Origin: Fibrobacter sp.
Lineage (GTDB): Bacteria > Fibrobacterota > Fibrobacteria > Fibrobacterales > Fibrobacteraceae
Length of the DNA stretch: 64,000 bases
NCBI GenBank assembly: GCA_024398875.1
Contig: JAKSIJ010000008.1
Location: 1 to 64,000, forward strand
Direction of reading: 5' to 3'
Part shown: positions 1 to 64,000 of the stretch, one piece after another
Numbering within the stretch: position 1 is the first letter of the stretch
Layout: every line of letters begins with the position of its first letter
Position numbers and translations under genes: made by a program
Notes under the pieces: model-generated
The model's database searches: none
The model's input: the letters and a program-made list of their open reading frames with translations, nothing else
Told to the model about the DNA's origin: nothing

Positions 1-502
1 GACCGCGTTTTAAATCCGATTCAATCATAAAAGGATAAATCGTATTTTCGGAATACGCAGAACACTTTCTCAAGTACATGGCGCTAATCGCACTCTGATT
101 CTTTACAATGAAGTCGCCATCAGCACCACGGTCATAAACCTTTCGATTTGTTCTATGAACTTGTGAACTCGCCGGGACAAAAAAGTATATCAACTTTTTC
201 CCATTGCAATCAACAACCTGCGGATCCAGCAAATAAGTCGGGTCGAGCTTATCGGGATTATTGCTCAGCGTGGCAATTTCCTTGCAAAGTTTATCAACAG
301 CATCCTCATCGACTCCCTCGATAGTCTTATCATCAGCAACACCCAAAACAACATGACCGCCGTTCCTGTTCAAAAAAGCCGTAACAGAATCAAAGAGATT
401 GCCAGGCAAAGAATTCTTCGCCTTTTTAAATTCAACGGTCATCCCCTCACCCATGCGGATAACCCTTAAAACGTCTTTGCTGTCAAGTTCGGAAGTGTTC
501 AT
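1..502 (-). CDS. AlbA_2/Schlafen-type ATP-binding protein (RecG-like, COG2865), C-terminus outside window
   Basis: I read this by hand from the ATG at 502 on the minus strand; the frame stays open to the window edge (167 codons). The visible part is the N-terminal AlbA_2 domain: an early charged 'GMTVEFKKA' stretch, 'TAFLNRNGGHVVLGVAD', then a region ending 'NRKVYDRGADGDFIVKNQSA' that resembles the R(x)GS-type end of this domain. Members are putative DNA-binding, ATP-dependent transcription regulators or helicase-like proteins often found next to type I R-M and other defence genes. It follows hsdS by 37 bp in the same direction, so it is probably in the same operon. Which C-terminal domains follow cannot be seen here. 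Confidence 0.75.
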   Translation of the reverse strand, partial: MNTSELDSKDVLRVIRMGEGMTVEFKKAKNSLPGNLFDSVTAFLNRNGGHVVLGVADDKTIEGVDEDAVDKLCKEIATLSNNPDKLDPTYLLDPQVVDCNGKKLIYFFVPASSQVHRTNRKVYDRGADGDFIVKNQSAISAMYLRKCSAYSENTIYPFMIESDLKRG

Positions 503-539
503 AATAACTCAAAAAATTAATCCGCCGTTTATTCCGCCA

Positions 540-1679
540 CTATACACGCCATTCACCGGTGAGAAGTTTCTGCATTAAACCTTGTTTTTGCTTCTTGTAT
601 AAAGCGAGTTGCTGGTTTAGAAGGGAGAGTTCTTTTTGAGAAGAATCTAAAATTTCAACAATATTTTTCTGTTCCTTTTTCGTAGGGTACTTAAATTCAA
701 AGTTGGTTATAGAATCCTTCTGTATATTTGGCAGTCCAGAACCAACTCGCAGTTTCATAATTTCTTTTTCCTTATTTTTTAGATAATGGAATAAAAACTT
801 TGGCAGGACTTCAGGAGAAACATCAATTAACGTGTAGCAGTGGCCTCCTGCCCAAAATTTTTCATCATTGAATGCAACGAAACCACAAGAATTTCCGCCC
901 TCACTAATAGAAACTGTATTTTCAGGAGTATTCCATTCATCGGTATAACCAGACGGGACAACACCCCCATTCATGACATAATAAGATCCATTGGAAATCA
1001 TATTTTCACCATTCAATTGAATTCCTTTTTTTACCGTAGCAACAGATTCAATTGAAGATATTTTCCAATCAGCACAATGCATACAATCATTCAGCAATTT
1101 TGCATGTATTTTTTCCTTGCATTCAATCAACTTCTCCATTTTTTCAATGGCGGAATCCCAAACAGAAAGCGTCTCGGCAATTTTCTTCTGCTCTGCAAGA
1201 GGTGGCAGGCATAACGGAAATGACTCTAACACACTCTTGTTTATTTTTACCATACTTGTGCTGGTTCCGGCTGCATGAGACATAAAATAATTTCTGCCAG
1301 CAGGAGATTGCAGACACATTGTAACATACCTGCAATCAGCTTTTTGTGCATCTACTTGAAAACGCATCATTAAATCAGGATAATAATACTCAACAACATC
1401 TTCCAAAACAACGGCTGCACGACCAACTTTATCCTTCGTATTTGAACGACTTACAAGGATATCATTTTTATGCAACATGGAGTGAGAAGGCATTTCACAA
1501 TCTTCGGAAATAAATTTTTCCTGCGTTAGATCCAATGAATTCCCTGTTAGTGCGCCCAAACTTAAAGACTTTCGTCTAGTTGCATATTCAACACACATCG
1601 GAGAAAAACCGTTTTGAACTTCCACGGTTTGAATATCCTTTATTTTGCAAGCAATCCATCCATTCGGCAACATTATCAT
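540..1679 (-). CDS. hsdS: Type I restriction-modification specificity subunit HsdS (two target-recognition domains)
   Basis: A 379-residue DNA specificity subunit that directs HsdM and HsdR to a bipartite target. There are two target-recognition domains (about residues 1-170 and 205-335), each followed by a conserved helical spacer: the central one is 'LPPLAEQKKIAETLSVWDS' at about 158-200 and the terminal one runs 'KEQKNIVEILDSSQKE...LMQKLLTGEWRV'. Length and arrangement are normal for a complete HsdS. It is separated from hsdM (5051-6616) by a RecQ-PRTase gene, a DprA-like gene and a decayed repeat segment, whereas hsdM and hsdS are usually adjacent. ATG codons at 1679 and 1673 are both possible starts; a GGAG stretch lies just upstream. 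Confidence 0.92.
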   Translation of the reverse strand: MIMLPNGWIACKIKDIQTVEVQNGFSPMCVEYATRRKSLSLGALTGNSLDLTQEKFISEDCEMPSHSMLHKNDILVSRSNTKDKVGRAAVVLEDVVEYYYPDLMMRFQVDAQKADCRYVTMCLQSPAGRNYFMSHAAGTSTSMVKINKSVLESFPLCLPPLAEQKKIAETLSVWDSAIEKMEKLIECKEKIHAKLLNDCMHCADWKISSIESVATVKKGIQLNGENMISNGSYYVMNGGVVPSGYTDEWNTPENTVSISEGGNSCGFVAFNDEKFWAGGHCYTLIDVSPEVLPKFLFHYLKNKEKEIMKLRVGSGLPNIQKDSITNFEFKYPTKKEQKNIVEILDSSQKELSLLNQQLALYKKQKQGLMQKLLTGEWRV

Positions 1680-1753
1680 TCTCCTTTAGCCATCTTTTCA
1701 GCCTTTTAAACGTATCGATTTCGCTACGTTTGCCGCTTATTTTTCTTTCTTCT

Positions 1754-1876
1754 CTACCTTAACCCAACGCCCAGTTTTTGAGACTCATTTTGAAGCTCAT
1801 TTTGGGGCTCATTTTGAGGGACATTTTGAGGGACATTTTGAGGGACATTTTGAGGGACATAGTCTATTTTTTTGCC
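1754..1876 (-). pseudogene. Remnant of a VPQN-repeat protein (probably the tail of an AlbA_2/RecG-like gene)
   Basis: On the minus strand an open frame without a start codon reads GKKIDY followed by VPQN four times, then EPQN, ELQN, ESQK and a short tail to a TAG at 1754-1756. A TGA stop precedes it at 1877-1879. Tandem VPQN-like tetrapeptides are, from memory, typical of the linker in AlbA_2/COG2865 proteins of gut bacteria, and such a gene lies downstream at 1-502. The same DNA in another frame gives a 33-codon ATG-started frame of MSLK repeats (1860 down to about 1759), which has no ribosome-binding site and is less likely real. Confidence 0.5.
1777..1860. repeat. 12-bp tandem repeat, seven units
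   Basis: Seven contiguous 12-bp units occupy this interval. The four rightmost are identical (plus-strand unit TTTGAGGGACAT) and the three leftmost are diverged at two to four bases. The period is a multiple of three, so changes in copy number keep a reading frame and would change protein length, not switch it off. Confidence 0.9.
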
Positions 1877-1968
1877 TCAACCACATCAGTTTGCAAATCC
1901 TATCTCTTAATTTCCTTCAGTTTTTTTGCCCGACAATCATTCAAGATTTAATAAACGCATCGAATTCG

Positions 1969-2997
1969 CTACGTTTGATTATCTTCGGCTTCAAACAAAT
2001 CTAACGTTGCTTCTTTCTTCTTTCGGCTCTTTCTTTTCTTGGGTTCTTTTTTCTCTGCATTATAAACAGCTTTTTCCTCACAAACGGCTTGCATCTGCGG
2101 AACTGCAATCGGGTATTCTATGACATTCTCACCACCCAAACTTATCGGCGAGCACCCCTTTTCAATCAGAATGCGGTTTGCATTCTTTTCACCATCGTCA
2201 GGCTTACGGACATAAATTTTGCAACCACGTTTCAAACCATTCATCACACCAGACCAAGTGCCACCACCTTCATTTGATTCCGCAACATAAATTTCACTAG
2301 CCAAGCCATAAATAAAGCGATTCCGATCCATCGCCAAACGGGTCGACCAAGGGACTTTCGGGGCATAAGCGCTAACGACGAGAACCTTTCCTTCTATGAT
2401 TTGCTTGTAGTACTGTTTAAAGCCCGACGCAAAAGTCGATATTCCCTGGGGCAATACAATGACGCTTTTACCTTCAACAGAAACCGCTGCATCCAAAGCC
2501 ACTCTATCAACGCCCTTCGCAAAGCCGCTCACAACGACCTTGCCTTCTTTTGCCAACTTAGAAGAAATCTTGCGAGTAAAATCCAACGATATTTCGCTTG
2601 CCGAACGCGCCCCAACAACGGCAACAGACGGCTGGTTTAACAAGCCAATGTTTCCCTTTGCATACAACAAGACAGGGCAGCCGTTTTTCTTGAGATTATC
2701 TTTCAGCAGTTGCGGAAATTCTGGGGAAGTTGAAGGAATCAGTACAAAACCTTGGCTCAATAAATTTTCCACAGCAAAAGCATTATTAGCCAGTTGTTCC
2801 TTAGCTCTAGAAAGAGCATCGACATCAGCAAGGTTCATACCAAAGACGGAATTCCAATCCTGAGTGGACATAGAGAAGAAATCTACTACGGATTTTTTCT
2901 CTTTAAAGCACTTGATTAAAACGTCATTCTTCACAGACGTATTTACAGCAGCATGAGCCAAAGCCATCCAATATGCCAACTCGTTCAGTTCGCTCAT
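1969..2997 (-). CDS. DprA/Smf-like protein (SMF Rossmann domain), defence-associated
   Basis: 342 residues. An N-terminal helical region (about 1-95) precedes a DprA/LOG-type Rossmann fold (about 95-290) with 'SVAVVGARSASEISLDF', 'VVVSGFAKGVDRVALDAAV', 'GKSVIVLPQGI' and 'AMDRNRFIYGLASEIYVAE', matching the VGxR, SGxAxGxD and RNRxI signatures of DprA. The tail is Lys/Glu-rich and the usual C-terminal winged helix of DprA is not evident. True DprA loads RecA on incoming single-stranded DNA. The start codon here overlaps the stop of the RecQ-PRTase gene by 4 bp (ATGA), so the two are probably translationally coupled. That pairing and the R-M setting point to a ShosA-like or other defence role, not competence. 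Confidence 0.85.
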   Translation of the reverse strand: MSELNELAYWMALAHAAVNTSVKNDVLIKCFKEKKSVVDFFSMSTQDWNSVFGMNLADVDALSRAKEQLANNAFAVENLLSQGFVLIPSTSPEFPQLLKDNLKKNGCPVLLYAKGNIGLLNQPSVAVVGARSASEISLDFTRKISSKLAKEGKVVVSGFAKGVDRVALDAAVSVEGKSVIVLPQGISTFASGFKQYYKQIIEGKVLVVSAYAPKVPWSTRLAMDRNRFIYGLASEIYVAESNEGGGTWSGVMNGLKRGCKIYVRKPDDGEKNANRILIEKGCSPISLGGENVIEYPIAVPQMQAVCEEKAVYNAEKKEPKKRKSRKKKEATLDLFEAEDNQT

Positions 2998-5030
2998 AAA
3001 TCACCTCCGACAGTCTTGGCGATTACAATCGGCGTTACCGTTTCCGCTCCATTTTTCTTTAGCATTTTTGCAATTTCATTCATTGTAGCACCGCTATCGT
3101 AAATGTCGTCCAGCAAAAGAATATTTTTCCCGACAAGAATCTCTGGCGAAGCAAAGCCAAACGCATCCTTGACATTACTCCTTTTCAAGATAGCATTTTG
3201 AGGAATCTTTTGAGCCTCGGTCAGTCTCATCTTCTTTAAATCATGGCTGAGAGGAACACCAATCCTGACGGTCAACTTTTCTGCAAAATTTTTCACCAAG
3301 TCACCCGAAATCGTTGGCGGCACGTACAACAACATATCAAAGTGTTGTGCAGAAAGCTTTTTCTGCACCATTCTAGCCATTCTCGCAACAAGTTCATCGG
3401 GAAAATCACCACCGTTTTCGTATTTGCAGTGATGCAAAATCTGACCGATTTCGCCCGCTTCCTGAATGTAGTTATCCAAAGCATAGCCAATATCCAAAGA
3501 AGAGGTCTTCTTCGGAACCAATTCCGGGAAACGTTCATTTTTAAAAGTCTTGAGGTTCGTCCACAAGTCACTATGTAGGGAATTATCCAAGAAACCCTTT
3601 AAATTTGTATTATCGCAATTGCTTGAAGGAATATCAATTTTATCGCCAAGGTATTTACGAAGATAGTCCATGCGAGGTTCAGTCGTGTTTACGTAACCAA
3701 TCATAGCGTTCAAATCTTCCAATTTCGCTAGGCGCAGTTTTTCAAACGATTCCGTTTTCAATTCAGGAGCATCGTATTTATACTCATACTTACCCCCATC
3801 ATTCTTAAAAATTATTTTCTGCTCTACCAAATCCGCAAGAATCGTCCTCACGGGGGTCTGCTTCATATTCAGTTTTTCCATAACGCCCCTTTCGCCAAGG
3901 GGTTCGTTTTTCAAGGCTTCAACAACAGCTTCATATTCCGGTATTTTAGGCTTCGCATTATTGATAAAACTCAACGGGAGTTTTTCATCAAAAGACTCGC
4001 CAGCATCATCCCTATTTTCATTATAAAACAGGATGATATCTGCCGGCAGCCCATCTCTCCCTGCTCTGCCGATTTCCTGATAATAGTGTATCGGCGACTG
4101 GGGCATTTGCGTATGGATGATAAAGCGAATGTCGGGTTTGTCAACACCCATTCCAAGCGCATTTGTGGAAACTATAGCTTTCCAACGATTTTCCTGTAGC
4201 CCTCGTTCAATGTCAACGCGAGTTTCAGCCTCAAGAGATCCGTTATACATGGCGGCCTTGATGCCAACATAATTAAGCCAATCGGCATACACAGCCGTAT
4301 TTACCCTTGTTCCCGTATAAATCAAGCCAGATCCTTCGCAATTTTTCAAGTACTCTGCAATGCGAATTTTCTTCTCATTTTCCGATTTTACTTTCACAAC
4401 GAACAGACGCAAATTTTCACGAAGAAGATTTCCGCGAATTACAGACATTCCATTGCCGATTTGCTCTTGAATATCGTCTTGAACCCGCTGCGTCGCTGTA
4501 GCAGTCACTGCCAAAACAGGAATATCAACAGGCAATATTTTTACAAGGTCAACGATTCTCCTGAAATCAGGACGAAAATCATGCCCCCATTGCGATATAC
4601 AATGAGCCTCATCGACAACGACCATGGATATTTTCATTTGCCGAACAGCTTCTTGCCAAGATACGCTTCCCTGGCGTTCTGGGGCGATATACAATATTTT
4701 TAATTCGCCTTTTTTCGCTTGCTCAATGACAGCATCATTTTTTTCTTGCGTCTGGTTAGAATTGATGCACTGGGCAGCAATTCCCTTATTGTTTAGGGAA
4801 GTGACCTGATCACGCATCAAAGCAATTAACGGAGAGAAAACGATTGTCAATCCGTTAAATTGAGTCGCCGGAAACTGATAGCACAACGATTTTCCAAAAC
4901 CTGTCTTTTGGATAACAAGGACTCGTTCCTTGTTAAACACCTTTTCTATCACCGACCATTGATCATCATAAAAATGGTCAAAGCCGAAGATTTCCTTTAG
5001 CCGACACTCAGCTTCCTGGCGCTTCAACAT
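2994..5030 (-). CDS. RecQ-family DNA helicase fused to a C-terminal phosphoribosyltransferase domain
   Basis: 678 residues. The N-terminal two-thirds is a RecQ superfamily-2 helicase: Walker A 'GFGKS' at about 44-48, DEAH at 140-143 followed by 'CISQWGHDFRPDFR', 'TATATQRVQDDI', and motif VI 'YYQEIGRAGRDG'. A winged-helix-like segment follows (about 370-440); I see no RecQ zinc-cysteine cluster and no HRDC domain. From about residue 540 the protein becomes ComF/PRTase-like and ends with the PRPP-binding signature 'LLLDDIYDSGAT' at about 639-650. It overlaps the DprA-like gene by 4 bp and lies 20 bp after hsdM, so it belongs to the R-M operon. PRTase plus DprA recalls ShosTA; the helicase fusion is the unusual feature. 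Confidence 0.9.
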   Translation of the reverse strand: MLKRQEAECRLKEIFGFDHFYDDQWSVIEKVFNKERVLVIQKTGFGKSLCYQFPATQFNGLTIVFSPLIALMRDQVTSLNNKGIAAQCINSNQTQEKNDAVIEQAKKGELKILYIAPERQGSVSWQEAVRQMKISMVVVDEAHCISQWGHDFRPDFRRIVDLVKILPVDIPVLAVTATATQRVQDDIQEQIGNGMSVIRGNLLRENLRLFVVKVKSENEKKIRIAEYLKNCEGSGLIYTGTRVNTAVYADWLNYVGIKAAMYNGSLEAETRVDIERGLQENRWKAIVSTNALGMGVDKPDIRFIIHTQMPQSPIHYYQEIGRAGRDGLPADIILFYNENRDDAGESFDEKLPLSFINNAKPKIPEYEAVVEALKNEPLGERGVMEKLNMKQTPVRTILADLVEQKIIFKNDGGKYEYKYDAPELKTESFEKLRLAKLEDLNAMIGYVNTTEPRMDYLRKYLGDKIDIPSSNCDNTNLKGFLDNSLHSDLWTNLKTFKNERFPELVPKKTSSLDIGYALDNYIQEAGEIGQILHHCKYENGGDFPDELVARMARMVQKKLSAQHFDMLLYVPPTISGDLVKNFAEKLTVRIGVPLSHDLKKMRLTEAQKIPQNAILKRSNVKDAFGFASPEILVGKNILLLDDIYDSGATMNEIAKMLKKNGAETVTPIVIAKTVGGDL

Positions 5031-5050
5031 ACCAACCCAATCCCTTTTTG

Positions 5051-6616
5051 TTACCGCTTAATTTCCTTCAGTTTCTTGGCCATCAACTTGCGAACTTCGG
5101 CAAGTTCCGCTTCGAGGCGGTCAATATCCTTCTGAACTTCATCCACGTCAATGGGGGCTTCTTCTTCGAAGGTGTCCACATAGCGCGGGATGTTCAGGTT
5201 GTATTCGTTCGTTTTGATTTCGTCAAGCGTCGCAAGATGCGCATACTTATCGACATTTTTGCGCTTCTTGTATGTCGAAACGATTTTCGTAATCATCGCT
5301 TCGGAAAGGGTATTCTGCTTTTTGCCCTGCACAAATTCTCGGCTAGCGTCAATAAAAAGAACGTCCTTGCGCTTGGCGTTCTTGCCGCCGACTTCACGAC
5401 TGCGGTCAAATACGAGAATTGCCACCGGAATACTCGTAGTCGGGAACAAGTTCTCGGGCAAGCCGATAACCGCATCCAGCAAGTTTTCTTCAATCATGGC
5501 TTCGCGAATCTTACCTTCGGACGAGCCACGGAAAAGCACCCCATGTGGAACAACAACGACAACACGGCCTTCACCTGCAAGGCTCGTTTCTACCATGTGC
5601 GTAATAAACGCCCAGTCGCCCTTACTTTTCGGAGGAACACCACGGAAAAAACGGTTGTATTGGTCGTTTTCCGCATTTTCCGCACCCCACTTGTCCAAGG
5701 AGAACGGAGGATTCGCCACAACCACGTTGAATTTCATCAGCTTGTCTTTTTCCACAAGCATCGGGTTATTCAACGTATCGCCCCATTCAATACGGGCACT
5801 ATCGGTACTGTGCAAGAACATGTTCATGCGGCAAAGCGCCCAGGTGCTACCGTTAGATTCCTGACCGAACAGAGCAAAATTGTCATCCTCAACCTGTTTT
5901 GACGCCTGAAGCAGCAAACCGCCGGCACCACATGTGGGATCACAAATCTTATCACCGCCCTTAGGGCCTGCAAGTTTCGCCACAAGTTCCGTCACCACAA
6001 ACGGCGTGAAGAACTCTCCCGCCTTCTTGCCCGATTCCGTTCCAAAGCGTTCCAGCAAGTACATGTACGTATTACCGATAATATCTTCGGAAACGCGGCT
6101 TGGCGACATGTCCAGTTCATCTTTGTGGAAATCTTCAAGGAGCGTTTTGAGACGGCGGTTACGGTCTTTAGTCCTGCCCAAATTCGGTTCGGAGTTGAAA
6201 TCAATGTTGCGGAAAACCCCTTCCAGTTTCAAACGGTTCTGGGTTTCAATCTTGTCCAAAACAATATTGATCAAATCGCCAATGTTATCAGCCGTGCGCC
6301 TATCGTAAAGGCTATAATAGTCCGCAGTGAACTTGTCTATCACCTTCCCTTTTTCGTTCGTCAACTGCACCAATGGCAACACGAAACGTTCTCGTTCCAA
6401 TTTACGGAGAATTCTGGATTCGTCATTGCCATACTGACTGCGATATTTTTCGTAGTGATCACGCCAAACATCGGACACATACTTCAAAAAGAGCATCACC
6501 AGAATGTAGTCCTTGTATTGTGCAGGGTCCACTGCTCCACGGAACGTGTCGCAGGCAGCCCAAGCGGCAGCATTGATGTCATCTTGTTCAATTTGTTTGA
6601 TTTTATTTGCGCTCAT
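5051..6616 (-). CDS. hsdM: Type I R-M DNA methyltransferase subunit HsdM
   Basis: 521 residues, the usual size. An N-terminal helical HsdM_N region (about 10-160) precedes the adenine N6-methyltransferase domain, with S-adenosylmethionine motif I 'DPTCGAGGLLL' and catalytic motif IV NPPF in 'VVVANPPFSLDKWG'. A C-terminal coiled stretch (about 485-521, Glu/Leu/Lys-rich) should contact HsdS. The start overlaps the stop of the upstream half-HsdS gene by 4 bp. With HsdS it would methylate host DNA; the endonuclease subunit HsdR is not visible and may lie left of position 1. Confidence 0.95.
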   Translation of the reverse strand: MSANKIKQIEQDDINAAAWAACDTFRGAVDPAQYKDYILVMLFLKYVSDVWRDHYEKYRSQYGNDESRILRKLERERFVLPLVQLTNEKGKVIDKFTADYYSLYDRRTADNIGDLINIVLDKIETQNRLKLEGVFRNIDFNSEPNLGRTKDRNRRLKTLLEDFHKDELDMSPSRVSEDIIGNTYMYLLERFGTESGKKAGEFFTPFVVTELVAKLAGPKGGDKICDPTCGAGGLLLQASKQVEDDNFALFGQESNGSTWALCRMNMFLHSTDSARIEWGDTLNNPMLVEKDKLMKFNVVVANPPFSLDKWGAENAENDQYNRFFRGVPPKSKGDWAFITHMVETSLAGEGRVVVVVPHGVLFRGSSEGKIREAMIEENLLDAVIGLPENLFPTTSIPVAILVFDRSREVGGKNAKRKDVLFIDASREFVQGKKQNTLSEAMITKIVSTYKKRKNVDKYAHLATLDEIKTNEYNLNIPRYVDTFEEEAPIDVDEVQKDIDRLEAELAEVRKLMAKKLKEIKR

Positions 6617-7203
6617 AGCGACTCCAGATAGTTTGTAATTTCCGTTTCTAAAATTAAATCCTTTTTGCTGGCAATTTCTGACAGCAAGCTCCGCTCCCGC
6701 CTATTCAATTCCATTAAATCCACAATGTTTTTTTGAGATTCAAGGTCCGGAAGCTTCATCGGCATCACTTCAAGAACCGATTTACTTATAAGAGGGATTC
6801 CCGTACCTTTGGCAAATTCCTTAAAATAAGCCGCGCCATACGAGCTGTTGATATACCACACCAAATATTCCGGCAGAAGCATATTTTTATCAACCTCTAT
6901 GCGAATCATCGGGGCCGCAACCAGCAAATCCTCGAAGAGTTGCGGGACCAGCGCAGCGACAAAACTCGCTCCACGGGAGCGGAACACCACCTGCCCCTCG
7001 CGCGCAATATGCGACATATTCGGCATAGCCCCATCAACACGCTTCAACGCAGCAACATTCAAAACGCCACTGGAATCAACATCTTTCAAAAAGCATGTCA
7101 ATATGCCCTGTTCGCCAGGAATACACGTGCTACGGAACGGATAGCCTACAAAAAGCCGGGCGACATTTCCCAAAAGCACATTTTTTGAGCAATTTTCAAA
7201 CAT
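6613..7203 (-). CDS. Half-size type I specificity (HsdS-like) subunit, single target-recognition domain
   Basis: 196 residues with one target-recognition domain (about 1-145) and one conserved helical region at the end ('LPDLESQKNIVDLMELN' onward). Full HsdS proteins carry two of each. It is the first gene of the operon and overlaps hsdM by 4 bp, so it is likely translated and maintained. Half-S proteins can dimerise to recognise palindromic bipartite targets, so this one could act alone, pair with itself, or compete with the full HsdS at 540-1679. The ATG at 7203 has no Shine-Dalgarno sequence; see the promoter entry for possible leaderless expression. Confidence 0.85.
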   Translation of the reverse strand: MFENCSKNVLLGNVARLFVGYPFRSTCIPGEQGILTCFLKDVDSSGVLNVAALKRVDGAMPNMSHIAREGQVVFRSRGASFVAALVPQLFEDLLVAAPMIRIEVDKNMLLPEYLVWYINSSYGAAYFKEFAKGTGIPLISKSVLEVMPMKLPDLESQKNIVDLMELNRRERSLLSEIASKKDLILETEITNYLESL

Positions 7204-7283
7204 ACTACAAATATAATCAAACTTTTTCCAAAAAACAAGATTTTTTGTAGTATTTTGATTACTAATCAGTTTTCTATTAGTAA
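7203..7283. promoter_or_regulatory. Two inverted repeats upstream of the R-M operon
   Basis: A perfect 9-bp inverted repeat, TACTACAAA (7203-7211) and TTTGTAGTA (7244-7252), overlaps the proposed promoter and the start codon of the half-HsdS gene. A second perfect 8-bp inverted repeat, TTACTAAT (7259-7266) and ATTAGTAA (7276-7283) with a 9-bp spacer, lies just upstream. Both look like dimeric operator sites for a regulator of the operon. The regulator itself is not identified. Confidence 0.45.
7210..7238 (-). promoter_or_regulatory. Putative sigma-70-type promoter of the R-M/defence operon
   Basis: On the minus strand TTGTTT (7238-7233) and TATATT (7215-7210) are separated by 17 bp. The expected transcription start falls at or within a few bases of the ATG at 7203, which would make the mRNA leaderless and fits the absence of a ribosome-binding site. 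Confidence 0.4.
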
Positions 7284-7416
7284 ATACTCAGAAGGCACCC
7301 GCCAATTGGACACCAACGGTCAAGGATAAACCGTATATTTATCCAATTGCGAATACAGTGCGTTCACAATTGAATTGAACTCGTTTTTTTATATTCCCCA
7401 CCAAATGGGAGAACGT

Positions 7417-8940
7417 ATGCCTACCAAGTTTTTGCCCCGCGCGACCCACTGCATGGCGATTGCAGTCCTCTGCGCTTTCTTTGCACTTGCCGCCTGCTCT
7501 GATTCCGGGAGCAGTTCCGCGCCATTCCAGCCAGAGAACGACCCTTCCGCGGAAAACGACTCAACCGTTCGTTACAAGTACCTCTTGATGCTCGATACCG
7601 TCCAATCCCAGGAGATGTTCGATAGCATTTCCTACTTGCTTACGGAATTTGAATTGGAATTCGAGGCGAACTACGAATATCTCAACCTCTTTTACCTTTT
7701 CGCCCACAGCGATTCCCTCAAGCCCGCGGGCACAAACTGGTACAACCCCCTTGGCAAGCGCAGCGACTACTTGGGCAAGGGCACGCCACTCAACAGGCCG
7801 GATTCCGTTGCCGATACAACGACTTTCATAAACAGCCCGCTTGCAACGGACATCGTTTACATGTACAAATCCTTGAACGATAAATACGCTTTATACATTC
7901 CGCCGATTGAAGTTTCTGGCAACGCGGACGATTCCAGCAGCAAAAAAGTTGACGGGAACGACATCATGGACATTCTAAACGATCACCCCACAAATCACGA
8001 CCTGGGCGTAAACCTCACATCGGCCACATACCATGAAAATCCGGCATTTGCCATCGCCCAGGTTTACATTGGTTCTGCGGCCGAAAAAGAGGGGCTAGAG
8101 ATAAACGACACCATCATCGAAGTCAACGGCAGCGCAGTGACTTCTCTCAAGGCTTTCGAGGAGGCTTCGAAAAAAGAGAAGATTTCGCTCAAGGTGATTC
8201 GCGGTTCCGAAGAAAAGAAATTTGACATAGCCATTGCGGATTACCCGCAGCCCATCGTTACATACAAAGTTGTCGACTCCATCGCCATCATCCATATTGG
8301 AAAGTTTGATGTTCAAGGTGCCATGGGGGACAGCGGCACTTACGGGGAATTCCTGCGCGCCCTGAAGGCAACGGAATTCGCGAAATCCATGGTGCTGGAC
8401 CTGCGCGGAAACGGTGGCGGCAATAGTATTCAGTGCAGGAACGTTTCCAGCGAATTCCTGAAAAAAGGCGATACTTTGTACATCGATTACACGACCTTGT
8501 CCGATTTTGCCGCTACGCTAGAAACGAACAAGCAGATTGTTGCCGGCACCCCCATTATCAATGAAAGAGTCGGAAAGGCCAAGGACAAATACACGGTCAT
8601 CCTGGCCGATTCGGAAACGGCAAGTTGCGCAGAAATTACGGCGATGACTCTCGCCAGCAACAGGCACTCTGTTATTATTGGGCAAAAAACGGCGGGCAAA
8701 GCCTCCAGTTTCGTGTCCCTACCGACATACCTGTCTGGTTTCTGTCAATTGACCTTTTCGCTTATCTTTGATAAAAACGGCAAGACCTACCACATGATGG
8801 GAATCGAGCCCGACGTCGCCCTGGACGACTACGAACAAATGATGGATACGGCCCTTGTCATCGCGAAAGAGGCGAAGATGGCGCGCAACGCAGGCTACGG
8901 CACTACATTCACCGAAATGTTCGCGCCTTTCAAAGAATAG
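7417..8940 (+). CDS. S41-family (C-terminal processing) peptidase lipoprotein with PDZ domain
   Basis: I chose the ATG at 7417 because GGGAG precedes it at good spacing and it begins a lipoprotein signal peptide (about 30 residues, lipobox LAAC before 'SDSGSSS'); an in-frame ATG at 7375 would add 14 residues. After a Ser/Asp-rich linker come an unassigned region, a PDZ domain ('GSAAEKEGLEINDTIIEVNG') and an S41 domain with 'LDLRGNGGG', the candidate nucleophile Ser in 'ETASCAEI' and the candidate general-base Lys in 'GQKTAGK'. It should act at the outer face of the inner membrane or on the outer membrane, trimming or degrading envelope proteins. It is monocistronic, diverging from the R-M operon and convergent with the NRPS operon. 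Confidence 0.88.
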   Translation: MPTKFLPRATHCMAIAVLCAFFALAACSDSGSSSAPFQPENDPSAENDSTVRYKYLLMLDTVQSQEMFDSISYLLTEFELEFEANYEYLNLFYLFAHSDSLKPAGTNWYNPLGKRSDYLGKGTPLNRPDSVADTTTFINSPLATDIVYMYKSLNDKYALYIPPIEVSGNADDSSSKKVDGNDIMDILNDHPTNHDLGVNLTSATYHENPAFAIAQVYIGSAAEKEGLEINDTIIEVNGSAVTSLKAFEEASKKEKISLKVIRGSEEKKFDIAIADYPQPIVTYKVVDSIAIIHIGKFDVQGAMGDSGTYGEFLRALKATEFAKSMVLDLRGNGGGNSIQCRNVSSEFLKKGDTLYIDYTTLSDFAATLETNKQIVAGTPIINERVGKAKDKYTVILADSETASCAEITAMTLASNRHSVIIGQKTAGKASSFVSLPTYLSGFCQLTFSLIFDKNGKTYHMMGIEPDVALDDYEQMMDTALVIAKEAKMARNAGYGTTFTEMFAPFKE

Positions 8941-8985
8941 AGCGTCACCGCGCTTTAACCGCAATTAACCGCACTTTAACCGCAC

Positions 8986-9013
8986 AAAAAAACGGCCCGC
9001 CGAAGCAGGCCGT
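8986..9013 (-). terminator. Rho-independent terminator of the NRPS operon
   Basis: On the minus strand, stem ACGGCC/GGCCGT with a 10-nt loop is followed by seven T. It lies 41 bp beyond the NRPS stop at 9055. Its sequence is nearly the same as the terminator at 28612-28639. Confidence 0.8.
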
Positions 9014-9054
9014 CTTCAAGTTTATAGCCTTCGGATTCAGCGGATGTCGCAAAA

Positions 9055-12000
9055 CTATTCGAAGAATCCGAGACCATTCAGCCCCTTCACGAAGCTTTCG
9101 ATGTAATCTTCACCGATAGCCTTCCAGAAGAAGCCGAGACGGGCGAGGACCTGTACGGTATAGCTGTTGTCCACTGTGGCGGAAACAAGGGTTTTATCCC
9201 CTGCCATTCCGCGATAAGCGAGAAGCGGCTGGAAAATGCGGGCATTCTCAGAATGTTCCAGAGCCTTGTCCAATATGGCGTCATAGACGTCATCCTCCAC
9301 GAAATCAACCTTGACCCCTTCGGCATTCATCATGCGGATGATGGAACCCATGGGAACGGTATCGAAGTTCGTAGCATGGAACAAACAGCATTTTTCTGGT
9401 GTTTTCGCCAACTTCAAGTACGCCGTAACGCCGCTGTCGATGGGGTCCGTAGCTACAGGCTCCACCAAGCGGGAGTAGGGATAGCATCCGAGAGTAGCAT
9501 ACGCACGCAAGGTTCCCATGAAGGCGTTGGTGCGGAAATTTATCTGGAATTCACCATCTCGGCTGCGGGGCGAGAGAAGACCTAGACGAATCACTTTCGC
9601 CCTGAGACCCTTCTTCACCATGGCCTGATAGACTTCCAATTCCGCCACCATCTTGGAGGTAGAATACTTGGTGGGGAGATGCTGTTCTACATAGCCCATC
9701 TGTTCGGTAAACGTCATTGGCGATTGACCGTTCTTCGCAGGAACATAGCCGTTGACGCTTTCCGTGGAGAAGTGGACAAGACGTGCACCAGACTTGAGAC
9801 AGAACTCAATCATGGTCTTTGCGCCACCGATGTTCACGTCCTCGATGTCCGTGCCGCTGGAGAAGTGCTTCACGTTCGCGGCGCAGTTGAACACCGTGTC
9901 CACCTTGCGGGCGTAAATCGGCTCCAGGGAGGCCGGGTTCGTCACATCGCCATCGAAGACCTCGATGCGGTCGTCAAAGATGGCATCATAGCGATCGTCA
10001 AAATAGTAGTGGAGCAGGTTTTTCAGGCGGCGTTCAGCCGACATCTGCTTTCCGTGACGAACGAGACAGTAGGCCTTGCCCTTTTCAGTATCAAGGAAGT
10101 GGGCCAGCAGATGGATGCCCATGAAACCGGTGGAACCGGTGAAGAGGGCGTTGCCGATTTCCAGCAATTCGCCGGCATTTAAGCTATCAAGCGTGTTCTC
10201 GGAGAGTAGACGGCCGATGGCCTCGTGGTCATAGACACTGAAGTCAATGTTGAGGGGATTCGACTCCTCTTTTTCCGGCTTCTTCGCGCCACCGCTCACG
10301 AACTCTGCGAGGGCACGAGGTGTGCGGAGGGCAAACACGTTGGCGTAGGTGACAGGATAGCCCGCGACGTTCGCCTTCGCCATAAGGGCAATTGCAGAAA
10401 TGGAGGAACCACCGATTTCGAAGAAATCGTCTATAGCACTGACCTGCTCGACTCCCAGAATTCCTCCCATCGCCTCGCAGAACGCTTTCTCGGCATCCGT
10501 CTCTGGAGCCACATATTCTTCCATCCGCTGCACCTCCGGCTTCGGCAGCGCACGCTTGTTGACTTTCGAATTCTGGTTAAGCGGAATCTTCTCTATTTGC
10601 ATCGTGACCGCAGGAACCATGTAAGGCGGCTTCTCCTCACGGATAAAGTCGTTAAGCGACCTGATATCGAGTTGTCCATCGGCGACCACATACGCCGCAA
10701 CAAACTTACCGTTGCCGTTCGGGTCGTCAAACGCCTGCACGGTAGCATCCTTCACACCCGGGAAGCGGCGAACCACCTCTTCCACCTCCGTCAACTCAAT
10801 GCGGAATCCACGAACCTTCACTTGACCGTCGCGACGACCAACGAACATCAACTGTCCGTCATCGCGCAGCGCAACAATATCGCCTGTCTTGTAAACACGA
10901 CCCTCGCCAAACGGATTCGTAACAAAAACCTCCGCCGTCTTCTCGGGACGATTCAGATAGCCACGCGCGACCTGCGGACCCGCAATCCAGAGTTCACCCA
11001 CCGCATTCGGCGGCAGCAGCCGTCCGTTCGGGTCGCACACGTAGAACTTCGCATTGCCGAACGGACGCCCGATTGGCACTTCCTTGTGTCTGCGGTCGAG
11101 TTCATAGGTCGAGATGTAGCACGTACATTCCGACGGACCATAGCAGTTGAGCATCCGGTACGACGGCGGATCGAGCGGTACCAACTTCTCGCCGCCGACG
11201 TTCAAAAGTTCCAGCGTTTTCGTCCCGCCCAGAATTGCGAACTGACGGCCGACCTGCGTTGTCATGTCAGTGTGTGTGACACCATTCTGGTTGAAGTAGT
11301 CCCTCACCCACTCAAGATCCAAGCGGAGATCCTCCGGAAGGATATGCAGTTCGCCGCCGGACGCCAATGTCGGCGTCATGTCAGAGAGGCACGTATCAAA
11401 GCCGAAGCTCGCGAACGACGCCCAGACCGTCTTCTCCGTAATCCGCGTGATTTTCCGATGTTCCTCAGAGAACGCAATCATGTTCGAATGTTCAATGATT
11501 GTCCCCTTCGGAACACCCGTCGTCCCCGAAGTGTAGAGCATAACGAAAAGATCGTCGGGGGTCGGAGGCGGAAGAGTCACCCGATCGTCCAGTTGCTCGG
11601 ATTGTCCGACAGTTCTATTGGCAAACGCCGAGAGTTCGTCGAGCATCAGTCGTGCACCCGCGAACTCTGTTCCAATTCGCCCACCGAGTTCGGGCGTTGT
11701 AATCAAGATTACAGCCCCCGAATCCTTCAGCATCAAATTCAAACGATCGTCCGGATAAGAGGTATCCATCGGAAGATATCCCGAACGCGTCTTGAGGACA
11801 GCAAGCGAAAGAATCGCAATCCACTCCGTACGCGGCACGAGAATACCAACCATCTTGTTGCGACCTGCGCCTCTCCTGACAAGTTCCGCAGCAATTCGGT
11901 CAGTCATCTGATCGAGTTCACTGTATGTGTAACGGTTTTCAAGATACACAAGCGCCGTCTTGCCGGGATGCTTCGCGGCCTGTTCGCGAATACGTTCAAC

Positions 12001-15000
12001 CAGAGTCTTCGACTTGTCGTAGGGTGTATCCGTTGCATTGTAGCGATCCCACACCTCACGCTGAGACGTCGTCACCATATCAATTTCATCCAGCCCTGTC
12101 TGCGTTAGGAACGCATCTGCAACCGCCTGCATACTTTCGCAGAACCCGCAAACGAATTCCTCGGAATAGACTCCAGGATCATACTCGACGGACAGTTTGT
12201 AGCCCTTCACGGCAGGAACGAGTTCAACCGACAGCGCGGACTTAGCCGCATCCGATGCAAGTGGAACACTTTCAACAGGTTCACCGCCAAGCGATGCCAC
12301 GCCGAAATCGCCAGACTGATAGGCGAACATTGCATCCGCCCGGATACCGTACGCCTTAGAAACATCCGCAAAGGAGAAGATATCATTTGACATGCTCGCA
12401 AGAATCTGGTCCTTTGTACGGCGGACGAGTTCCAAAACCGTTCCGTCGCCAGCCTTAAGATCCACTAGAACGGGCAATGTCTTCACCATCATTGAAACGG
12501 TCGAAGTCGTACGCGAATCACCACGTCCGTTGTAGATTGTCGTGAAGACAGTGTTGGTACGTCCCGCATACTTCGCGAGAGTCAAACCGAAGGCCGCATT
12601 GAAGAACGCATTCTCGGAAACGCCATTCGCCTTACAGTACGTTGCAACACGTGCGGAGTCAAGTGTGCATGGCAGATCCACAAACCGTACACCAGAAACG
12701 GAGTCCTCCATAACATAGGGTGGCAGAGAGTCCGGTTCACAGCCATCGAATACCGAATCGTAGTGTCGTTTTGCCCTGTCAAGCGCATCCGTCTTCAGTG
12801 CAGACTCCTCGTCAAGAGCCACCTCATAACCAGTATACGCCTCGCGCTCTAGGGATTCACCTGCATACGCACGGTCGAGGTCACGGAAAAAGATGCCATT
12901 GGACTCACCATCACTCACAATATGATGGAAATCAAGGAAAAGATAGTTCGCACCAGACACGCGATAGATGGCGATTCGATAGAGATCGTCACCGAGGAGG
13001 TTATAGGGTTTCACAAGGGATTGTGGTTCCGGAAGTGGCCCATCGATGACGTCCACCTTCACAGAAGCATCATCACGCCGCTCAGATCGTACATTCCCGT
13101 CCGCATCCTGGAAGAGGTGCGCCTTGAGATACGGGTGCGCATCTACAGTCGCCTTCAGAGCCGTAACAAGACGATTCGTATCCACACCCGCACCAAGTTT
13201 CACCAAGCGGGGAATATTATAAATTGTCGTATCAGGATTTCCCTGGCATTCGATGAAGATGCCCATCTGCGTTTTCGTAATCGGATAGTCCTTCTGCAAG
13301 CCGGGTGCTGTTTCCGCCGAAACCTCCCGCAAAGCCGCTAGCGCCGCAAGCGTGAGATACCCATCCAATTTCACAATCGTATCATTAGCCAAGATGTCAC
13401 GGATTCTAAATGGGAGACCAAATGCCTTGCCGAGAGCAACGGAAAGTCTCACGACACCCAGCGAGGAAAGTCCTGCACTCGTGAATGATGTGCGAATGCC
13501 AAAATTACGGTGGCCAATTACCTCGGCGACGACGTCGAAAAGTTTTCTCTGGCACTCTGTTTCCGGTGCAGTCAAGTCCTCAACGAGCCGTACAGCATCC
13601 GGAAGTGCCTTCAAATCGGTCTTGCCGTTCGGCGTCTCCGGGAACTTTTCAAGTTGCAAATACGCCGTCGGAACCATATAGGGCGTAAGCGACTTTTTCA
13701 ATTCGTCACGAAGCGCTGCGGGGTCGATTTTCTTATCTGCGACATAATAGGCGCAGAGATTCTCCTGTCCGTCCAGTTTGCGAACGACGACCGCCGCACT
13801 CTTAACGCCAGGCTGTTGAGCGAGAAGCCCCTCAACTTCGCCAAGTTCAATGCGGAGACCGCGCAACTTCACCTGGCTATCCATACGTCCATAAATCAGA
13901 ACGTTTCCGTTTAAGTCCCACCGAGCCATATCGCCTGTTTTGTAAACCGGCATTCCCTGGTAGGTGATAAAACGCGCCTTCGTCTGTTCTGGCAGATTGC
14001 GATAGCCCTTCGCCACACCAATACCGCCAACCCAGAGTTCCCCTGTCACACCAAATGGGCAAAGGTCACCAAACTTATCCACTATCCATTCATGATAATT
14101 GAGAAGTGGGCGGCCAATGGATACATATTTAGCATCAGTGATGTCCGCTCCATTTGAAGAAACCGTAATTTCCGTAGGGCCATACGTATTGACAATTTTC
14201 GCCTTAGTCACGCCCTTAAGTTGATTACGAAGTGCCATCGGATAGCCTTCGCCACCCGAGAGAACCACCTTCATACACTTGAGTGCACCACAAAACATCT
14301 CAGATTCCAGATACTGCTGGAGCCGCGATGGTGTCGCATTGATTGCGTCGGCCTTATTCGCGATAATGAGTTTTGCTAGTTCTTCGGGGTCGTTCATCTG
14401 GTCATCACCCGCAAAGACAAGCGTTTTGCCGTTGACAAGTGCGGCACAATGTTCCTTGAACGACATATCGAACGAAACCGTCGTCACCGAAACGTAGGCC
14501 GTTACCTCGCGAGCGATGATGTCCATGTGGATGTTCGCCGGATGGGGCCGCAGGTAATTGCAGATACCCTCATGGCGGAGCATCACGCCCTTGGGTTTTC
14601 CCGTGGAGCCCGATGTGTAAATCATGTAGGCAAGGTCATCACCAGAGACGCCCGAATCAGACGGCGTTCCTTTGCCGACCACCAACCTCCCGACCTCCAG
14701 CGTCTTATCCTTGGGATAATCGCCGAGCCGATCAGCGGTTGTCACAATGTATTTTGCGTCGGAATCTGCGATAATGCTGTTGATGCGTTCTGCCGGATAT
14801 TTCGGGTCGCATGGAATGAACGTTGCACCCGCCTTGAGAACTCCGAACATGGCCGAGAAGAAGAAACTTTCACGCGGCAACAACAGCACAACGGAATCGC
14901 CGCGGGTGACACCTTTTGCCTGCAAATTCGCCGCCACAGCATCCGCTTCAGTATCAAGTTCTGCAAAAGTGAGAGTGCGGTCAACCGCAATAAGCGCAGT

Positions 15001-16335
15001 TTTAGATGAATTCGCCTGCACCGCTTTTTCAAACATCCGATGAAGAAGAGTTTCTTCTGGTTCAGCAACTGCTGTTTGGGAAAAGTCCGCCAAAATCTTG
15101 CGCTGATTTTCGGGAAGTTCCAAAACTTCCCTCACAGAAAGTGGCGACTTCGATTGTGCCGCCAACACCAACGTTGACTTGAGTTGTTCAGCAAAATTCG
15201 CAACGAGATTTTCGTCAAAGAATTCAGAAGGCCAACTAATGCGTAAAGAAAGATCCGTCTTCGTGCGCGTAAATGTAAGCGTCAAATCGCGGGCACGTTT
15301 CTCCGCACCGCTTTCCTTCGAAGGCACGCGGTAAATCTGCTCCGGCAGTGACGGCAGCCAGTTGACCGCGACATCAAACATGGGATTTCGCGAAGCATCG
15401 GCCTGAACACCATAACGCGCAAGGACATCGGAGAACGGCAATACTTCGCCATGATTCACACGACGCACGCATACCGCCGTTGCCTTCACATACTCCTCAA
15501 AATTCATTTCACGCTTTGGCTGAAGGCGAACAACACCTGTGTTCACAAACATGCCGATTGCATTTTTATGCGCATCATCACGAGAATTCACCTGGGTTCC
15601 CAGCACCACATCTTCACTGCCACAGTATTTTGCAACCACCGCACCTACCGCAGAAAAGACTAATTCAAAAGCCGTCACCGAAAGTCTGTGCGCAGTTTCA
15701 ACCACAGATGCAAATTCATTTGCAGGCCAGGTCACAAGCAATTCCTGATCTTCAAAAGGATGCACCTTCGGCCGAACACCTCGCACAGGCATTTCAGCAG
15801 AAGTGATTCCAGAAGCAAACATTTCGTCGTATAATGTAAATGCCGAATCAGGTGGCATGGGCAGCACATTATCCGTCGGCTGAGCCAGAGGTTCACCTCC
15901 TGCCAGAACGGACTCAATGGACTTCACAAGCAGGGCGGAACTTGCACCGTCAAATGCAATATGATGGCACGAGATGCCAATCACAGACTCTGTAGCCAGG
16001 CGATAGACAACCGCCTTTATCGGCGTTGCCGAAAGATTGCGCTGGTGAGGTAAAGCAGCAATCGCCAATTGAGCAGCAGCAAAATCAGCCGCATCGCAAA
16101 TCTCTATTTCTGGAACAGCACCATCATCCATGCGGACCGGCTCTCCATTTTCCAGCGCATAATGTGAACGGAACGCAGGAGTCGCCGCAGCAACTTTTTC
16201 AAAAGCCGCAGCCAGTGCTTCTGCCGCCACACCGGGGAACCTAAAACCAAGAAGAATACAATATTGAGACGAATCAGGATTTGTGGCCTGGGCCAAAAAC
16301 ATTTCCTTTTCTGAAGAATTCAATAAGGTTTTCAT
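9055..16335 (-). CDS. Nonribosomal peptide synthetase, C-A-T-C-A-T-reductase
   Basis: 2426 residues, two modules with reductive release. C1 (about 1-420) has 'HHIAFDG' at 124-130. A1 (about 430-920) has 'YMIYTSGSTGKPKG' and 'NTYGPTE'. T1 has 'FTSAGLSSLG', with Ser as phosphopantetheine site in a non-GGxS context. C2 has 'FHHIVSDGES', A2 'YTSGTTGVPKG' and 'NCYGPSE', and T2 the canonical 'DDFFEIGGSSI'. The end (about 2045-2426) is an NAD(P)H thioester reductase with 'LFTGSTGFMG'. An N-terminal C domain often means N-acylation of the first residue. The likely product is an acyl-dipeptide aldehyde or alcohol. The start overlaps the MATE gene stop (ATGA) and has a strong GAAGGAGAG site. Its sister gene at 19558-26796 shares nearly identical patches. 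Confidence 0.96.
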   Translation of the reverse strand: MKTLLNSSEKEMFLAQATNPDSSQYCILLGFRFPGVAAEALAAAFEKVAAATPAFRSHYALENGEPVRMDDGAVPEIEICDAADFAAAQLAIAALPHQRNLSATPIKAVVYRLATESVIGISCHHIAFDGASSALLVKSIESVLAGGEPLAQPTDNVLPMPPDSAFTLYDEMFASGITSAEMPVRGVRPKVHPFEDQELLVTWPANEFASVVETAHRLSVTAFELVFSAVGAVVAKYCGSEDVVLGTQVNSRDDAHKNAIGMFVNTGVVRLQPKREMNFEEYVKATAVCVRRVNHGEVLPFSDVLARYGVQADASRNPMFDVAVNWLPSLPEQIYRVPSKESGAEKRARDLTLTFTRTKTDLSLRISWPSEFFDENLVANFAEQLKSTLVLAAQSKSPLSVREVLELPENQRKILADFSQTAVAEPEETLLHRMFEKAVQANSSKTALIAVDRTLTFAELDTEADAVAANLQAKGVTRGDSVVLLLPRESFFFSAMFGVLKAGATFIPCDPKYPAERINSIIADSDAKYIVTTADRLGDYPKDKTLEVGRLVVGKGTPSDSGVSGDDLAYMIYTSGSTGKPKGVMLRHEGICNYLRPHPANIHMDIIAREVTAYVSVTTVSFDMSFKEHCAALVNGKTLVFAGDDQMNDPEELAKLIIANKADAINATPSRLQQYLESEMFCGALKCMKVVLSGGEGYPMALRNQLKGVTKAKIVNTYGPTEITVSSNGADITDAKYVSIGRPLLNYHEWIVDKFGDLCPFGVTGELWVGGIGVAKGYRNLPEQTKARFITYQGMPVYKTGDMARWDLNGNVLIYGRMDSQVKLRGLRIELGEVEGLLAQQPGVKSAAVVVRKLDGQENLCAYYVADKKIDPAALRDELKKSLTPYMVPTAYLQLEKFPETPNGKTDLKALPDAVRLVEDLTAPETECQRKLFDVVAEVIGHRNFGIRTSFTSAGLSSLGVVRLSVALGKAFGLPFRIRDILANDTIVKLDGYLTLAALAALREVSAETAPGLQKDYPITKTQMGIFIECQGNPDTTIYNIPRLVKLGAGVDTNRLVTALKATVDAHPYLKAHLFQDADGNVRSERRDDASVKVDVIDGPLPEPQSLVKPYNLLGDDLYRIAIYRVSGANYLFLDFHHIVSDGESNGIFFRDLDRAYAGESLEREAYTGYEVALDEESALKTDALDRAKRHYDSVFDGCEPDSLPPYVMEDSVSGVRFVDLPCTLDSARVATYCKANGVSENAFFNAAFGLTLAKYAGRTNTVFTTIYNGRGDSRTTSTVSMMVKTLPVLVDLKAGDGTVLELVRRTKDQILASMSNDIFSFADVSKAYGIRADAMFAYQSGDFGVASLGGEPVESVPLASDAAKSALSVELVPAVKGYKLSVEYDPGVYSEEFVCGFCESMQAVADAFLTQTGLDEIDMVTTSQREVWDRYNATDTPYDKSKTLVERIREQAAKHPGKTALVYLENRYTYSELDQMTDRIAAELVRRGAGRNKMVGILVPRTEWIAILSLAVLKTRSGYLPMDTSYPDDRLNLMLKDSGAVILITTPELGGRIGTEFAGARLMLDELSAFANRTVGQSEQLDDRVTLPPPTPDDLFVMLYTSGTTGVPKGTIIEHSNMIAFSEEHRKITRITEKTVWASFASFGFDTCLSDMTPTLASGGELHILPEDLRLDLEWVRDYFNQNGVTHTDMTTQVGRQFAILGGTKTLELLNVGGEKLVPLDPPSYRMLNCYGPSECTCYISTYELDRRHKEVPIGRPFGNAKFYVCDPNGRLLPPNAVGELWIAGPQVARGYLNRPEKTAEVFVTNPFGEGRVYKTGDIVALRDDGQLMFVGRRDGQVKVRGFRIELTEVEEVVRRFPGVKDATVQAFDDPNGNGKFVAAYVVADGQLDIRSLNDFIREEKPPYMVPAVTMQIEKIPLNQNSKVNKRALPKPEVQRMEEYVAPETDAEKAFCEAMGGILGVEQVSAIDDFFEIGGSSISAIALMAKANVAGYPVTYANVFALRTPRALAEFVSGGAKKPEKEESNPLNIDFSVYDHEAIGRLLSENTLDSLNAGELLEIGNALFTGSTGFMGIHLLAHFLDTEKGKAYCLVRHGKQMSAERRLKNLLHYYFDDRYDAIFDDRIEVFDGDVTNPASLEPIYARKVDTVFNCAANVKHFSSGTDIEDVNIGGAKTMIEFCLKSGARLVHFSTESVNGYVPAKNGQSPMTFTEQMGYVEQHLPTKYSTSKMVAELEVYQAMVKKGLRAKVIRLGLLSPRSRDGEFQINFRTNAFMGTLRAYATLGCYPYSRLVEPVATDPIDSGVTAYLKLAKTPEKCCLFHATNFDTVPMGSIIRMMNAEGVKVDFVEDDVYDAILDKALEHSENARIFQPLLAYRGMAGDKTLVSATVDNSYTVQVLARLGFFWKAIGEDYIESFVKGLNGLGFFE

Positions 16336-17645
16336 CTTCTCTCCTTCATAAATAAACCGAAAATAAAAATTAGTATTATTTCAAGCGCATTTCCACCAAG
16401 ATAACCCCACCAAATCCATTCAGGTGCAATGTGAGCCAACGCCCACATAACAGGGACTGGCATGAGCATAAGCGTCAGCGAAATGAACATAGACTCGACA
16501 TTACGACCGCGCAACTTCTGGACAACCATGTGGACGTAGAGAAGCGCAAGCAAAACGAAACTCGGTGCAAAAAGCCGCAGAGCCGATGCAGCCGCTGGAA
16601 TAAGGTCAGGACGGTCCCCACCACCAAAGAGTCGAACAACAAATTCGGGGCAGCACCAGAGCGCGATACAGATGCACACCGTCGCACATCCAAGAAACCG
16701 ATAACTGAGACGGACAATCTGCGAAAAACCTTCGCCGCCTTTTCCCTTCTCGACCGCGCCAAGCGTCTGCATTGTCTGACTCGCGCCACCAATAAAAAGC
16801 TGAAAAATCGGCAGCACATTCAGCGATACCGCATAAATAAACATTCCATCCTTGCCAAGGGCATTCATCACGATGCGGTTACAGAAAAAATACTGCAACG
16901 TCGTACAGAACGAGGAAATTGCAAGCGGCGCTCCCTGGGATGCCACCGAACGGACGAGGGACAAGTTGAAAAGTTGTGTAGTTGAAATGTTGAGCCGTGG
17001 AGAGGACGGATTTTTTTTGCACCAGTGAAGGATAATCAACAGCAAACAGGCGACGGCATGCCCGACCACAGTGCCGATGGCAGCACCAGCGACACCGAGC
17101 GACGAGAACTTCATGAGCAATACCGAAACCCCTACGTTGGCAACACTATCCACCACGACTGCTCCCGTAACAAGACCCGGTTCGCCATCAACCGCAACAA
17201 AAGTCTGTACGAGGAAGAATCCAAAATAGACAGGTGCAGCGAGAAGCATCCAACGCATATACGAAACCGCAAGCGGTTGCAGTTGCGGATTCGTGCAGAA
17301 TTGCGCAGAAATTGCATCTGGAGCGACAAGTCCCGCGATACTGAGCAAGAGGGAAAGTCCGAGAACGGCGACCACCACCGTCGAGAAAACACGCGACGCC
17401 TCGTCACGCCGACCCCTACCAATCGCAAGCCCAACAAGCATGCCACCGCCGCCGCCGAGAAGCACATAGACCGAATAGTAGCCCTGCAAAAGCGATAGCG
17501 TCGTCCCGACGGCAGCAACCGCATCCGGACCGATGATCTGCCCGACCATGACCCCGTCAAGAATGTTTCCAAGTTCTACGGACAGCGCCGTCAGTATGAA
17601 GGCGAATACGTAATGAAAATATGTTTTCCGCAATTCACGCTGCAT
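16332..17645 (-). CDS. MATE-family multidrug/peptide efflux transporter (first copy)
   Basis: Polytopic inner-membrane protein of about 437 residues with the roughly twelve hydrophobic helices of MATE (DinF/NorM-like) proteins, for example 'GNILDGVMVGQIIGPDAVAAVG' near the start. I chose the ATG at 17645 because AAAGGA precedes it by 6 nt and because the second MATE protein begins the same way (MQREL); the frame also has an ATG at 17681 overlapping the upstream stop codon, which would add 12 residues. It lies directly before the first-listed NRPS, overlapping its start by 4 bp, so it is the probable exporter of that product. Confidence 0.93.
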   Translation of the reverse strand: MQRELRKTYFHYVFAFILTALSVELGNILDGVMVGQIIGPDAVAAVGTTLSLLQGYYSVYVLLGGGGGMLVGLAIGRGRRDEASRVFSTVVVAVLGLSLLLSIAGLVAPDAISAQFCTNPQLQPLAVSYMRWMLLAAPVYFGFFLVQTFVAVDGEPGLVTGAVVVDSVANVGVSVLLMKFSSLGVAGAAIGTVVGHAVACLLLIILHWCKKNPSSPRLNISTTQLFNLSLVRSVASQGAPLAISSFCTTLQYFFCNRIVMNALGKDGMFIYAVSLNVLPIFQLFIGGASQTMQTLGAVEKGKGGEGFSQIVRLSYRFLGCATVCICIALWCCPEFVVRLFGGGDRPDLIPAAASALRLFAPSFVLLALLYVHMVVQKLRGRNVESMFISLTLMLMPVPVMWALAHIAPEWIWWGYLGGNALEIILIFIFGLFMKERR

Positions 17646-17677
17646 AAAAAATCCTTTAAACGGCGAAACAAAAGAAC

Positions 17678-19522
17678 TCATTCTACGTAAACTGCAAGAA
17701 GCGAATCAAATTTCAGAGTTCCCTTCAATTTTTCCCGAAGTTCGGGAGTTAGAGGCCGAACTTCAATTGTCTGCAAATTCGGAGTTCTCTTTGCCCGCAG
17801 TTTGAACGCGTTCATCCCAACACGCGCACCATCCTCCTGCCAAAGGACCTTCTGCTGCGCCATGGCCGCCATCACAGGATTCCAGGGGCTCGCACTGTCA
17901 CCCGCCAAAGCAAAGAATTGCATATTGCAGTCCCAGTGAAGTTGCGACAGCACGGACGAATAAATGTACTTGGGAGCAAAGGAGAGAACCTGGCGTTTTT
18001 CGCCAACATCCTGAACAGCGCGAGTCACCATTCCATAAGCAAAGATTCCACCAAATATGATTGCCAATGCAAGAGGGATGGCCTGCAGCGAGCGAATCTT
18101 GCCAATCCGGGGTTCAAACTTTGTCCAGGCAAAAGCCGCAAGCGCCAAAATGGCGAAGGGGAACAGAACCTCGGCCCACTTGAAGTAACGCATATAGCCA
18201 TAAAGGGGGCTCGGTGACGCGAGGAGCATCAGGAGAATCATAGCCGGCATCACACGCCATCCTGACAGCAAAAGAAGTATCGCAACTGCGGCCAAAAGGG
18301 CCAACCGCTGAGAAAGAGTCGTCAGCGTTGTTGCAGAAATACTGTCGTCATCCATGGCGAAAAGCTTCATGCACTGCCAGTATAAACAGGTCGGAGAGAA
18401 GTCTTCCCTACCCAACTTATACCGATAATACGCCTGCGCCAGCGTCGGCGAAATGTAAGCATTTACAAAAAGTCCAATGGGGCTCATCTCGTGAAAATCT
18501 GCTGTCGCGATATTCAAATCGGAAACAAAGTCAAATGTGGGCTGATCTGGATCCGCCTGCGCCATCGGATAGAGTGGATGTCCATAATCACGATAGGCCG
18601 TCAGGTACGGAGAAGCGCATGTCACCGCAAAGTAAATCGTCATTCCAACGGCAGCAGCGGCAAACAAGGCAAAAGTACGCCCGAATGTGTGACGATTTTT
18701 GACAAGGAAAAGAATTGCAAAAAACACCCAGAGAACAAAACATGCGAGCCCCCCTGCCGATTTCACCGCAATGGCAAGAAGTGTCAAAGGAACAATCCGA
18801 TCCCAGGAAACTTTGCGCAAGGAGAGATCCTTCGTCATCGCTACCATCAACGCAAAAATCATCATTGCACAGACGTCATCAACAACCGACATCGAGGGAA
18901 TCCACAAGACTATGCTGGAATGGCCGGCACAAAACGTCCAAAGGGCAAATGCGAGCAGGAGCCGGAAAGGCCAGCGCCAGGAATCAAGCGTCCGCCAAAG
19001 AACAATGGAAGCCATGAAAAAGGCATAGAATTCAATGGGCACCGTCACAGCCTGGGCATCGCCATGGAAGAAAAACGCCACCGCATTGAATATCCAGGCT
19101 GCCTTCTGCAGGAATAAAACATGCAGCACCCGCATCTCCTCCGGATCGACCTGCATTGCAGCGCCGAGGGCAGAAGGGGTTGCATCGGTGAAGGGATTCC
19201 AGCCGTTAATCAGGAGTTGCGTTGCCGGCAAGTGGTACGCGACAGCATCCACCCACCAAGAATCGCGGGTAAGCTGAACCGCCACATACAGCACAGCCAG
19301 CGTCAGCAAGAAGAATCCACCCGACACAGCTCCTGTACGCCAATTTTCCCGTGCAGCGAAAGGCAACGATAGCACAAGTGCTATCGAGACCCACCACTGC
19401 CAAGCTGCACAATGCCCTCCAAAAAAGAAGGATGCGCAAGCTAGGAAAATAACGATTAGCGGGAACAACAGAATCTGTCGTTCCAACCACGGCCAAGTCT
19501 TCTTCAACTCATATTCCATCAT
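17678..19522 (-). CDS. Polytopic membrane protein, GT-C glycosyltransferase-like
   Basis: 614 residues with about 11-13 hydrophobic segments. Near residue 90 it has 'DSWWVDAVAYHLP', an acidic-aromatic loop after the first helices as in the GT-C superfamily (ArnT/PMT/ALG-like lipid-linked sugar transferases), and a soluble C-terminal part from about residue 520 with no motif I recognise. It is cotranscribed with the NRPS genes: 35 bp after the upstream NRPS, and its stop overlaps an ATG of the following MATE frame. It could modify the peptide with a sugar or have an envelope role. The GT-C assignment is a resemblance only; no substrate can be inferred. Confidence 0.65.
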   Translation of the reverse strand: MMEYELKKTWPWLERQILLFPLIVIFLACASFFFGGHCAAWQWWVSIALVLSLPFAARENWRTGAVSGGFFLLTLAVLYVAVQLTRDSWWVDAVAYHLPATQLLINGWNPFTDATPSALGAAMQVDPEEMRVLHVLFLQKAAWIFNAVAFFFHGDAQAVTVPIEFYAFFMASIVLWRTLDSWRWPFRLLLAFALWTFCAGHSSIVLWIPSMSVVDDVCAMMIFALMVAMTKDLSLRKVSWDRIVPLTLLAIAVKSAGGLACFVLWVFFAILFLVKNRHTFGRTFALFAAAAVGMTIYFAVTCASPYLTAYRDYGHPLYPMAQADPDQPTFDFVSDLNIATADFHEMSPIGLFVNAYISPTLAQAYYRYKLGREDFSPTCLYWQCMKLFAMDDDSISATTLTTLSQRLALLAAVAILLLLSGWRVMPAMILLMLLASPSPLYGYMRYFKWAEVLFPFAILALAAFAWTKFEPRIGKIRSLQAIPLALAIIFGGIFAYGMVTRAVQDVGEKRQVLSFAPKYIYSSVLSQLHWDCNMQFFALAGDSASPWNPVMAAMAQQKVLWQEDGARVGMNAFKLRAKRTPNLQTIEVRPLTPELREKLKGTLKFDSLLAVYVE

Positions 19523-19557
19523 ATAACACCTGTTTGATGTTTATCTGTCTTTTCTCA

Positions 19558-22500
19558 TCACCCAAAGAAATTCAGGCCCTTGATTGCCGTCAGGAAGCGC
19601 TTGACGTAGTCTTCGCTGATAGCACTCCAGAAGAATCCGAGACGTGCGAGCACCTGCGTGGTGTAGCCGTTGACGAACTCTGCCTGAACAAGCGATGCAT
19701 CACCAGCCGACAAGCGATAAGCGAGGAGCGGCTGGAAGATACGGGCATCGGCCGGATTTTCGAGAGCTTTGTTGAGTGTAGCATCATAGACGTCATCCTC
19801 CACGAAGTCAACTTTGATGCCCACAGCATTCATCATGCGGATGATAGAGCCCATGGGAATCGTGTCGGGGTTCGTAGCGTGGAAGAGACGGCACTTTTCA
19901 GGACTTCTCGCGAGAGCCAGATAGGCTGCCGCACCGCTATCGATGGGGTCTGTGGGAATGGTTTCCGCGTAACGAGAATAGGGATAGCAACCGAGTTTCG
20001 CATACGCCCGCAGATGACCCATGAAAGCATTCGTCCGGAAATTAATCTGGAACTCACCATCACTTTCGCGAGGCGAGAGGAAGCCGAGGCGAATAACCTT
20101 CGCCTTGAGACCCTTCTCCTGAACCGCCTTGAACACTTCAAGTTCGGCAATCATCTTGGAACTTGCGTACTTGGTGGGCAGTTTCTGGCCGAAATAGGCC
20201 TGACGTTCATCAAGAGTTTTAGATGGACGGCCATCCTTCTCGGCGACAAAGCCCTGCACACTGCTCGTGGAGAAGTGGACAAGACGTGCACCTGACTTGA
20301 GACAGAACTCAATCATGGTCTTTGCGCCACCGATGTTCACGTCCTCGATGTCCGTGCCGCTGGAGAAGTGCTTCACGTTCGCGGCGCAGTTGAACACCGT
20401 GTCCACCTTGCGGGCGTAAATCGGCTCCAGAGAGGCCGGGTTCGTCACGTCGCCATCAAATACCTCGATGCGGTCGGCAAACACGGACTCGTAACGGTCG
20501 TCGAAATAGTAGTAGAGCAGGTTTTTCAGGCGGCGCTCGGCCGACATGACCTTACCGTGACGCACAAGGCAGTAGGCCTTGCCCTTCTCGGTGTCGAGGA
20601 ACCGGGCCAGCAGATGGATGCCCATGAAGCCTGTGGCACCGGTGAAGAGGGCGTTGCCGATTTCCTGCCGGTCGCCGGCGTTGAAGCTGTCGAGAGTGTT
20701 CTCGGAGAGTAGACGGCCGATGGCCTCGTGGTCATAGACACTGAAGTCGAAGTTCAGCGGATTCTCTTCCTGTTTTTCCACAGAGCCGCCGGCCACAAAT
20801 TCGGCAAGGGCACGAGGTGTGCGGAGGGCGAACACGTTGGCATAAGTGACAGCGTAGCCACCAGCATTCGCTTTCGCCATGAGGGCAATGGCCGCGATGG
20901 AAGATCCGCCGATATCGAAGAAATCGTCCGTGGAGCTGACCTGCTCAACAGCAAGGAGCTTGCCCATAGCCTCACAGAAGAACTTCTCGGCATCCGTCTC
21001 CGGAGCCACGTAAGCGGCGCGCTGCGCCTGCGGTTTCGGAAGCTTGCGCTTGTCAACCTTCTGGTTCTGGTTCAGCGGGATCTCGTCGATCTGCATGGTG
21101 ACGGCGGGAACGATGTAGGGAGGCTTCTCCGCGAGGATGAAGGCGTTCATGGCCTCCACGTCTATCTTCTCGTCGCCCACGATGTAGGCGCAGATGTACT
21201 TTCCGCCCGCGGGAGAATCGTAGGCCTGCACGGTGGCGTCCTTCACGCCCGGGAAGCGGCGGACGATCTCCTCCACCTCGGAAAGTTCAATGCGGAATCC
21301 GCGCACCTTCACCATGCCGTCACGACGGCCCAGGATGTCGATAAGGCCATCCTCCTGGATGAGGCAGATGTCGCCCGTGCGGTAGATGCGCTTGTAGCCC
21401 TCCTCCTGTGTGAAGGGGTTGATTCCGTATGCAGCGGCGGTCTTTTCCGGGTTGTTGAGGTAGTGGCGGGAAATCTGCACACTGGACACCCAGAGTTCGC
21501 CCGGCATGCCTGGCGGCAGACGACGGCCGCGCTCGTCTACCACGTAGGCTCGGAGGTTGGCGAGAGGATATCCGAGGGGAACACGGCGGTACATTTTTTC
21601 CACCTGGAATGCGGCCACGTAGATGGTGCACTCGGTGGGGCCGCCGCCATTGTAGAACTTGAATCCTTCCGGCGGCGCGATGGGCACCAGTTTTTCACCA
21701 CTGGCGGTGAGGTGCTGGAGCGACGGGGCGTTGGTCACCTGTGCGAACTGGCGGCACACCTGTGTGGTCATGAAACTGTGTGTGATGCCCACCTCGGTAA
21801 AGTACGCGTTGATCTGGTCGAGGTCGAGACGGATGGAGTCGTCCACGATGTAGATAGTGGCGCCCACGGTGAGCGTGGGGTACATGTCCATCATGCAGGC
21901 GTCGAAGCCGTAGCTGGCGTATGCGGCGACATGCGCGTCAGAACCCATGTTGAAGTAGCGCGGGTACCAGTTGCAGAAGTTCACGAGGCAGCGGTGCTCG
22001 AGGATTGCGCCCTTGGGCTTGCCCGTGGAGCCGGAGGTGTAGAGGATGATGAACGCGTCCTCCGGATTCGGGGACCACGAGAGGATCTCGTCGCGACGCG
22101 CGGACACGTCCGGAAGTGATGGGATGTCCTTCGTGAGGAGGATTTCACCCTTGTAGTCCGGCAGGCGGTCCAAGAGGCTCTCGTCTGCAATGAGGAGCTT
22201 TGCCTGGGTGTCGCCCACCATGTAGGCAAGGCGTTCCGGCGGATATGACGGATCGAGAGGCTGGTAGGCGGCACCCGCCTTCGAGACGCCGAGGGAGGCT
22301 ATCGTCATGTATTCGCAGCGCGGGATGAGGACGGCAACGAGATCCTCCCTGCCGATTCCCTTCGAGCGGAGGTATGCAGCGATGCGGTCGGACATCTCGT
22401 CCACCTGGCGGTAGGTGAACTTCTTATCTAAATGGACGACGGCGACGTTGTCCGGATACTGCTCCACGCTCCGGCGGAAGAGACCCACGACAGTTTTCGG

Positions 22501-25500
22501 GCCATCGTAGACGACCGTCGTGTCGTTGAGTTTGTCGAGGCGCGCAAGCTGTGCTTCCGAACAGACAGCGACATCACCCAAAGTTTCCTTCACGAGGAAC
22601 TCGGAAAGGGTGTTCCCGAAGCATTCGGCAAAGCCCTTAATCAGCCATTCCGAGTAGTTGACGCGGTCGTACTCGCAGAAGTACTCAAAGCGGCCATTCT
22701 TTATCATGACCTGGAAGTCTATCAACGCCTTTGACTGGTTGAGGGTGAGTGGGATGCTTTCGCAAGCTTCACCACCAAGACGGCTGAAATCGCCTGCATC
22801 GCCCTGATAAACGAACATCATGTCGGAACGCACGCCGTATGTGCGGGCAACGTCAGCGAAGGAGAACAGGTCGTTCGTCATGCTGGCTACCAACTGCTCG
22901 CCCATGCCGCGGACCACGTCATCGATGCGGCGGTCATCCTTGATGTCGCACCAGACCGGCAATGTCTTGACGAACATCGCGACAGAATTGGCTGTGCGGG
23001 AGTCGTTGCGGCCGTTGTAGATGGTGGCGTAGATGGCGTCGTGGCGGCCAGCGTACTTCGCCAGGACGAAGGCGTACACGGAATTGAACAGCGCATTCTC
23101 CGAGACGCCATGCCTGCGGCAGAACTCACGGATGGCTTCAGCAGGGACATCGAACGCGCCCTCTATGCGGCCTGCGCCGGGTTCTCCGATTTCGGTGCCG
23201 AAGGCGGGCTGGCATTCCGCCTCGCAGCCCGCGAAGAGGGACTCGTAGTGAGCCTTGGCCTTGTCAAAGGCCTCCGTCTTCAGGGCGGCCTCCTCGTCCA
23301 GCGCGGCATCGAATGCGGTGTAGGTCTCGACTTCAAGGGCCTCGCCCGCGTAGGCGCGGTTCAGGTCGCGGAAGAATATCCCATCCGATTCGCCGTCGCT
23401 CACGATGTGGTTGAAGTCCATGAACAGGTAGTTTGCGGAGGGAGTCTGGTAGATGGCGATGCGATAGAGGTCGTCTCCCAACAAATCGTAAGGCTTCACG
23501 AGAGACTGAGGGTCTGGTAAAGCACCTTTGATAATATCCACCTTCACCTTCGATGCGTCGCGGCGCTTGGCGCGCACCGTTCCCTCCTCATCCTGGAAGA
23601 GACGTGTCTTCAGATAGGGATGCGCATTCACAGTTGCGACAAGAGCCTTCTCCAACCGAGAAATATCCACACTCGCACCAAGTTTCAACAGATGCGGAAT
23701 GTTGTAGATGGTAGTGTCCGGATGAGCCTGGCTCTCGATGAAAATGCCCATCTGGGTTCGGGAAACAGGATAGTCCCGGCGTATGACCTTCACCTCTTCT
23801 GCCGGGGCGGTGGACGAGCGGAGGGCGGCAAGGGCTGACATCGCCACATAGCCTTCCAATTTGAGAATCGTATTGTTCTCTGAAATATCGCGAATCTTGA
23901 ACGGAAGTTTGAATTCCTTCTCCAATGCGACAGAAAGCTTTACAACGCCAATGGATGTAAGGCCAATTTCTGAGAATTGCGTGGTGATGCCAAATTCACG
24001 ATGGCCAAGAACCTTAGCCACCACCTCAAAGAGGCGCTTCTCGCACTCCGATTCCGGAGGCATCGCATTAGAAATTTTCCGTTCTGGCTTTGGAAGCGCC
24101 CGACGATTCACCTTCTGATTCTGGTTCAAAGGAATCTTGTCAATCTGCATCGTCACTGCCGGTACCATATATGCAGGCTTCTCAGCTCGGATGAAAGCTT
24201 CCATTGCGCCAACATCAATCTTTGTGTCACCCACAATGTAGGCAGCCACAAACTTTCCTCCAGCAGGATCATCGAAAGCGGCGACCGTTGCGTCCTTCAC
24301 TCCCGGGAAACGGCGGATTACTTCCTCAACCTCTGCGAGCTCGATACGGAAACCGCGCACCTTCACTTGACCATCTCGGCGACCAACAAACATGATTGTG
24401 CCATCCGGTTCAAACTTCACGATATCGCCAGTTTTGTAGATGCGGCCCTCGCCAAACGGATTCTTCCCGAATACAGAGGCCGTCTTCTCGGGATTATTGA
24501 GATAACCACGCGCAACCTGTGGACCAGAAAGCCACAATTCGCCAGGAACTCCCGGCGGCAAGCGCCTGCCGTGCGCATCAACGACATAGGCTCCCGTATT
24601 GTCCAAAGGATGCCCAATTGGCACGCTGCGGTAAAGGCGTTCAACTGTATGCGCCGTCGCATAAATCGTGCATTCCGTCGGACCATACCCGTTCACCAGT
24701 GTAAACGCCTTTGGCGGCTCCACAGGAACCAGCGCCTCGCCTGCAACGGAAAGGAACTTGAGCGACTTCGCCGTAGCAATCTGCGAGAACTGGCGTCCAA
24801 TCTGGGTCGTCATGAACGAATGTGTCACGCCTTTTTCTTCAAACCACTTATCAACTGTGGGAAGATCCAATCGAATAGACTCTTCAACGATGCACACCGT
24901 TGCGCCCACCGTGAGCGCCGGGTACATGTCCATCATGCAGCAGTCGAATCCGTAGCTTGCGTATGCCGACGCACGCGATGCAGAATTGATTCCGCTATAG
25001 CGGCGATACCAAGAGCAGAACGCCATAAGGTTACCGTGTTCCAGCACAGCCCCCTTAGGCTTACCCGTTGAACCCGATGTATAGAGGACGATAAAGGCGT
25101 CAGAGGGAGTTGGAGTACTAGTAGCAGGGAGCGGAGCATCTGGAAGTTTTTCCAACTCTGCAAGTGTCACGACCGGGCCCTTATAACCGGGAATGCGATC
25201 TAGGAGAGCCTCGTCGGCAATGACCAACTTCGCGTTCGCATCAGCTATCATGTACTCAAGCCGTTCCGCCGGATACGACGGGTCAAGCGGCTGATAAGCA
25301 GCACCAGACTTCAGTACTCCCAAAGATGCCGTAACCATCCACACACAGCGAGGAATCAACACGGAGACGAAATCACCCTTGCCGATACCCTTCGCGTTCA
25401 AGTAAGCCGCAATGCGATTAGACAGTTTGTCAACCTCACCATAGGTGAGCGTCGTTTTCAAGTCAAGAACACAAGGATGCTCTGGCCGTGAGGCAGCCTG

Positions 25501-26796
25501 TTCACGGAACTGATCAACTATCGTCTTCTCGCGATCATACGGCACCGTTGTTTCATTGTTCTTGTCAAGCAGTTTTAACGTCTCTTCGTCGCAGAGTTCA
25601 AGGTTGGCGAGTTTTCCACCCATGCGTAACCCCTTCAACACAGTGACAAACACCTTGACGAAACTTTCAACGGTTTCAGGACGATATGCCGCCTTACGAT
25701 AGGTTACACAAAGACGGTAATGTCCCTCATGATCGGCCAACACCATCAGCACGAAATCGCCGGGCTGCTGAAGTTGTCCGAGATAGTTGACGGAGCATAC
25801 CTTGTCGCCTAGCGTCACGTCCGGATGGATGTTCTCGTTGTAAACATAGCAGAACTTGTCATTGATGCGGTAATCCTTCGCAAGGTCTAAAAATGAGTAG
25901 AAATCGTACTTACGTTCCTCACGGAAATCGGCCTGCACGCGCTTCAGGAAGTCAAGACACGTTTCGTCAGCAGTCTTTTCCTTCTCAACCTTAATCGGCA
26001 GGGTCCGCACAAACATACCATGCGATCGCAGATAGCGCTTATCGGTCCGGCCGTGCGTGGCCATCGTGAAGATACCCTCATCTGCGCCAGCAAAGGATGC
26101 AAGCGTGTATCCGAAGGCGGACATCATGAGTGTGTTTGGTGTTATACCATTCGCCTTGCACCAAGAGCGTATTTCAGCGACAGAAAAATCAGCGTCGGTA
26201 ATCATCTGCTCGTACAGTGCCGAACCAGCATCATCCGTTTCTGCGTCTCGTTCAAGTCCGCACTCGCAATCAGACCCGCCAAAACGGGACTCGAACCATG
26301 CCTTCGCCTCGGCGTACTTGGGCGTTGCCTTGACATCCGCGTCTTCAGCAACCTTGTCAAAAATTGTCAGTTCTTCCGATATCGGAATCTGTCCGTTATA
26401 GCGCGCCGCAACCTCTGCACAGAAATTCATCTGCGTCGTTCCATCAAAAACGAGATGATGCATCTCAAACATCAATCCGCCATCAACGATCGCTCCGCGA
26501 ACAAGAGGCCCCTTTTCAATGTTGAAAGGCTTTAAGAAATCCCCCTTCGCGCAGGGCACAACCTTAAACACGCCATCAGGAATCAGCATCACGGGTCCCT
26601 CGGGACCTGCGGTAAAAGTCGCAGCATAAATCGGATGAGCAGCCACCGTATCAACAAACGCCTGCCAAACGCGGTCACAATCGACGCCTTTGGGAAACGC
26701 AATCTGCAACGGAAGATTGTATTTGACCGTTGTCGGATCCTCTACCATGTCAAGGTAGACGCCGAGTTGAGAATCATTAAGTCTGTATTCCTTCAT
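19558..26796 (-). CDS. Nonribosomal peptide synthetase, C-A-T-C-A-T-reductase (second copy)
   Basis: 2412 residues with the same order as its neighbour. C1 has 'MHHLVFDG' (about 132-139); A1 'LYTSGSTGKPKG', 'NGYGPTE' and 'RDGQVKVRGFRIEL'; T1 'FSEIGLTSIG'; C2 'FNHIVSDGES', where Asn replaces the first His of HHxxxDG while the catalytic second His stays; A2 'LYTSGSTGKPKG' and 'NGGGPTE', where the usual Tyr is Gly; T2 'DDFFDIGGSSI'; and a terminal thioester reductase with 'LFTGATGFMG'. Reductive release predicts an aldehyde or alcohol dipeptide. The pockets of its two A domains look alike by hand alignment, so two similar residues may be joined. AAGGAA precedes the ATG. It follows its own MATE gene by 12 bp. 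Confidence 0.96.
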   Translation of the reverse strand: MKEYRLNDSQLGVYLDMVEDPTTVKYNLPLQIAFPKGVDCDRVWQAFVDTVAAHPIYAATFTAGPEGPVMLIPDGVFKVVPCAKGDFLKPFNIEKGPLVRGAIVDGGLMFEMHHLVFDGTTQMNFCAEVAARYNGQIPISEELTIFDKVAEDADVKATPKYAEAKAWFESRFGGSDCECGLERDAETDDAGSALYEQMITDADFSVAEIRSWCKANGITPNTLMMSAFGYTLASFAGADEGIFTMATHGRTDKRYLRSHGMFVRTLPIKVEKEKTADETCLDFLKRVQADFREERKYDFYSFLDLAKDYRINDKFCYVYNENIHPDVTLGDKVCSVNYLGQLQQPGDFVLMVLADHEGHYRLCVTYRKAAYRPETVESFVKVFVTVLKGLRMGGKLANLELCDEETLKLLDKNNETTVPYDREKTIVDQFREQAASRPEHPCVLDLKTTLTYGEVDKLSNRIAAYLNAKGIGKGDFVSVLIPRCVWMVTASLGVLKSGAAYQPLDPSYPAERLEYMIADANAKLVIADEALLDRIPGYKGPVVTLAELEKLPDAPLPATSTPTPSDAFIVLYTSGSTGKPKGAVLEHGNLMAFCSWYRRYSGINSASRASAYASYGFDCCMMDMYPALTVGATVCIVEESIRLDLPTVDKWFEEKGVTHSFMTTQIGRQFSQIATAKSLKFLSVAGEALVPVEPPKAFTLVNGYGPTECTIYATAHTVERLYRSVPIGHPLDNTGAYVVDAHGRRLPPGVPGELWLSGPQVARGYLNNPEKTASVFGKNPFGEGRIYKTGDIVKFEPDGTIMFVGRRDGQVKVRGFRIELAEVEEVIRRFPGVKDATVAAFDDPAGGKFVAAYIVGDTKIDVGAMEAFIRAEKPAYMVPAVTMQIDKIPLNQNQKVNRRALPKPERKISNAMPPESECEKRLFEVVAKVLGHREFGITTQFSEIGLTSIGVVKLSVALEKEFKLPFKIRDISENNTILKLEGYVAMSALAALRSSTAPAEEVKVIRRDYPVSRTQMGIFIESQAHPDTTIYNIPHLLKLGASVDISRLEKALVATVNAHPYLKTRLFQDEEGTVRAKRRDASKVKVDIIKGALPDPQSLVKPYDLLGDDLYRIAIYQTPSANYLFMDFNHIVSDGESDGIFFRDLNRAYAGEALEVETYTAFDAALDEEAALKTEAFDKAKAHYESLFAGCEAECQPAFGTEIGEPGAGRIEGAFDVPAEAIREFCRRHGVSENALFNSVYAFVLAKYAGRHDAIYATIYNGRNDSRTANSVAMFVKTLPVWCDIKDDRRIDDVVRGMGEQLVASMTNDLFSFADVARTYGVRSDMMFVYQGDAGDFSRLGGEACESIPLTLNQSKALIDFQVMIKNGRFEYFCEYDRVNYSEWLIKGFAECFGNTLSEFLVKETLGDVAVCSEAQLARLDKLNDTTVVYDGPKTVVGLFRRSVEQYPDNVAVVHLDKKFTYRQVDEMSDRIAAYLRSKGIGREDLVAVLIPRCEYMTIASLGVSKAGAAYQPLDPSYPPERLAYMVGDTQAKLLIADESLLDRLPDYKGEILLTKDIPSLPDVSARRDEILSWSPNPEDAFIILYTSGSTGKPKGAILEHRCLVNFCNWYPRYFNMGSDAHVAAYASYGFDACMMDMYPTLTVGATIYIVDDSIRLDLDQINAYFTEVGITHSFMTTQVCRQFAQVTNAPSLQHLTASGEKLVPIAPPEGFKFYNGGGPTECTIYVAAFQVEKMYRRVPLGYPLANLRAYVVDERGRRLPPGMPGELWVSSVQISRHYLNNPEKTAAAYGINPFTQEEGYKRIYRTGDICLIQEDGLIDILGRRDGMVKVRGFRIELSEVEEIVRRFPGVKDATVQAYDSPAGGKYICAYIVGDEKIDVEAMNAFILAEKPPYIVPAVTMQIDEIPLNQNQKVDKRKLPKPQAQRAAYVAPETDAEKFFCEAMGKLLAVEQVSSTDDFFDIGGSSIAAIALMAKANAGGYAVTYANVFALRTPRALAEFVAGGSVEKQEENPLNFDFSVYDHEAIGRLLSENTLDSFNAGDRQEIGNALFTGATGFMGIHLLARFLDTEKGKAYCLVRHGKVMSAERRLKNLLYYYFDDRYESVFADRIEVFDGDVTNPASLEPIYARKVDTVFNCAANVKHFSSGTDIEDVNIGGAKTMIEFCLKSGARLVHFSTSSVQGFVAEKDGRPSKTLDERQAYFGQKLPTKYASSKMIAELEVFKAVQEKGLKAKVIRLGFLSPRESDGEFQINFRTNAFMGHLRAYAKLGCYPYSRYAETIPTDPIDSGAAAYLALARSPEKCRLFHATNPDTIPMGSIIRMMNAVGIKVDFVEDDVYDATLNKALENPADARIFQPLLAYRLSAGDASLVQAEFVNGYTTQVLARLGFFWSAISEDYVKRFLTAIKGLNFFG

Positions 26797-26808
26797 AATC
26801 TAGATTCC

Positions 26809-28125
26809 TTACTTATTTGAAATTGACTTTGATGCCGTTTCGATCACTATGAGTATAATGATTTCGACAAGATAGGCGACGAGATAACTCCACCAAACAT
26901 ATGACGGTGCAAAATGCGCAAACGTCCAAAGAACAGGGATCACCGTCAGCGACAGCGCGAACGAAATGAAGAGTGCGAGAGCGGACCTCCCCTCAAGTTT
27001 GCAAACAATCATGTGCACGTAGATGAGACAAAAGAGGATGAAACTCGGTGCAAAAAGCCGCAACGCCGAATTCGTCGCATCAAACAATTCGGGACGGTCG
27101 TCACCGCCGAAGAGCGAGGTAATCATTCCAGGACAAATCCAAATGACAATGCAGATTACGGAAGTAGAGGCTCCGAGCAATTTATAGGTGAAATTCACAA
27201 CATCGCGGAATCCAGGACCACCCTTACCCTTCTCAATTGCACCGAGCGATTGCAGGGTCTCAACCGTGCCGCTTAAAAAGAGATTGTAGATGAAGATGAC
27301 GTTCATCGCCACCGTAAAGATGAACATACCGTCATTGCCGAAGGAACCAAGAATGATTCGATTCGCCGAGAAGACGAGTACAGTTAGGCAACAAGACGCG
27401 ATTGCTAGCGGTGCACCTTGCGACAAAACGGAACCGAGAGTCGAAACGCTGAAAGACCGAAAAACCGAAAATTCAAGCCGAGGTTCCGAACATTTGCGGA
27501 ACCAGTGAAGGACTACCAGCAGCAGGCATGCGAAACCATGTCCAATCGCTGTACCGATCGCCGCTCCGGCGACACCGAGTCCAAAGAACTTAATCAGCAT
27601 CACCGACATGAATACGTTGACAATGGTATCCGCGATAATCGACACCGTCACAAGCCTAGGTTCTCCGTCCACCGCAACAAAGGTCTGAAGAGCCTCCTCC
27701 CCGATATAGAATGGCACGAAGATCAACACCCAACGAAGATAGGAAGTGGACAAATTGAGCAACGCCGCATTCGGACAGATCAGTCCGCCGACCAGTCCGG
27801 GGCTTACCAAACCAATGACAACGCCGAATAAGGACAATAGCGCCATCACGGCAACCGCAGTCGTGAAGACACCGTTTGCACGATTCCGGCGTTTCTCGCC
27901 GAGCGCTACCCCAATCAGCATTCCCCCACCACCCGCGAACAGCAGCACAACCGTAAAGAAAGCCTGAATTACGGGAATGACCGTTCCAACGGCAGCAACG
28001 GAATCAGGCCCCAGCAACTGACCGACAATGACGCCATCCAGGAAATTTCCGAGCGTCACCGATAGTGCCGTTAAGATGAAGGCCGACACATAGCGCAGAT
28101 AGGTTCTCAACAATTCACGCTGCAT
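26809..28125 (-). CDS. MATE-family efflux transporter (second copy)
   Basis: 438 residues, about twelve transmembrane helices, clearly homologous to the MATE protein at 16332-17645 (both begin MQREL and share 'FLDGVIVGQLLGPDSVAAVG'-like and 'FAPSF' segments). It lies immediately upstream of the second NRPS, so the locus consists of two MATE-NRPS units. The start overlaps the acyltransferase remnant by 11 bp. The likely role is proton- or sodium-coupled export of the peptide product. Confidence 0.93.
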   Translation of the reverse strand: MQRELLRTYLRYVSAFILTALSVTLGNFLDGVIVGQLLGPDSVAAVGTVIPVIQAFFTVVLLFAGGGGMLIGVALGEKRRNRANGVFTTAVAVMALLSLFGVVIGLVSPGLVGGLICPNAALLNLSTSYLRWVLIFVPFYIGEEALQTFVAVDGEPRLVTVSIIADTIVNVFMSVMLIKFFGLGVAGAAIGTAIGHGFACLLLVVLHWFRKCSEPRLEFSVFRSFSVSTLGSVLSQGAPLAIASCCLTVLVFSANRIILGSFGNDGMFIFTVAMNVIFIYNLFLSGTVETLQSLGAIEKGKGGPGFRDVVNFTYKLLGASTSVICIVIWICPGMITSLFGGDDRPELFDATNSALRLFAPSFILFCLIYVHMIVCKLEGRSALALFISFALSLTVIPVLWTFAHFAPSYVWWSYLVAYLVEIIILIVIETASKSISNK

Positions 28126-28536
28126 GGTGCAAAAACCTACGAATGGAGATATGAATATACGGAAGCATAAAAGTTAGAACGGTATAAATCAAAATATGCC
28201 AGATTGGATTCCACAAAGGAGTGGACAGATGAATTTTCCATACAACCATGAGGGCCAACGTGTGATAGCAGAGAATCAACAGCGTATTCTGTCCAACCCA
28301 GTTCATAACCGGGTGCAGGAATCGCGGCACATGAGAGAGAATGAGATATAGGAAGGCAATCGAAAATACACTGGTAAGAAACGTCACGGGATAGGGTTCA
28401 AATCTGAAGGTTGAAATGTCAAGGACAAAATGAGACAGCTATATGCGCACAAAAGAAACGCCGCAACAGACATCAGGAGGATGCCTTTCACATTACTGCG
28501 AAGGGAGTGAACAAAAGCTGAATCCTTTAATTTCAT
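28115..28536 (-). pseudogene. Frameshifted remnant of an acyltransferase-3 family membrane protein
   Basis: From the ATG at 28536 one frame reads 'MKLKDSAFVHSLRSNVKGI' and a hydrophobic helix, then ends at a TGA near 28385. The frame shifted by one base is open from about 28435 and continues 'LSHFVLDISTFRFEPYPV' and then three further helices to the stop at 28115. Joined near 28435 they give about 140 residues resembling the C-terminal half of Acyl_transf_3 (OafA-like) proteins, which are normally 330 residues or more. Both a missing N-terminal half and an internal frameshift indicate a dead gene. It sits at the upstream end of the NRPS operon, so it may be a lost tailoring enzyme. A GTG near 28387 could still start a 90-residue fragment. 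Confidence 0.65.
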
Positions 28537-28611
28537 ATGGGTTTGTTGATTTTGAAATTATCTAGACCTACACAAATTCATAATAGAAAAAAAACGTATT
28601 TACGTCTATGA

Positions 28612-28639
28612 AAAACGGCCCGCCGAAGCAGGCCGTTTT
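28612..28639. terminator. Rho-independent terminator (bidirectional), after the decarboxylase beta-subunit gene
   Basis: A perfect 9-bp stem AAAACGGCC/GGCCGTTTT with a 10-nt loop lies 75 bp beyond the stop of the beta-subunit gene (28714). It separates the decarboxylase genes from the NRPS operon. It is part of a 34-bp sequence also present at 8988-9021. Confidence 0.85.
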
Positions 28640-28713
28640 CAAGTGTTTAATAACATCCGCAAAAAAATTTTGCAGAGCGAGTTGTTCCGCGCGAAACTAG
28701 CCGCGCAGTTTCA

Positions 28714-29874
28714 CTAGCTCAAGCGGCTGATCATGTAACCGGCGCAAACTGCGGTTCCAATCACGCCAGCCACGTTCGGGCCCATGGCGTGCATCAGAAG
28801 GAAGTTCTGCGGGTCATACTTGGCACCTTCCACCTGAGAAACGCGGGCGGCCATAGGCACTGCAGAAACGCCTGCAGAACCAATGAGCGGGTTCACCGGA
28901 TTCTTCGGGGAGAGCTTGTTCATAATCTTGGCAAGGAGAAGCCCGCCGAATGTGGAGAAGCCGAAGGCCACCACACCCATGGCGATAATCATAATCGTCT
29001 GGGGCTTGAGGAAGATGTCAGCAGACATGGTGAGGCCCACAGACGTACCGAGGAAGATCGTGATGATGTTCATCAGTTCGTTGGAGGCGGTCTTCACCAA
29101 GCGATCCACAACGCCAGCTTCTCTGAAGATGTTGCCCATCATGAGCATGATGATCAGAGCGGAGGCATCAGGCACCACGAGCACGCACACAATCATCACC
29201 ATCACGGCGAAGGTAATGCGTTCGGCCTTGGAAACCTGGCGGAGGGCCTTCATGCGAATCACACGTTCCTTGGCGTTGGTCATGGCGCGCATAATAGGCG
29301 GCTGGATGAGCGGCACAAGGGCCATGTAGGTGTAAGCAGCCACGGCGATGGGGCCGATGAGGTGCTTTGCTAATTTGTTCGCAGTGAAGATGGAAGTCGG
29401 GCCATCAGCACCACCGATGATACCGATGGAGGCTGCTTCACCAAGAGTAAAGCCACCGAGAGCAACTGCAGCAAACATGGTTGCGAACACGCCGAACTGG
29501 GCGCCACCACCAAGAATCAAGGTACGGGGGTTAGCGATAAGCGGTCCGAAGTCCGTCATTGCACCCACGCCCAGGAAGATGATGGGCGGGAACAGTTCCA
29601 GGTGAATGCCCTGGCTGATGTAGTAGTAGAGACCGTTCGTCGGGCTGAACATACCTTCGATGCTCCAGCCACCGTCGTAGAACGCGACGGACGGGATGTT
29701 CACCGCAAGAGCGCCGATTGCGATAGGCAACAGGAGCAGCGGCTCGTATTTTTTGACAATCGCGAGGTACATCAACACGAAACTGATGACCCACATGATT
29801 ACCATAGGACCGGTAATCTGCGCGAAACCAGTGCTCGCAGCGAAGTCCGTGATTGATTGGATAATTCCACTCAT
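28714..29874 (-). CDS. Na+-translocating decarboxylase beta subunit (oxaloacetate/methylmalonyl-CoA decarboxylase type)
   Basis: 386 residues, polytopic, with the family hallmarks 'FLGVGAMTDFGPLIANP', 'GAAQFGVF'-like 'GGGAQFGVFATMFAAV', 'GIIGGADGPTSIF' and 'ISRL' at the end. The beta subunit removes CO2 from carboxybiotin and couples this to Na+ export across the inner membrane. Next upstream in the same operon are the biotin carrier (14 bp away) and the gamma/delta-like subunit. The carboxyltransferase (alpha) subunit is not in this window. In succinate/propionate producers this set usually belongs to methylmalonyl-CoA decarboxylase (mmdB), but oadB cannot be excluded. Confidence 0.95.
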   Translation of the reverse strand: MSGIIQSITDFAASTGFAQITGPMVIMWVISFVLMYLAIVKKYEPLLLLPIAIGALAVNIPSVAFYDGGWSIEGMFSPTNGLYYYISQGIHLELFPPIIFLGVGAMTDFGPLIANPRTLILGGGAQFGVFATMFAAVALGGFTLGEAASIGIIGGADGPTSIFTANKLAKHLIGPIAVAAYTYMALVPLIQPPIMRAMTNAKERVIRMKALRQVSKAERITFAVMVMIVCVLVVPDASALIIMLMMGNIFREAGVVDRLVKTASNELMNIITIFLGTSVGLTMSADIFLKPQTIMIIAMGVVAFGFSTFGGLLLAKIMNKLSPKNPVNPLIGSAGVSAVPMAARVSQVEGAKYDPQNFLLMHAMGPNVAGVIGTAVCAGYMISRLS

Positions 29875-29888
29875 TGACGTCTACCTCA

Positions 29889-30239
29889 TTAGGCGATGGT
29901 CATCAAGACCTGGCCATCGGTAACAGTGTCGGTTTCCTTAACGAGAACAGAGGTCACCTTACCAGCGCAAGGAGCCACAACCGGGTTTTCCATCTTGAGG
30001 GCTTCGATAACAGCCACTTCCTGGTTAGCAGCAACAGTGTCGCCAACCTTGACCTTCAGTTTGAACACGGAACCGGCGAGGGGGCACTTCACTTCGGTAC
30101 CAGCACCAGCAGCGGCAGGAGCGGCGGCAGGGGCAGCGGCAACCGGTGCAGCAGGAGCGGCGGCAACGGCGGAATCAAGAACTTCTACTTCGACATCGTA
30201 GGTCTTGCCTTCGAAACTGATACGTACTGTTTTCTTCAT
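29889..30239 (-). CDS. Biotin carboxyl carrier subunit of the Na+-translocating decarboxylase
   Basis: 116 residues: a short N-terminal part, an Ala/Pro-rich flexible linker (about 27-48) and a C-terminal biotinyl domain with 'VIEALKMENPVVAP'; the Lys in EALKMEN is the biotinylation site (the usual motif is AMKM). It carries the carboxyl group from the alpha subunit to the membrane beta subunit encoded next. Corresponds to MmdC in methylmalonyl-CoA decarboxylases. AGGAAA lies upstream of the ATG. Confidence 0.93.
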   Translation of the reverse strand: MKKTVRISFEGKTYDVEVEVLDSAVAAAPAAPVAAAPAAAPAAAGAGTEVKCPLAGSVFKLKVKVGDTVAANQEVAVIEALKMENPVVAPCAGKVTSVLVKETDTVTDGQVLMTIA

Positions 30240-30286
30240 TTTGATTTTTCCTGGCTTATAAGCCTGTTAATGTTTAAAGGTTTACC

Positions 30287-31120
30287 TTACTTGACAATGT
30301 TCCAAGCAGGGGAGTTAATATTTTTATAGGCGGTGACGCGGCAGGGCTGACCGATGGCCTGAGTGGCAGCAGCGGTGAGCACGACCAACAGTTCATCGTT
30401 GGTAAGTCCCGGATGTTCTTCCAGGGCGGCAACAGCGGCAATTCCCAGGAAGGCCTGGAGCTGCTTGTTGGTGAATCCCGGATGAACGCTCTGTGCGTTG
30501 GGGTCCCAATCGCAATGAGCAGGGGCGATAGTCTTGGGGGCAGCAGCGGCAGCAGGCTTTGCTGCAGGCGCAGGAGCCTTCACCTTGTCGAGACCCAGCT
30601 TCTTCATGACAAAGCTCATGAGGGAGCAGAGGAACCAGAGGCCCACAATCACAGACATCACGACGATGAGGCCCGTAGCCTGGAATTCCACCAGCTTGGC
30701 CACATTGAATGTATCCGTGGCGCTGCAATCCTTGGTGGTGCAGTATTCGCTGTTCAACTTGGCCTTGGCTATAGGAACGGCCTTGTGACCCGCGGCGTTT
30801 TCCACAGAATCGCGAATGTCGCGAGCCTGGACGGACTGTTCATAAGTCTTGTAAAGAATGGAATAACCACCACCGTGGGTTTCCACAATCTGGAACACCG
30901 TAGATTCCGGCATCCAGCTCAGCTGTTCCTTGATGGGGGCTGCAATGGAGTCCGGCATGAGAGCAATCTGCTCGTCAAAAGGGCCAACCTTTGCAACTGT
31001 CTCCGTCACGGGGGCAGCCGGTTGTTCCACAACTGCTTCAGCAGCCACAGCGGGAGCGGCAGAATCTACAGCTGGCGCAATAGCGGCGGAATCGGTTGTA
31101 TTTTGTACTGTTTCATCCAT
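30287..31120 (-). CDS. OadG/MmdD-like subunit of the Na+-translocating decarboxylase
   Basis: About 277 residues. The N-terminal half is Ala/Val/Pro-rich and contains a soluble segment; one transmembrane helix follows ('VVMSVIVGLWFLCSLMSFVM', about 155-175), then an Ala-rich linker and a C-terminal segment with 'NDELLVVLTAAATQAIGQP'. The single helix followed by a basic, Ala/Pro-rich region is typical of the OadG family, which anchors and stabilises the complex; the protein is longer than the usual 80-120 residues. I prefer the ATG at 31120; a GTG at 31150 is also possible and neither has a clear ribosome-binding site. First gene of the three-gene set. Confidence 0.8.
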   Translation of the reverse strand: MDETVQNTTDSAAIAPAVDSAAPAVAAEAVVEQPAAPVTETVAKVGPFDEQIALMPDSIAAPIKEQLSWMPESTVFQIVETHGGGYSILYKTYEQSVQARDIRDSVENAAGHKAVPIAKAKLNSEYCTTKDCSATDTFNVAKLVEFQATGLIVVMSVIVGLWFLCSLMSFVMKKLGLDKVKAPAPAAKPAAAAAPKTIAPAHCDWDPNAQSVHPGFTNKQLQAFLGIAAVAALEEHPGLTNDELLVVLTAAATQAIGQPCRVTAYKNINSPAWNIVK

Positions 31121-31150
31121 AATTGAATGTATCCATGTTTTAAGTGACAC

Positions 31151-31538
31151 ATTGATCGTAAATCAACGGGGAAAAGATAAAATAATTATGAATGTAGAAT
31201 GCAGAATGATGAATTAATCGCGGGAGAAAACGGAGAAATTATGAATTATGAGAAACTTCGGAAGCGTCATTGCGAGCGTAGCGTGGCAATCCAAAATTTT
31301 GAATTATGAAGTATGAATCGAATGGGGCCAAAAACGGCGTTTTGGATATGGGTTGGATAAGGGACGTCGGCGCAGACAGAACAACGCAATTATGAATTAT
31401 GAAGTATGAAGTATGAGAGGGAGAACGCGGCACCTCCCGCGTCATCTTGAGCGTAGCATAGCGAAGTCGAAGGACCTAGACGAAAAAAATCCTTCGCCAG
31501 CTACGGGAAGGACTTCTTAATCACAAACAAATTAACGT
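31151..31538. repeat. Intergenic repeat region rich in 'aattatgaa' motifs with a 49-bp dispersed element
   Basis: No gene is evident. The stretch consists of many short direct repeats of the form gaattatgaa/gaagtatgaa, plus a conserved 49-bp element at 31257-31305 (core GTCATTGCGAGCGTAGCG, then GGCAATCC), which recurs inverted at 36862-36910 with one mismatch. A second, diverged version of the GAGCGTAGC motif lies at about 31441-31475. The PPIase terminator lies at its right end. Confidence 0.8.
31483..31512 (-). terminator. Rho-independent terminator of the FKBP lipoprotein gene
   Basis: Minus-strand stem TCCTTC/GAAGGA with an 11-nt loop followed by seven T, 27 bp beyond the stop at 31539. 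Confidence 0.65.
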
Positions 31539-32591
31539 TTACTTCTTGGCAGGGGCGGCCTTAGGGTCAGCGGCCTTGGCAGGTTCGGCAGCCTTAGCAG
31601 GCGCGGCAGCGGGCTTTGCAGCAGGAGCGGCAGCGCTATCAGCAGCAGGCTTCGCTGTTTCCGCAGTTTTCGCGGGCTCTGTAGCGGGCTTCACTTCCGC
31701 AGCCTTCGCAGCACTATCCGCAGGGGCGGCACTTGCAGCGCTATCTGCGGGCGCAGCCTTGGCAGGTTCTGCAGCCGCGGCAGTATCTGCGGGCGCAGCA
31801 CTTGCGGCACTATCCGCAGGCGCCACAGCGCTATCCGCCGGACCTTCCGCATAAACCTTCAAAAGTTCCACCTCAAAAATCAAGAGGGAATTGCCCGGAA
31901 TCATGGGCGGCACGCCAGCGGCGCCGTAAGCCAGTTCACTGGGGATCCAAGCCTTCACCTTCTCCCCTTCCTTCATCACCTGGAGCAAATCCTGCCAACC
32001 CTCAATCACCGCAGAAACCGGAAATTCCAGCGGTTCACCGCGGGCGACGCTGTTGTCAAACTGAGAACCATCCAAGAGTGCGCCAATGTAATGCACCTGC
32101 ACCTTGTCGGAAGCCTTGGGAACAATGCCCGAACCTTCCTTCAGCACGCGGTACTGCACTCCCTTCGGAGTCACCTTCACCGTAGAATCCTGAATGTTCT
32201 TCGCAAGGAAAGCCACCTGTTCGTCCAGAGCCTTCTGGGCAATGGCCTTCTCGTCGGCCTCCTTCTGCTTCTGCATCGCTAAAAGCAAATCCTGAAGAGC
32301 CGATTCCGAGGCAGAATCGCTGAGCAACACCGGGCGGTTGGGGTCCACTTCGTCTTGAATGGCGAGCATCAGCACGTCCATCTTCAAAGGCACATTGATG
32401 TTGGCGATGGCCTTCCCCAAATCCATGCCCAAAGCGTAACTGTAGCGGTCCACTGCACTATCCAGGGAAACCTTCTGCTCCTGGGCGGGGGCTGGAACCG
32501 GAGCCGGGTCCACAGCGGGCTTGCCGCTGCCACCGCAGGCGAGGAGCGCACCGCAGGCTAAAACTGCCGAAGAAATCTGAACAATCTTCAT
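31539..32591 (-). CDS. FKBP-type peptidyl-prolyl isomerase lipoprotein with long Ala/Pro/Lys tail
   Basis: Start taken at the ATG 32591, 6 nt after AAAGG; an ATG at 32597 abuts that site. A lipoprotein signal ends in 'LLAC' before 'GGSGK'. An FKBP_N dimerisation helix region (about 40-140) precedes the FKBP domain (about 150-245: 'VQVHYIGALLDGSQFDNS', 'EGWQDLL', 'SELAYGAAGVP', 'IPGNSLLIFEVELL'), which is Mip/FkpA-like. About 100 C-terminal residues are low-complexity AAPADSAA/AKAAEPAK repeats, perhaps a spacer or peptidoglycan-binding tail. It should fold periplasmic or outer-membrane proteins. A CRP-like palindrome lies upstream. Confidence 0.93.
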   Translation of the reverse strand: MKIVQISSAVLACGALLACGGSGKPAVDPAPVPAPAQEQKVSLDSAVDRYSYALGMDLGKAIANINVPLKMDVLMLAIQDEVDPNRPVLLSDSASESALQDLLLAMQKQKEADEKAIAQKALDEQVAFLAKNIQDSTVKVTPKGVQYRVLKEGSGIVPKASDKVQVHYIGALLDGSQFDNSVARGEPLEFPVSAVIEGWQDLLQVMKEGEKVKAWIPSELAYGAAGVPPMIPGNSLLIFEVELLKVYAEGPADSAVAPADSAASAAPADTAAAAEPAKAAPADSAASAAPADSAAKAAEVKPATEPAKTAETAKPAADSAAAPAAKPAAAPAKAAEPAKAADPKAAPAKK

Positions 32592-32713
32592 AATCATCCT
32601 TTTGGGTTGGACTGTGATTTATATCAATAGGTAAGTTAGGAAATTTTATTCAAAAACGACCAGATTTTCTTCGGTTTTGCCCCAAAAAACCAAAAAACAC
32701 AAAGAAACGCATA

Positions 32714-32731
32714 TTGTGAGCAATTTCACAA
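32714..32731. promoter_or_regulatory. CRP/FNR-family-like palindromic site
   Basis: TTGTGA-N6-TCACAA is a perfect inverted repeat identical in half-site and spacing to the CRP consensus TGTGA-N6-TCACA. It lies between the divergent FKBP gene (start 32591) and the small gene starting at 32822, so it could control either or both. Confidence 0.5.
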
Positions 32732-32821
32732 AAAACGGAGCTTTTGTAAAGAAAGGGTAACAATCCCCTTTGATTCATATATCTTTTTACTATATTTGGG
32801 CCGTCTTGGAGACGTAACTCT

Positions 32822-33088
32822 ATGAGCAATCAGTTCTTACATATTATCGAATCCGCTTCTGCCAACAAGCAGATGTTTGATTCCTCTATGGAAAGACTGC
32901 GCACCACCCTGGATGCATCCATCCAGAACATGAAGGTCCCTGCTCCGGAAATTTACTCCATGAAGGCCATCAAGCAAGAGGAGGCCAAGTCCTCCAAGTA
33001 TGCTACCGGCTGGCTGAAAGGCGCCCTCTCCTACCCCTGGGTTGTTGTCTGCATCATCATCCCCGCCATTTTTGACGTCCTGGTATAA
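32822..33088 (+). CDS. Small hypothetical protein with one C-terminal transmembrane segment
   Basis: 88 residues, no family recognised. The N-terminal 60 residues are polar and helical (many Glu, Lys, Ser, Met), and the last 20 ('GALSYPWVVVCIIIPAIFDV') form a hydrophobic tail, so it may be a tail-anchored inner-membrane protein. Upstream are a TTGGAG element near the ATG, a possible TTGATT/TATATT promoter pair around 32773-32799 (15-bp spacing, weak) and the CRP-like palindrome. It is followed by folD after 70 bp; a shared transcript is possible. Confidence 0.7.
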   Translation: MSNQFLHIIESASANKQMFDSSMERLRTTLDASIQNMKVPAPEIYSMKAIKQEEAKSSKYATGWLKGALSYPWVVVCIIIPAIFDVLV

Positions 33089-33158
33089 TTCGCCAAAAGC
33101 TTTTTTTATTTTTATGCCGTAAATCACAGGCGTATTCCGCCCTACCTACGGAGATTTT

Positions 33159-34004
33159 ATGGCAGCCCTCATTCTGGACGGCAAGGCTTTGGCCAAAGCT
33201 ACTGAAGAAGAACTCAGCGCCCGCGTGGCAAAACTCAAGGAAGCCACCGGCAAGACCCCGATTCTCGCGACGATTCTCGTGGGCGACGATCCGGCCAGCG
33301 CCACCTACGTGAAGATGAAGGGTAACGCCTGCGCCCGGGTTGGCATGGAAAGCATCCGCGTGGTGATGGACAAGAACATCACGACCGAGGAACTGCTGAA
33401 CAAGATTCATGAACTGAACGACAATCCGAACGTTCACGGCATTCTGTTGCAGCACCCCGTTCCGCGGCACATCGACGAACGGGCCGCCTTCGAAGCGATT
33501 GACGCAAGGAAGGATGTGGACGGCGTGACCTGCCTCGGTTTTGGCCGCATGGCCATGGGCGAAAAAGCCTACGGTTGTGCCACTCCCGCCGGCATCATGC
33601 GCCTCCTCAAGCACTACAACATCCCTCTCGCCGGCAAGCACGCTGTTGTCGTTGGCCGCAGTGCCATCCTCGGAAAGCCTATGGCTATCATGCTCCTGAA
33701 CGCAAACTGCACCGTGACCATCTGCCACAGCAAAACGGAGAACCTTCCAGAGTTTGTGAAGCAGGCGGACATTCTGGTAGGTGCCGTAGGTAAGCCGGAA
33801 TTCATCAAGAAGGATTGGATCAAGCCGGGGGCCGTCGTTGTTGACGCAGGCTACCATCCCGGTGGAGTGGGCGATATCGAGAAGGGTCTGGATGACGTTG
33901 CCAGCGCCTATACACCAGTTCCTGGCGGTGTAGGCCCCATGACCATCAACACCCTCATCTACCAGAGCGTGGAATCGGGCGAGCGGTTTATCAATCGCGG
34001 TTAG
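33159..34004 (+). CDS. folD: Bifunctional methylenetetrahydrofolate dehydrogenase/cyclohydrolase FolD
   Basis: 281 residues, the usual length. It interconverts 5,10-methylene-, methenyl- and 10-formyl-tetrahydrofolate in the cytoplasm. Signatures: '[12 protein letters not shown]' with the catalytic Lys, '[13 protein letters not shown]', 'DVDGVTC' and the NADP-binding '[16 protein letters not shown]', ending '[13 protein letters not shown]'. In this last motif and in '[12 protein letters not shown]' it matches the family with minor variation. ACGGAG precedes the ATG. It converges with the TrkH gene; the two stop codons overlap. Confidence 0.97.
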
Positions 34005-35401
34005 CCCACCATTATATCTTCTTCGGCGTACCACATATTTTCCTCGGTCTTCTTCATCACCGCAGACACGAGGAACAGTGGGCCCATACGGCCAATAAAC
34101 ATCACTAGGCAAACCACAACCCTACCCGGAACAGAAAGCTCCGGCGTAAGTCCCATGGAAAGCCCGCAAGTACTGTAGGCGCTCACCACTTCAAAAAGCA
34201 CCTTCAGGAAGGAACCGGCGGATTCCACGCTGCTCCCTGAAATTTCAGTCTTCAGCAAAATCAATGTGGCAACCACAATCACCACGATAGAAACGACGAA
34301 CACGCGAACCGCCTTATCCACTGTAGTTTCGGGAATGGAACGGCCCAGCACCTGCGTTTTTTTACGGCCCAGCAGGCGGTTGAATCCCAGGAGGAAAATC
34401 ACCGCGGCAGTTGTAGTCTTAATACCGCCACCGCAGCTTCCGGGGTTTGCACCAATGAACATGATGATGATAAAGAAGAAGAGGGAACCGGCGCCAAGGC
34501 TCGGTACATCCACCGTATTAAGGCCTGCCGTGCGGCTGGAGAAGGCCATGAACGATGTCGAAAGAAGCTTATCGCCAATGTCCAATCCATCCAGAGCGCC
34601 ATGCCATTCCGTGAAGGCGAAGAAAAGGATACTCACCAAAACTATGATGGCGGTAAACCAGGTGGCAATCTTCGTATGGAGAGAAATCTTCCGCACCGTC
34701 CGTTGCTTGAAATCAAACAGGTAGCGCAGTTCCGTCACCGCCAGGAATCCAAAGCCGCCTGCAAGCGTCAGGATGCAGGTGGAAATGTTCATGAGGCCGT
34801 TGAACTGGAATTTGCACAACGAATCCGGATACAGCGTGAAGCCCACATTACAGAAGGAACTCACCGCCTGGAAGATGGAGCCGAAAATCCGGTCGTATAA
34901 AGTAGGGAGATTACTAAACTGCGTGAAGTAGACGATGGCGCCAGCGGCTTCCAGAATGAAGGTGAAAGGCAGCACCGCCTTCAAAATCTTGGAGGCATCG
35001 ATGCTCCCTTCCTGCGTAAATTCCGAGAGGAGCACAGACTGATGGTTGAATCCCGGATGCATTCCGGCCAAGAGAATGAGGGTGGTAGAAACCGTCATGA
35101 TTCCAAGACCGCCAAGCTGCATCAAGATGAGGATGACCCAATCGCCAAACGGCGTGAACACCTCCCCAATATTCAAGACGGAAAGGCCCGTGACGCACAC
35201 CGCAGACATTGCCGTAAAGAAGGAATCCAGGAATGTGATAGGAGTGCGAGTGGACTGCGGAAGATATAATAGAATGGAGCCTAGAATCACCAAGGTGAGG
35301 TAACCGATAATCACCAAGAGAATGGGATTGCCCTGCCTTTTCGCTTTGAAGGCCTCTTGAAGAGGTGTGGCCGAAAAGCCCTGGTATCTAGAGTGTAACA
35401 T
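34001..35401 (-). CDS. TrkH-family potassium uptake membrane subunit
   Basis: About 466 residues, polytopic. Four pore-loop repeats with the expected glycine are visible: '[12 protein letters not shown]', '[13 protein letters not shown]', '[13 protein letters not shown]' and '[13 protein letters not shown]', as in TrkH/KtrB K+ channels. I take the ATG at 35401; a TTG at 35443 would extend it by 14 residues without a better ribosome-binding site. The cytoplasmic TrkA/KtrA regulatory partner is not in the window. The 3' end overlaps folD by 4 bp (convergent). Confidence 0.93.
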
Positions 35402-35466
35402 AAGTGCAAATGTAGTAATTTGGGCAGTGTTATCTAAGCCCAAGAATTGCTAAATTTGGCACCGCT

Positions 35467-36360
35467 ATGGCCAAATTACGCTCAATTTTAATGCCAATCG
35501 CTATTATTGCAGGGATTTTGCTGCCCCAGGCCCATGTGCTTTCCCCTGCCATGCCCTTCCTTATCGGGGCCATGATGTTCCTTACCTTTGTCACAAAAAT
35601 TCCCCCGCAGACCCACGGCTATACTTTCAAGATTGAAATCCGTGCCTTTATCGTGAGCCTTCTCCTGGTAGCGGCCCTTTGGGGAATCGTTACTTTGTTC
35701 CACCTGCCTCGGGAAGTTTTGCTTGGAGGAGCCATCATCGCCCTCTGTCCGCCCGCAAATGCAGCCCCTGCCATGGCGAAAATGCTGGGCGGTAGTGCCT
35801 CCCTCGCCCTGAAGATTTTCCTCAGCGGGCATCTCATCGCCTGCTTCAGCATCCCCATCATCTACGGCTACCTCACCGGAACAGACAGCGCCCTCTTCGA
35901 CATCGCGCTGAAAATCTTCAATTCCATCCAGCCCATCATCTCCATTCCGCTGGCATTCGCCCTCGGGCTCCGGGCCTTCTACCCCGAACTTGCAGACCGG
36001 GCCGCCAAATTCCAGAAATACACCATCCACCTCTGGACATTCTCCGTCTTCGTGATTCTCGCAAAAGCAAGCTTCGACATCCGGCAAATGGGCTTTATGG
36101 ACCTGTGGAACAACGGCACCCTCCCCATGATGGCCATTGTCTCCCTAGTGCTCTGCGTGCTGCAATTCTCCCTGGGCTGGTTCTGCGAAAGAGGGCGGCG
36201 CCCCATTGAAGGTTCCCAGAGCATGGGCCAGAAGAACACCACTCTCGTGATTTGGATTGCAAGCCTCTATGCAGGCCCCGTAGCCGCCATCGCACCTACT
36301 TGCTATGTGGTCTGGCAGAATCTTGTTCTAAGCTACATGACCGTGAAGATAAAGAAATAA
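35467..36360 (+). CDS. Bile acid:sodium symporter (BASS) family transporter
   Basis: 297 residues with about nine to ten transmembrane helices. 'FLIGAMMFLTFVTKIP' near the N-terminus and 'IALCPPANAAPAMAKMLGGSASLAL' in the middle correspond to the two conserved regions of the BASS/ACR3-like superfamily. Substrate unknown; relatives move bile acids, pantoate or other organic anions with Na+. Diverges from the TrkH gene (65 bp between the ATGs) and is followed by the 67-bp repeat array. More distant from canonical BASS proteins than the one at 40950-41963. Confidence 0.75.
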   Translation: MAKLRSILMPIAIIAGILLPQAHVLSPAMPFLIGAMMFLTFVTKIPPQTHGYTFKIEIRAFIVSLLLVAALWGIVTLFHLPREVLLGGAIIALCPPANAAPAMAKMLGGSASLALKIFLSGHLIACFSIPIIYGYLTGTDSALFDIALKIFNSIQPIISIPLAFALGLRAFYPELADRAAKFQKYTIHLWTFSVFVILAKASFDIRQMGFMDLWNNGTLPMMAIVSLVLCVLQFSLGWFCERGRRPIEGSQSMGQKNTTLVIWIASLYAGPVAAIAPTCYVVWQNLVLSYMTVKIKK

Positions 36361-36362
36361 TG

Positions 36363-36760
36363 ATGAATGCAGAATGCAGAATGCTGAATGATGAATTAAT
36401 AGCAAACGGAAACTGCCCAATCCATAATTAAAAATGCAGAATGCAGAATGCGGAATGAAGAATTGATAGCAAACGAGAAATGCCCAATCCATAATTAAAA
36501 ATGCTGAATGCAGAATGCTGAATGATGAATTGATAGCAAACGGAAACTGCCCAATCCATAATTAAAAATGCAGAATGCAGAATGCGGAATGAAGAATTGA
36601 TAGCAAACGGAAACTGCTCAATCCATAATTAAAAATGCAGAATGCGGAATACAAAATGATGAATGGATAGCAAACGGAAACTGCCCAATCCATAATTAAA
36701 AATGCAGAATGCGGAATGCGGAATGAAGAATTGATAGCAAACGAGAAATGCGCTCAACTC
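36363..36760. repeat. 67-bp tandem repeat array, about 5.9 units
   Basis: The marker TCCATAATTA recurs at 36421, 36488, 36555, 36622 and 36689, exactly 67 bp apart. Each unit contains short 'gcagaatgc/gcggaatg' subrepeats, then 'gatagcaaacg' and 'ctgcccaatccataatta'. Units differ at a few bases. No gene is evident in it. Confidence 0.93.
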
Positions 36761-37034
36761 ATATCTCATACCTCATAATTTATAACTCATAATTAATAAT
36801 TAGTGTTTCGCACTCATTTTGACTTCGGCTCGGTCGTTTCGCTCGCCTCGACAAAATTTAAAATTCAAAATTTTGGATTGCCGCGCTACGCTCGCAATGA
36901 CGCTTCCGAAATCTCTCATAATTCATAACTCATAATTAACAATTACATCGTCTACGCCTAGATCCCATAGAAGCCCTGAGATTCGAATAGTATTCGGGCT
37001 GGCAATGCTGCAAAAATTTATGTAGATTTGCGCT
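36761..37034. repeat. Intergenic repeat region with the inverted copy of the 49-bp element
   Basis: Stretches of 'cataattcataactcataatt' type (reverse complements of those at 31151-31450) flank the element at 36862-36910, which matches 31257-31305 in inverted orientation at 48 of 49 positions. No gene is evident. The last 25 bp before 37035 contain the leader of the aldolase gene. Confidence 0.85.
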
Positions 37035-37679
37035 ATGGATTTGCTTGGATTTCTAAAACCTATGCCCGTTATCGGAATCCTCAGGGACATTCCCCGAGGT
37101 GCCGAAGAAGCATGCATCAAGACAGCCCTCAGCTGCGGGCTCAGAGCCATTGAAGTCACCATGAATACGGATGGCGCTGTAGAAATCCTAAGGAACCTGA
37201 AGACGCTTGCCAAGCCATACGACGACCTCAAAGTAGGGGCCGGCACTGTCCGCCATATTTCAGAATACCAGAAAGCCGTCTACGCAGGTGCAGCCTTCAT
37301 TGTCACGCCCAATTCCCGCAAAGACGTCATCAAGACTGCAGATTCCGAAAACATCCCCATCATTCCAGGCGCTCTCACGCCTACGGAAGTACAAAAAGCC
37401 TACGACCTCGGAGCTACAGCGGTAAAGATTTTTCCTGTCAATTGCGTTGGCGGGCCCGAATACATCAAGGCACTCCGCGGGCCTTACCGGGATATTCCGC
37501 TCCTCGCCTGCGGTGGCGTCAACGCCGAGAATGCGGCAAGCTACCTCAAAGCCGGCGCAGACCTGCTGGCCTTTGGCGGCAGCATTTTCAGCCCGAAACT
37601 AATGGCAGAAGGCAACTGGGACGAAATCGGCCAGCGGTTAAAAACGCTACTGGATGCAGTCCGCGCAGTCATTGCCTAA
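37035..37679 (+). CDS. eda: Bifunctional KDPG/4-hydroxy-2-oxoglutarate aldolase
   Basis: 214 residues, normal length for a trimeric cytoplasmic class I aldolase (TIM barrel). Signatures: 'PVIGILRDIP', 'GLRAIEVTMNT' with the catalytic Glu, 'VGAGTV', 'FIVTPNSRKDVI', and the Schiff-base Lys in 'AVKIFPVNCVGGPEYIKALRGP'. It cleaves 2-keto-3-deoxy-6-phosphogluconate to pyruvate and glyceraldehyde-3-phosphate, the last step of Entner-Doudoroff or uronate breakdown. No other pathway gene is adjacent. Converges with the GGDEF gene 2 bp away. Confidence 0.93.
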   Translation: MDLLGFLKPMPVIGILRDIPRGAEEACIKTALSCGLRAIEVTMNTDGAVEILRNLKTLAKPYDDLKVGAGTVRHISEYQKAVYAGAAFIVTPNSRKDVIKTADSENIPIIPGALTPTEVQKAYDLGATAVKIFPVNCVGGPEYIKALRGPYRDIPLLACGGVNAENAASYLKAGADLLAFGGSIFSPKLMAEGNWDEIGQRLKTLLDAVRAVIA

Positions 37680-37681
37680 AG

Positions 37682-38551
37682 TTATTGCCGGCAGGCTTTC
37701 ATCTTCTGCTTGAGCTCGTACATGGAAGCATCTGCACTCTGGAGCATTTCGTCCATGTCCTTGTAGTCTTCGCCGGAATAGGCGATGCCATAAGCAAAGG
37801 AGACTTTCTGGTCCACGATAGTAACGCCACCCACGGCCTTCTGCATACGTTCTGCGCAAACAAAGGCGCCCTTCTTATCGGTATCGGGGCAAAGCACCAT
37901 GAATTCATCACCACCCATGCGGAAGAACAAGTCGGATTCACGCAACAAATTCCGGCAAGCCGCTGACACGGAGCGGAGCAGCAAATCTCCAGCCTGATGG
38001 CCGTACTTGTCATTGATGGTTTTCAGTCCATTCAAATCAAAGAAAATCATGGAGAAGGAAGTTCCATAGCGCTTGCTACGGGAGAACCATTCTCTCAGTG
38101 TATTGATGGCGTGACGGCGGTTGTAGGAACTGGTCAAGTCATCGGTGAGGGAAATATCGCGCAGGTAGCGAAGCGTGCGAGCCAAACGAATATGCACATT
38201 CACGCGAGCCAGGAGAATATCCTGCTGAGCGCGCTTGCTCACAAAATCAGAGGCCCCTACCTGGAAACTGCGGGTCACGCTTTCCGCATCCTCATGGTTC
38301 GTGAAGAAAATCACTGGAAGCGTATCCAGAGCGAAGCGTTCGCGAATCTTGATGCAGGTTTCATAGCCGTCCATTTCCGGCATATTGACATTCAGAAGCA
38401 CCAAGTCCACCCGTTGTTCGTCAAGAATGCCCAACGCTTCCTTTCCCGAAGAACACTGGAGAACATTATAACCCACTTCCGTCAACAAACGCGCGGTACG
38501 ATTCCGGGTTGTATCACTATCATCGATGATTAAAATTCTTTCTTCTACCAT
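37682..38551 (-). CDS. Receiver-GGDEF protein (putative diguanylate cyclase) with Asn at the phospho-acceptor position
   Basis: 289 residues: an N-terminal CheY-like receiver (1-120) and a GGDEF domain (about 130-285). The active-site acidic pair D10-D11 is present, but the expected phospho-accepting Asp is Asn54 ('LVLLNVNMPEMDGYE'); the codon is AAT. The GGDEF half looks catalytically intact: 'RMGGDEFMVL', plus an RxxD (RESD) inhibitory-site motif five residues before it. It would make cyclic di-GMP from two GTP; control by phosphorylation seems lost, so it may be constitutive or respond to protein-protein contact. No sensor kinase gene is nearby. Confidence 0.93.
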   Translation of the reverse strand: MVEERILIIDDSDTTRNRTARLLTEVGYNVLQCSSGKEALGILDEQRVDLVLLNVNMPEMDGYETCIKIRERFALDTLPVIFFTNHEDAESVTRSFQVGASDFVSKRAQQDILLARVNVHIRLARTLRYLRDISLTDDLTSSYNRRHAINTLREWFSRSKRYGTSFSMIFFDLNGLKTINDKYGHQAGDLLLRSVSAACRNLLRESDLFFRMGGDEFMVLCPDTDKKGAFVCAERMQKAVGGVTIVDQKVSFAYGIAYSGEDYKDMDEMLQSADASMYELKQKMKACRQ

Positions 38552-38579
38552 ACACCTACCAATCCTACCCTAAATTTAA

Positions 38580-39398
38580 TCAAAAAAATTCTAATGGTGG
38601 CGCCGATTCCACCAAACCCAACTTCTGAGCGTATTTTATGAACAATCCATAGGATTCCTTGCGCTCTTCCGTGAACCGGTAATCCAATACATCGTAGTAG
38701 CGGTCCACCACCGGGCGAGGTAATCTCACTGGATAACGAGACAACCACGCATCCAGAGCCGCGGTCTTATCGGCCTTAAATCTTTCTATGCCAGTTTTTG
38801 TCAGTTCCAGATAGCGCTCCAGCACGGGGCGGAGCTCTCCACGAGTGGCTTCTTTTGCAATGACCCAGGCGCCAAACACAAAAGGGAGCCCCTGCCAGCC
38901 TTGCCAAAGAGTTCCCAAGTCATAGTCATAGGGGAAGCGGTGGCGTTCGTTTTCTTCCAAAGCCAAATCTCCAATCAAGAGGCAGGCGTCATCTCCCTCT
39001 TCCGCACCCAGGCCCGGGAGGTATTCAGGCTTTCGATGGAAGCGCTCCTCCAGCAAAATTCGGAGAAGAGCCACAGAGGTTCTGCTCTGGGAGGTAAGCC
39101 GAATTTTTTTCCCATCCAAATCCTCAATCGGATAGCGGGAAAAAAGCTTCACAGACCGCACCTCAAACGAACAGGAGGTGCAAATATCCGGCGAAAGAAC
39201 GAAGGCTCCAGGCTTCTGGGCAAAAGTGATGGAAGAAGCCGGCGACAAATGGATGGAACCATCCTTCAAACCCGCACAATGGGCGCTTGGGGGCCCATCG
39301 ACAAAGTCCACATCCGAAAATTCTGACTCCCGGCCTAGAAATTCATGGAAAAAGGGTGCACATACCAGAAATGGGATTCGACCAACTCGTAACTTCAT
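38580..39398 (-). CDS. mqnA: Chorismate dehydratase MqnA (futalosine menaquinone pathway)
   Basis: 272 residues with a periplasmic-binding-protein-like fold. 'LRVGRIPFLVCAPFF' at the N-terminus matches the MqnA signature (GRIxYxNxxP-like); 'LSPASSITFAQKPG', 'LTSQSRTSVALLRILLEE' and 'YDLGTLWQGWQGLPFVFGAWV' are further family segments. It dehydrates chorismate to 3-enolpyruvoyl-benzoate, the first step of menaquinone synthesis by the futalosine route. The gene stands 28 bp upstream of the GGDEF gene on the same strand; other mqn genes are not in the window. Confidence 0.9.
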   Translation of the reverse strand: MKLRVGRIPFLVCAPFFHEFLGRESEFSDVDFVDGPPSAHCAGLKDGSIHLSPASSITFAQKPGAFVLSPDICTSCSFEVRSVKLFSRYPIEDLDGKKIRLTSQSRTSVALLRILLEERFHRKPEYLPGLGAEEGDDACLLIGDLALEENERHRFPYDYDLGTLWQGWQGLPFVFGAWVIAKEATRGELRPVLERYLELTKTGIERFKADKTAALDAWLSRYPVRLPRPVVDRYYDVLDYRFTEERKESYGLFIKYAQKLGLVESAPPLEFF

Positions 39399-39491
39399 GA
39401 AAAAAAGTTAACTTTTCCGCGTGGCCGTGATGTGCCACAAGATGAACTAACTGAATGAATGTGAAACTATAACGTAATTGGCTAAGGAATA

Positions 39492-39782
39492 ATGGCTGTA
39501 TTTCACGTAAAAAAGACATCTCTGGGCGAAAACGAAACGAGCCTAGTATTCAAAGGAAAAATCATTGAAGGCCCCATTAGCAAGGGCATGACCCTGGAAA
39601 TCCCTGTTACCCAGGAAGCCGTGGTCAAAATGAAGATTTTCGACGTCGTGCAATTCGACAAGCAAAAAGACGAAGACAAGAAGGTTGGCCTGGTGGTGGA
39701 CTTCTATGATCTGCCCGATGACATGGAAGTCATTCTCGGCCTGAATATCGCCGACGAAGACCTGAAAATCGTCAACGAATAA
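39492..39782 (+). CDS. Small conserved-looking hypothetical protein
   Basis: 96 residues with alternating short beta-like stretches and charged turns ('SLVFKGKIIEGPISKGMTLEIP', then 'FDVVQFDKQKDEDKKVGLVVDF') and an acidic tail. No signal peptide or membrane segment, so cytoplasmic. The 'GPISKGMTLEIP' stretch faintly resembles the beta-barrel domain 2 of translation GTPases, but that is too weak for a call. AAGGAATA precedes the ATG. It is 45 bp upstream of the GH5 gene and could be cotranscribed. Confidence 0.7.
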   Translation: MAVFHVKKTSLGENETSLVFKGKIIEGPISKGMTLEIPVTQEAVVKMKIFDVVQFDKQKDEDKKVGLVVDFYDLPDDMEVILGLNIADEDLKIVNE

Positions 39783-39827
39783 TTTTATCAACGGTGCGGT
39801 TCATGAAACCGCAAAAGGGATGGCACA

Positions 39828-40904
39828 ATGAAAAAAGAAAGGCTACGCGGAGTGAATTTGGGTGGCTGGTTCAGTCAGGTAGACTGCATCCAGGAAAAAG
39901 ATCCCGTGGGTTTTCCAGGGGTCATTCCTCACATCGAGACCTTCCTCGGGAAGTCCGATTTTGAACGCATCCGCCAGGCGGGGTTCAACCACGTGCGCCT
40001 TCCGGTGGACTACTTCAACCTGTTTGCCACAGACGATGCCAGCAAGCCTAAAGAAGACGCCTTCGCCCTCTTGGACAAGGCCCTCAAGGAAATTCAGGAA
40101 GCTGATTTGGACGTGATTCTGGACCTGCACAAGTGCCCGGGCCACGATTTCCATCTGGGCTGCTCTTCGGAACAGGCCTTCTTTGCTGATCCTGTCGCCC
40201 GCAAAAAGACATGCGACATTTGGTCCTATATGGCAGAACGCTATGCCGGCGACAACCGCATCATGATGGAACTTTTGAACGAACCTGCCGGTAGCGATTC
40301 CAAAGTTTGGGACAAAATAAAGGACGAAATTTTCTGGTCCATCCGCAAGCACGCCCCCAAGAACACCATCGTGGTAGGGAGCAACAAGTGGAACAGTGCC
40401 AAGGAATTCGAGTTCCTCACCCCTATGGATGACGACAACGCCATCTATAGTTTCCACACCTATACTCCAGTAAGTTTCACGCACCAAGGAGCCGCCTGGA
40501 TTCAGGACCCCTTCTTCCATCAGGTGCGCAGCTGGCCCGGCGACTACGCTCCTCCCACTGACCGCGATGGCACTCGCCTCAACTACGAATTCGGCGTGTG
40601 GGACAAGGCCCGCTTGCAAGCGAGCATCCAGAACGCTCTGGACTTCCGTGCAAAATATGATCTGCCCGTAAGTTGCAATGAATTTGGCGTATATGTCCAA
40701 GTGCCTCGCGCCTATCAGCTGGCATGGATGAAGGACTTCCTGGACATCCTCCGCGAAGCAGACGTCGGCTTCAGTTACTGGAACTACAAAAACCTAGATT
40801 TCGGCATCGTCTCCAAGGGAGAATCTCTGCACAACAATCTTCCTCAGTACAACAATCCCGAACGCTTGGATGAAGAACTGATGAAGATGCTCGCCAAAGG
40901 TTAA
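39828..40904 (+). CDS. Glycoside hydrolase family 5 enzyme, apparently cytoplasmic
   Basis: 358 residues forming one (beta/alpha)8 barrel. 'RGVNLGGWF' at the start, 'FNHVRLPVDY', acid/base Glu in 'MELLNEPAG', 'YSFHTYTP' and nucleophile Glu in 'SCNEFGVY' are the GH5 landmarks, closest in style to exo-beta-1,3-glucanase/endoglucanase-like members. There is no signal peptide, linker or binding module, unlike secreted cellulases of this kind of organism, so it should act on imported oligosaccharides. The substrate (cello-oligosaccharide, laminari-oligosaccharide or other beta-glucan) cannot be fixed from sequence alone. Confidence 0.92.
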   Translation: MKKERLRGVNLGGWFSQVDCIQEKDPVGFPGVIPHIETFLGKSDFERIRQAGFNHVRLPVDYFNLFATDDASKPKEDAFALLDKALKEIQEADLDVILDLHKCPGHDFHLGCSSEQAFFADPVARKKTCDIWSYMAERYAGDNRIMMELLNEPAGSDSKVWDKIKDEIFWSIRKHAPKNTIVVGSNKWNSAKEFEFLTPMDDDNAIYSFHTYTPVSFTHQGAAWIQDPFFHQVRSWPGDYAPPTDRDGTRLNYEFGVWDKARLQASIQNALDFRAKYDLPVSCNEFGVYVQVPRAYQLAWMKDFLDILREADVGFSYWNYKNLDFGIVSKGESLHNNLPQYNNPERLDEELMKMLAKG

Positions 40905-40915
40905 ACAAGGCTCTC

Positions 40916-40949
40916 GACCCATCAGAAATCCTGATGGGTCTCTTTCATT
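40916..40949 (+). terminator. Strong hairpin after the GH5 gene, abutting the next start codon
   Basis: A perfect 10-bp stem GACCCATCAG/CTGATGGGTC with a 5-nt loop, then TCTTTCATT. It looks like a terminator or attenuator for the GH5 transcript, yet the next gene's ATG begins only 10 bp after the stem. Confidence 0.65.
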
Positions 40950-41963
40950 ATGCTAAAAATCATTCGAACCATCAACCGCATTCTCTCCTCCTACACATCC
41001 CTTATCGTTATCGGATGCGCAGTTCTCGCCTTCTTTGTTCCTCAGATTTTCAGTTGGGTCCACGGGAACGTTTCTTCCGTCATTCTTGGCATCATCATGC
41101 TCAGCATGGGTCTCACCATCACAAAAGATGACCTGCGGAACTTGATGAAGCAGCCTCTCCACATCTTGCTAGGAGCGGTGGCCCAATACACCATCATGCC
41201 CTTGGTGGCATTCTCCCTCACCAAGATTTTTGGCTTGAATCCCTACCTTGCCATCGGCATCATTCTCGTAGGCTGCTGCCCCGGAGGCGTTTCCAGCAAC
41301 GTCATGAGTTACCTTGCCAAAGGGGATGTAACTTATTCCGTCAGCATGACTATGGTGAGCACCCTTCTTGCTCCCATTGTAACGCCATTACTGGTTTTGT
41401 GGTTGGCAGACACCAACATCAATGTGGATGCCGTGGGAATGTTCCTCAATATTTTGTATGTAACCGTATTCCCCATCGCCATCGGATTCCTCTGCAATCA
41501 CTTCTTTGGCAAAACCGCCACATTCAAAGAAATCCAGGCCAACATGCCAAGCGTTAGCGTCATCGGCCTCGCCCTTATCGTAGGCAGCGTCATCGTGACA
41601 GTACGCCCCCAACTTTTTGCAAATGGTCTCGGTCTCATCTTCCTGGTGCTAGCAGTTGTATTCCTCCACAACGGTCTAGGATATCTGCTAGGCTATGGCG
41701 TAGGCAGATTCTTCAAATTCAATACCGCGAAAAAGAGAACCATCGCTATTGAAGTGGGCGTGCAAAATGCAGGCATGGCAACAGTACTTGCCGCGGCCTT
41801 TTTTGCCAATCCCGAGAATGTGGCGGCTCATCCCGAAGCTGTTTTATGCGTAGTGCCTTGCGCCATCAGTTGCGCCTATCATTCCATTTCAGGAACCGTT
41901 CTCGCTGGCATTTTCGCCTGGTGGGACGGTCGGAAGCGTCATGAGGAAAAAGCGGCAGCATAA
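40950..41963 (+). CDS. Bile acid:sodium symporter (BASS) family transporter
   Basis: 337 residues, about ten transmembrane helices. 'ILGIIMLSMGLTITKDDL' and 'GIILVGCCPGGVSSNVMSYLAKGDV' are the hallmark segments of the BASS family (PanS/YocS-type), and 'EVGVQNAGMATVLA' is the second conserved site. Substrate unknown. The ATG at 40950 directly follows a strong hairpin and has no ribosome-binding site. Its 3' end overlaps vsr by 23 bp. Confidence 0.9.
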   Translation: MLKIIRTINRILSSYTSLIVIGCAVLAFFVPQIFSWVHGNVSSVILGIIMLSMGLTITKDDLRNLMKQPLHILLGAVAQYTIMPLVAFSLTKIFGLNPYLAIGIILVGCCPGGVSSNVMSYLAKGDVTYSVSMTMVSTLLAPIVTPLLVLWLADTNINVDAVGMFLNILYVTVFPIAIGFLCNHFFGKTATFKEIQANMPSVSVIGLALIVGSVIVTVRPQLFANGLGLIFLVLAVVFLHNGLGYLLGYGVGRFFKFNTAKKRTIAIEVGVQNAGMATVLAAAFFANPENVAAHPEAVLCVVPCAISCAYHSISGTVLAGIFAWWDGRKRHEEKAAA

Positions 41964-42396
41964 AAAGAAGCCTCTCACCCGTTCTCAGGTGATGAGCGCC
42001 ATCCATTCTAAAGATACCACGCCTGAAATGTTGGTACGGAAAGGCCTTTTCAAAGCAGGCTTTCGCTACAGGCTTCACCGTCGCGATTTGCCAGGATGCC
42101 CTGACCTTATTTTATTGCGGTACAAGATTGCCATTTTCGTAAACGGATGTTTCTGGCATCAGCATGGCTGCAAATTCACAAGCCAGCCCAAAAGCAATCA
42201 AAGTTTCTGGAACGAGAAATTCACGAACAACATCGTCCGCGACATAAAGGTATCACAACAGCTTCTTCATGCCGGATACCGCATCGCCACCATCTGGGAA
42301 TGCTCCATCGAAGGCAAAAACCGCCTTACCACCAGTCAAGTTCTAGAACGCCTTATCGCTTTTGCCAAAAGCGACGAAGACGTCATTGAAATCTAA
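41941..42396 (+). CDS. vsr: Very short patch repair (Vsr) DNA mismatch endonuclease
   Basis: 151 residues, normal for Vsr. 'SKDTTPEMLVRKGLFKAGFRYRLH', abbreviated here as the N-terminal helix region, is followed by the catalytic 'LPGCPDLILLRYKIAIFVNG' and 'CFWHQHGC' (catalytic Asp plus zinc/metal ligands), then 'WNEKFTNNIVRD' and 'WECSIEG'. Vsr nicks next to T in T:G mismatches formed by deamination of 5-methylcytosine, and is usually encoded beside its Dcm-type methyltransferase. No cytosine methyltransferase is in this window. The reading frame begins inside the upstream transporter gene. Confidence 0.93.
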   Translation: MRKKRQHKKKPLTRSQVMSAIHSKDTTPEMLVRKGLFKAGFRYRLHRRDLPGCPDLILLRYKIAIFVNGCFWHQHGCKFTSQPKSNQSFWNEKFTNNIVRDIKVSQQLLHAGYRIATIWECSIEGKNRLTTSQVLERLIAFAKSDEDVIEI

Positions 42397-42525
42397 TTTG
42401 AAATTCGCGCAATTCTATCCCAGACTTCGCGCAAAACTCAGCATAAGATGTCGGAACACCACGGCCATGACGAGACGATTCTAGCCACGACGACCGTGCG
42501 AGACTATTTTCACAACGGCAAGACC

Positions 42526-44274
42526 CTAGCCCAGCAACTGCAGCACATCTTCTGCAATCTGCTGCGGCGTCAGGCGGTTCTTTTCACAGAGTTCATTGAA
42601 GGGAACCTTGTCGTAAAATTCCTTCGCTAAACCGCGAACTAGAACCTTCATGCCATTAGCACCGCAGGCCGCTGCCACCTTCTCGCCGAAACCACCTGCC
42701 ACAACGCCATTTTCAAGCGTCACAATCACATCATGATCTGCCACCAGATTTGCTAAAAGGGCAACATCAACACCGCTGGCATAACGGGGGTTCACAAGAG
42801 TTGCGTCAATGCCATATTTCTTCAATTCCAAAGCAGCCACAACTGCCCGCTGGTAAAAATCGCCAAGTCCCAAAAGTGCCACACGACTGCCGCGATGTTC
42901 CACCTTGAAAACGTTCTGGTTCCCGTATTCCTTGTCAAAAACATCCGTCCTATGCAAAACGCTATTGGGAACGCGAATCGCCACAGGATGTTCCGTCTGC
43001 TCTATAGCCCAATCCGTTATGCACTTCAACTCTTCCACGCAAGTGGGGCACAGGTAAATCAAATTGGGAATGTTGGACAGTAACGGAATATCAAAAATGC
43101 AGAGGTGGGTCGTATCATTCATGCCATCTGCACCAGCCGCCGTAATCAAAAGCGTTGCCGGATTATTGTTGGCACACAAATCCTGCGAAAGCTGGTCATA
43201 GGTGCGCTGGATAAAAGTGCTATGCGTGGTATAGATGGGCTTTGCACCGCCCTTTGCAAGGCCAGAAGCCAAAGCCACCGCATGCTCTTCAGCAATGCCC
43301 ACATCAATGAACTGTTTCCCCGCTTCCTTGCGGCGGCCTGCATGGAACCCAATAGCCGCAGGCACTGCTGAATGAATCACCACTACCTTCGAATCGCTCT
43401 TGATTTTCTGCAGCAGATACTGTCCAAGAATTTCGCCGTAGGATTCGCCGGAGCCCCAGTTAATCACGCCCGTTTCAGGATTGAATGGTGCCGCCCAATG
43501 CCAGCCTTCCGGATTTTCTTCCGCCCAAGGAAGACCCTTTCCCTTCTTGGTATGCACGTGAATCACAACAGGATGTTCAGAATCCTTCACAGACTTGAAT
43601 GCCGCAATCAAAGCCTCCACGTTATTGCCATCTGCCACATACTGGTAGTCAAAACCCAGGCTCCTGAAATAATTGTTTGGGGACTTCCCTTCTGTTGCAC
43701 GAAGTTCCGCCAAAGACTTATACAAACCGCCATGATTTTCGGCAATGGACATTTCATTGTCATTCACCACCACAATGAAGTTGCGGGCATATTCCCCAGC
43801 ATTATCCAAGCCTTCAAACGCCTCGCCACCACTGAGGGAACCGTCTCCAATAACGGCGATAACATTTCCCTTCTCTTTCAATAAATCGCGGGCAGTGGCA
43901 AGCCCCATGGCTAGGCTCACCGAGGTCGAAGTATGGCCCACCATAAAATGGTCATGCTCACTTTCCTTGGGCTCCGTATAACCCGTGATGGACCAGTACT
44001 TCTCCGGATTCAAATAGGCTTCTGCTCGACCCGTGAGCATCTTGTGGCTGTAACTCTGGTGGCTCACATCATAGACAATTTTATCCTTCGGGGAATCAAA
44101 AACATAATGGAGTGCAACCGTCGTTTCCACAAATCCCAGGTTAGGCGCCGTATGCCCACCAGTCTGGGAGAGTTTTTTGATAAGCGTGGCACGCATTTCA
44201 GCCACTAAAGACTTCAAACCTTCAATATCAAGCGCTTTTACATCAGCCGGGGATTTGATTTTTTCCAGGAACAT
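42526..44274 (-). CDS. dxs: 1-deoxy-D-xylulose-5-phosphate synthase
   Basis: 582 residues; somewhat shorter than the usual 620. A thiamine-diphosphate enzyme that condenses pyruvate and glyceraldehyde-3-phosphate in the first step of the MEP isoprenoid pathway. 'GDGSLSGGEAFEGLDNAGEY' and 'VVVNDNEMSIAEN' form the ThDP/Mg motif, 'HVHTKKGKGLPWAE' is the domain link, and 'DVGIAEEHAVALASGLAKGG' holds the catalytic Glu. N-terminal 'TGGHTAPNLGFVETTVALHYVF' resembles the family's substrate loop. GGTGAGG precedes the ATG. It is divergent from tatA. Confidence 0.93.
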   Translation of the reverse strand: MFLEKIKSPADVKALDIEGLKSLVAEMRATLIKKLSQTGGHTAPNLGFVETTVALHYVFDSPKDKIVYDVSHQSYSHKMLTGRAEAYLNPEKYWSITGYTEPKESEHDHFMVGHTSTSVSLAMGLATARDLLKEKGNVIAVIGDGSLSGGEAFEGLDNAGEYARNFIVVVNDNEMSIAENHGGLYKSLAELRATEGKSPNNYFRSLGFDYQYVADGNNVEALIAAFKSVKDSEHPVVIHVHTKKGKGLPWAEENPEGWHWAAPFNPETGVINWGSGESYGEILGQYLLQKIKSDSKVVVIHSAVPAAIGFHAGRRKEAGKQFIDVGIAEEHAVALASGLAKGGAKPIYTTHSTFIQRTYDQLSQDLCANNNPATLLITAAGADGMNDTTHLCIFDIPLLSNIPNLIYLCPTCVEELKCITDWAIEQTEHPVAIRVPNSVLHRTDVFDKEYGNQNVFKVEHRGSRVALLGLGDFYQRAVVAALELKKYGIDATLVNPRYASGVDVALLANLVADHDVIVTLENGVVAGGFGEKVAAACGANGMKVLVRGLAKEFYDKVPFNELCEKNRLTPQQIAEDVLQLLG

Positions 44275-44373
44275 AGAAACCTCACCTTTCTTACAACATA
44301 TATAAATTTTATTATTCCTAAGTCGTATAGTTTTTTATTAAATATGATATGAACCCTTAACGGCGGAGTGCTT

Positions 44374-44634
44374 ATGTCCATCGGAATTCCAGAAATCATC
44401 CTCATCCTGGTTATCGTCCTCCTGATTTTCGGCGGCAAGCGCATTCCCGAACTGGCCCGCTCTCTCGGTCGCGCAAAGCACGAATACCAGAAGGCGAAAG
44501 ACGCCATTGAGAAAGAAGCCAAGGATTTGGAAAAGGCCGTCGATACCGCTGCCGCGGCAGAAGCCAAAGCCGACTCCGCGAACAACGATTCCAGCGAAGC
44601 CAAAACCGCGCCCGCCGATTCCAGCGATAAGTAG
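44374..44634 (+). CDS. tatA: Twin-arginine translocase subunit TatA
   Basis: 86 residues. One N-terminal helix ('IPEIILILVIVLLIFGGKRIP') followed by the amphipathic 'ELARSLGRAKHEYQKAK' helix and an Ala/Asp/Ser-rich tail. I chose the ATG at 44374, 5 nt after GGAG; a GTG at 44368 would overlap that site. TatA forms the pore of the Tat pathway, exporting folded proteins. It lies 21 bp before tatC; no separate tatB is here, so TatA may serve both roles. Confidence 0.92.
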   Translation: MSIGIPEIILILVIVLLIFGGKRIPELARSLGRAKHEYQKAKDAIEKEAKDLEKAVDTAAAAEAKADSANNDSSEAKTAPADSSDK

Positions 44635-44655
44635 CCCATCCGCTACAGCCTTTCT

Positions 44656-45357
44656 ATGCCCGACAAAGAAGAATCTTTAGCCACACATCTGGAGGCTTTG
44701 CGCTCAACCCTTATCCGCTGCCTTGTCGCGGTCGCTCTCATCTTTGTTCCTGCATTTTTTGCCGCTCCCTACTGCATTGATTTTCTCACCAAAACCCTTG
44801 TAAAATCGGCGCCCGTCCTGCATTATTTTGCGCCTATGGAAGTTTTCATCCTGCAAATGAAGGTGGCCTTCGTTATCGCCATTCTCATTGCATTCCCCTA
44901 CATCGCCTACCGCATCTGGAAATTCATCCTCCCCGCCCTCTACGAAAACGAAAAGAAGTTCATCTGCAAAATCGTCGGTTTTTCCAGCATTCTCTTTATT
45001 GGCGGCGCCGCCTTCTGTCTCTTTGTCTGCTTCCCATTGGTCATCAATTTCGGCATGAGTTTTGCAACCCTGAATATCCAGCCCATCATGGGAGTTTCGC
45101 AAGTGGTGAGCCTCGCCCTTTGGCTCTCCATCGCCTTCGGTCTCATGTTCCAATTTCCGCTAGTCACCTACGGCCTTGTCCGCAGTGGCATTGTAGAGTA
45201 TAAAACCATTTGCAATAAACGGCCCTATGTGTTGGTAGGCATTCTCATTCTCGCCGCAATCCTCACCCCGCCCGATGTTTTGAGCCAGTTAATTCTTGCA
45301 ACGCCCACCTACCTCCTCTTCGAATTGGGCTTGTTTTTCGCCCGACACAGTAGATAA
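44656..45357 (+). CDS. tatC: Twin-arginine translocase subunit TatC
   Basis: 233 residues with six transmembrane helices. 'ATHLEALRSTLIRCL' at the N-terminus carries the conserved Glu and Arg of the signal-peptide-binding face, and 'FIRPALYENEKK'-like 'FILPALYENEKKF' and 'AILTPPDVLSQLILATP' are family landmarks. TatC recognises twin-arginine signal peptides. Operon with tatA upstream; the alpha/beta hydrolase follows after 20 bp. Confidence 0.96.
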   Translation: MPDKEESLATHLEALRSTLIRCLVAVALIFVPAFFAAPYCIDFLTKTLVKSAPVLHYFAPMEVFILQMKVAFVIAILIAFPYIAYRIWKFILPALYENEKKFICKIVGFSSILFIGGAAFCLFVCFPLVINFGMSFATLNIQPIMGVSQVVSLALWLSIAFGLMFQFPLVTYGLVRSGIVEYKTICNKRPYVLVGILILAAILTPPDVLSQLILATPTYLLFELGLFFARHSR

Positions 45358-45377
45358 TTTGGAAGATGAGGTTTTTT

Positions 45378-46577
45378 ATGAAAAAGATTTTCAAACTGCT
45401 GCTCATCCTTCTCGTCGCCACCGTCCTGCTCATGGCGGCTCTTCTGTTGCTCTCTTCAAAAGGCGAAAACGCTACGGCAACATCCAAGGAGCAAATTTCC
45501 ACTACAACGTCTGCGCCCCGAATTTTCTCTAACGCAGAAGACCCGCTGCTCGGCGCTCCTTACCGCATTCATTCCCTTCAGAATGGCAACTTCTACGCCA
45601 CCCTCATTGAATATCCCTTCGGCAGTTCCCCGCGGGTAGATGCGCAGGATGAATTTCCCCGCGGCATCATTCTCTACCTCCACGGCTATAACGACTACTT
45701 CTTCCAAAAGGAACTGGCCGAGAAAGCAGACTCCGCAGGCTTTGCCTTCTTCGCCATCGATCTCCATTACTTCGGGCGTTCCTACCGCGAAGGCGACCCG
45801 CGGGCCGACATGCGTAGCCTCACGGAATACTTCGGCGAACTGGATTCCGCCATCGCTTTGAGCAAGCGCATCGTCCAGCAAAGCATCGACAAGGCCACCA
45901 CATCCGCCGCGGACAGCGCCAGCGAAAACAGCCCTAGCGCAAACAGCGAAAATGCAATCCCCGCGACCATGCCTTACATCCTCATCGGGCATTCCATGGG
46001 CGGTCTCAACCTTTCCCTCTACGCCGCCCACCGACCAGACTCCCACTTCGACGCCATCATTCTCAACAGCCCCTTCCTAGAAATGAACTTCAACTGGGCT
46101 GTCCGCAACCTTGCCCTCCCCGTCGTTTCTGGCCTAGGCCGCCTCTTCCCCAACGTAGCCCTCCCTGGAACCGGCGACCCCAATTACGCCAACTCCCTAC
46201 ACAAATCGCAAAAAGGGGAATGGGATTTCGACACCACCCTCAAAACTTTTGCAAGGCCCAAGCAATATTTGGGTTGGGTGAGGGGCGTCCATCTCGGGCA
46301 TAATGAAATCAAGGAAGGCCTCCACATCAAAGCCCCCATTCTCGTCATGCACAGCGACTGCAGCATCGATAGCAAAGAATGGGTGGAGGAATTCACCCAC
46401 TGCGATGGGGTATTGAACCACGAGCAGATTATGGAACAGGCGCCAAATCTGGGTGAAAACGTCACCACCGTCACCATCCCAGACGGCCTTCACGACCTCT
46501 ACCTCTCCCCCAAACCCGTCCGGGACAAGGCCTACGAAGAGACTTTCCGCTTTATCGACAAAAACCTGCGAAATTAG
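45378..46577 (+). CDS. Alpha/beta hydrolase (serine aminopeptidase/monoacylglycerol-lipase type), membrane-anchored or exported
   Basis: 399 residues starting at the ATG 45378, 6 nt after GATGAGG; an ATG at 45366 would add four residues. A hydrophobic N-terminal helix (about 5-25) is a signal anchor or signal peptide, followed by a Thr/Ser-rich spacer and a Hydrolase_4-type domain: 'GIILYLHGYNDYF' oxyanion region, nucleophile Ser in 'LIGHSMGGLN', Asp in 'VMHSDCSI' and His in 'PDGLHDLYLS'. It probably hydrolyses lipid or ester substrates in the periplasm. It follows tatC by 20 bp and may share its transcript. Confidence 0.88.
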   Translation: MKKIFKLLLILLVATVLLMAALLLLSSKGENATATSKEQISTTTSAPRIFSNAEDPLLGAPYRIHSLQNGNFYATLIEYPFGSSPRVDAQDEFPRGIILYLHGYNDYFFQKELAEKADSAGFAFFAIDLHYFGRSYREGDPRADMRSLTEYFGELDSAIALSKRIVQQSIDKATTSAADSASENSPSANSENAIPATMPYILIGHSMGGLNLSLYAAHRPDSHFDAIILNSPFLEMNFNWAVRNLALPVVSGLGRLFPNVALPGTGDPNYANSLHKSQKGEWDFDTTLKTFARPKQYLGWVRGVHLGHNEIKEGLHIKAPILVMHSDCSIDSKEWVEEFTHCDGVLNHEQIMEQAPNLGENVTTVTIPDGLHDLYLSPKPVRDKAYEETFRFIDKNLRN

Positions 46578-46638
46578 GCAAATTTCGTCAACTTTATTTT
46601 GCAACGGAAATCATCCCTAAAGCATCTAATTCATTGGA

Positions 46639-47190
46639 ATGGACGAAAAAGTCATTATCAAGAAGCTTTGTGAAGGCAGTCGGGAGGCGCTAGGCCTCCT
46701 CTGGCAAGAGACCAGCAGCAACGTGCTGAACCTCGCCTTCAGAATGCTGAAAGATAGAGACCAGGCCGAAGACATCCTGATGGATGTGTTTGTCTCCGTT
46801 CCAAAAGCGATTCTCGGCTTCCGCGGGAACTCCTCAATTTCTACCTGGCTCTACCGCCTAACGGTAAACGCCTGCCTCATGAAATTGCGGACAGACAAGC
46901 GCCACCGGGAACTGGAAAGCGAAAATGTGGATGTGATAACGGAAGAGGCCTTGGGCAAAATGGAAAACTCGGGAACAGCGTCGCAAGCAGCGGACCCAGA
47001 ACTTCTGGAAATGGGACTTTCCAAACTCCCAGCCGATACCCGCAGCATGCTCTGGCTCAAAGACGCAGAAGGGCTCGATTTGAAGGACCTGTGCGACATC
47101 TTCAACATGCCCGAGGGCACCATCAAGGCAAGGCTCAGCCGCGCACGCCACGCTGTTCAGAATTTTTTAAAGGAGGAAAGTGATGTCTAA
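46639..47190 (+). CDS. ECF-type RNA polymerase sigma factor
   Basis: 183 residues with region 2 ('VLNLAFRMLKDRDQAEDILMD') and region 4 ('LPADTRSMLWLKDAEGLDLKDL', 'EGTIKARLSRARHA') of the ECF sigma-70 family. The next gene overlaps its end and encodes a single-helix membrane protein, the probable anti-sigma factor; a Spy/CpxP-like protein follows. This suggests an envelope-stress or metal-responsive regulon controlled by release of the sigma factor. Confidence 0.95.
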   Translation: MDEKVIIKKLCEGSREALGLLWQETSSNVLNLAFRMLKDRDQAEDILMDVFVSVPKAILGFRGNSSISTWLYRLTVNACLMKLRTDKRHRELESENVDVITEEALGKMENSGTASQAADPELLEMGLSKLPADTRSMLWLKDAEGLDLKDLCDIFNMPEGTIKARLSRARHAVQNFLKEESDV

Positions 47191-47551
47191 CGCAAACATG
47201 CAAAGAGCAGAATGCCAGGCCATAGACTTCTCCAAAATAGAACGGCTCACTCCCAAGGCAGATTCCTGGGACAAAGTCTGCAAACGCCTGGATGAAGAAG
47301 AGAGCAGCAAGTTCATCTCTCTAAAGGCAATCTACGGGGCCATTCCCATGGCTGCCGGATTCATGCTGGTTGCATTTACCGCCATGTTCTTCCTGTTGAC
47401 TCACGAAGGCACCAGCCCCATTTCTATGGATGAAATCACATCCTCCGAATTTACCGCCTGGTACGATGAACTGGGCGAAGAAGAAACCAACGATTTTGAA
47501 TTTTTGGACGAATCCACAACCATCAGTTACCTGATGAAGGAGGAAAAATGA
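47183..47551 (+). CDS. Putative anti-sigma factor, single transmembrane segment
   Basis: 122 residues. Start at the ATG 47183, 6 nt after AGGAGG; the frame opens one codon earlier with GTG. About 50 cytoplasmic residues, one helix ('IPMAAGFMLVAFTAMFFLL'), and an acidic periplasmic part of about 45 residues. No zinc-binding HxxxCxxC motif is visible, so it is not a ZAS-type anti-sigma factor; the role is inferred from its position overlapping the ECF sigma gene by 8 bp and its topology. Confidence 0.75.
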   Translation: MSNANMQRAECQAIDFSKIERLTPKADSWDKVCKRLDEEESSKFISLKAIYGAIPMAAGFMLVAFTAMFFLLTHEGTSPISMDEITSSEFTAWYDELGEEETNDFEFLDESTTISYLMKEEK

Positions 47552-48144
47552 AAGGTTCCGCCAAATTACTCATCGCAAGCATTATCATCTTTGCTTGCTC
47601 CATTGGATTCTTTGCAGGAGCCCTCTGCTTTGGCTGCAAAGGAATGCCCTGCATGAACGGGAATCCCCCCTGTATGCAAAAAATGATGACTCCTCCGGGA
47701 ATGCCTGGCATGAAGGGGCCTCATGGGGATAAAGGCCCGTGGGCTCATAAAAAAGGGTTCCGTCACGACATGATGGATTCCATTTTGCAAGTCACGCCGG
47801 AGCAGAAGACCGCTCTAGAAAAACACCGCCAGCAGATGGATTCCTGCTTCAAGGCTCTCAACGGGCAGAAAATGGCCGCCGAGAAGGAACTGCGTGAAGC
47901 TCTCGATAACGGTACTGCAGAACAGATTGATGCCGCCAAGGCAAAAATCCTCTCTGCACAAGAAGCTCTCCTAGCCGCCCGCGTAGAAGGCGTGAAGAAC
48001 CTGAAGACCATCCTCACTGAAGAACAGCAGGCCAAGTTCAAGGAATTCCACAAGAAGCATCGCCATCACAAGAAGGGCTTCGGCCCCAAAGACGGCAAAG
48101 GCCCTGGCCCGATAGCCGAACCCCCTGCCGCACCTCAGGAATAA
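47548..48144 (+). CDS. Spy/CpxP-like periplasmic stress protein with Met/Cys/Gly-rich N-terminal region
   Basis: 198 residues. An N-terminal signal anchor (about 5-27) leads into a Met/Cys/Pro/Gly-rich stretch ('GCKGMPCMNGNPPCMQKMM', about 31-49) that could bind soft metals such as Cu or Zn, then a helical region with 'LQVTPEQKTALEKHRQQMD' and 'LTEEQQAKFKEF', the two LTxxQ-type motifs of the Spy/CpxP family. The tail is His/Lys/Gly/Pro-rich. Start overlaps the previous gene by 4 bp. It probably acts as sensor or chaperone for the sigma/anti-sigma pair. Confidence 0.85.
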   Translation: MKGSAKLLIASIIIFACSIGFFAGALCFGCKGMPCMNGNPPCMQKMMTPPGMPGMKGPHGDKGPWAHKKGFRHDMMDSILQVTPEQKTALEKHRQQMDSCFKALNGQKMAAEKELREALDNGTAEQIDAAKAKILSAQEALLAARVEGVKNLKTILTEEQQAKFKEFHKKHRHHKKGFGPKDGKGPGPIAEPPAAPQE

Positions 48145-48167
48145 TTTTTCTCCTTAGAACAACAAAG

Positions 48168-48191
48168 CCCTCGATTCAATCGAGGGTTTTC
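48168..48191 (+). terminator. Rho-independent terminator of the sigma-factor operon
   Basis: CCCTCGATT/AATCGAGGG stem around a single C (in practice a 7-8 bp stem with a short loop), followed by TTTTCC. It lies between the convergent Spy-like and LolA-like genes. Confidence 0.85.
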
Positions 48192-48212
48192 CTTTATTTC
48201 GGTGTTTTCACA

Positions 48213-48881
48213 CTACTCCACATCAAACATCTTGCTGGGCAGCACATGACGCTGCTTGGCATTGAGAATTTCTAGAACCACATTGCTTTCGCCACCCTGG
48301 AGAATGGACGATTTAATGACCACCTTCTTGAGCGTTCCCGGCAAATCACATGAATTGTCGCAATATTCAAAGCTGCTTTCAGCATTCGTTCCATTCACCA
48401 CCATCTTCATTTTCACGACACGCCTCTGCTTTTGCGAATAGTAGAGCGTGGGTTTGGACGCATCCTTGGGCGTGAGTTTCCAGAGATTTCCCTCGGCAAC
48501 CGGAGTGCTGTAGTCATCGGGACTGCCCATCTGCTTATTTATGTCTGTAGGCTTTGGGGAGGGCATGTTCTGTGATGGTAGAACTTTTCCGCTCTTCAAG
48601 TCAATCACCTTCATCCGCCCATCATTCTGTACCATCTTCATCTGCATCATACTTGATTTTATCGTGGTCACGGACTTGCCTTCCCCTGCAGTGATGATGG
48701 TCGTCTGCACCTGTTGCGGGAGTTGTCCGGGCAGTGTTACAGTGGTTCGCATCTGCATTTCACAAGTGTCAGGAAAGGCTGCCTTTTTCTGGTTGTCAAA
48801 CACTGCGTTCAAATCCAGAGCAAACGCAGGTATCCATGCCAGGAACAATCCTGCAAAAAATATTGATATTAATTTATTCAT
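48213..48881 (-). CDS. LolA-like outer-membrane lipoprotein-sorting family protein, periplasmic
   Basis: 222 residues with a signal peptide of about 21 residues (cleavage after 'IPAFA'). The remainder is beta-rich with LolA/LolB-like features: 'DTCEMQMRTTVTLPGQ', 'WKLTPKDASKPTLYYSQKQRR' and 'KKVVIKSSILQGGESNVVLEIL'. One cysteine pair ('EYCDNSC') may form a disulfide. It begins 7 bp after the stop of the giant lipase-like gene with GTGAGG before its ATG, so it is the last gene of that operon and may help deliver or fold that protein; that link is inference. Confidence 0.75.
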   Translation of the reverse strand: MNKLISIFFAGLFLAWIPAFALDLNAVFDNQKKAAFPDTCEMQMRTTVTLPGQLPQQVQTTIITAGEGKSVTTIKSSMMQMKMVQNDGRMKVIDLKSGKVLPSQNMPSPKPTDINKQMGSPDDYSTPVAEGNLWKLTPKDASKPTLYYSQKQRRVVKMKMVVNGTNAESSFEYCDNSCDLPGTLKKVVIKSSILQGGESNVVLEILNAKQRHVLPSKMFDVE

Positions 48882-48888
48882 AAAAACC

Positions 48889-51800
48889 TCACAATAACGA
48901 AAGCAATTTCGTTGCTTTTATGGTTCCGTTTATTTTCAACACAAGATACGTCGTCCTCGGATTGATTCCCGTCCAGTCAACGGCCACCAACTGTTCTCCC
49001 GGTTGCAGCGTCCCATTAAATATAGATTTTACGGGTATGCCGATGGCATTCACCAGATCAAGGGAAAGAGTTGTCCAGGAATCCAACGAAAGCACAAGTC
49101 CATCCTCCGTGCGCACAATAGGGATAGAAACGTCTCCATGATACCCGTTGTCCAAAGTTTCCGGATTTCCATTCGATGTCCCGGCAACAATGGATGTTTC
49201 CGGCCATGAGGGGTCATCTCCATAGATGCGATTGCCGAGGGAGTCAAACACGCAGATTCCCCGAGCTTCTGCCATGGAGGTGGAGAGCCCGACATGACCC
49301 GGGTCATCGGAAGAATTCCATATGTTGGCCCATCCCGAAAGATGGAGAGATATGTTCACCGGATCGTTCATGGCGTTCCCGGCACCTATAGAACCCCTAC
49401 AGCGGACCCTCACCTGGAAACGGCCCGAGCCCAGACTTTCCAATTCCGCCGTGGAACATGCCGACAGGTAGTTTATGTCCATTATGGGAGCAAGGCCCTC
49501 CTCCACGTGGAAGTAGTAACGCACCTCGAAATCACGAAGGGCCGTGTTGCCAAGGTTTTCCACCGTGAAATGTATTTCACTCGCCTGGTTGTCATTGCGT
49601 GTGTCAGAAGCAAGCACCCTGGGCTTCACCACGATGGATGCCTCGTCCTCCATTTCCACGCATCTACCACCTATCAGGTTGTTGTCCCTATCCAGAACGA
49701 CAATCCCTTCGTCCACGGCATACCCATCCATTGCCGCAGTTACAAACGACGGGTCGTCCTCCGCATTCCAGGGGGACCAATCGGCATTATACAGCCCAAA
49801 ATGCGGACCCTCGCCATAGAAGGCGGAGTCATTCGGGGCAAGAACAAATCCATTGAAGTCCCATTCAGCATACCCAGTGCGCGCACTCTCCGAATGAATC
49901 TGGAGATCGACTGAATTTTGCGGGAAAAACGCAGAAGTCTGAACCTGCGTGGGGTCCTCGCCTCTGAAATAGTAACGGACGGAGTAGCCGTTGATAGTCT
50001 CGTCCGAGATGTTTTTCAGTCTGATGCGTGGACGGAGCATGGACCTGTCCAGGAATCCCTCGTATTTCAGCGAAGTCTGGATTTTTGACGGGGACTGAGC
50101 TTCCATATCCATCCCCGTCAAGCCTCTTCCCCAGGCAACCATGGCGGGCGATATGGTGGCCTCGGAAAGAGCGATTCCGCCAATCTGCACACCCGTGGGG
50201 GCCTCCAGCAAAATGGAATGTGTCCCCCGTGAAAGGTGAAGCGCGGCTCCAGATAGCGCCGACGCCCTCCAGACACCAGAAAGCGCCAGGGTGCCGGAAA
50301 CCACCGTGCCCTCGCCAACGGAGACCTCTGCACTTGAAAGATTTGCGGAACGGGCATAGACGACAACCTGATAGTCACCAGCCTTCTCGACAAACACATT
50401 CATGCGAAGTCTTGAGGCATCCCCGCCAGCTTCCAGATAGCGGTTTCCAGCCACCGCACAGGAGAACTGCCCAGAGAACCCATTCATGACATTGACGTCC
50501 TTCACGGAGACAACTATCACGTTGGACAGATTTCCATTGTCCGTGGCAGGCATGGAAAGATAGGCGATTTCACTGCCTGTGAGCGCACCGGTATAGAACC
50601 TGACATCGGCGATGTTGCCCACGAAAGAATTTCCGGATGATGAGCCCAGCGTGAGGGAGCCATAGAGCTCCCTATCGGCAGAAATCCCGCCAGGCACGAA
50701 CTTGACCGGCGTTCCATCCACATAGAAACGGACTCCGTCCGCATCCGAGACCACCGCGACATGGGCCCAGGATTTCGTTAGAGCGGGCAGGACATCGCCC
50801 GAAATCCATTCACGGCCGCCTTCGGAAAGCGAAAGTGAGCGTCCCTTCTGTAAAAGGCGTATGGACAGGTTTCCCGGACCAGTGAAGGAAATGATGTTTC
50901 TCCACACATCGGGTGCATTGCCACGCTTCATGCGGAATTCCAGCGTGTAGGAGTCCGTGGTACCCAAATCCACTCGCCCACTGCCCACCGCATGGTCGCT
51001 TGCAGCGCCGAAATAAATCCCGGCATCGCTCTGCCACGGGTTCTGAACGGAAGATAGTTCAAGATCATGCTCTCCGTTGAGGAACTCGTAAGCCTTCGCC
51101 CCTGTCCCCTCGCGGGCGGGATACCACAGGGCAAGTGTTGCCGGGTAGGGATACAACCTGTCGGATACATACGTTGTGTCCGCATGGTTGTGGCCGAAAT
51201 CTTCCGCACGGAACGCCATTCTCAATTTGCATCCCATGCACCCCGAAAGCTCCTCACGGGTCAGGCGGAAAGTCGCATTCACGGTTCCCGATGAATCCGG
51301 GGTCAATTCCAGTTCCCGTAGCGAAATTCCGCCAAAAACGGGAGACAGCGACACTGACGCGAGCCCGGATTCCGAATCGGCAACCCTGGCGCTCACGGTG
51401 AAGATTCGGTCAAGAACGTCGGAGGATTCCTGAACGGTAAAGCCCTCGACAACGGGGCGCAAAGAATCCGTGTATACCAGGGGACCTGCAATTTGCTGTT
51501 CAAATCCAAGAGTGGATATCCCGAGATACCTGGATTCGTAGACACCCGTAGGAATTTTTCCAACGGGCGATAGCCCCAGAGACCTGGTGCCGTCATAGAC
51601 AATGGTGTCCGGAGTATTCCCATGGATTTCTGCAACAAGACCTCCGTCGCGATAGAGCGAGACCATTCCCACACCCGGATGGTTGCAGCTAGCCCCATAA
51701 GCCATATAGCCATTGTCAAGTCCAAGCCATAGGGAATCCCGAGGAACAACGCAGGCAAACTCGGCAGGGAGTGTATCAACAGGAGAAATCCTATTCAAAG

Positions 51801-54800
51801 AATCTGTGATGACTGAATCCATGGCAACAAAAACAGAGAATGTTCTCGTCTCAGCCGAAATCAACATGTACTCCCAATCATCTCCCATCCCACCGCAACT
51901 TTTATCTAGTGGACTAGGGCACATTTTTACATTTCCATCAGCATCGTCATTAACCAATGGTTTCTCATCAGCGTCCAAATAACCATACAAGGCATCTTCC
52001 AATGGCACAAATTTTCTATTTACAAAATCAACTTTATATAAACGCAAGGCTTGCGGAGTTATCCCATTCCTTGTCATTTCTTCCTTGGATATCCTTGTTT
52101 GGATTCTAGGGTATGGACCAACACCAAAATCATAACTTGGCAACACCTCCACAATGGGACCAACAATAGCCATATCTTCATATACATCCAATCCATAATC
52201 CTGGGCATTTGCTGTACGAACAGTTATATTCTCCCCATTAGGAAAAGAGCCTTGCGGAAAGGATACAGTCACATCCTTCAATGCTGAGTGTACAATATTA
52301 TCAGTTTCTGTATTAATACCGGCACCTACCACCATATCAAAAGTGATATAATAATAGTTGCTAGCAGCATCTCCCCATGTTAATAAAAACTGAGTATTTC
52401 CCTGCAAACGATTCGTATTAAACCAAGTAATACGATGATTCCCAGAAGATTCAACTCGTACGCTGTCTAAAACTGAGTAATAAACACCATCCTTTAGATA
52501 CGCCAACCGATATACCTTATTCGCCTCTAAATAGCCCCGTACCTCAACAAACTCCTTTAACCTTCTTTGGTTAATATCTTTTTTATACTCAATATCAACA
52601 TTACTTTCTGTAGGCATTTGCGTCCCTATGGCAAAGTGGGTGTGTTCCGACGAATCCAAATATGTAACTTGAGCGGAATTGATTTTAAAATTTTTGACCC
52701 ATGGCAATTGGCCAACATAGAGGCTTTCCTTAGCCACACTAGCGGAAGTTTTCTTTGTAGGCAGCAATGATAGCGAATCCATCGACTTTCGATAAATCTT
52801 TGATTTTAACTGTTGTGCATTTATGTAAATCGAATCTTTCGAACTTTTATAAAGAGATGTATCTACACCCTTTAAAGTAAATTTCCATTTGTAATTCAAG
52901 CTTGGTGCACCTAAATCTTCCAATCCTGTAGTATGATAAAAAGAATGCTTTTGGTTATTGTAATCATTTGATTGTAGCCTAAACTCACCGTTTTTTCTCA
53001 CCTTTGATTCTACATCTTTGCTTATTCCAAGAGCACTTATTGAATCTGGAGAATAAGGCAATTTTGCGTCTAATAGATTTGTGTAGTTGGAGAGGCTTGA
53101 AAGATTCCTAAAATAAGGCAATGTCACATATCTTTGGCGCCATAAAGTGTCATCGTAATCTCCAACATAATAATGTATTCGAGATGCTGCTCTATAGTAT
53201 TTCAGTGAATCGTTGCCCGCAGGAATTTTCCCTATGGGGGCAGGGAACAGATATGATACCTTTAAAGAATCTGCTTTGGTTTCTAATTCCGCGACAACTT
53301 TGTTATAGCTCACAAAGAAATCTACCCCACCATGTTGTAGTAAATCCGTATCAAAATTTTTGTTTAAACTAGTTAACTGTCTATGATACGAATTTCCTTT
53401 TATATCCTTCCCAAAAACATCTGCAACAAAATGAGACGTCTTATCCTTCGCATAGAACTTCATAGAAAATTTGGAAGGTTTTCCATATCCACTGATTTCA
53501 TCCGGAAAGAGGAATATATTATCACTCCCTGTCAACTCCCTGGAGGTAAAGAATGGAAGATGTTGTGTTTCAAAAGGAGTCAATCTTCCATACGTGTTGC
53601 TATGTTTCCACTTTGTCCCGTCATAATAAGAATATCCTCGTCTTTTTGAATCCTTCAGAAAACCCGATTCCATTTGGTTTTCCAAAACCTTCATGTATCC
53701 CGAAGATTCACCATAAATTGTAGTATTGGTCGGGTCAAAGCGAATTGTTTTGTTGACCAGGTTGTCGTACCCAAAACCTGCATTCCAATAAAATTCAGGT
53801 ATTTCTAATGATAAAGTGAATATAATATCCTCAAAACCCTTATCGTTATTGTAGCAATGCGCTCCGTTTCGAACTTGACCCAAATTATAATAGTAGTAGG
53901 TATTATGTATTGGACATTGCTCTAAACCTAAATAATTCCACGACATAACCTTTACAGCACCTCCGTTATGAATTAGAGTGCACTCCTCATTCTGGGGATC
54001 TATCTTAAGTTTGAATAGTTTTGCCTCTGGATTATAATTTTCCGCTCCATAATTACAATCTTTCAAAGAATCTGCGTGACACCCAACATTTACAGTATCC
54101 TGCAATGCGCCCCATTCATCTGAAACATCATTGCTATGATTTCTTGTTGGTTTCGGCATAACATAACTGAAGTGCGCAAACGCATTCATTGTATCTTTTG
54201 AAAGGCTTTCATCAGTCGAATCCTTCATGTAAGCAGGAAATGCATACACGTTCAAAATGGAGTTTTCATTGACAGAAAAAGCGCGTCCATCCTCAATAGA
54301 CCCAACAGATTCATGAAAAATTAATGTATCAAGCACCGTCTTGTTTTTGTAAAAATGAACCAATTTCTTTCTATAAAAAAGATGCCGCTCCCCATCGTAT
54401 GTCGGCGAACCAGAATCACAACCATTTTCATCAAGTTTGGCATCAAAAACCACAAAAATCACCAAATCAATGGAATCCCTTTGCCGCAAAATTCCCAAAG
54501 AAAAGCGCTCCGCATCAAAAGCCAATGGGATTTGAGACCCCGAAGGCTCCGCGGTATATTGCAGTGTTCCCTGCAAACTATCAGGCAGATACCATCCTTC
54601 TACATCAGCTTGAACAAGGTAATCGGCAATGGGTTCATAGCGGAAAGAACTGTAATTAGAATCCCATACAGCTTCCGACACATAAACACTTGGTGTTCCC
54701 GCTGTTTGCGGACTTGCGGGAGTCATATTCACCATGGAATTTGCATATATAACATTGAACTCAGATGTTGTTGAGTCCTTTTGTGTGGAGTCATCACTTG

Positions 54801-57800
54801 CAACAGCCAAAATTTTAATGGTATACGTTTCGCTGGAGTCCGTCTTGGGCAACCTATTCAATCCGTTATTGAACCAACTATATGAATATGCGGAATCATT
54901 CTTGTTTGCTTTGAGATCGGCAAAGAATTTGTGGTCTACGACTTCCTTATTTGAATTTATCACATAAACATCAACATTTGCATCCCAATTTTTAATGCCA
55001 TAGAAAATTTTCATGGAATCTAGACTATATACTGCCATTTCACAATCCTCTGACAGCACACTGCACTCATTAGTGCTTTTTTTAAGCATAATATAATCAG
55101 GAATTTTTTCATCTAAAGCAATCTTTAACGCATCTCTTTTCAGGACAATGCTTTTATTAACAACTTTCACATAGGGTGAATCCTTGGTATTTTCTGTTAT
55201 TTCAGCTGTTAATCTTGCCAAAGAACCTGAAGGGTATGTTCCCGTAACAGATGTTCCATTCCAAACAAAACTTAACCCGTATAGTTGCGGATTTACATTC
55301 CATCCTATGGCGAACGGGGACGTAACAGGCGTATTCATTTCTGGAATCCAATAAAATCCGTCCTGTCTGCTATCGCCAAAGAAAACCGGCATTTGAATTT
55401 CGGTCGAATCAATACTTTCATTATTCTCCACTGCAATTCGAAAAGCCCCTTTCGACTGAAAAACTAAATGTCCCTTTTCGCCATAAACGACCATTACACT
55501 ATCCGGAAAAGTGGGCAAAATCAATTCAGGAGAAAGACCGTTGTCGAAAGGAAATAAGGAATTTTCAAGACCAATAGGACGATATTCCACACGGCAATTG
55601 TAATCCATTTCATAGTCTCCAGGTCCGCCACATGTTTTTTCTAGAGTCTTGGAATCGTAGTGTATATGAAATCGAGAAAAATTCGGTAAGCCCTTCCATT
55701 TTAAGTGATATGCAAGGTTATCATCTTGGTAAAACCACACCCCTCGCTCATTTGCTGCAAGAACGGAATCAGAGGGAACCCCATAATATGGATTTCTTTG
55801 AATGTTTGCCACAGAATAATCAAATAGACCTTTACTAGTTTCATCTTCTCCATAAAGATGCAGCATATAACTCTCTTCAAAATACCCGTCAAGATGAAGC
55901 GACACTTGCACAGAATCTTTACCAACAGTCAGAGATTCCTCGGATACATCTAATTTTACAATCGGTCCATTTCCATTAATTGACGTTGTGTCTGGTTTTT
56001 TCAAAACAATCGACGTTTCAACAGTTTTCCAATCACAGGACATACAAGATTGTACTCCAAGTTCAATGCAGACTTTCTCATCGCTATCAACGAAATCATT
56101 ATGAAGGTATCCAAGAATACCTTCATTACTCTGCCCTATTTTTGAAATATTTTTATCTTTAGACTGATTTGAAGATATTGTCTCAATGCCTTCCTCTTTC
56201 CATACAGAGTCGCCACAACTACGATAGCGTAGGCGATAACGAGTAGAAGAAGATTCCTTCAGCGAACTTGGAGGCGCGATACCCACAATTGGAATAATCG
56301 GATTTGAACTCTCAGAAACATTCAATACAGGATATGATATTAACGGAACTCGTTCTCCTATGTAAAACATATCCGTGCGATAGGCTTCATTACCAGCGAC
56401 ATCCGCACAACCCACATTTAAATATCTTAACCCATGATTGATTCCCACAGCAGATTCATCAATTGCGAATTGAATTGTATCTGCTTTCAGCAACAAAATA
56501 GAATCATTTTTTCTAATTTCACGCCAACTAGAATCGCCATCGCCACCCAAAATGCGGTATTGGCAAAACATCCCCATACGGTTTGACTCAATATCATTCT
56601 TTTCATTCACTACGACAGATGCCCTATAATCCTTCACGGAATCAGGATATACCAATTTTGAACTCACTAGGCTCAATATATTGGGGGAAGTTCGGTCAAC
56701 GCGCAAGAGTTCCCCTACTCTAGCTGAATTTTTATTTCCTGCCAGATCTCGCAAATCGGCTCTGAGCCTATAATCTCCATCAGACAAGCGCATATTTTCA
56801 TATTCATTCCATATTCCGGATACGGAGTTACCATTAACAACAATTGAATCTCCAGCCCTCTCAATTTTAGATGTATCTGCAGCATGAATAAAATTCCACA
56901 GAATTGAGATTTTAGAACTGTCACATCCGCCACATTCATCATTCACAGAATAGGAAATTTTCAGAAGTTCTTCGCCATTTAGGTATCTCACCCCAAACTG
57001 TTGAGCAGGACGGTCTAGGCTATCCGTCTTTTTCAACGTTTCAAGGGAAAGTTCCTTTATTTTCATAACTGGAGCATCTCTGTCTACACGGAAATACGCA
57101 TTTCTTGTGGTAACGTTTAATCCAGAACTGGAATTCTCGACAAATTTCCAGTCATCGTCTCCTAGGGCTTTAGGATCTGCCATTATTTTAGATATAAGGG
57201 CATTGACTGAATCATAGGCGGCCCTATTCGGTACAGCATAATCAACAGCAAACGTTGATACTCTATAAAGCCCACTTTCAGCAATTAATTCTCTTATTGA
57301 GTCACTCCAGGGTACTGCGAAATCTTTAGAAGAAATATTGTACATCGCCGCAAGCTCTTTTACCTTTTTGAAGTCAGCCCCATTGGGCTCATTGCTCTTT
57401 TCCAGTATCCAACGCAAGGCATGAATATCCGGTGTATGCGCAGAATCCTGCCATACAAACCGCGCTATGAAAGGGACACTATCTGGATTAACAAAAGAAT
57501 TGTCCACATAGATGTCAAACAGAGGTGCTTGACGATCTATTTCAAAAGACACATTAAACAAACCGGTTGTATCAATATTCCCTGATGAATCCGAAATATA
57601 AGCTCTCAGTTGCCATTCATGGCTTCCATCAAACAATGAAGAAATTGATTGCTGAGAACAAAAATTCATATCACGAATCCCATCTGGCGTCCCTATCATC
57701 TTTTTTCTAGTTCCAGTTCCAATATCTCCACCAACATAAATGATATCGCTCGCACTATCAACTTTGAATCCCTGATAATCCAAGACACTAACAAACGCAT

Positions 57801-60408
57801 CAAAACCATCCACTTTGTTCAAGACAGCATCACGGACAGGCCAATTTGACTTTAATAGATTGTCCGTTGCCTTGAACAGGTAGTAAAGCCGCTGCGTGTT
57901 ACTGAGGCCAATCTTGTTCACGGTAGAAATCGTGACCGTATTCTGGTTATCTTTTTGAATCGCGAGAAGGTTGTTGTAGCCATACTTGCGAGGTTCAAAA
58001 TCAAACTGGCCGTTCTTCTTCACGGGATGCGGGACGGTCTTGAGCGAATCGTAGCGCGCGACCTTGCCGCCCTTGCCGTCGTCCACGGAATCCTTGACCC
58101 ATTTCACAGGACCCCACGTTCCGCCGCCGCTGCGCTTGAACACGGAGCATGCGTCATTCGCGTCGGGGTCCTTAGTCACATCACACTCCCAGGCGATTTC
58201 CTCTTGGTAGTTGAAGTTCATGCGAATCTGGCGAAGGCGATGTGGCATCAGGTCGTCCACAACGAACGAATACTTTTCAATCCAGTTGTCCACCGTAATC
58301 GCGGGAACGTTGTAACGCTCCACGTGACGGATGGGGACGGATTTCGGCGCAAGGTCGCCATCCGGGGTGAGACCATCCACCTTTTCCCAGCGGTCCATCT
58401 TCATGCCAATCGAAGACCAGTCGGAAGAGGAATGAAACTTGAGGGGCGAATCCTGGAAATCAGCATAATTCTGACGCTTGAACGAGCCATAAGATTGCAG
58501 AGTGTCGTTATAAATGGAATCACCCTTGTCATTCGTTCCATTGTAAATAAACTTACCCGAGGAATCCTTCGGCGCTTCACTTCTCGCCACAAGCGAGTCA
58601 ATCTTTCCATAAAGTCCGATTTCGCAAAACTGCGCCGTGTCGCTGACATCCGCGCCGTAGAAACAGTTGCGGTTCAGCGTGGACGATTCGCGAGCCGACA
58701 CGCTCATCTTGGACAAACTATTCATCGTCCTCGAATCGCTCAGCGCCATGTTCACGAAAGGCTTCTCGTAGAGGAAGTCTTCCATGAGGTAGGGCGTGTA
58801 CGAAGAACCCGCGGACGAACCAATCGGGGAGAAGGAGTTGGCAGACTTCATCTTTAGATTTTCTAACGTTTCAGAAAAAATCGGTCGCAAGTGAGAGTAC
58901 TTAAGTTCATCAATTAAATCCTCCGACAATAGAGAAATTAACGAATTGCCAATAAGAGCTGTCGTCCCCGCTATAATGGCAATGTTTGCAGCAATTGCAG
59001 CAGGCTTTACCCAAGCCAAAGCGACATCAGCGCCAAGACACGCTGTCGCAGCAATCGCCGTTGCTTCCGCAGCAACCCGCCACCCATCGCTATCAGCTGT
59101 TGGCGCAGCATTGAATCTAGCTCGTTTTACATCTGCAACGCCCGACGTTAAACTATATGTATTTTCCGCCCACCCAGATTCTTTCGACACAAGTGAGGAA
59201 CCCTGTTCTCTTGCAGACGCCGATGCCCATAATCCAACCGTATTCGCCTTTGACGCCAACGCAAATGTATAGGGGCTTAGCAAATCATCATCACTCTCAC
59301 TTAATTGCGAAAAGAAATTTTCAATCCCAACAGAAATCTCAGAAGGTATCAAAAAATTCATCAATTCGGGATAGTTCTTATGAGGATCAGTAAATGTAAT
59401 GCTGCTGTCAGCACCTAACAACCTAAACATCGGCAACGAATCATGGGCTTCAATCTCCTTCAAATAATCAATATGCCCCTTTCCTTTATTTAGCGGATTA
59501 ACATAATCAACTAAAGGATCGCTATCGACATAATCATCCAGGCCATCTAATATTTTAGGGCCTATAACCGAGTAATCCAGCCATTGCGCAAGCAAAATCA
59601 TAACAGACGATGTTACGCCAACAGTTTTCGTCACGGCACCACCCGTCATGGTCGCCACACCAATTATAGCCATCAATGCATCAGTTACAATATGTTGCGA
59701 TAGCGCGACATCCCTATTTTTTAAATCCAGTTCCATATTCAACGCACCGGTGCCTTCGTGAGGGGAATCAAGCGTGATTATTTTATCCACATCCCCGTGA
59801 TAATAGTTGCTATTTTGGACATATTCACGAGATACAACACCACCCATTGAATGACCAATGAGAATGTAGCGGGATGCAAGTTGACGGTATAAATCAGAAT
59901 ATTTACGAATAGAATCAAGCGCAACTTGACCAGAATCTTTTCGACCCGTACCCGGATTATAAAAAATCGCTTTCACCTCCTGCGCCTCTTCAACAAGAGC
60001 ACGGCGTTTACCAAATTTTTCATTTTTCTTATTCCACGTCCGGTTTCCCAGTTCATAAGCATTGTTTATAGAACTATTCGCAGGATTAGTAAATGAACGC
60101 CAATGATACACATAGGAGTTTCTTGGATTTCTGTTATTGCCAATATCAGGCTCCTCAAACACCGTATTCGATAGCCATTTGGTTATTCTGTCATCATTCC
60201 CATACTTTCCAAGTGTCGCATTACCAAGATAGCCCGCAGAATCATTAGCAGATGGATAGTTAATGTCCTCTGGTATTCCCTTCCCCGACTCATAAGCACC
60301 ATGCACCATAAGAACATTATAGTTTGCAATAGATTCCATCGGCTTGGGAATAGACCAAGACTCACAAATAATGGAAACAATTAAGAATAGAACAATTCGC
60401 TTTTTCAT
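48889..60408 (-). CDS. Giant (3839-residue) secreted lipase-like protein with Ig-like, LamG, CBM-like and C-terminal sorting-like domains
   Basis: A signal peptide (about 1-20) precedes a PGAP1/lipase-like alpha/beta hydrolase: 'VLMVHGAYE', nucleophile Ser187 in 'LIGHSMGGVVSREY', and 'LDSPHEGTG'. A hydrophobic segment follows near 450-500. Ig-like segments each begin 'RVDRxxP' (about 960-1260), then long unassigned beta-rich stretches. Near 3050-3250 is a LamG/concanavalin-type domain ('WAHVAVVSDADGVRFYVDG'), then a CBM6/35-like module and two tandem CBM3-like modules ('YYFRGEDP', 'YYFHVEEG', each with a W(S/N)-rich end), and a terminal 70-residue sorting-like domain. It probably acts at the cell surface on plant-wall esters or lipids. 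Base composition is mosaic along the gene. GGAG precedes the ATG, 3 bp after the lipoprotein gene. Confidence 0.88.
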   Translation of the reverse strand: MKKRIVLFLIVSIICESWSIPKPMESIANYNVLMVHGAYESGKGIPEDINYPSANDSAGYLGNATLGKYGNDDRITKWLSNTVFEEPDIGNNRNPRNSYVYHWRSFTNPANSSINNAYELGNRTWNKKNEKFGKRRALVEEAQEVKAIFYNPGTGRKDSGQVALDSIRKYSDLYRQLASRYILIGHSMGGVVSREYVQNSNYYHGDVDKIITLDSPHEGTGALNMELDLKNRDVALSQHIVTDALMAIIGVATMTGGAVTKTVGVTSSVMILLAQWLDYSVIGPKILDGLDDYVDSDPLVDYVNPLNKGKGHIDYLKEIEAHDSLPMFRLLGADSSITFTDPHKNYPELMNFLIPSEISVGIENFFSQLSESDDDLLSPYTFALASKANTVGLWASASAREQGSSLVSKESGWAENTYSLTSGVADVKRARFNAAPTADSDGWRVAAEATAIAATACLGADVALAWVKPAAIAANIAIIAGTTALIGNSLISLLSEDLIDELKYSHLRPIFSETLENLKMKSANSFSPIGSSAGSSYTPYLMEDFLYEKPFVNMALSDSRTMNSLSKMSVSARESSTLNRNCFYGADVSDTAQFCEIGLYGKIDSLVARSEAPKDSSGKFIYNGTNDKGDSIYNDTLQSYGSFKRQNYADFQDSPLKFHSSSDWSSIGMKMDRWEKVDGLTPDGDLAPKSVPIRHVERYNVPAITVDNWIEKYSFVVDDLMPHRLRQIRMNFNYQEEIAWECDVTKDPDANDACSVFKRSGGGTWGPVKWVKDSVDDGKGGKVARYDSLKTVPHPVKKNGQFDFEPRKYGYNNLLAIQKDNQNTVTISTVNKIGLSNTQRLYYLFKATDNLLKSNWPVRDAVLNKVDGFDAFVSVLDYQGFKVDSASDIIYVGGDIGTGTRKKMIGTPDGIRDMNFCSQQSISSLFDGSHEWQLRAYISDSSGNIDTTGLFNVSFEIDRQAPLFDIYVDNSFVNPDSVPFIARFVWQDSAHTPDIHALRWILEKSNEPNGADFKKVKELAAMYNISSKDFAVPWSDSIRELIAESGLYRVSTFAVDYAVPNRAAYDSVNALISKIMADPKALGDDDWKFVENSSSGLNVTTRNAYFRVDRDAPVMKIKELSLETLKKTDSLDRPAQQFGVRYLNGEELLKISYSVNDECGGCDSSKISILWNFIHAADTSKIERAGDSIVVNGNSVSGIWNEYENMRLSDGDYRLRADLRDLAGNKNSARVGELLRVDRTSPNILSLVSSKLVYPDSVKDYRASVVVNEKNDIESNRMGMFCQYRILGGDGDSSWREIRKNDSILLLKADTIQFAIDESAVGINHGLRYLNVGCADVAGNEAYRTDMFYIGERVPLISYPVLNVSESSNPIIPIVGIAPPSSLKESSSTRYRLRYRSCGDSVWKEEGIETISSNQSKDKNISKIGQSNEGILGYLHNDFVDSDEKVCIELGVQSCMSCDWKTVETSIVLKKPDTTSINGNGPIVKLDVSEESLTVGKDSVQVSLHLDGYFEESYMLHLYGEDETSKGLFDYSVANIQRNPYYGVPSDSVLAANERGVWFYQDDNLAYHLKWKGLPNFSRFHIHYDSKTLEKTCGGPGDYEMDYNCRVEYRPIGLENSLFPFDNGLSPELILPTFPDSVMVVYGEKGHLVFQSKGAFRIAVENNESIDSTEIQMPVFFGDSRQDGFYWIPEMNTPVTSPFAIGWNVNPQLYGLSFVWNGTSVTGTYPSGSLARLTAEITENTKDSPYVKVVNKSIVLKRDALKIALDEKIPDYIMLKKSTNECSVLSEDCEMAVYSLDSMKIFYGIKNWDANVDVYVINSNKEVVDHKFFADLKANKNDSAYSYSWFNNGLNRLPKTDSSETYTIKILAVASDDSTQKDSTTSEFNVIYANSMVNMTPASPQTAGTPSVYVSEAVWDSNYSSFRYEPIADYLVQADVEGWYLPDSLQGTLQYTAEPSGSQIPLAFDAERFSLGILRQRDSIDLVIFVVFDAKLDENGCDSGSPTYDGERHLFYRKKLVHFYKNKTVLDTLIFHESVGSIEDGRAFSVNENSILNVYAFPAYMKDSTDESLSKDTMNAFAHFSYVMPKPTRNHSNDVSDEWGALQDTVNVGCHADSLKDCNYGAENYNPEAKLFKLKIDPQNEECTLIHNGGAVKVMSWNYLGLEQCPIHNTYYYYNLGQVRNGAHCYNNDKGFEDIIFTLSLEIPEFYWNAGFGYDNLVNKTIRFDPTNTTIYGESSGYMKVLENQMESGFLKDSKRRGYSYYDGTKWKHSNTYGRLTPFETQHLPFFTSRELTGSDNIFLFPDEISGYGKPSKFSMKFYAKDKTSHFVADVFGKDIKGNSYHRQLTSLNKNFDTDLLQHGGVDFFVSYNKVVAELETKADSLKVSYLFPAPIGKIPAGNDSLKYYRAASRIHYYVGDYDDTLWRQRYVTLPYFRNLSSLSNYTNLLDAKLPYSPDSISALGISKDVESKVRKNGEFRLQSNDYNNQKHSFYHTTGLEDLGAPSLNYKWKFTLKGVDTSLYKSSKDSIYINAQQLKSKIYRKSMDSLSLLPTKKTSASVAKESLYVGQLPWVKNFKINSAQVTYLDSSEHTHFAIGTQMPTESNVDIEYKKDINQRRLKEFVEVRGYLEANKVYRLAYLKDGVYYSVLDSVRVESSGNHRITWFNTNRLQGNTQFLLTWGDAASNYYYITFDMVVGAGINTETDNIVHSALKDVTVSFPQGSFPNGENITVRTANAQDYGLDVYEDMAIVGPIVEVLPSYDFGVGPYPRIQTRISKEEMTRNGITPQALRLYKVDFVNRKFVPLEDALYGYLDADEKPLVNDDADGNVKMCPSPLDKSCGGMGDDWEYMLISAETRTFSVFVAMDSVITDSLNRISPVDTLPAEFACVVPRDSLWLGLDNGYMAYGASCNHPGVGMVSLYRDGGLVAEIHGNTPDTIVYDGTRSLGLSPVGKIPTGVYESRYLGISTLGFEQQIAGPLVYTDSLRPVVEGFTVQESSDVLDRIFTVSARVADSESGLASVSLSPVFGGISLRELELTPDSSGTVNATFRLTREELSGCMGCKLRMAFRAEDFGHNHADTTYVSDRLYPYPATLALWYPAREGTGAKAYEFLNGEHDLELSSVQNPWQSDAGIYFGAASDHAVGSGRVDLGTTDSYTLEFRMKRGNAPDVWRNIISFTGPGNLSIRLLQKGRSLSLSEGGREWISGDVLPALTKSWAHVAVVSDADGVRFYVDGTPVKFVPGGISADRELYGSLTLGSSSGNSFVGNIADVRFYTGALTGSEIAYLSMPATDNGNLSNVIVVSVKDVNVMNGFSGQFSCAVAGNRYLEAGGDASRLRMNVFVEKAGDYQVVVYARSANLSSAEVSVGEGTVVSGTLALSGVWRASALSGAALHLSRGTHSILLEAPTGVQIGGIALSEATISPAMVAWGRGLTGMDMEAQSPSKIQTSLKYEGFLDRSMLRPRIRLKNISDETINGYSVRYYFRGEDPTQVQTSAFFPQNSVDLQIHSESARTGYAEWDFNGFVLAPNDSAFYGEGPHFGLYNADWSPWNAEDDPSFVTAAMDGYAVDEGIVVLDRDNNLIGGRCVEMEDEASIVVKPRVLASDTRNDNQASEIHFTVENLGNTALRDFEVRYYFHVEEGLAPIMDINYLSACSTAELESLGSGRFQVRVRCRGSIGAGNAMNDPVNISLHLSGWANIWNSSDDPGHVGLSTSMAEARGICVFDSLGNRIYGDDPSWPETSIVAGTSNGNPETLDNGYHGDVSIPIVRTEDGLVLSLDSWTTLSLDLVNAIGIPVKSIFNGTLQPGEQLVAVDWTGINPRTTYLVLKINGTIKATKLLSLL

Positions 60409-60411
60409 ACT

Positions 60412-61290
60412 TTACTCCAATTCAACAACAATCTCATCATTTTGATAAAATGACAAGCCTCCACGCCATATTGCACCAGAACAAACAACCTGACCATTAA
60501 TTAGATTACATAAATTAGCGTTAGGCAGCAAAACATCTCCCCAAAAATCACCAACTGTAAATTTTACAGGGACATCAATGGTATCTTTTCCATTTCGCAA
60601 AAGAACAGCTTCGAAAGCATGATCTCCAGGCATAAAGCAATACACATCCTCACCCCAAGCCCTTACATCGTCGCACTTCCGAATCCATTCCAAATCATTA
60701 TCAAGCCGTTTGTATGTAAGAGTCTTTTTCGTCGTATCCAAAACGGCATACTGGCAACTGTCCCCATCAGCATTCAAAGGGCCTTGCACAAAAAACAGAC
60801 CGTCATTCCAAATTCTTAAACGGTTTACTTGGAAAACTTCTTGACAACCTTTTTTTTGCACAACATATTCAACAACAAAAGGCTTTTCACCCAGTTTCCA
60901 AAAAGAGATTGACCCTGATTCAGATCCCCATATTATCGAATCAGCCACTTGCCCTCGAGCGTACTCATAATAATCATTATCCAAGGAATCAGTCCAACGA
61001 GGACCATCTTCCTGCACTCTATAGTTAAAAACGCGCAACCTAGTATGTCCTCTGCCGCCACGTGTCCCTCCATCTGTTACATAACCCTCCTGCTCCTGAG
61101 ACCACGAGCGCCAATCGCTCACAATCACCAGACTATCATCTATAAAGCCAACAACTTTTTCCCCATCACGATATTCAGACCATTCAACCGGCCCCCATTC
61201 CCTGTTCAAGTCGCTGCACCCAGCCAGCATCCCGCCGCACACAAACGCAAGCATGGTTCCAGCGAACAATCCGCAAATCCTATTCATCAT
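60412..61290 (-). CDS. Hypothetical lipoprotein preceding the giant lipase-like gene
   Basis: 292 residues starting at the ATG 61290, 7 nt after GGAGG (a TTG at 61296 lies too close to that site). The lipoprotein signal ends in 'MLAGC' before 'SDLNREWG'. The rest is beta-rich and aromatic, with no family I recognise; Trp and Asp are frequent and the spacing suggests a beta-propeller or jelly-roll fold, but no repeat is clear. It is 3 bp upstream of the giant gene and surely cotranscribed, so it may be an outer-membrane partner or inhibitor of that enzyme. Confidence 0.8.
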   Translation of the reverse strand: MMNRICGLFAGTMLAFVCGGMLAGCSDLNREWGPVEWSEYRDGEKVVGFIDDSLVIVSDWRSWSQEQEGYVTDGGTRGGRGHTRLRVFNYRVQEDGPRWTDSLDNDYYEYARGQVADSIIWGSESGSISFWKLGEKPFVVEYVVQKKGCQEVFQVNRLRIWNDGLFFVQGPLNADGDSCQYAVLDTTKKTLTYKRLDNDLEWIRKCDDVRAWGEDVYCFMPGDHAFEAVLLRNGKDTIDVPVKFTVGDFWGDVLLPNANLCNLINGQVVCSGAIWRGGLSFYQNDEIVVELE

Positions 61291-61837
61291 AATCAAACCT
61301 CCAACATCATCCGTTCAGCCCGCAGAGCATACGAGCGCGTGACGAACGCCACATACAAATATATTCAAAATTTTGAACAAATCCAAAGAAGCCTAAGTAG
61401 CACTTTTTGTAAACTTTCTCAGCTAAAAAACAAAGCAATGGACTGCCGTCCCCGATCAGGTCGGGGACAGGCTCCCCTTCGGCCTCGCAGTGACAACGTG
61501 GGAAAAGACGGCCATTCCCTATCAAACAAAAAGTTTCCATTATACCTGCCAATTGCAACTTTTCTCAAAACATGTTCAAGAAAGTAACACGTGTACACTG
61601 AATTAAACAGCAAGCTTAATTGCCGTGCCTTGTCTTGGCACACCTACCTTAATTTATTCTTATTCACAGCAAAACCTCCAAGGCGCTCCGAACCTTCTCG
61701 GAAATACCCATCGCAGTCGCATAGGCCCCAAGCAAGGCAAGCGCAGTCTCGTAAGAAAATACGACTCTCGGATTTAGGTACTAGCAGGTATACCCTTTAT
61801 TTTCGCCAAGCAATTTTTACCCATTTTTGGGCGTTCT
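61291..61837. other. Intergenic region with a GTCCCCGA palindrome and a weak coding trace
   Basis: No convincing gene. At about 61449-61469 GTCCCCGA and TCGGGGAC form a palindrome, followed by 'GGCCTCGCAGTGACAA', a REP-like element related in style to those at 31.3 and 36.9 kb. On the minus strand 61664-61780 is an open frame without a start codon that reads 'VVFSYETALALLGAYATAMG' and ends 'VRSALEVLL'; it may be a gene relic or part of a dispersed repeat. Confidence 0.4.
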
Positions 61838-62083
61838 CTATTCTCCAATATCCAGGAACCGCTCTACTTCCGTTCCATCCGGCAAAATCTTCTTGCTTTC
61901 AAATTCTTCCTTGGGCCTGACCCAGACAGTGCCCTTGGGGTAATCCGGCTTGCTGTATTCGCTACGGTAAACCACTAAACGTTGCACATTCTCTGTACTT
62001 ACAGCATCGGCTTCCAAAACCGTATAGATGAACTCTTTGCTCTTGAAATGCTGATAGCGATGGCCTTTGATTGCAACAGACAT
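61838..62083 (-). CDS. DUF1653-family small protein
   Basis: 81 residues starting at the ATG 62083, which overlaps the Nudix stop codon (TAATG). 'GHRYQHFKSKEFIYTVLEAD', 'QRLVVYRSEY' and 'GTVWVRPKEEFESK' match the DUF1653 pattern (a YxHFKGxxY-like start, VVYR and a W-x-RP-x-x-x-F end). Function unknown; cytoplasmic. Such proteins are often fused or adjacent to Nudix or other small hydrolases, consistent with coupling here. Confidence 0.85.
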   Translation of the reverse strand: MSVAIKGHRYQHFKSKEFIYTVLEADAVSTENVQRLVVYRSEYSKPDYPKGTVWVRPKEEFESKKILPDGTEVERFLDIGE

Positions 62084-62619
62084 TACGCCTCCAAATTTTT
62101 TATCCAGTTGTAGTCCTTTGGATGATCCACAAATTTCTCCGGATGGGCTTTCCACATTTCGAGAAATTCCTCCCGAGTCATCCACACGAAATCATCAACC
62201 TCTCCCGGCTGCGGCACTAGTGCGACAGATTCCGCCGCAGACAAAGTAATGCGATAGGTGTCGTAATATTCGTTGTCGAAATAAGTGCCATCGTTCAGCA
62301 CATTTTCATGCGTCGCTTCAAAGAGGTACTTCAAATCCTCCGCCCGCTTCGTCACGCCCAATTCCTCACGGAGTTCCCGCAAGCCCGCATGCAGGCTATC
62401 ATCACCAGCGGAAATATGGCCCGCACAACTGGTATCTAGCAAGTTCGGGTTATTCTCCTTCAGGTGGCTCCGCAGCTGAAACAGAATGCGGCCAGCATCA
62501 TCAAAAGCCCAGATGTGGACAGTTCTGTGCCACAAGCCTTTGGCATGAACCTCCGTGCGCCCGCGGGCATAACCTGCGCCACTTCCATCAGGATTCAAAA
62601 TGTCGATTTGCTCTTCCAT
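62083..62619 (-). CDS. Nudix hydrolase (IDI-like subfamily)
   Basis: 178 residues. The Nudix box reads 'GHISAGDDSLHAGLRELREE' and continues LGV; in the Gx5Ex7REUxEExGU pattern Asp replaces the first Glu while the metal-binding REL-REE part is intact. The N-terminal 'RGRTEVHAKGLWHRTVHIW' and the general layout resemble the YfcD/isopentenyl-diphosphate-isomerase-like Nudix subgroup. It probably hydrolyses a nucleoside or isoprenoid diphosphate; substrate unknown. Its stop is shared with the start of the DUF1653 gene. Confidence 0.92.
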   Translation of the reverse strand: MEEQIDILNPDGSGAGYARGRTEVHAKGLWHRTVHIWAFDDAGRILFQLRSHLKENNPNLLDTSCAGHISAGDDSLHAGLRELREELGVTKRAEDLKYLFEATHENVLNDGTYFDNEYYDTYRITLSAAESVALVPQPGEVDDFVWMTREEFLEMWKAHPEKFVDHPKDYNWIKNLEA

Positions 62620-62663
62620 TCTACCGCAAAACTACTAATTCGCAGCCTCGGCGAACGCGGCGC

Positions 62664-64000
62664 CTAGCGAACGTTCACCACTTGCGCAGCATTTCCAACC
62701 TGCACAATGTAGCGGCCGGAATTCGGCACCAGCACACTGAAGTTTTCGGTAGCGATTTGACCCGCATACAGCACGCGGCCCTGCATATCCAGGAGCGCAA
62801 TTCTCTTGCCTACAGGAGCCCCCGCAATCTGCACACTGCGATTTGCAACAGAAAGTCTCAAGTTCTTATAAACTGCAATAGACGGAATGAATTCTTCAGC
62901 CGCGCTACTAGAACTTTCTTCTTGCTCCGACGAACTGGAACCTTCTTCAACGCTGCTGGAAGACTCCATCCCTTCACTGCTAGAACTTTCTTCCGAGGCC
63001 TCTTCAGAAACTACAAACGATCCGATGTAGTTGGACATTGTCAAAGAGTCAACATATTCCGGCGTATTGGCAAAGAGCACGCAATGGAAGTTGTTGTCCG
63101 TAGCATAATCGCCCTTGCCAGAAATACGCAAATAAGCCTTCCACTTGCCTTGCGGAATTTTCGCAGAATTAATTTCTTCCGGAATGGTAACCTCCACAGC
63201 CACATCATTCACGCCATCAAAAGTGGTTTTTATATTCTTCGGAATCACATGTTTTCGCAATACCATATTGCTGCCATTAGCCGTGTTTTTTTCAAGAGTA
63301 TCAGCGCCGCCCCATTCCTTAGAACGGCTATGAACACTTTGAATATCGATGGGGGTAGACAGTTCTACCACTAGGGAATTATTGGCAGTTGCACCCTTCC
63401 AATCCACATCATCCGGCCGCAGCACCAACGTGGTCTTCATTGCGCGAACCATATTGCCAAAGCCCACATTCTGGATTTTCAAATTGGCCTGGAACTTTCC
63501 ACCGGGGCGAACAGAATCCACCACGCTGGATTGGCGAAGCACATAGCGGTACCCCAAATGGTCATTGATATACTTGAAGTCCGTGTCCTCTCCGTTATAT
63601 TCCAAATCCTCAAACTGCAACATGTTTTTCTTCCACATGTAAGTAATCAGACCATAGTCATGCTGCACGTTCAAGTAACTGGTGTGCGTTCTAAAGCCCT
63701 CATACGAAAGGTACTCGGCCGTATTAAGGGCCATCCATCCTTCCGGGGTCTGCGTAGCCTCCCCACCATAGGGAGTGTTGATGCCATATTTTTCAAGCCA
63801 GGCTACGCCTTCTTCACGGCAAATTGACGTAGCGCAGTCACCAGCACCACCCCAAGAACCCCAGTCAATCTGCGTACCCAGATATCCATCATTGAACATT
63901 CCCAGGCGATAGAGGGTGTCACCCAAAACTGCTTCTTTCTGCTTAAAAACTTCACTATCAATGTTAAAATCCACACCGTAATTGTCAAAGCCCAAAGCCT
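62664..64000 (-). CDS. Secreted DUF4832-like protein with Ser-rich linker and C-terminal sorting-like domain, N-terminus outside window
   Basis: The frame is open through the right edge, so at least 445 residues of a longer protein are seen. The first part ('FNDGYLGTQIDWGSWGG', 'EGWMALNTAEYLSYEG', 'TSYLNVQHDYGLITYMWKK') is like the catalytic-barrel end of DUF4874/DUF4832 proteins; a beta-sandwich follows ('GKFQANLKIQNVGFGNM' to 'GKWKAYLRISGKGDY'). Then comes a Glu/Ser linker with five SSSS tracts (about 40 residues) and a 70-residue terminal domain ending 'YIVQVGNAAQVVNVR'. This linker-plus-tail pattern is characteristic of secreted Fibrobacter proteins. Confidence 0.85.
   Translation of the reverse strand, partial: ALGFDNYGVDFNIDSEVFKQKEAVLGDTLYRLGMFNDGYLGTQIDWGSWGGAGDCATSICREEGVAWLEKYGINTPYGGEATQTPEGWMALNTAEYLSYEGFRTHTSYLNVQHDYGLITYMWKKNMLQFEDLEYNGEDTDFKYINDHLGYRYVLRQSSVVDSVRPGGKFQANLKIQNVGFGNMVRAMKTTLVLRPDDVDWKGATANNSLVVELSTPIDIQSVHSRSKEWGGADTLEKNTANGSNMVLRKHVIPKNIKTTFDGVNDVAVEVTIPEEINSAKIPQGKWKAYLRISGKGDYATDNNFHCVLFANTPEYVDSLTMSNYIGSFVVSEEASEESSSSEGMESSSSVEEGSSSSEQEESSSSAAEEFIPSIAVYKNLRLSVANRSVQIAGAPVGKRIALLDMQGRVLYAGQIATENFSVLVPNSGRYIVQVGNAAQVVNVR

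What the first reader, a model, noticed from the sequence alone, without database searches (positions are those of the whole stretch)
1969..5030. RecQ helicase-phosphoribosyltransferase fusion coupled to a DprA-like gene inside a type I R-M operon
Seen: RecQ motifs (GKS, DEAH, QEIGRAGRDG) and a PRPP-binding signature (DDIYDSGAT) in one 678-residue chain, and a 4-bp ATGA overlap with a DprA-like gene that lacks a clear winged-helix tail. Known: ShosTA is an anti-phage/toxin system of a PRTase protein and a DprA-like protein. Inference: this is a three-activity relative (helicase + PRTase + DprA fold) in which RecQ may sense or process phage DNA or replication intermediates and PRTase/DprA act as effector and control. 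Its placement between hsdM and hsdS suggests it is a nested defence cassette.
Basis: partly seen in the sequence, partly recalled or inferred. Interest (0 to 1): 0.85.

Follow-up and report, generated by a model that had tools for sequence, protein, structure and literature searches.

The report
PsyrTA toxin-antitoxin pair in R-M operon
The helicase-phosphoribosyltransferase and DprA-like gene pair is a Fibrobacter copy of a known toxin-antitoxin and candidate anti-phage system (PsyrTA, also called RqlHI); its antitoxin, like many relatives, ends in a short peptide resembling those that dock proteins onto the DNA-replication sliding clamp, a possible and testable clue to how such systems sense infection.

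Summary
A 678-aa RecQ-like helicase fused to a phosphoribosyltransferase (PRTase) overlaps by 4 bp a 342-aa DprA-like gene, and the pair lies between hsdM and hsdS of a type I R-M operon in a Fibrobacter genome. It is not a new three-activity system. Both proteins match the PADLOC PsyrTA models over most or all of their length (E 3.5e-245 and 5e-73). PsyrTA is the RqlHI pair of Russell & Mulvey 2015: the PRTase is genotoxic and the DprA-like protein restrains it. Nesting in R-M operons is also not unique: E. coli carries hsdM-hsdS-psyrT-psyrA-hsdR, and at least five of the six Fibrobacter copies found sit in R-M loci. Across the wider sample, however, only 8 of 69 pairs do.

What I could not find reported: the DprA-like proteins often end in a beta-clamp-binding-like pentapeptide (consensus QL[S/D]LF). 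The Q-anchored form occurs in 17 of 44 divergent members, against 1.5% of control ORFs. In the window's clade 22 of 23 bacterial members end in [LIM]F; some archaeal members end in PCNA-box-like peptides. The window protein ends TLDLF-EAEDNQT on a disordered tail without winged helix. I propose clamp tethering of the antitoxin: inference, untested.

The parts
2994..5030 (-). psyrT (rqlH): RecQ-like helicase fused to a C-terminal phosphoribosyltransferase, 678 aa; predicted toxin
   Evidence: PADLOC PsyrT E 3.5e-245 over residues 4-677; Pfam DEAD, Helicase_C, Pribosyltran; AF2 model pLDDT 85, best PDB match RecQ core 1oyw
4479..4967 (-). DEAD/DEAH helicase domain of psyrT (GFGKS, DEAH)
4050..4358 (-). 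Helicase_C domain of psyrT (QEIGRAGRDG)
3084..3110 (-). PRPP-binding motif DDIYDSGAT of the PRTase domain
   Evidence: D641, D642, D645, A648 and T649 invariant in alignment A1
1969..2997 (-). psyrA (rqlI): DprA-like protein, 342 aa; predicted antitoxin/regulator
   Evidence: PADLOC PsyrA E 5e-73 over residues 30-319; Pfam DNA_processg_A; AF2 model matches DprA 3uqz and ShosA 8zva
1993..2007 (-). TLDLF clamp-binding-like peptide near the C-terminus of psyrA
   Evidence: identical in four Fibrobacter copies although the rest of the tail is only 17/43 identical; Q-anchored equivalents in relatives
5051..6616 (-). hsdM of the host type I R-M operon, 20 bp upstream of psyrT
6613..7203 (-). half-size hsdS-like ORF (196 aa) overlapping hsdM by 4 bp
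   Evidence: Pfam Methylase_S just below the cut-off; conserved in G002 and G034
540..1679 (-). full-length hsdS (379 aa, two target-recognition domains)
1680..1968 (-). non-coding stretch between psyrA and hsdS with a 12-bp tandem repeat (1776-1860); probably a relic of an earlier cargo gene
   Evidence: the same interval holds intact cargo genes in relatives; relic reading is inference
1..502 (-). SLFN_AlbA_2-domain gene cut by the contig end
   Evidence: Pfam E 1.7e-15

Best explanation
This is a PsyrTA (RqlHI) toxin-antitoxin module. Shown here: family membership, domain make-up, intact catalytic motifs, operon with hsdM. Known from E. coli RqlHI (Russell & Mulvey 2015): the PRTase domain is genotoxic when the DprA-like partner is missing, the partner binds the PRTase domain, and its C-terminal 80 residues are not needed for antitoxin action. 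Inferred: when infection or fork damage disturbs the PsyrA-PsyrT complex, the PRTase is released and modifies or depletes a nucleotide or DNA target, which stops the cell. Also inferred, and new here: the variable C-terminal tail of PsyrA is a localisation or sensing module that docks the complex on the replication sliding clamp, through a QLxLF-type peptide in bacteria (TLDLF in Fibrobacter) and a PCNA-box-like peptide in archaea, so that the system watches replication. The R-M operon is a carrier site for exchangeable defence genes, not a functional partner.
For: Full-length PADLOC PsyrT and strong PsyrA matches. RqlHI genetics, co-immunoprecipitation and tail-deletion data (PMC4670107). All PRTase and helicase key residues conserved. 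C-terminal clamp-type motif: 17/44 divergent PsyrA against 14/944 control ORFs, shuffle mean 1.2 and maximum 5 of 44; [LIM]F in the last 12 residues in 22/23 bacterial members of the window clade against 57/944 controls; present in both deep clades of the tree. Archaeal tails VSLDTWIEN and GSLNTWIEI resemble the FEN1 PCNA box GQKTLESWF of the same genomes. The Y-family polymerase in Fibrobacter carries QYDLF, GYDLF or, in the window's own genome, EEVDLF at one aligned site, so a clamp peptide without Q is plausible in this genus. The tail is disordered in the model. Published clamp consensus QL(S/D)LF at C-termini (PMC9690074). Cargo genes change between relatives at the same two spots of the operon.
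Against: No experiment on this locus. A native E. coli PsyrTA gave no detectable phage protection in one study (PMC12409345). The motif is absent in several members, including E. coli L055 and Acinetobacter L053, and in the window it lacks the usual Q. The archaeal comparison rests on two lineages and was made after the fact. The PRTase substrate is unknown.
Confidence: 0.66

Rival explanations
1. The C-terminal LF/LL peptide is a protease degron that makes the antitoxin labile (classical toxin-antitoxin control), not a clamp-binding peptide.
For: Antitoxins are often unstable, and a hydrophobic C-terminus can be a degradation tag (general knowledge). The motif sits at or near the very end.
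Against: The preference for Q four residues before F/L, motifs that are not terminal (L184 QIDLF-SSITDE, L197 QLSLL-SESESIDIPL, window TLDLF-EAEDNQT), and the archaeal PCNA-box-like versions fit clamp binding better.
Confidence: 0.15
2. The pair works mainly in DNA repair or recombination rather than defence: RecQ-PRTase processes stalled forks and PsyrA hands over ssDNA, as DprA does.
For: Helicase activity of M. smegmatis RqlH and SOS effects of RqlH are published (described in PMC4670107). Many Actinomycetota carry the RecQ-PRTase without a PsyrA. Most relatives are not inside R-M operons.
Against: [quoted passage not shown]
Confidence: 0.2
3. The pair is functionally part of the type I R-M system, for example killing the cell when restriction fails or preventing loss of the R-M genes.
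For: Co-directional genes with short gaps in the window, in three other Fibrobacter loci and in E. coli, where 53 genomes hold the same psyrA (arrangement read in one plasmid and one chromosome).
Against: The same pair occurs in BREX and type III R-M loci and mostly without any R-M genes. The position differs: M-[TA]-S in Fibrobacter, M-S-[TA]-R in E. coli.
Confidence: 0.12

Closest known systems
RqlHI of extraintestinal E. coli (Russell & Mulvey 2015, PMC4670107)
   Same: RecQ-like helicase with C-terminal PRTase, DprA-like partner directly downstream, PRPP-site motif of the DI[VY]D type
   Different: Window proteins belong to a separate deep clade (about 30% identical to E. coli relatives), lack the C-terminal HTH/winged helix, keep only one of the four zinc-site cysteines, and carry TLDLF at the tail
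PsyrTA (PADLOC PDLC03927/PDLC03928)
   Same: PsyrT matched over its full length (813 bits); PsyrA matched over residues 30-319 (244 bits)
   Different: Nested in a type I R-M operon between hsdM and hsdS
ShosTA (DprA-like plus stand-alone PRTase; a DprA-PRTase pair of the P2 hotspot protects against T7 and lambda, PMC9122126)
   Same: DprA-like antitoxin fold (8zva) and PRTase effector; the P2-hotspot-type ShosA L252 also ends in QQLSLLGDE
   Different: No helicase domain; gene order antitoxin first in the loci read here
SocAB of Caulobacter
   Same: A toxin-antitoxin system that involves the sliding clamp through a clamp-binding motif (PMC9690074)
   Different: There the toxin binds the clamp; here the motif is on the antitoxin; unrelated proteins

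Membership tests
PsyrTA / RqlHI | RecQ-like helicase fused to a C-terminal PRTase in one chain | tested here: met
PsyrTA / RqlHI | DprA-like partner gene directly downstream, overlapping or close | tested here: met
   4-bp overlap, PADLOC PsyrA E 5e-73
PsyrTA / RqlHI | Intact PRPP-binding motif and helicase motifs | tested here: met
PsyrTA / RqlHI | C-terminal HTH/winged helix in the DprA-like partner (E. coli type) | tested here: not met
   No DprA_WH in Pfam, disordered tail; also absent in other members and dispensable for antitoxin action, so not treated as defining
PsyrTA / RqlHI | Toxicity of T without A, direct T-A binding | not testable with these tools
   needs expression in a laboratory strain
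ShosTA | PRTase protein without a helicase | tested here: not met
   window toxin has a RecQ domain and is the first gene; ShosT model matches only residues 624-674 (E 6.8e-6)
Canonical RecQ | Tetracysteine zinc site and recQ equivalog score | tested here: not met
   one of four zinc-site cysteines left (EPRM...SSNCDN); TIGR01389 below cut-off
Canonical DprA | dprA equivalog score | tested here: not met
   118.5 bits against a cut-off of 191
Clamp-binding protein | QL[S/D]LF-type peptide in an exposed, unstructured tail | tested here: inconclusive
   TLDLF in a disordered tail; Q replaced by T; family-wide enrichment; binding not tested

The most novel reading that the evidence does not exclude
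The DprA-like antitoxins of PsyrTA, and at least one ShosTA type, are sliding-clamp clients: a short C-terminal peptide ties the toxin-antitoxin complex to the replication machinery, and the peptide type follows the clamp of the host domain (QLxLF in bacteria, PCNA-box-like in archaea). Infection would be sensed as a disturbance of clamp-bound replication.
Probability: 0.5. Interest if true: 0.72.

Novelty: new member of a known kind. Interest (0 to 1): 0.45.

Why it matters
The locus itself extends a known system to Fibrobacter and shows R-M operons acting as carriers for exchangeable defence genes. The clamp-peptide pattern, if it holds, would offer a concrete and cheaply testable answer to an open question about DprA/PRTase defence systems: what they sense. 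It would link two families (PsyrTA and ShosTA) through one sensing principle, found in both bacteria and archaea.

Tried and rejected
Search for PsyrA relatives in viral contigs: 54 pattern hits, no confirmed relative. Phage records: only partial RecQ-type matches, none covering 80% of the query. Immediate-neighbour Pfam tally for 104 genes: no competence or recombination signature, no single partner family. A nested-cassette role specific to R-M was rejected because 61 of 69 PsyrA loci have no type I, type III or BREX genes detected nearby (my own profiles, so divergent R-M genes could be missed). Canonical DprA tails as a control: four (Enterococcus, Listeria, Paracoccus, Bacillus) show no motif. 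Open literature linking clamp-binding motifs to DprA-like antitoxins: none found in the held library, though most subscription papers are not held. The UmuD TFPLF precedent for T in place of Q is from memory and no held paper confirmed it.

Full report
CHECK OF THE OBSERVATION. The window is contig C77, bases 1-64000, of a 2.78-Mb genome whose nearest named relative is Fibrobacter succinogenes (L027, 73% identical PsyrT). On the minus strand the order is: half-size hsdS-like ORF (7203-6613), hsdM (6616-5051), RecQ-PRTase (5030-2994), DprA-like (2997-1969), hsdS (1679-540), and a SLFN_AlbA_2 gene cut by the contig end. The missing winged helix is confirmed by Pfam and by an AlphaFold2 model in which residues 300-342 are disordered.

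WHAT IT IS. PADLOC matches the fused protein to PsyrT over its full length (E 3.5e-245) and the partner to PsyrA over residues 30-319 (E 5e-73); ShosA is a weaker second match. PsyrTA corresponds to RqlHI. Russell & Mulvey (PMC4670107) showed in E. coli that the PRTase domain is genotoxic without RqlI, that the DIVD motif is needed, that RqlI co-precipitates with RqlH through the PRTase domain, and that the last 80 residues of RqlI are not needed for antitoxin action. The equivalent motif here is DDIYDSGAT; D641, D642, D645, A648 and T649 are invariant in 15 relatives, as are the helicase motif residues. The E. coli plasmid relative L055 scores 1019 bits with the same PsyrT model and carries DIVD. 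Rousset et al. (PMC9122126) list shosTA, syrTA and rqlHI together as systems with DprA-homologue antitoxins. Evidence for phage defence by PsyrTA itself is thin: one native-host study saw no protection (PMC12409345).

FAMILY STRUCTURE. A tree of 66 PsyrT proteins with partners (FastTree) splits into two well-supported deep clades. The window clade (25 rows) holds Fibrobacter, Bacteroidales, Cloacimonadales, Neomarinimicrobiota, a Melainabacteria-type genome and methane-cycle archaea; the other clade holds the E. coli, cyanobacterial and most remaining sequences. In Fibrobacter the RecQ-type tetracysteine zinc site has eroded to one cysteine.

CONTEXT. The same operon design, half-hsdS, hsdM, a KilA-N, ORF6N or Bro-N gene, psyrTA, cargo, hsdS, further cargo, hsdR, is seen in three other Fibrobacter genomes (L048, L050, L052; the half-hsdS match in L048 is weak), with different cargo at the same two spots. 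In the window these spots hold nothing or a probable relic with a 12-bp repeat. A fifth Fibrobacter copy lies beside a type III R-M res gene (L051) and a sixth beside a DUF1016 nuclease and an hsdS-like fragment (L049). E. coli carries hsdM-hsdS-psyrT-psyrA-hsdR on a plasmid and a chromosome; the same psyrA DNA is in 53 of 5,426 complete genomes. Two further pairs sit in BREX operons. Among 69 loci with both genes, 8 lie in type I R-M, type III R-M or BREX loci by these tests. The R-M operon is therefore one recurrent landing site, not the rule. Competence genes are not enriched among the nearest neighbours.

THE TAIL. Aligning PsyrA and listing C-termini shows a recurring end: QLSLL, QLSLF, QIDLF, QLELF, QTTLF, QTNLF, QMELF, QGDLF. 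The published bacterial clamp-binding consensus is QL(S/D)LF, usually at the C-terminus (PMC9690074). In the last 15 residues a Q-anchored motif occurs in 33 of 69 sequences, and in 17 of 44 after thinning to under 60% identity, against 14 of 944 other ORFs from the same loci (1.5%) and a shuffle mean of 1.2 of 44. In the window clade 22 of 23 bacterial members have [LIM]F in the last 12 residues, against 57 of 944 controls; this broader count was chosen after seeing the data. The motif follows winged-helix tails in some members and short disordered tails in others. Four Fibrobacter copies all have TLDLF, while the rest of the tail is only 17/43 identical to the window's. The window version has T where Q is usual. 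The Y-family polymerase of Fibrobacter, a typical clamp client by general knowledge, has QYDLF or GYDLF in relatives and EEVDLF in this genome at the same site, so a Q-less clamp peptide is plausible here.

ARCHAEA. Archaea use PCNA. In two methanogen-type genomes PsyrA ends VSLDTWIEN or GSLNTWIEI, and FEN1 of the same genomes ends in the PCNA box GQKTLESWF. In Methanophagales-type genomes PsyrA ends TTQKRLEEFP, IIQKTLQFA or AIQKTFFEIQ, and FEN1 ends QGSIEQWL, QRRIEQWL or similar. The first pair is a good match, the second only partial. The comparison was made after seeing the data and covers two lineages.

RELATED SYSTEM. A P2-hotspot-type ShosTA (L252; PADLOC ShosA E 1.7e-231, ShosT E 4.3e-253) has a ShosA ending QQLSLLGDE. 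Four canonical DprA proteins show no such end. That L252 is the system tested by Rousset et al. is inferred from its portal-gene neighbour and model match.

MECHANISM. Most likely: PsyrA holds the PRTase of PsyrT inactive; a change at the replication fork during infection or damage breaks this, and the PRTase acts on an unknown nucleotide or DNA target. The tail would place the complex on the clamp. Toxin-antitoxin action is published for a relative; placement on the clamp is inference from sequence. Confidence: family membership about 0.97, toxin-antitoxin action here about 0.85, clamp tether about 0.5.

LIMITS. No complex prediction was possible, no experiment exists for this locus, the first contig base lies inside the operon, some contig stretches of relatives are masked, and most subscription papers are not in the library searched.

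Noticed in passing
L252:1022-2002 (E. coli, P2-hotspot-type ShosA): The DprA-like protein of this ShosTA type ends in QQLSLLGDE, a near-perfect bacterial clamp-binding consensus; canonical DprA proteins checked do not.
   Followed up: partly
L106/L225/L189 and L224 (archaeal PsyrA): Archaeal PsyrA tails end VSLDTWIEN or GSLNTWIEI, close to the FEN1 PCNA box GQKTLESWF of the same genomes.
   Followed up: partly
window 6613-7203: A half-size HsdS-like ORF sits before hsdM in addition to a full hsdS after the cassette; conserved in at least two other Fibrobacter loci. Possibly an alternative specificity subunit.
   Followed up: no
window 1680-1968: A 290-bp non-coding gap with a 12-bp tandem repeat that reads VPQNVPQNVPQN in one frame; looks like the relic of a lost cargo gene.
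   Followed up: partly
window 3600-3692 (residues 447-477 of PsyrT): The RecQ tetracysteine zinc site has lost three of four cysteines in Fibrobacter, while archaeal relatives keep it.
   Followed up: partly
L254 and L256: On E. coli and Klebsiella plasmids a DprA-like gene precedes a very large RecQ-family helicase gene (4677 bp, L254) or follows a type I R-M hsdR gene (L256): reversed order, possibly another relative.
   Followed up: no
L210, L211, L218, L219 (Actinomycetota): RecQ-PRTase proteins without PsyrA; open frames of about 940-1066 aa may include extra N-terminal sequence.
   Followed up: no
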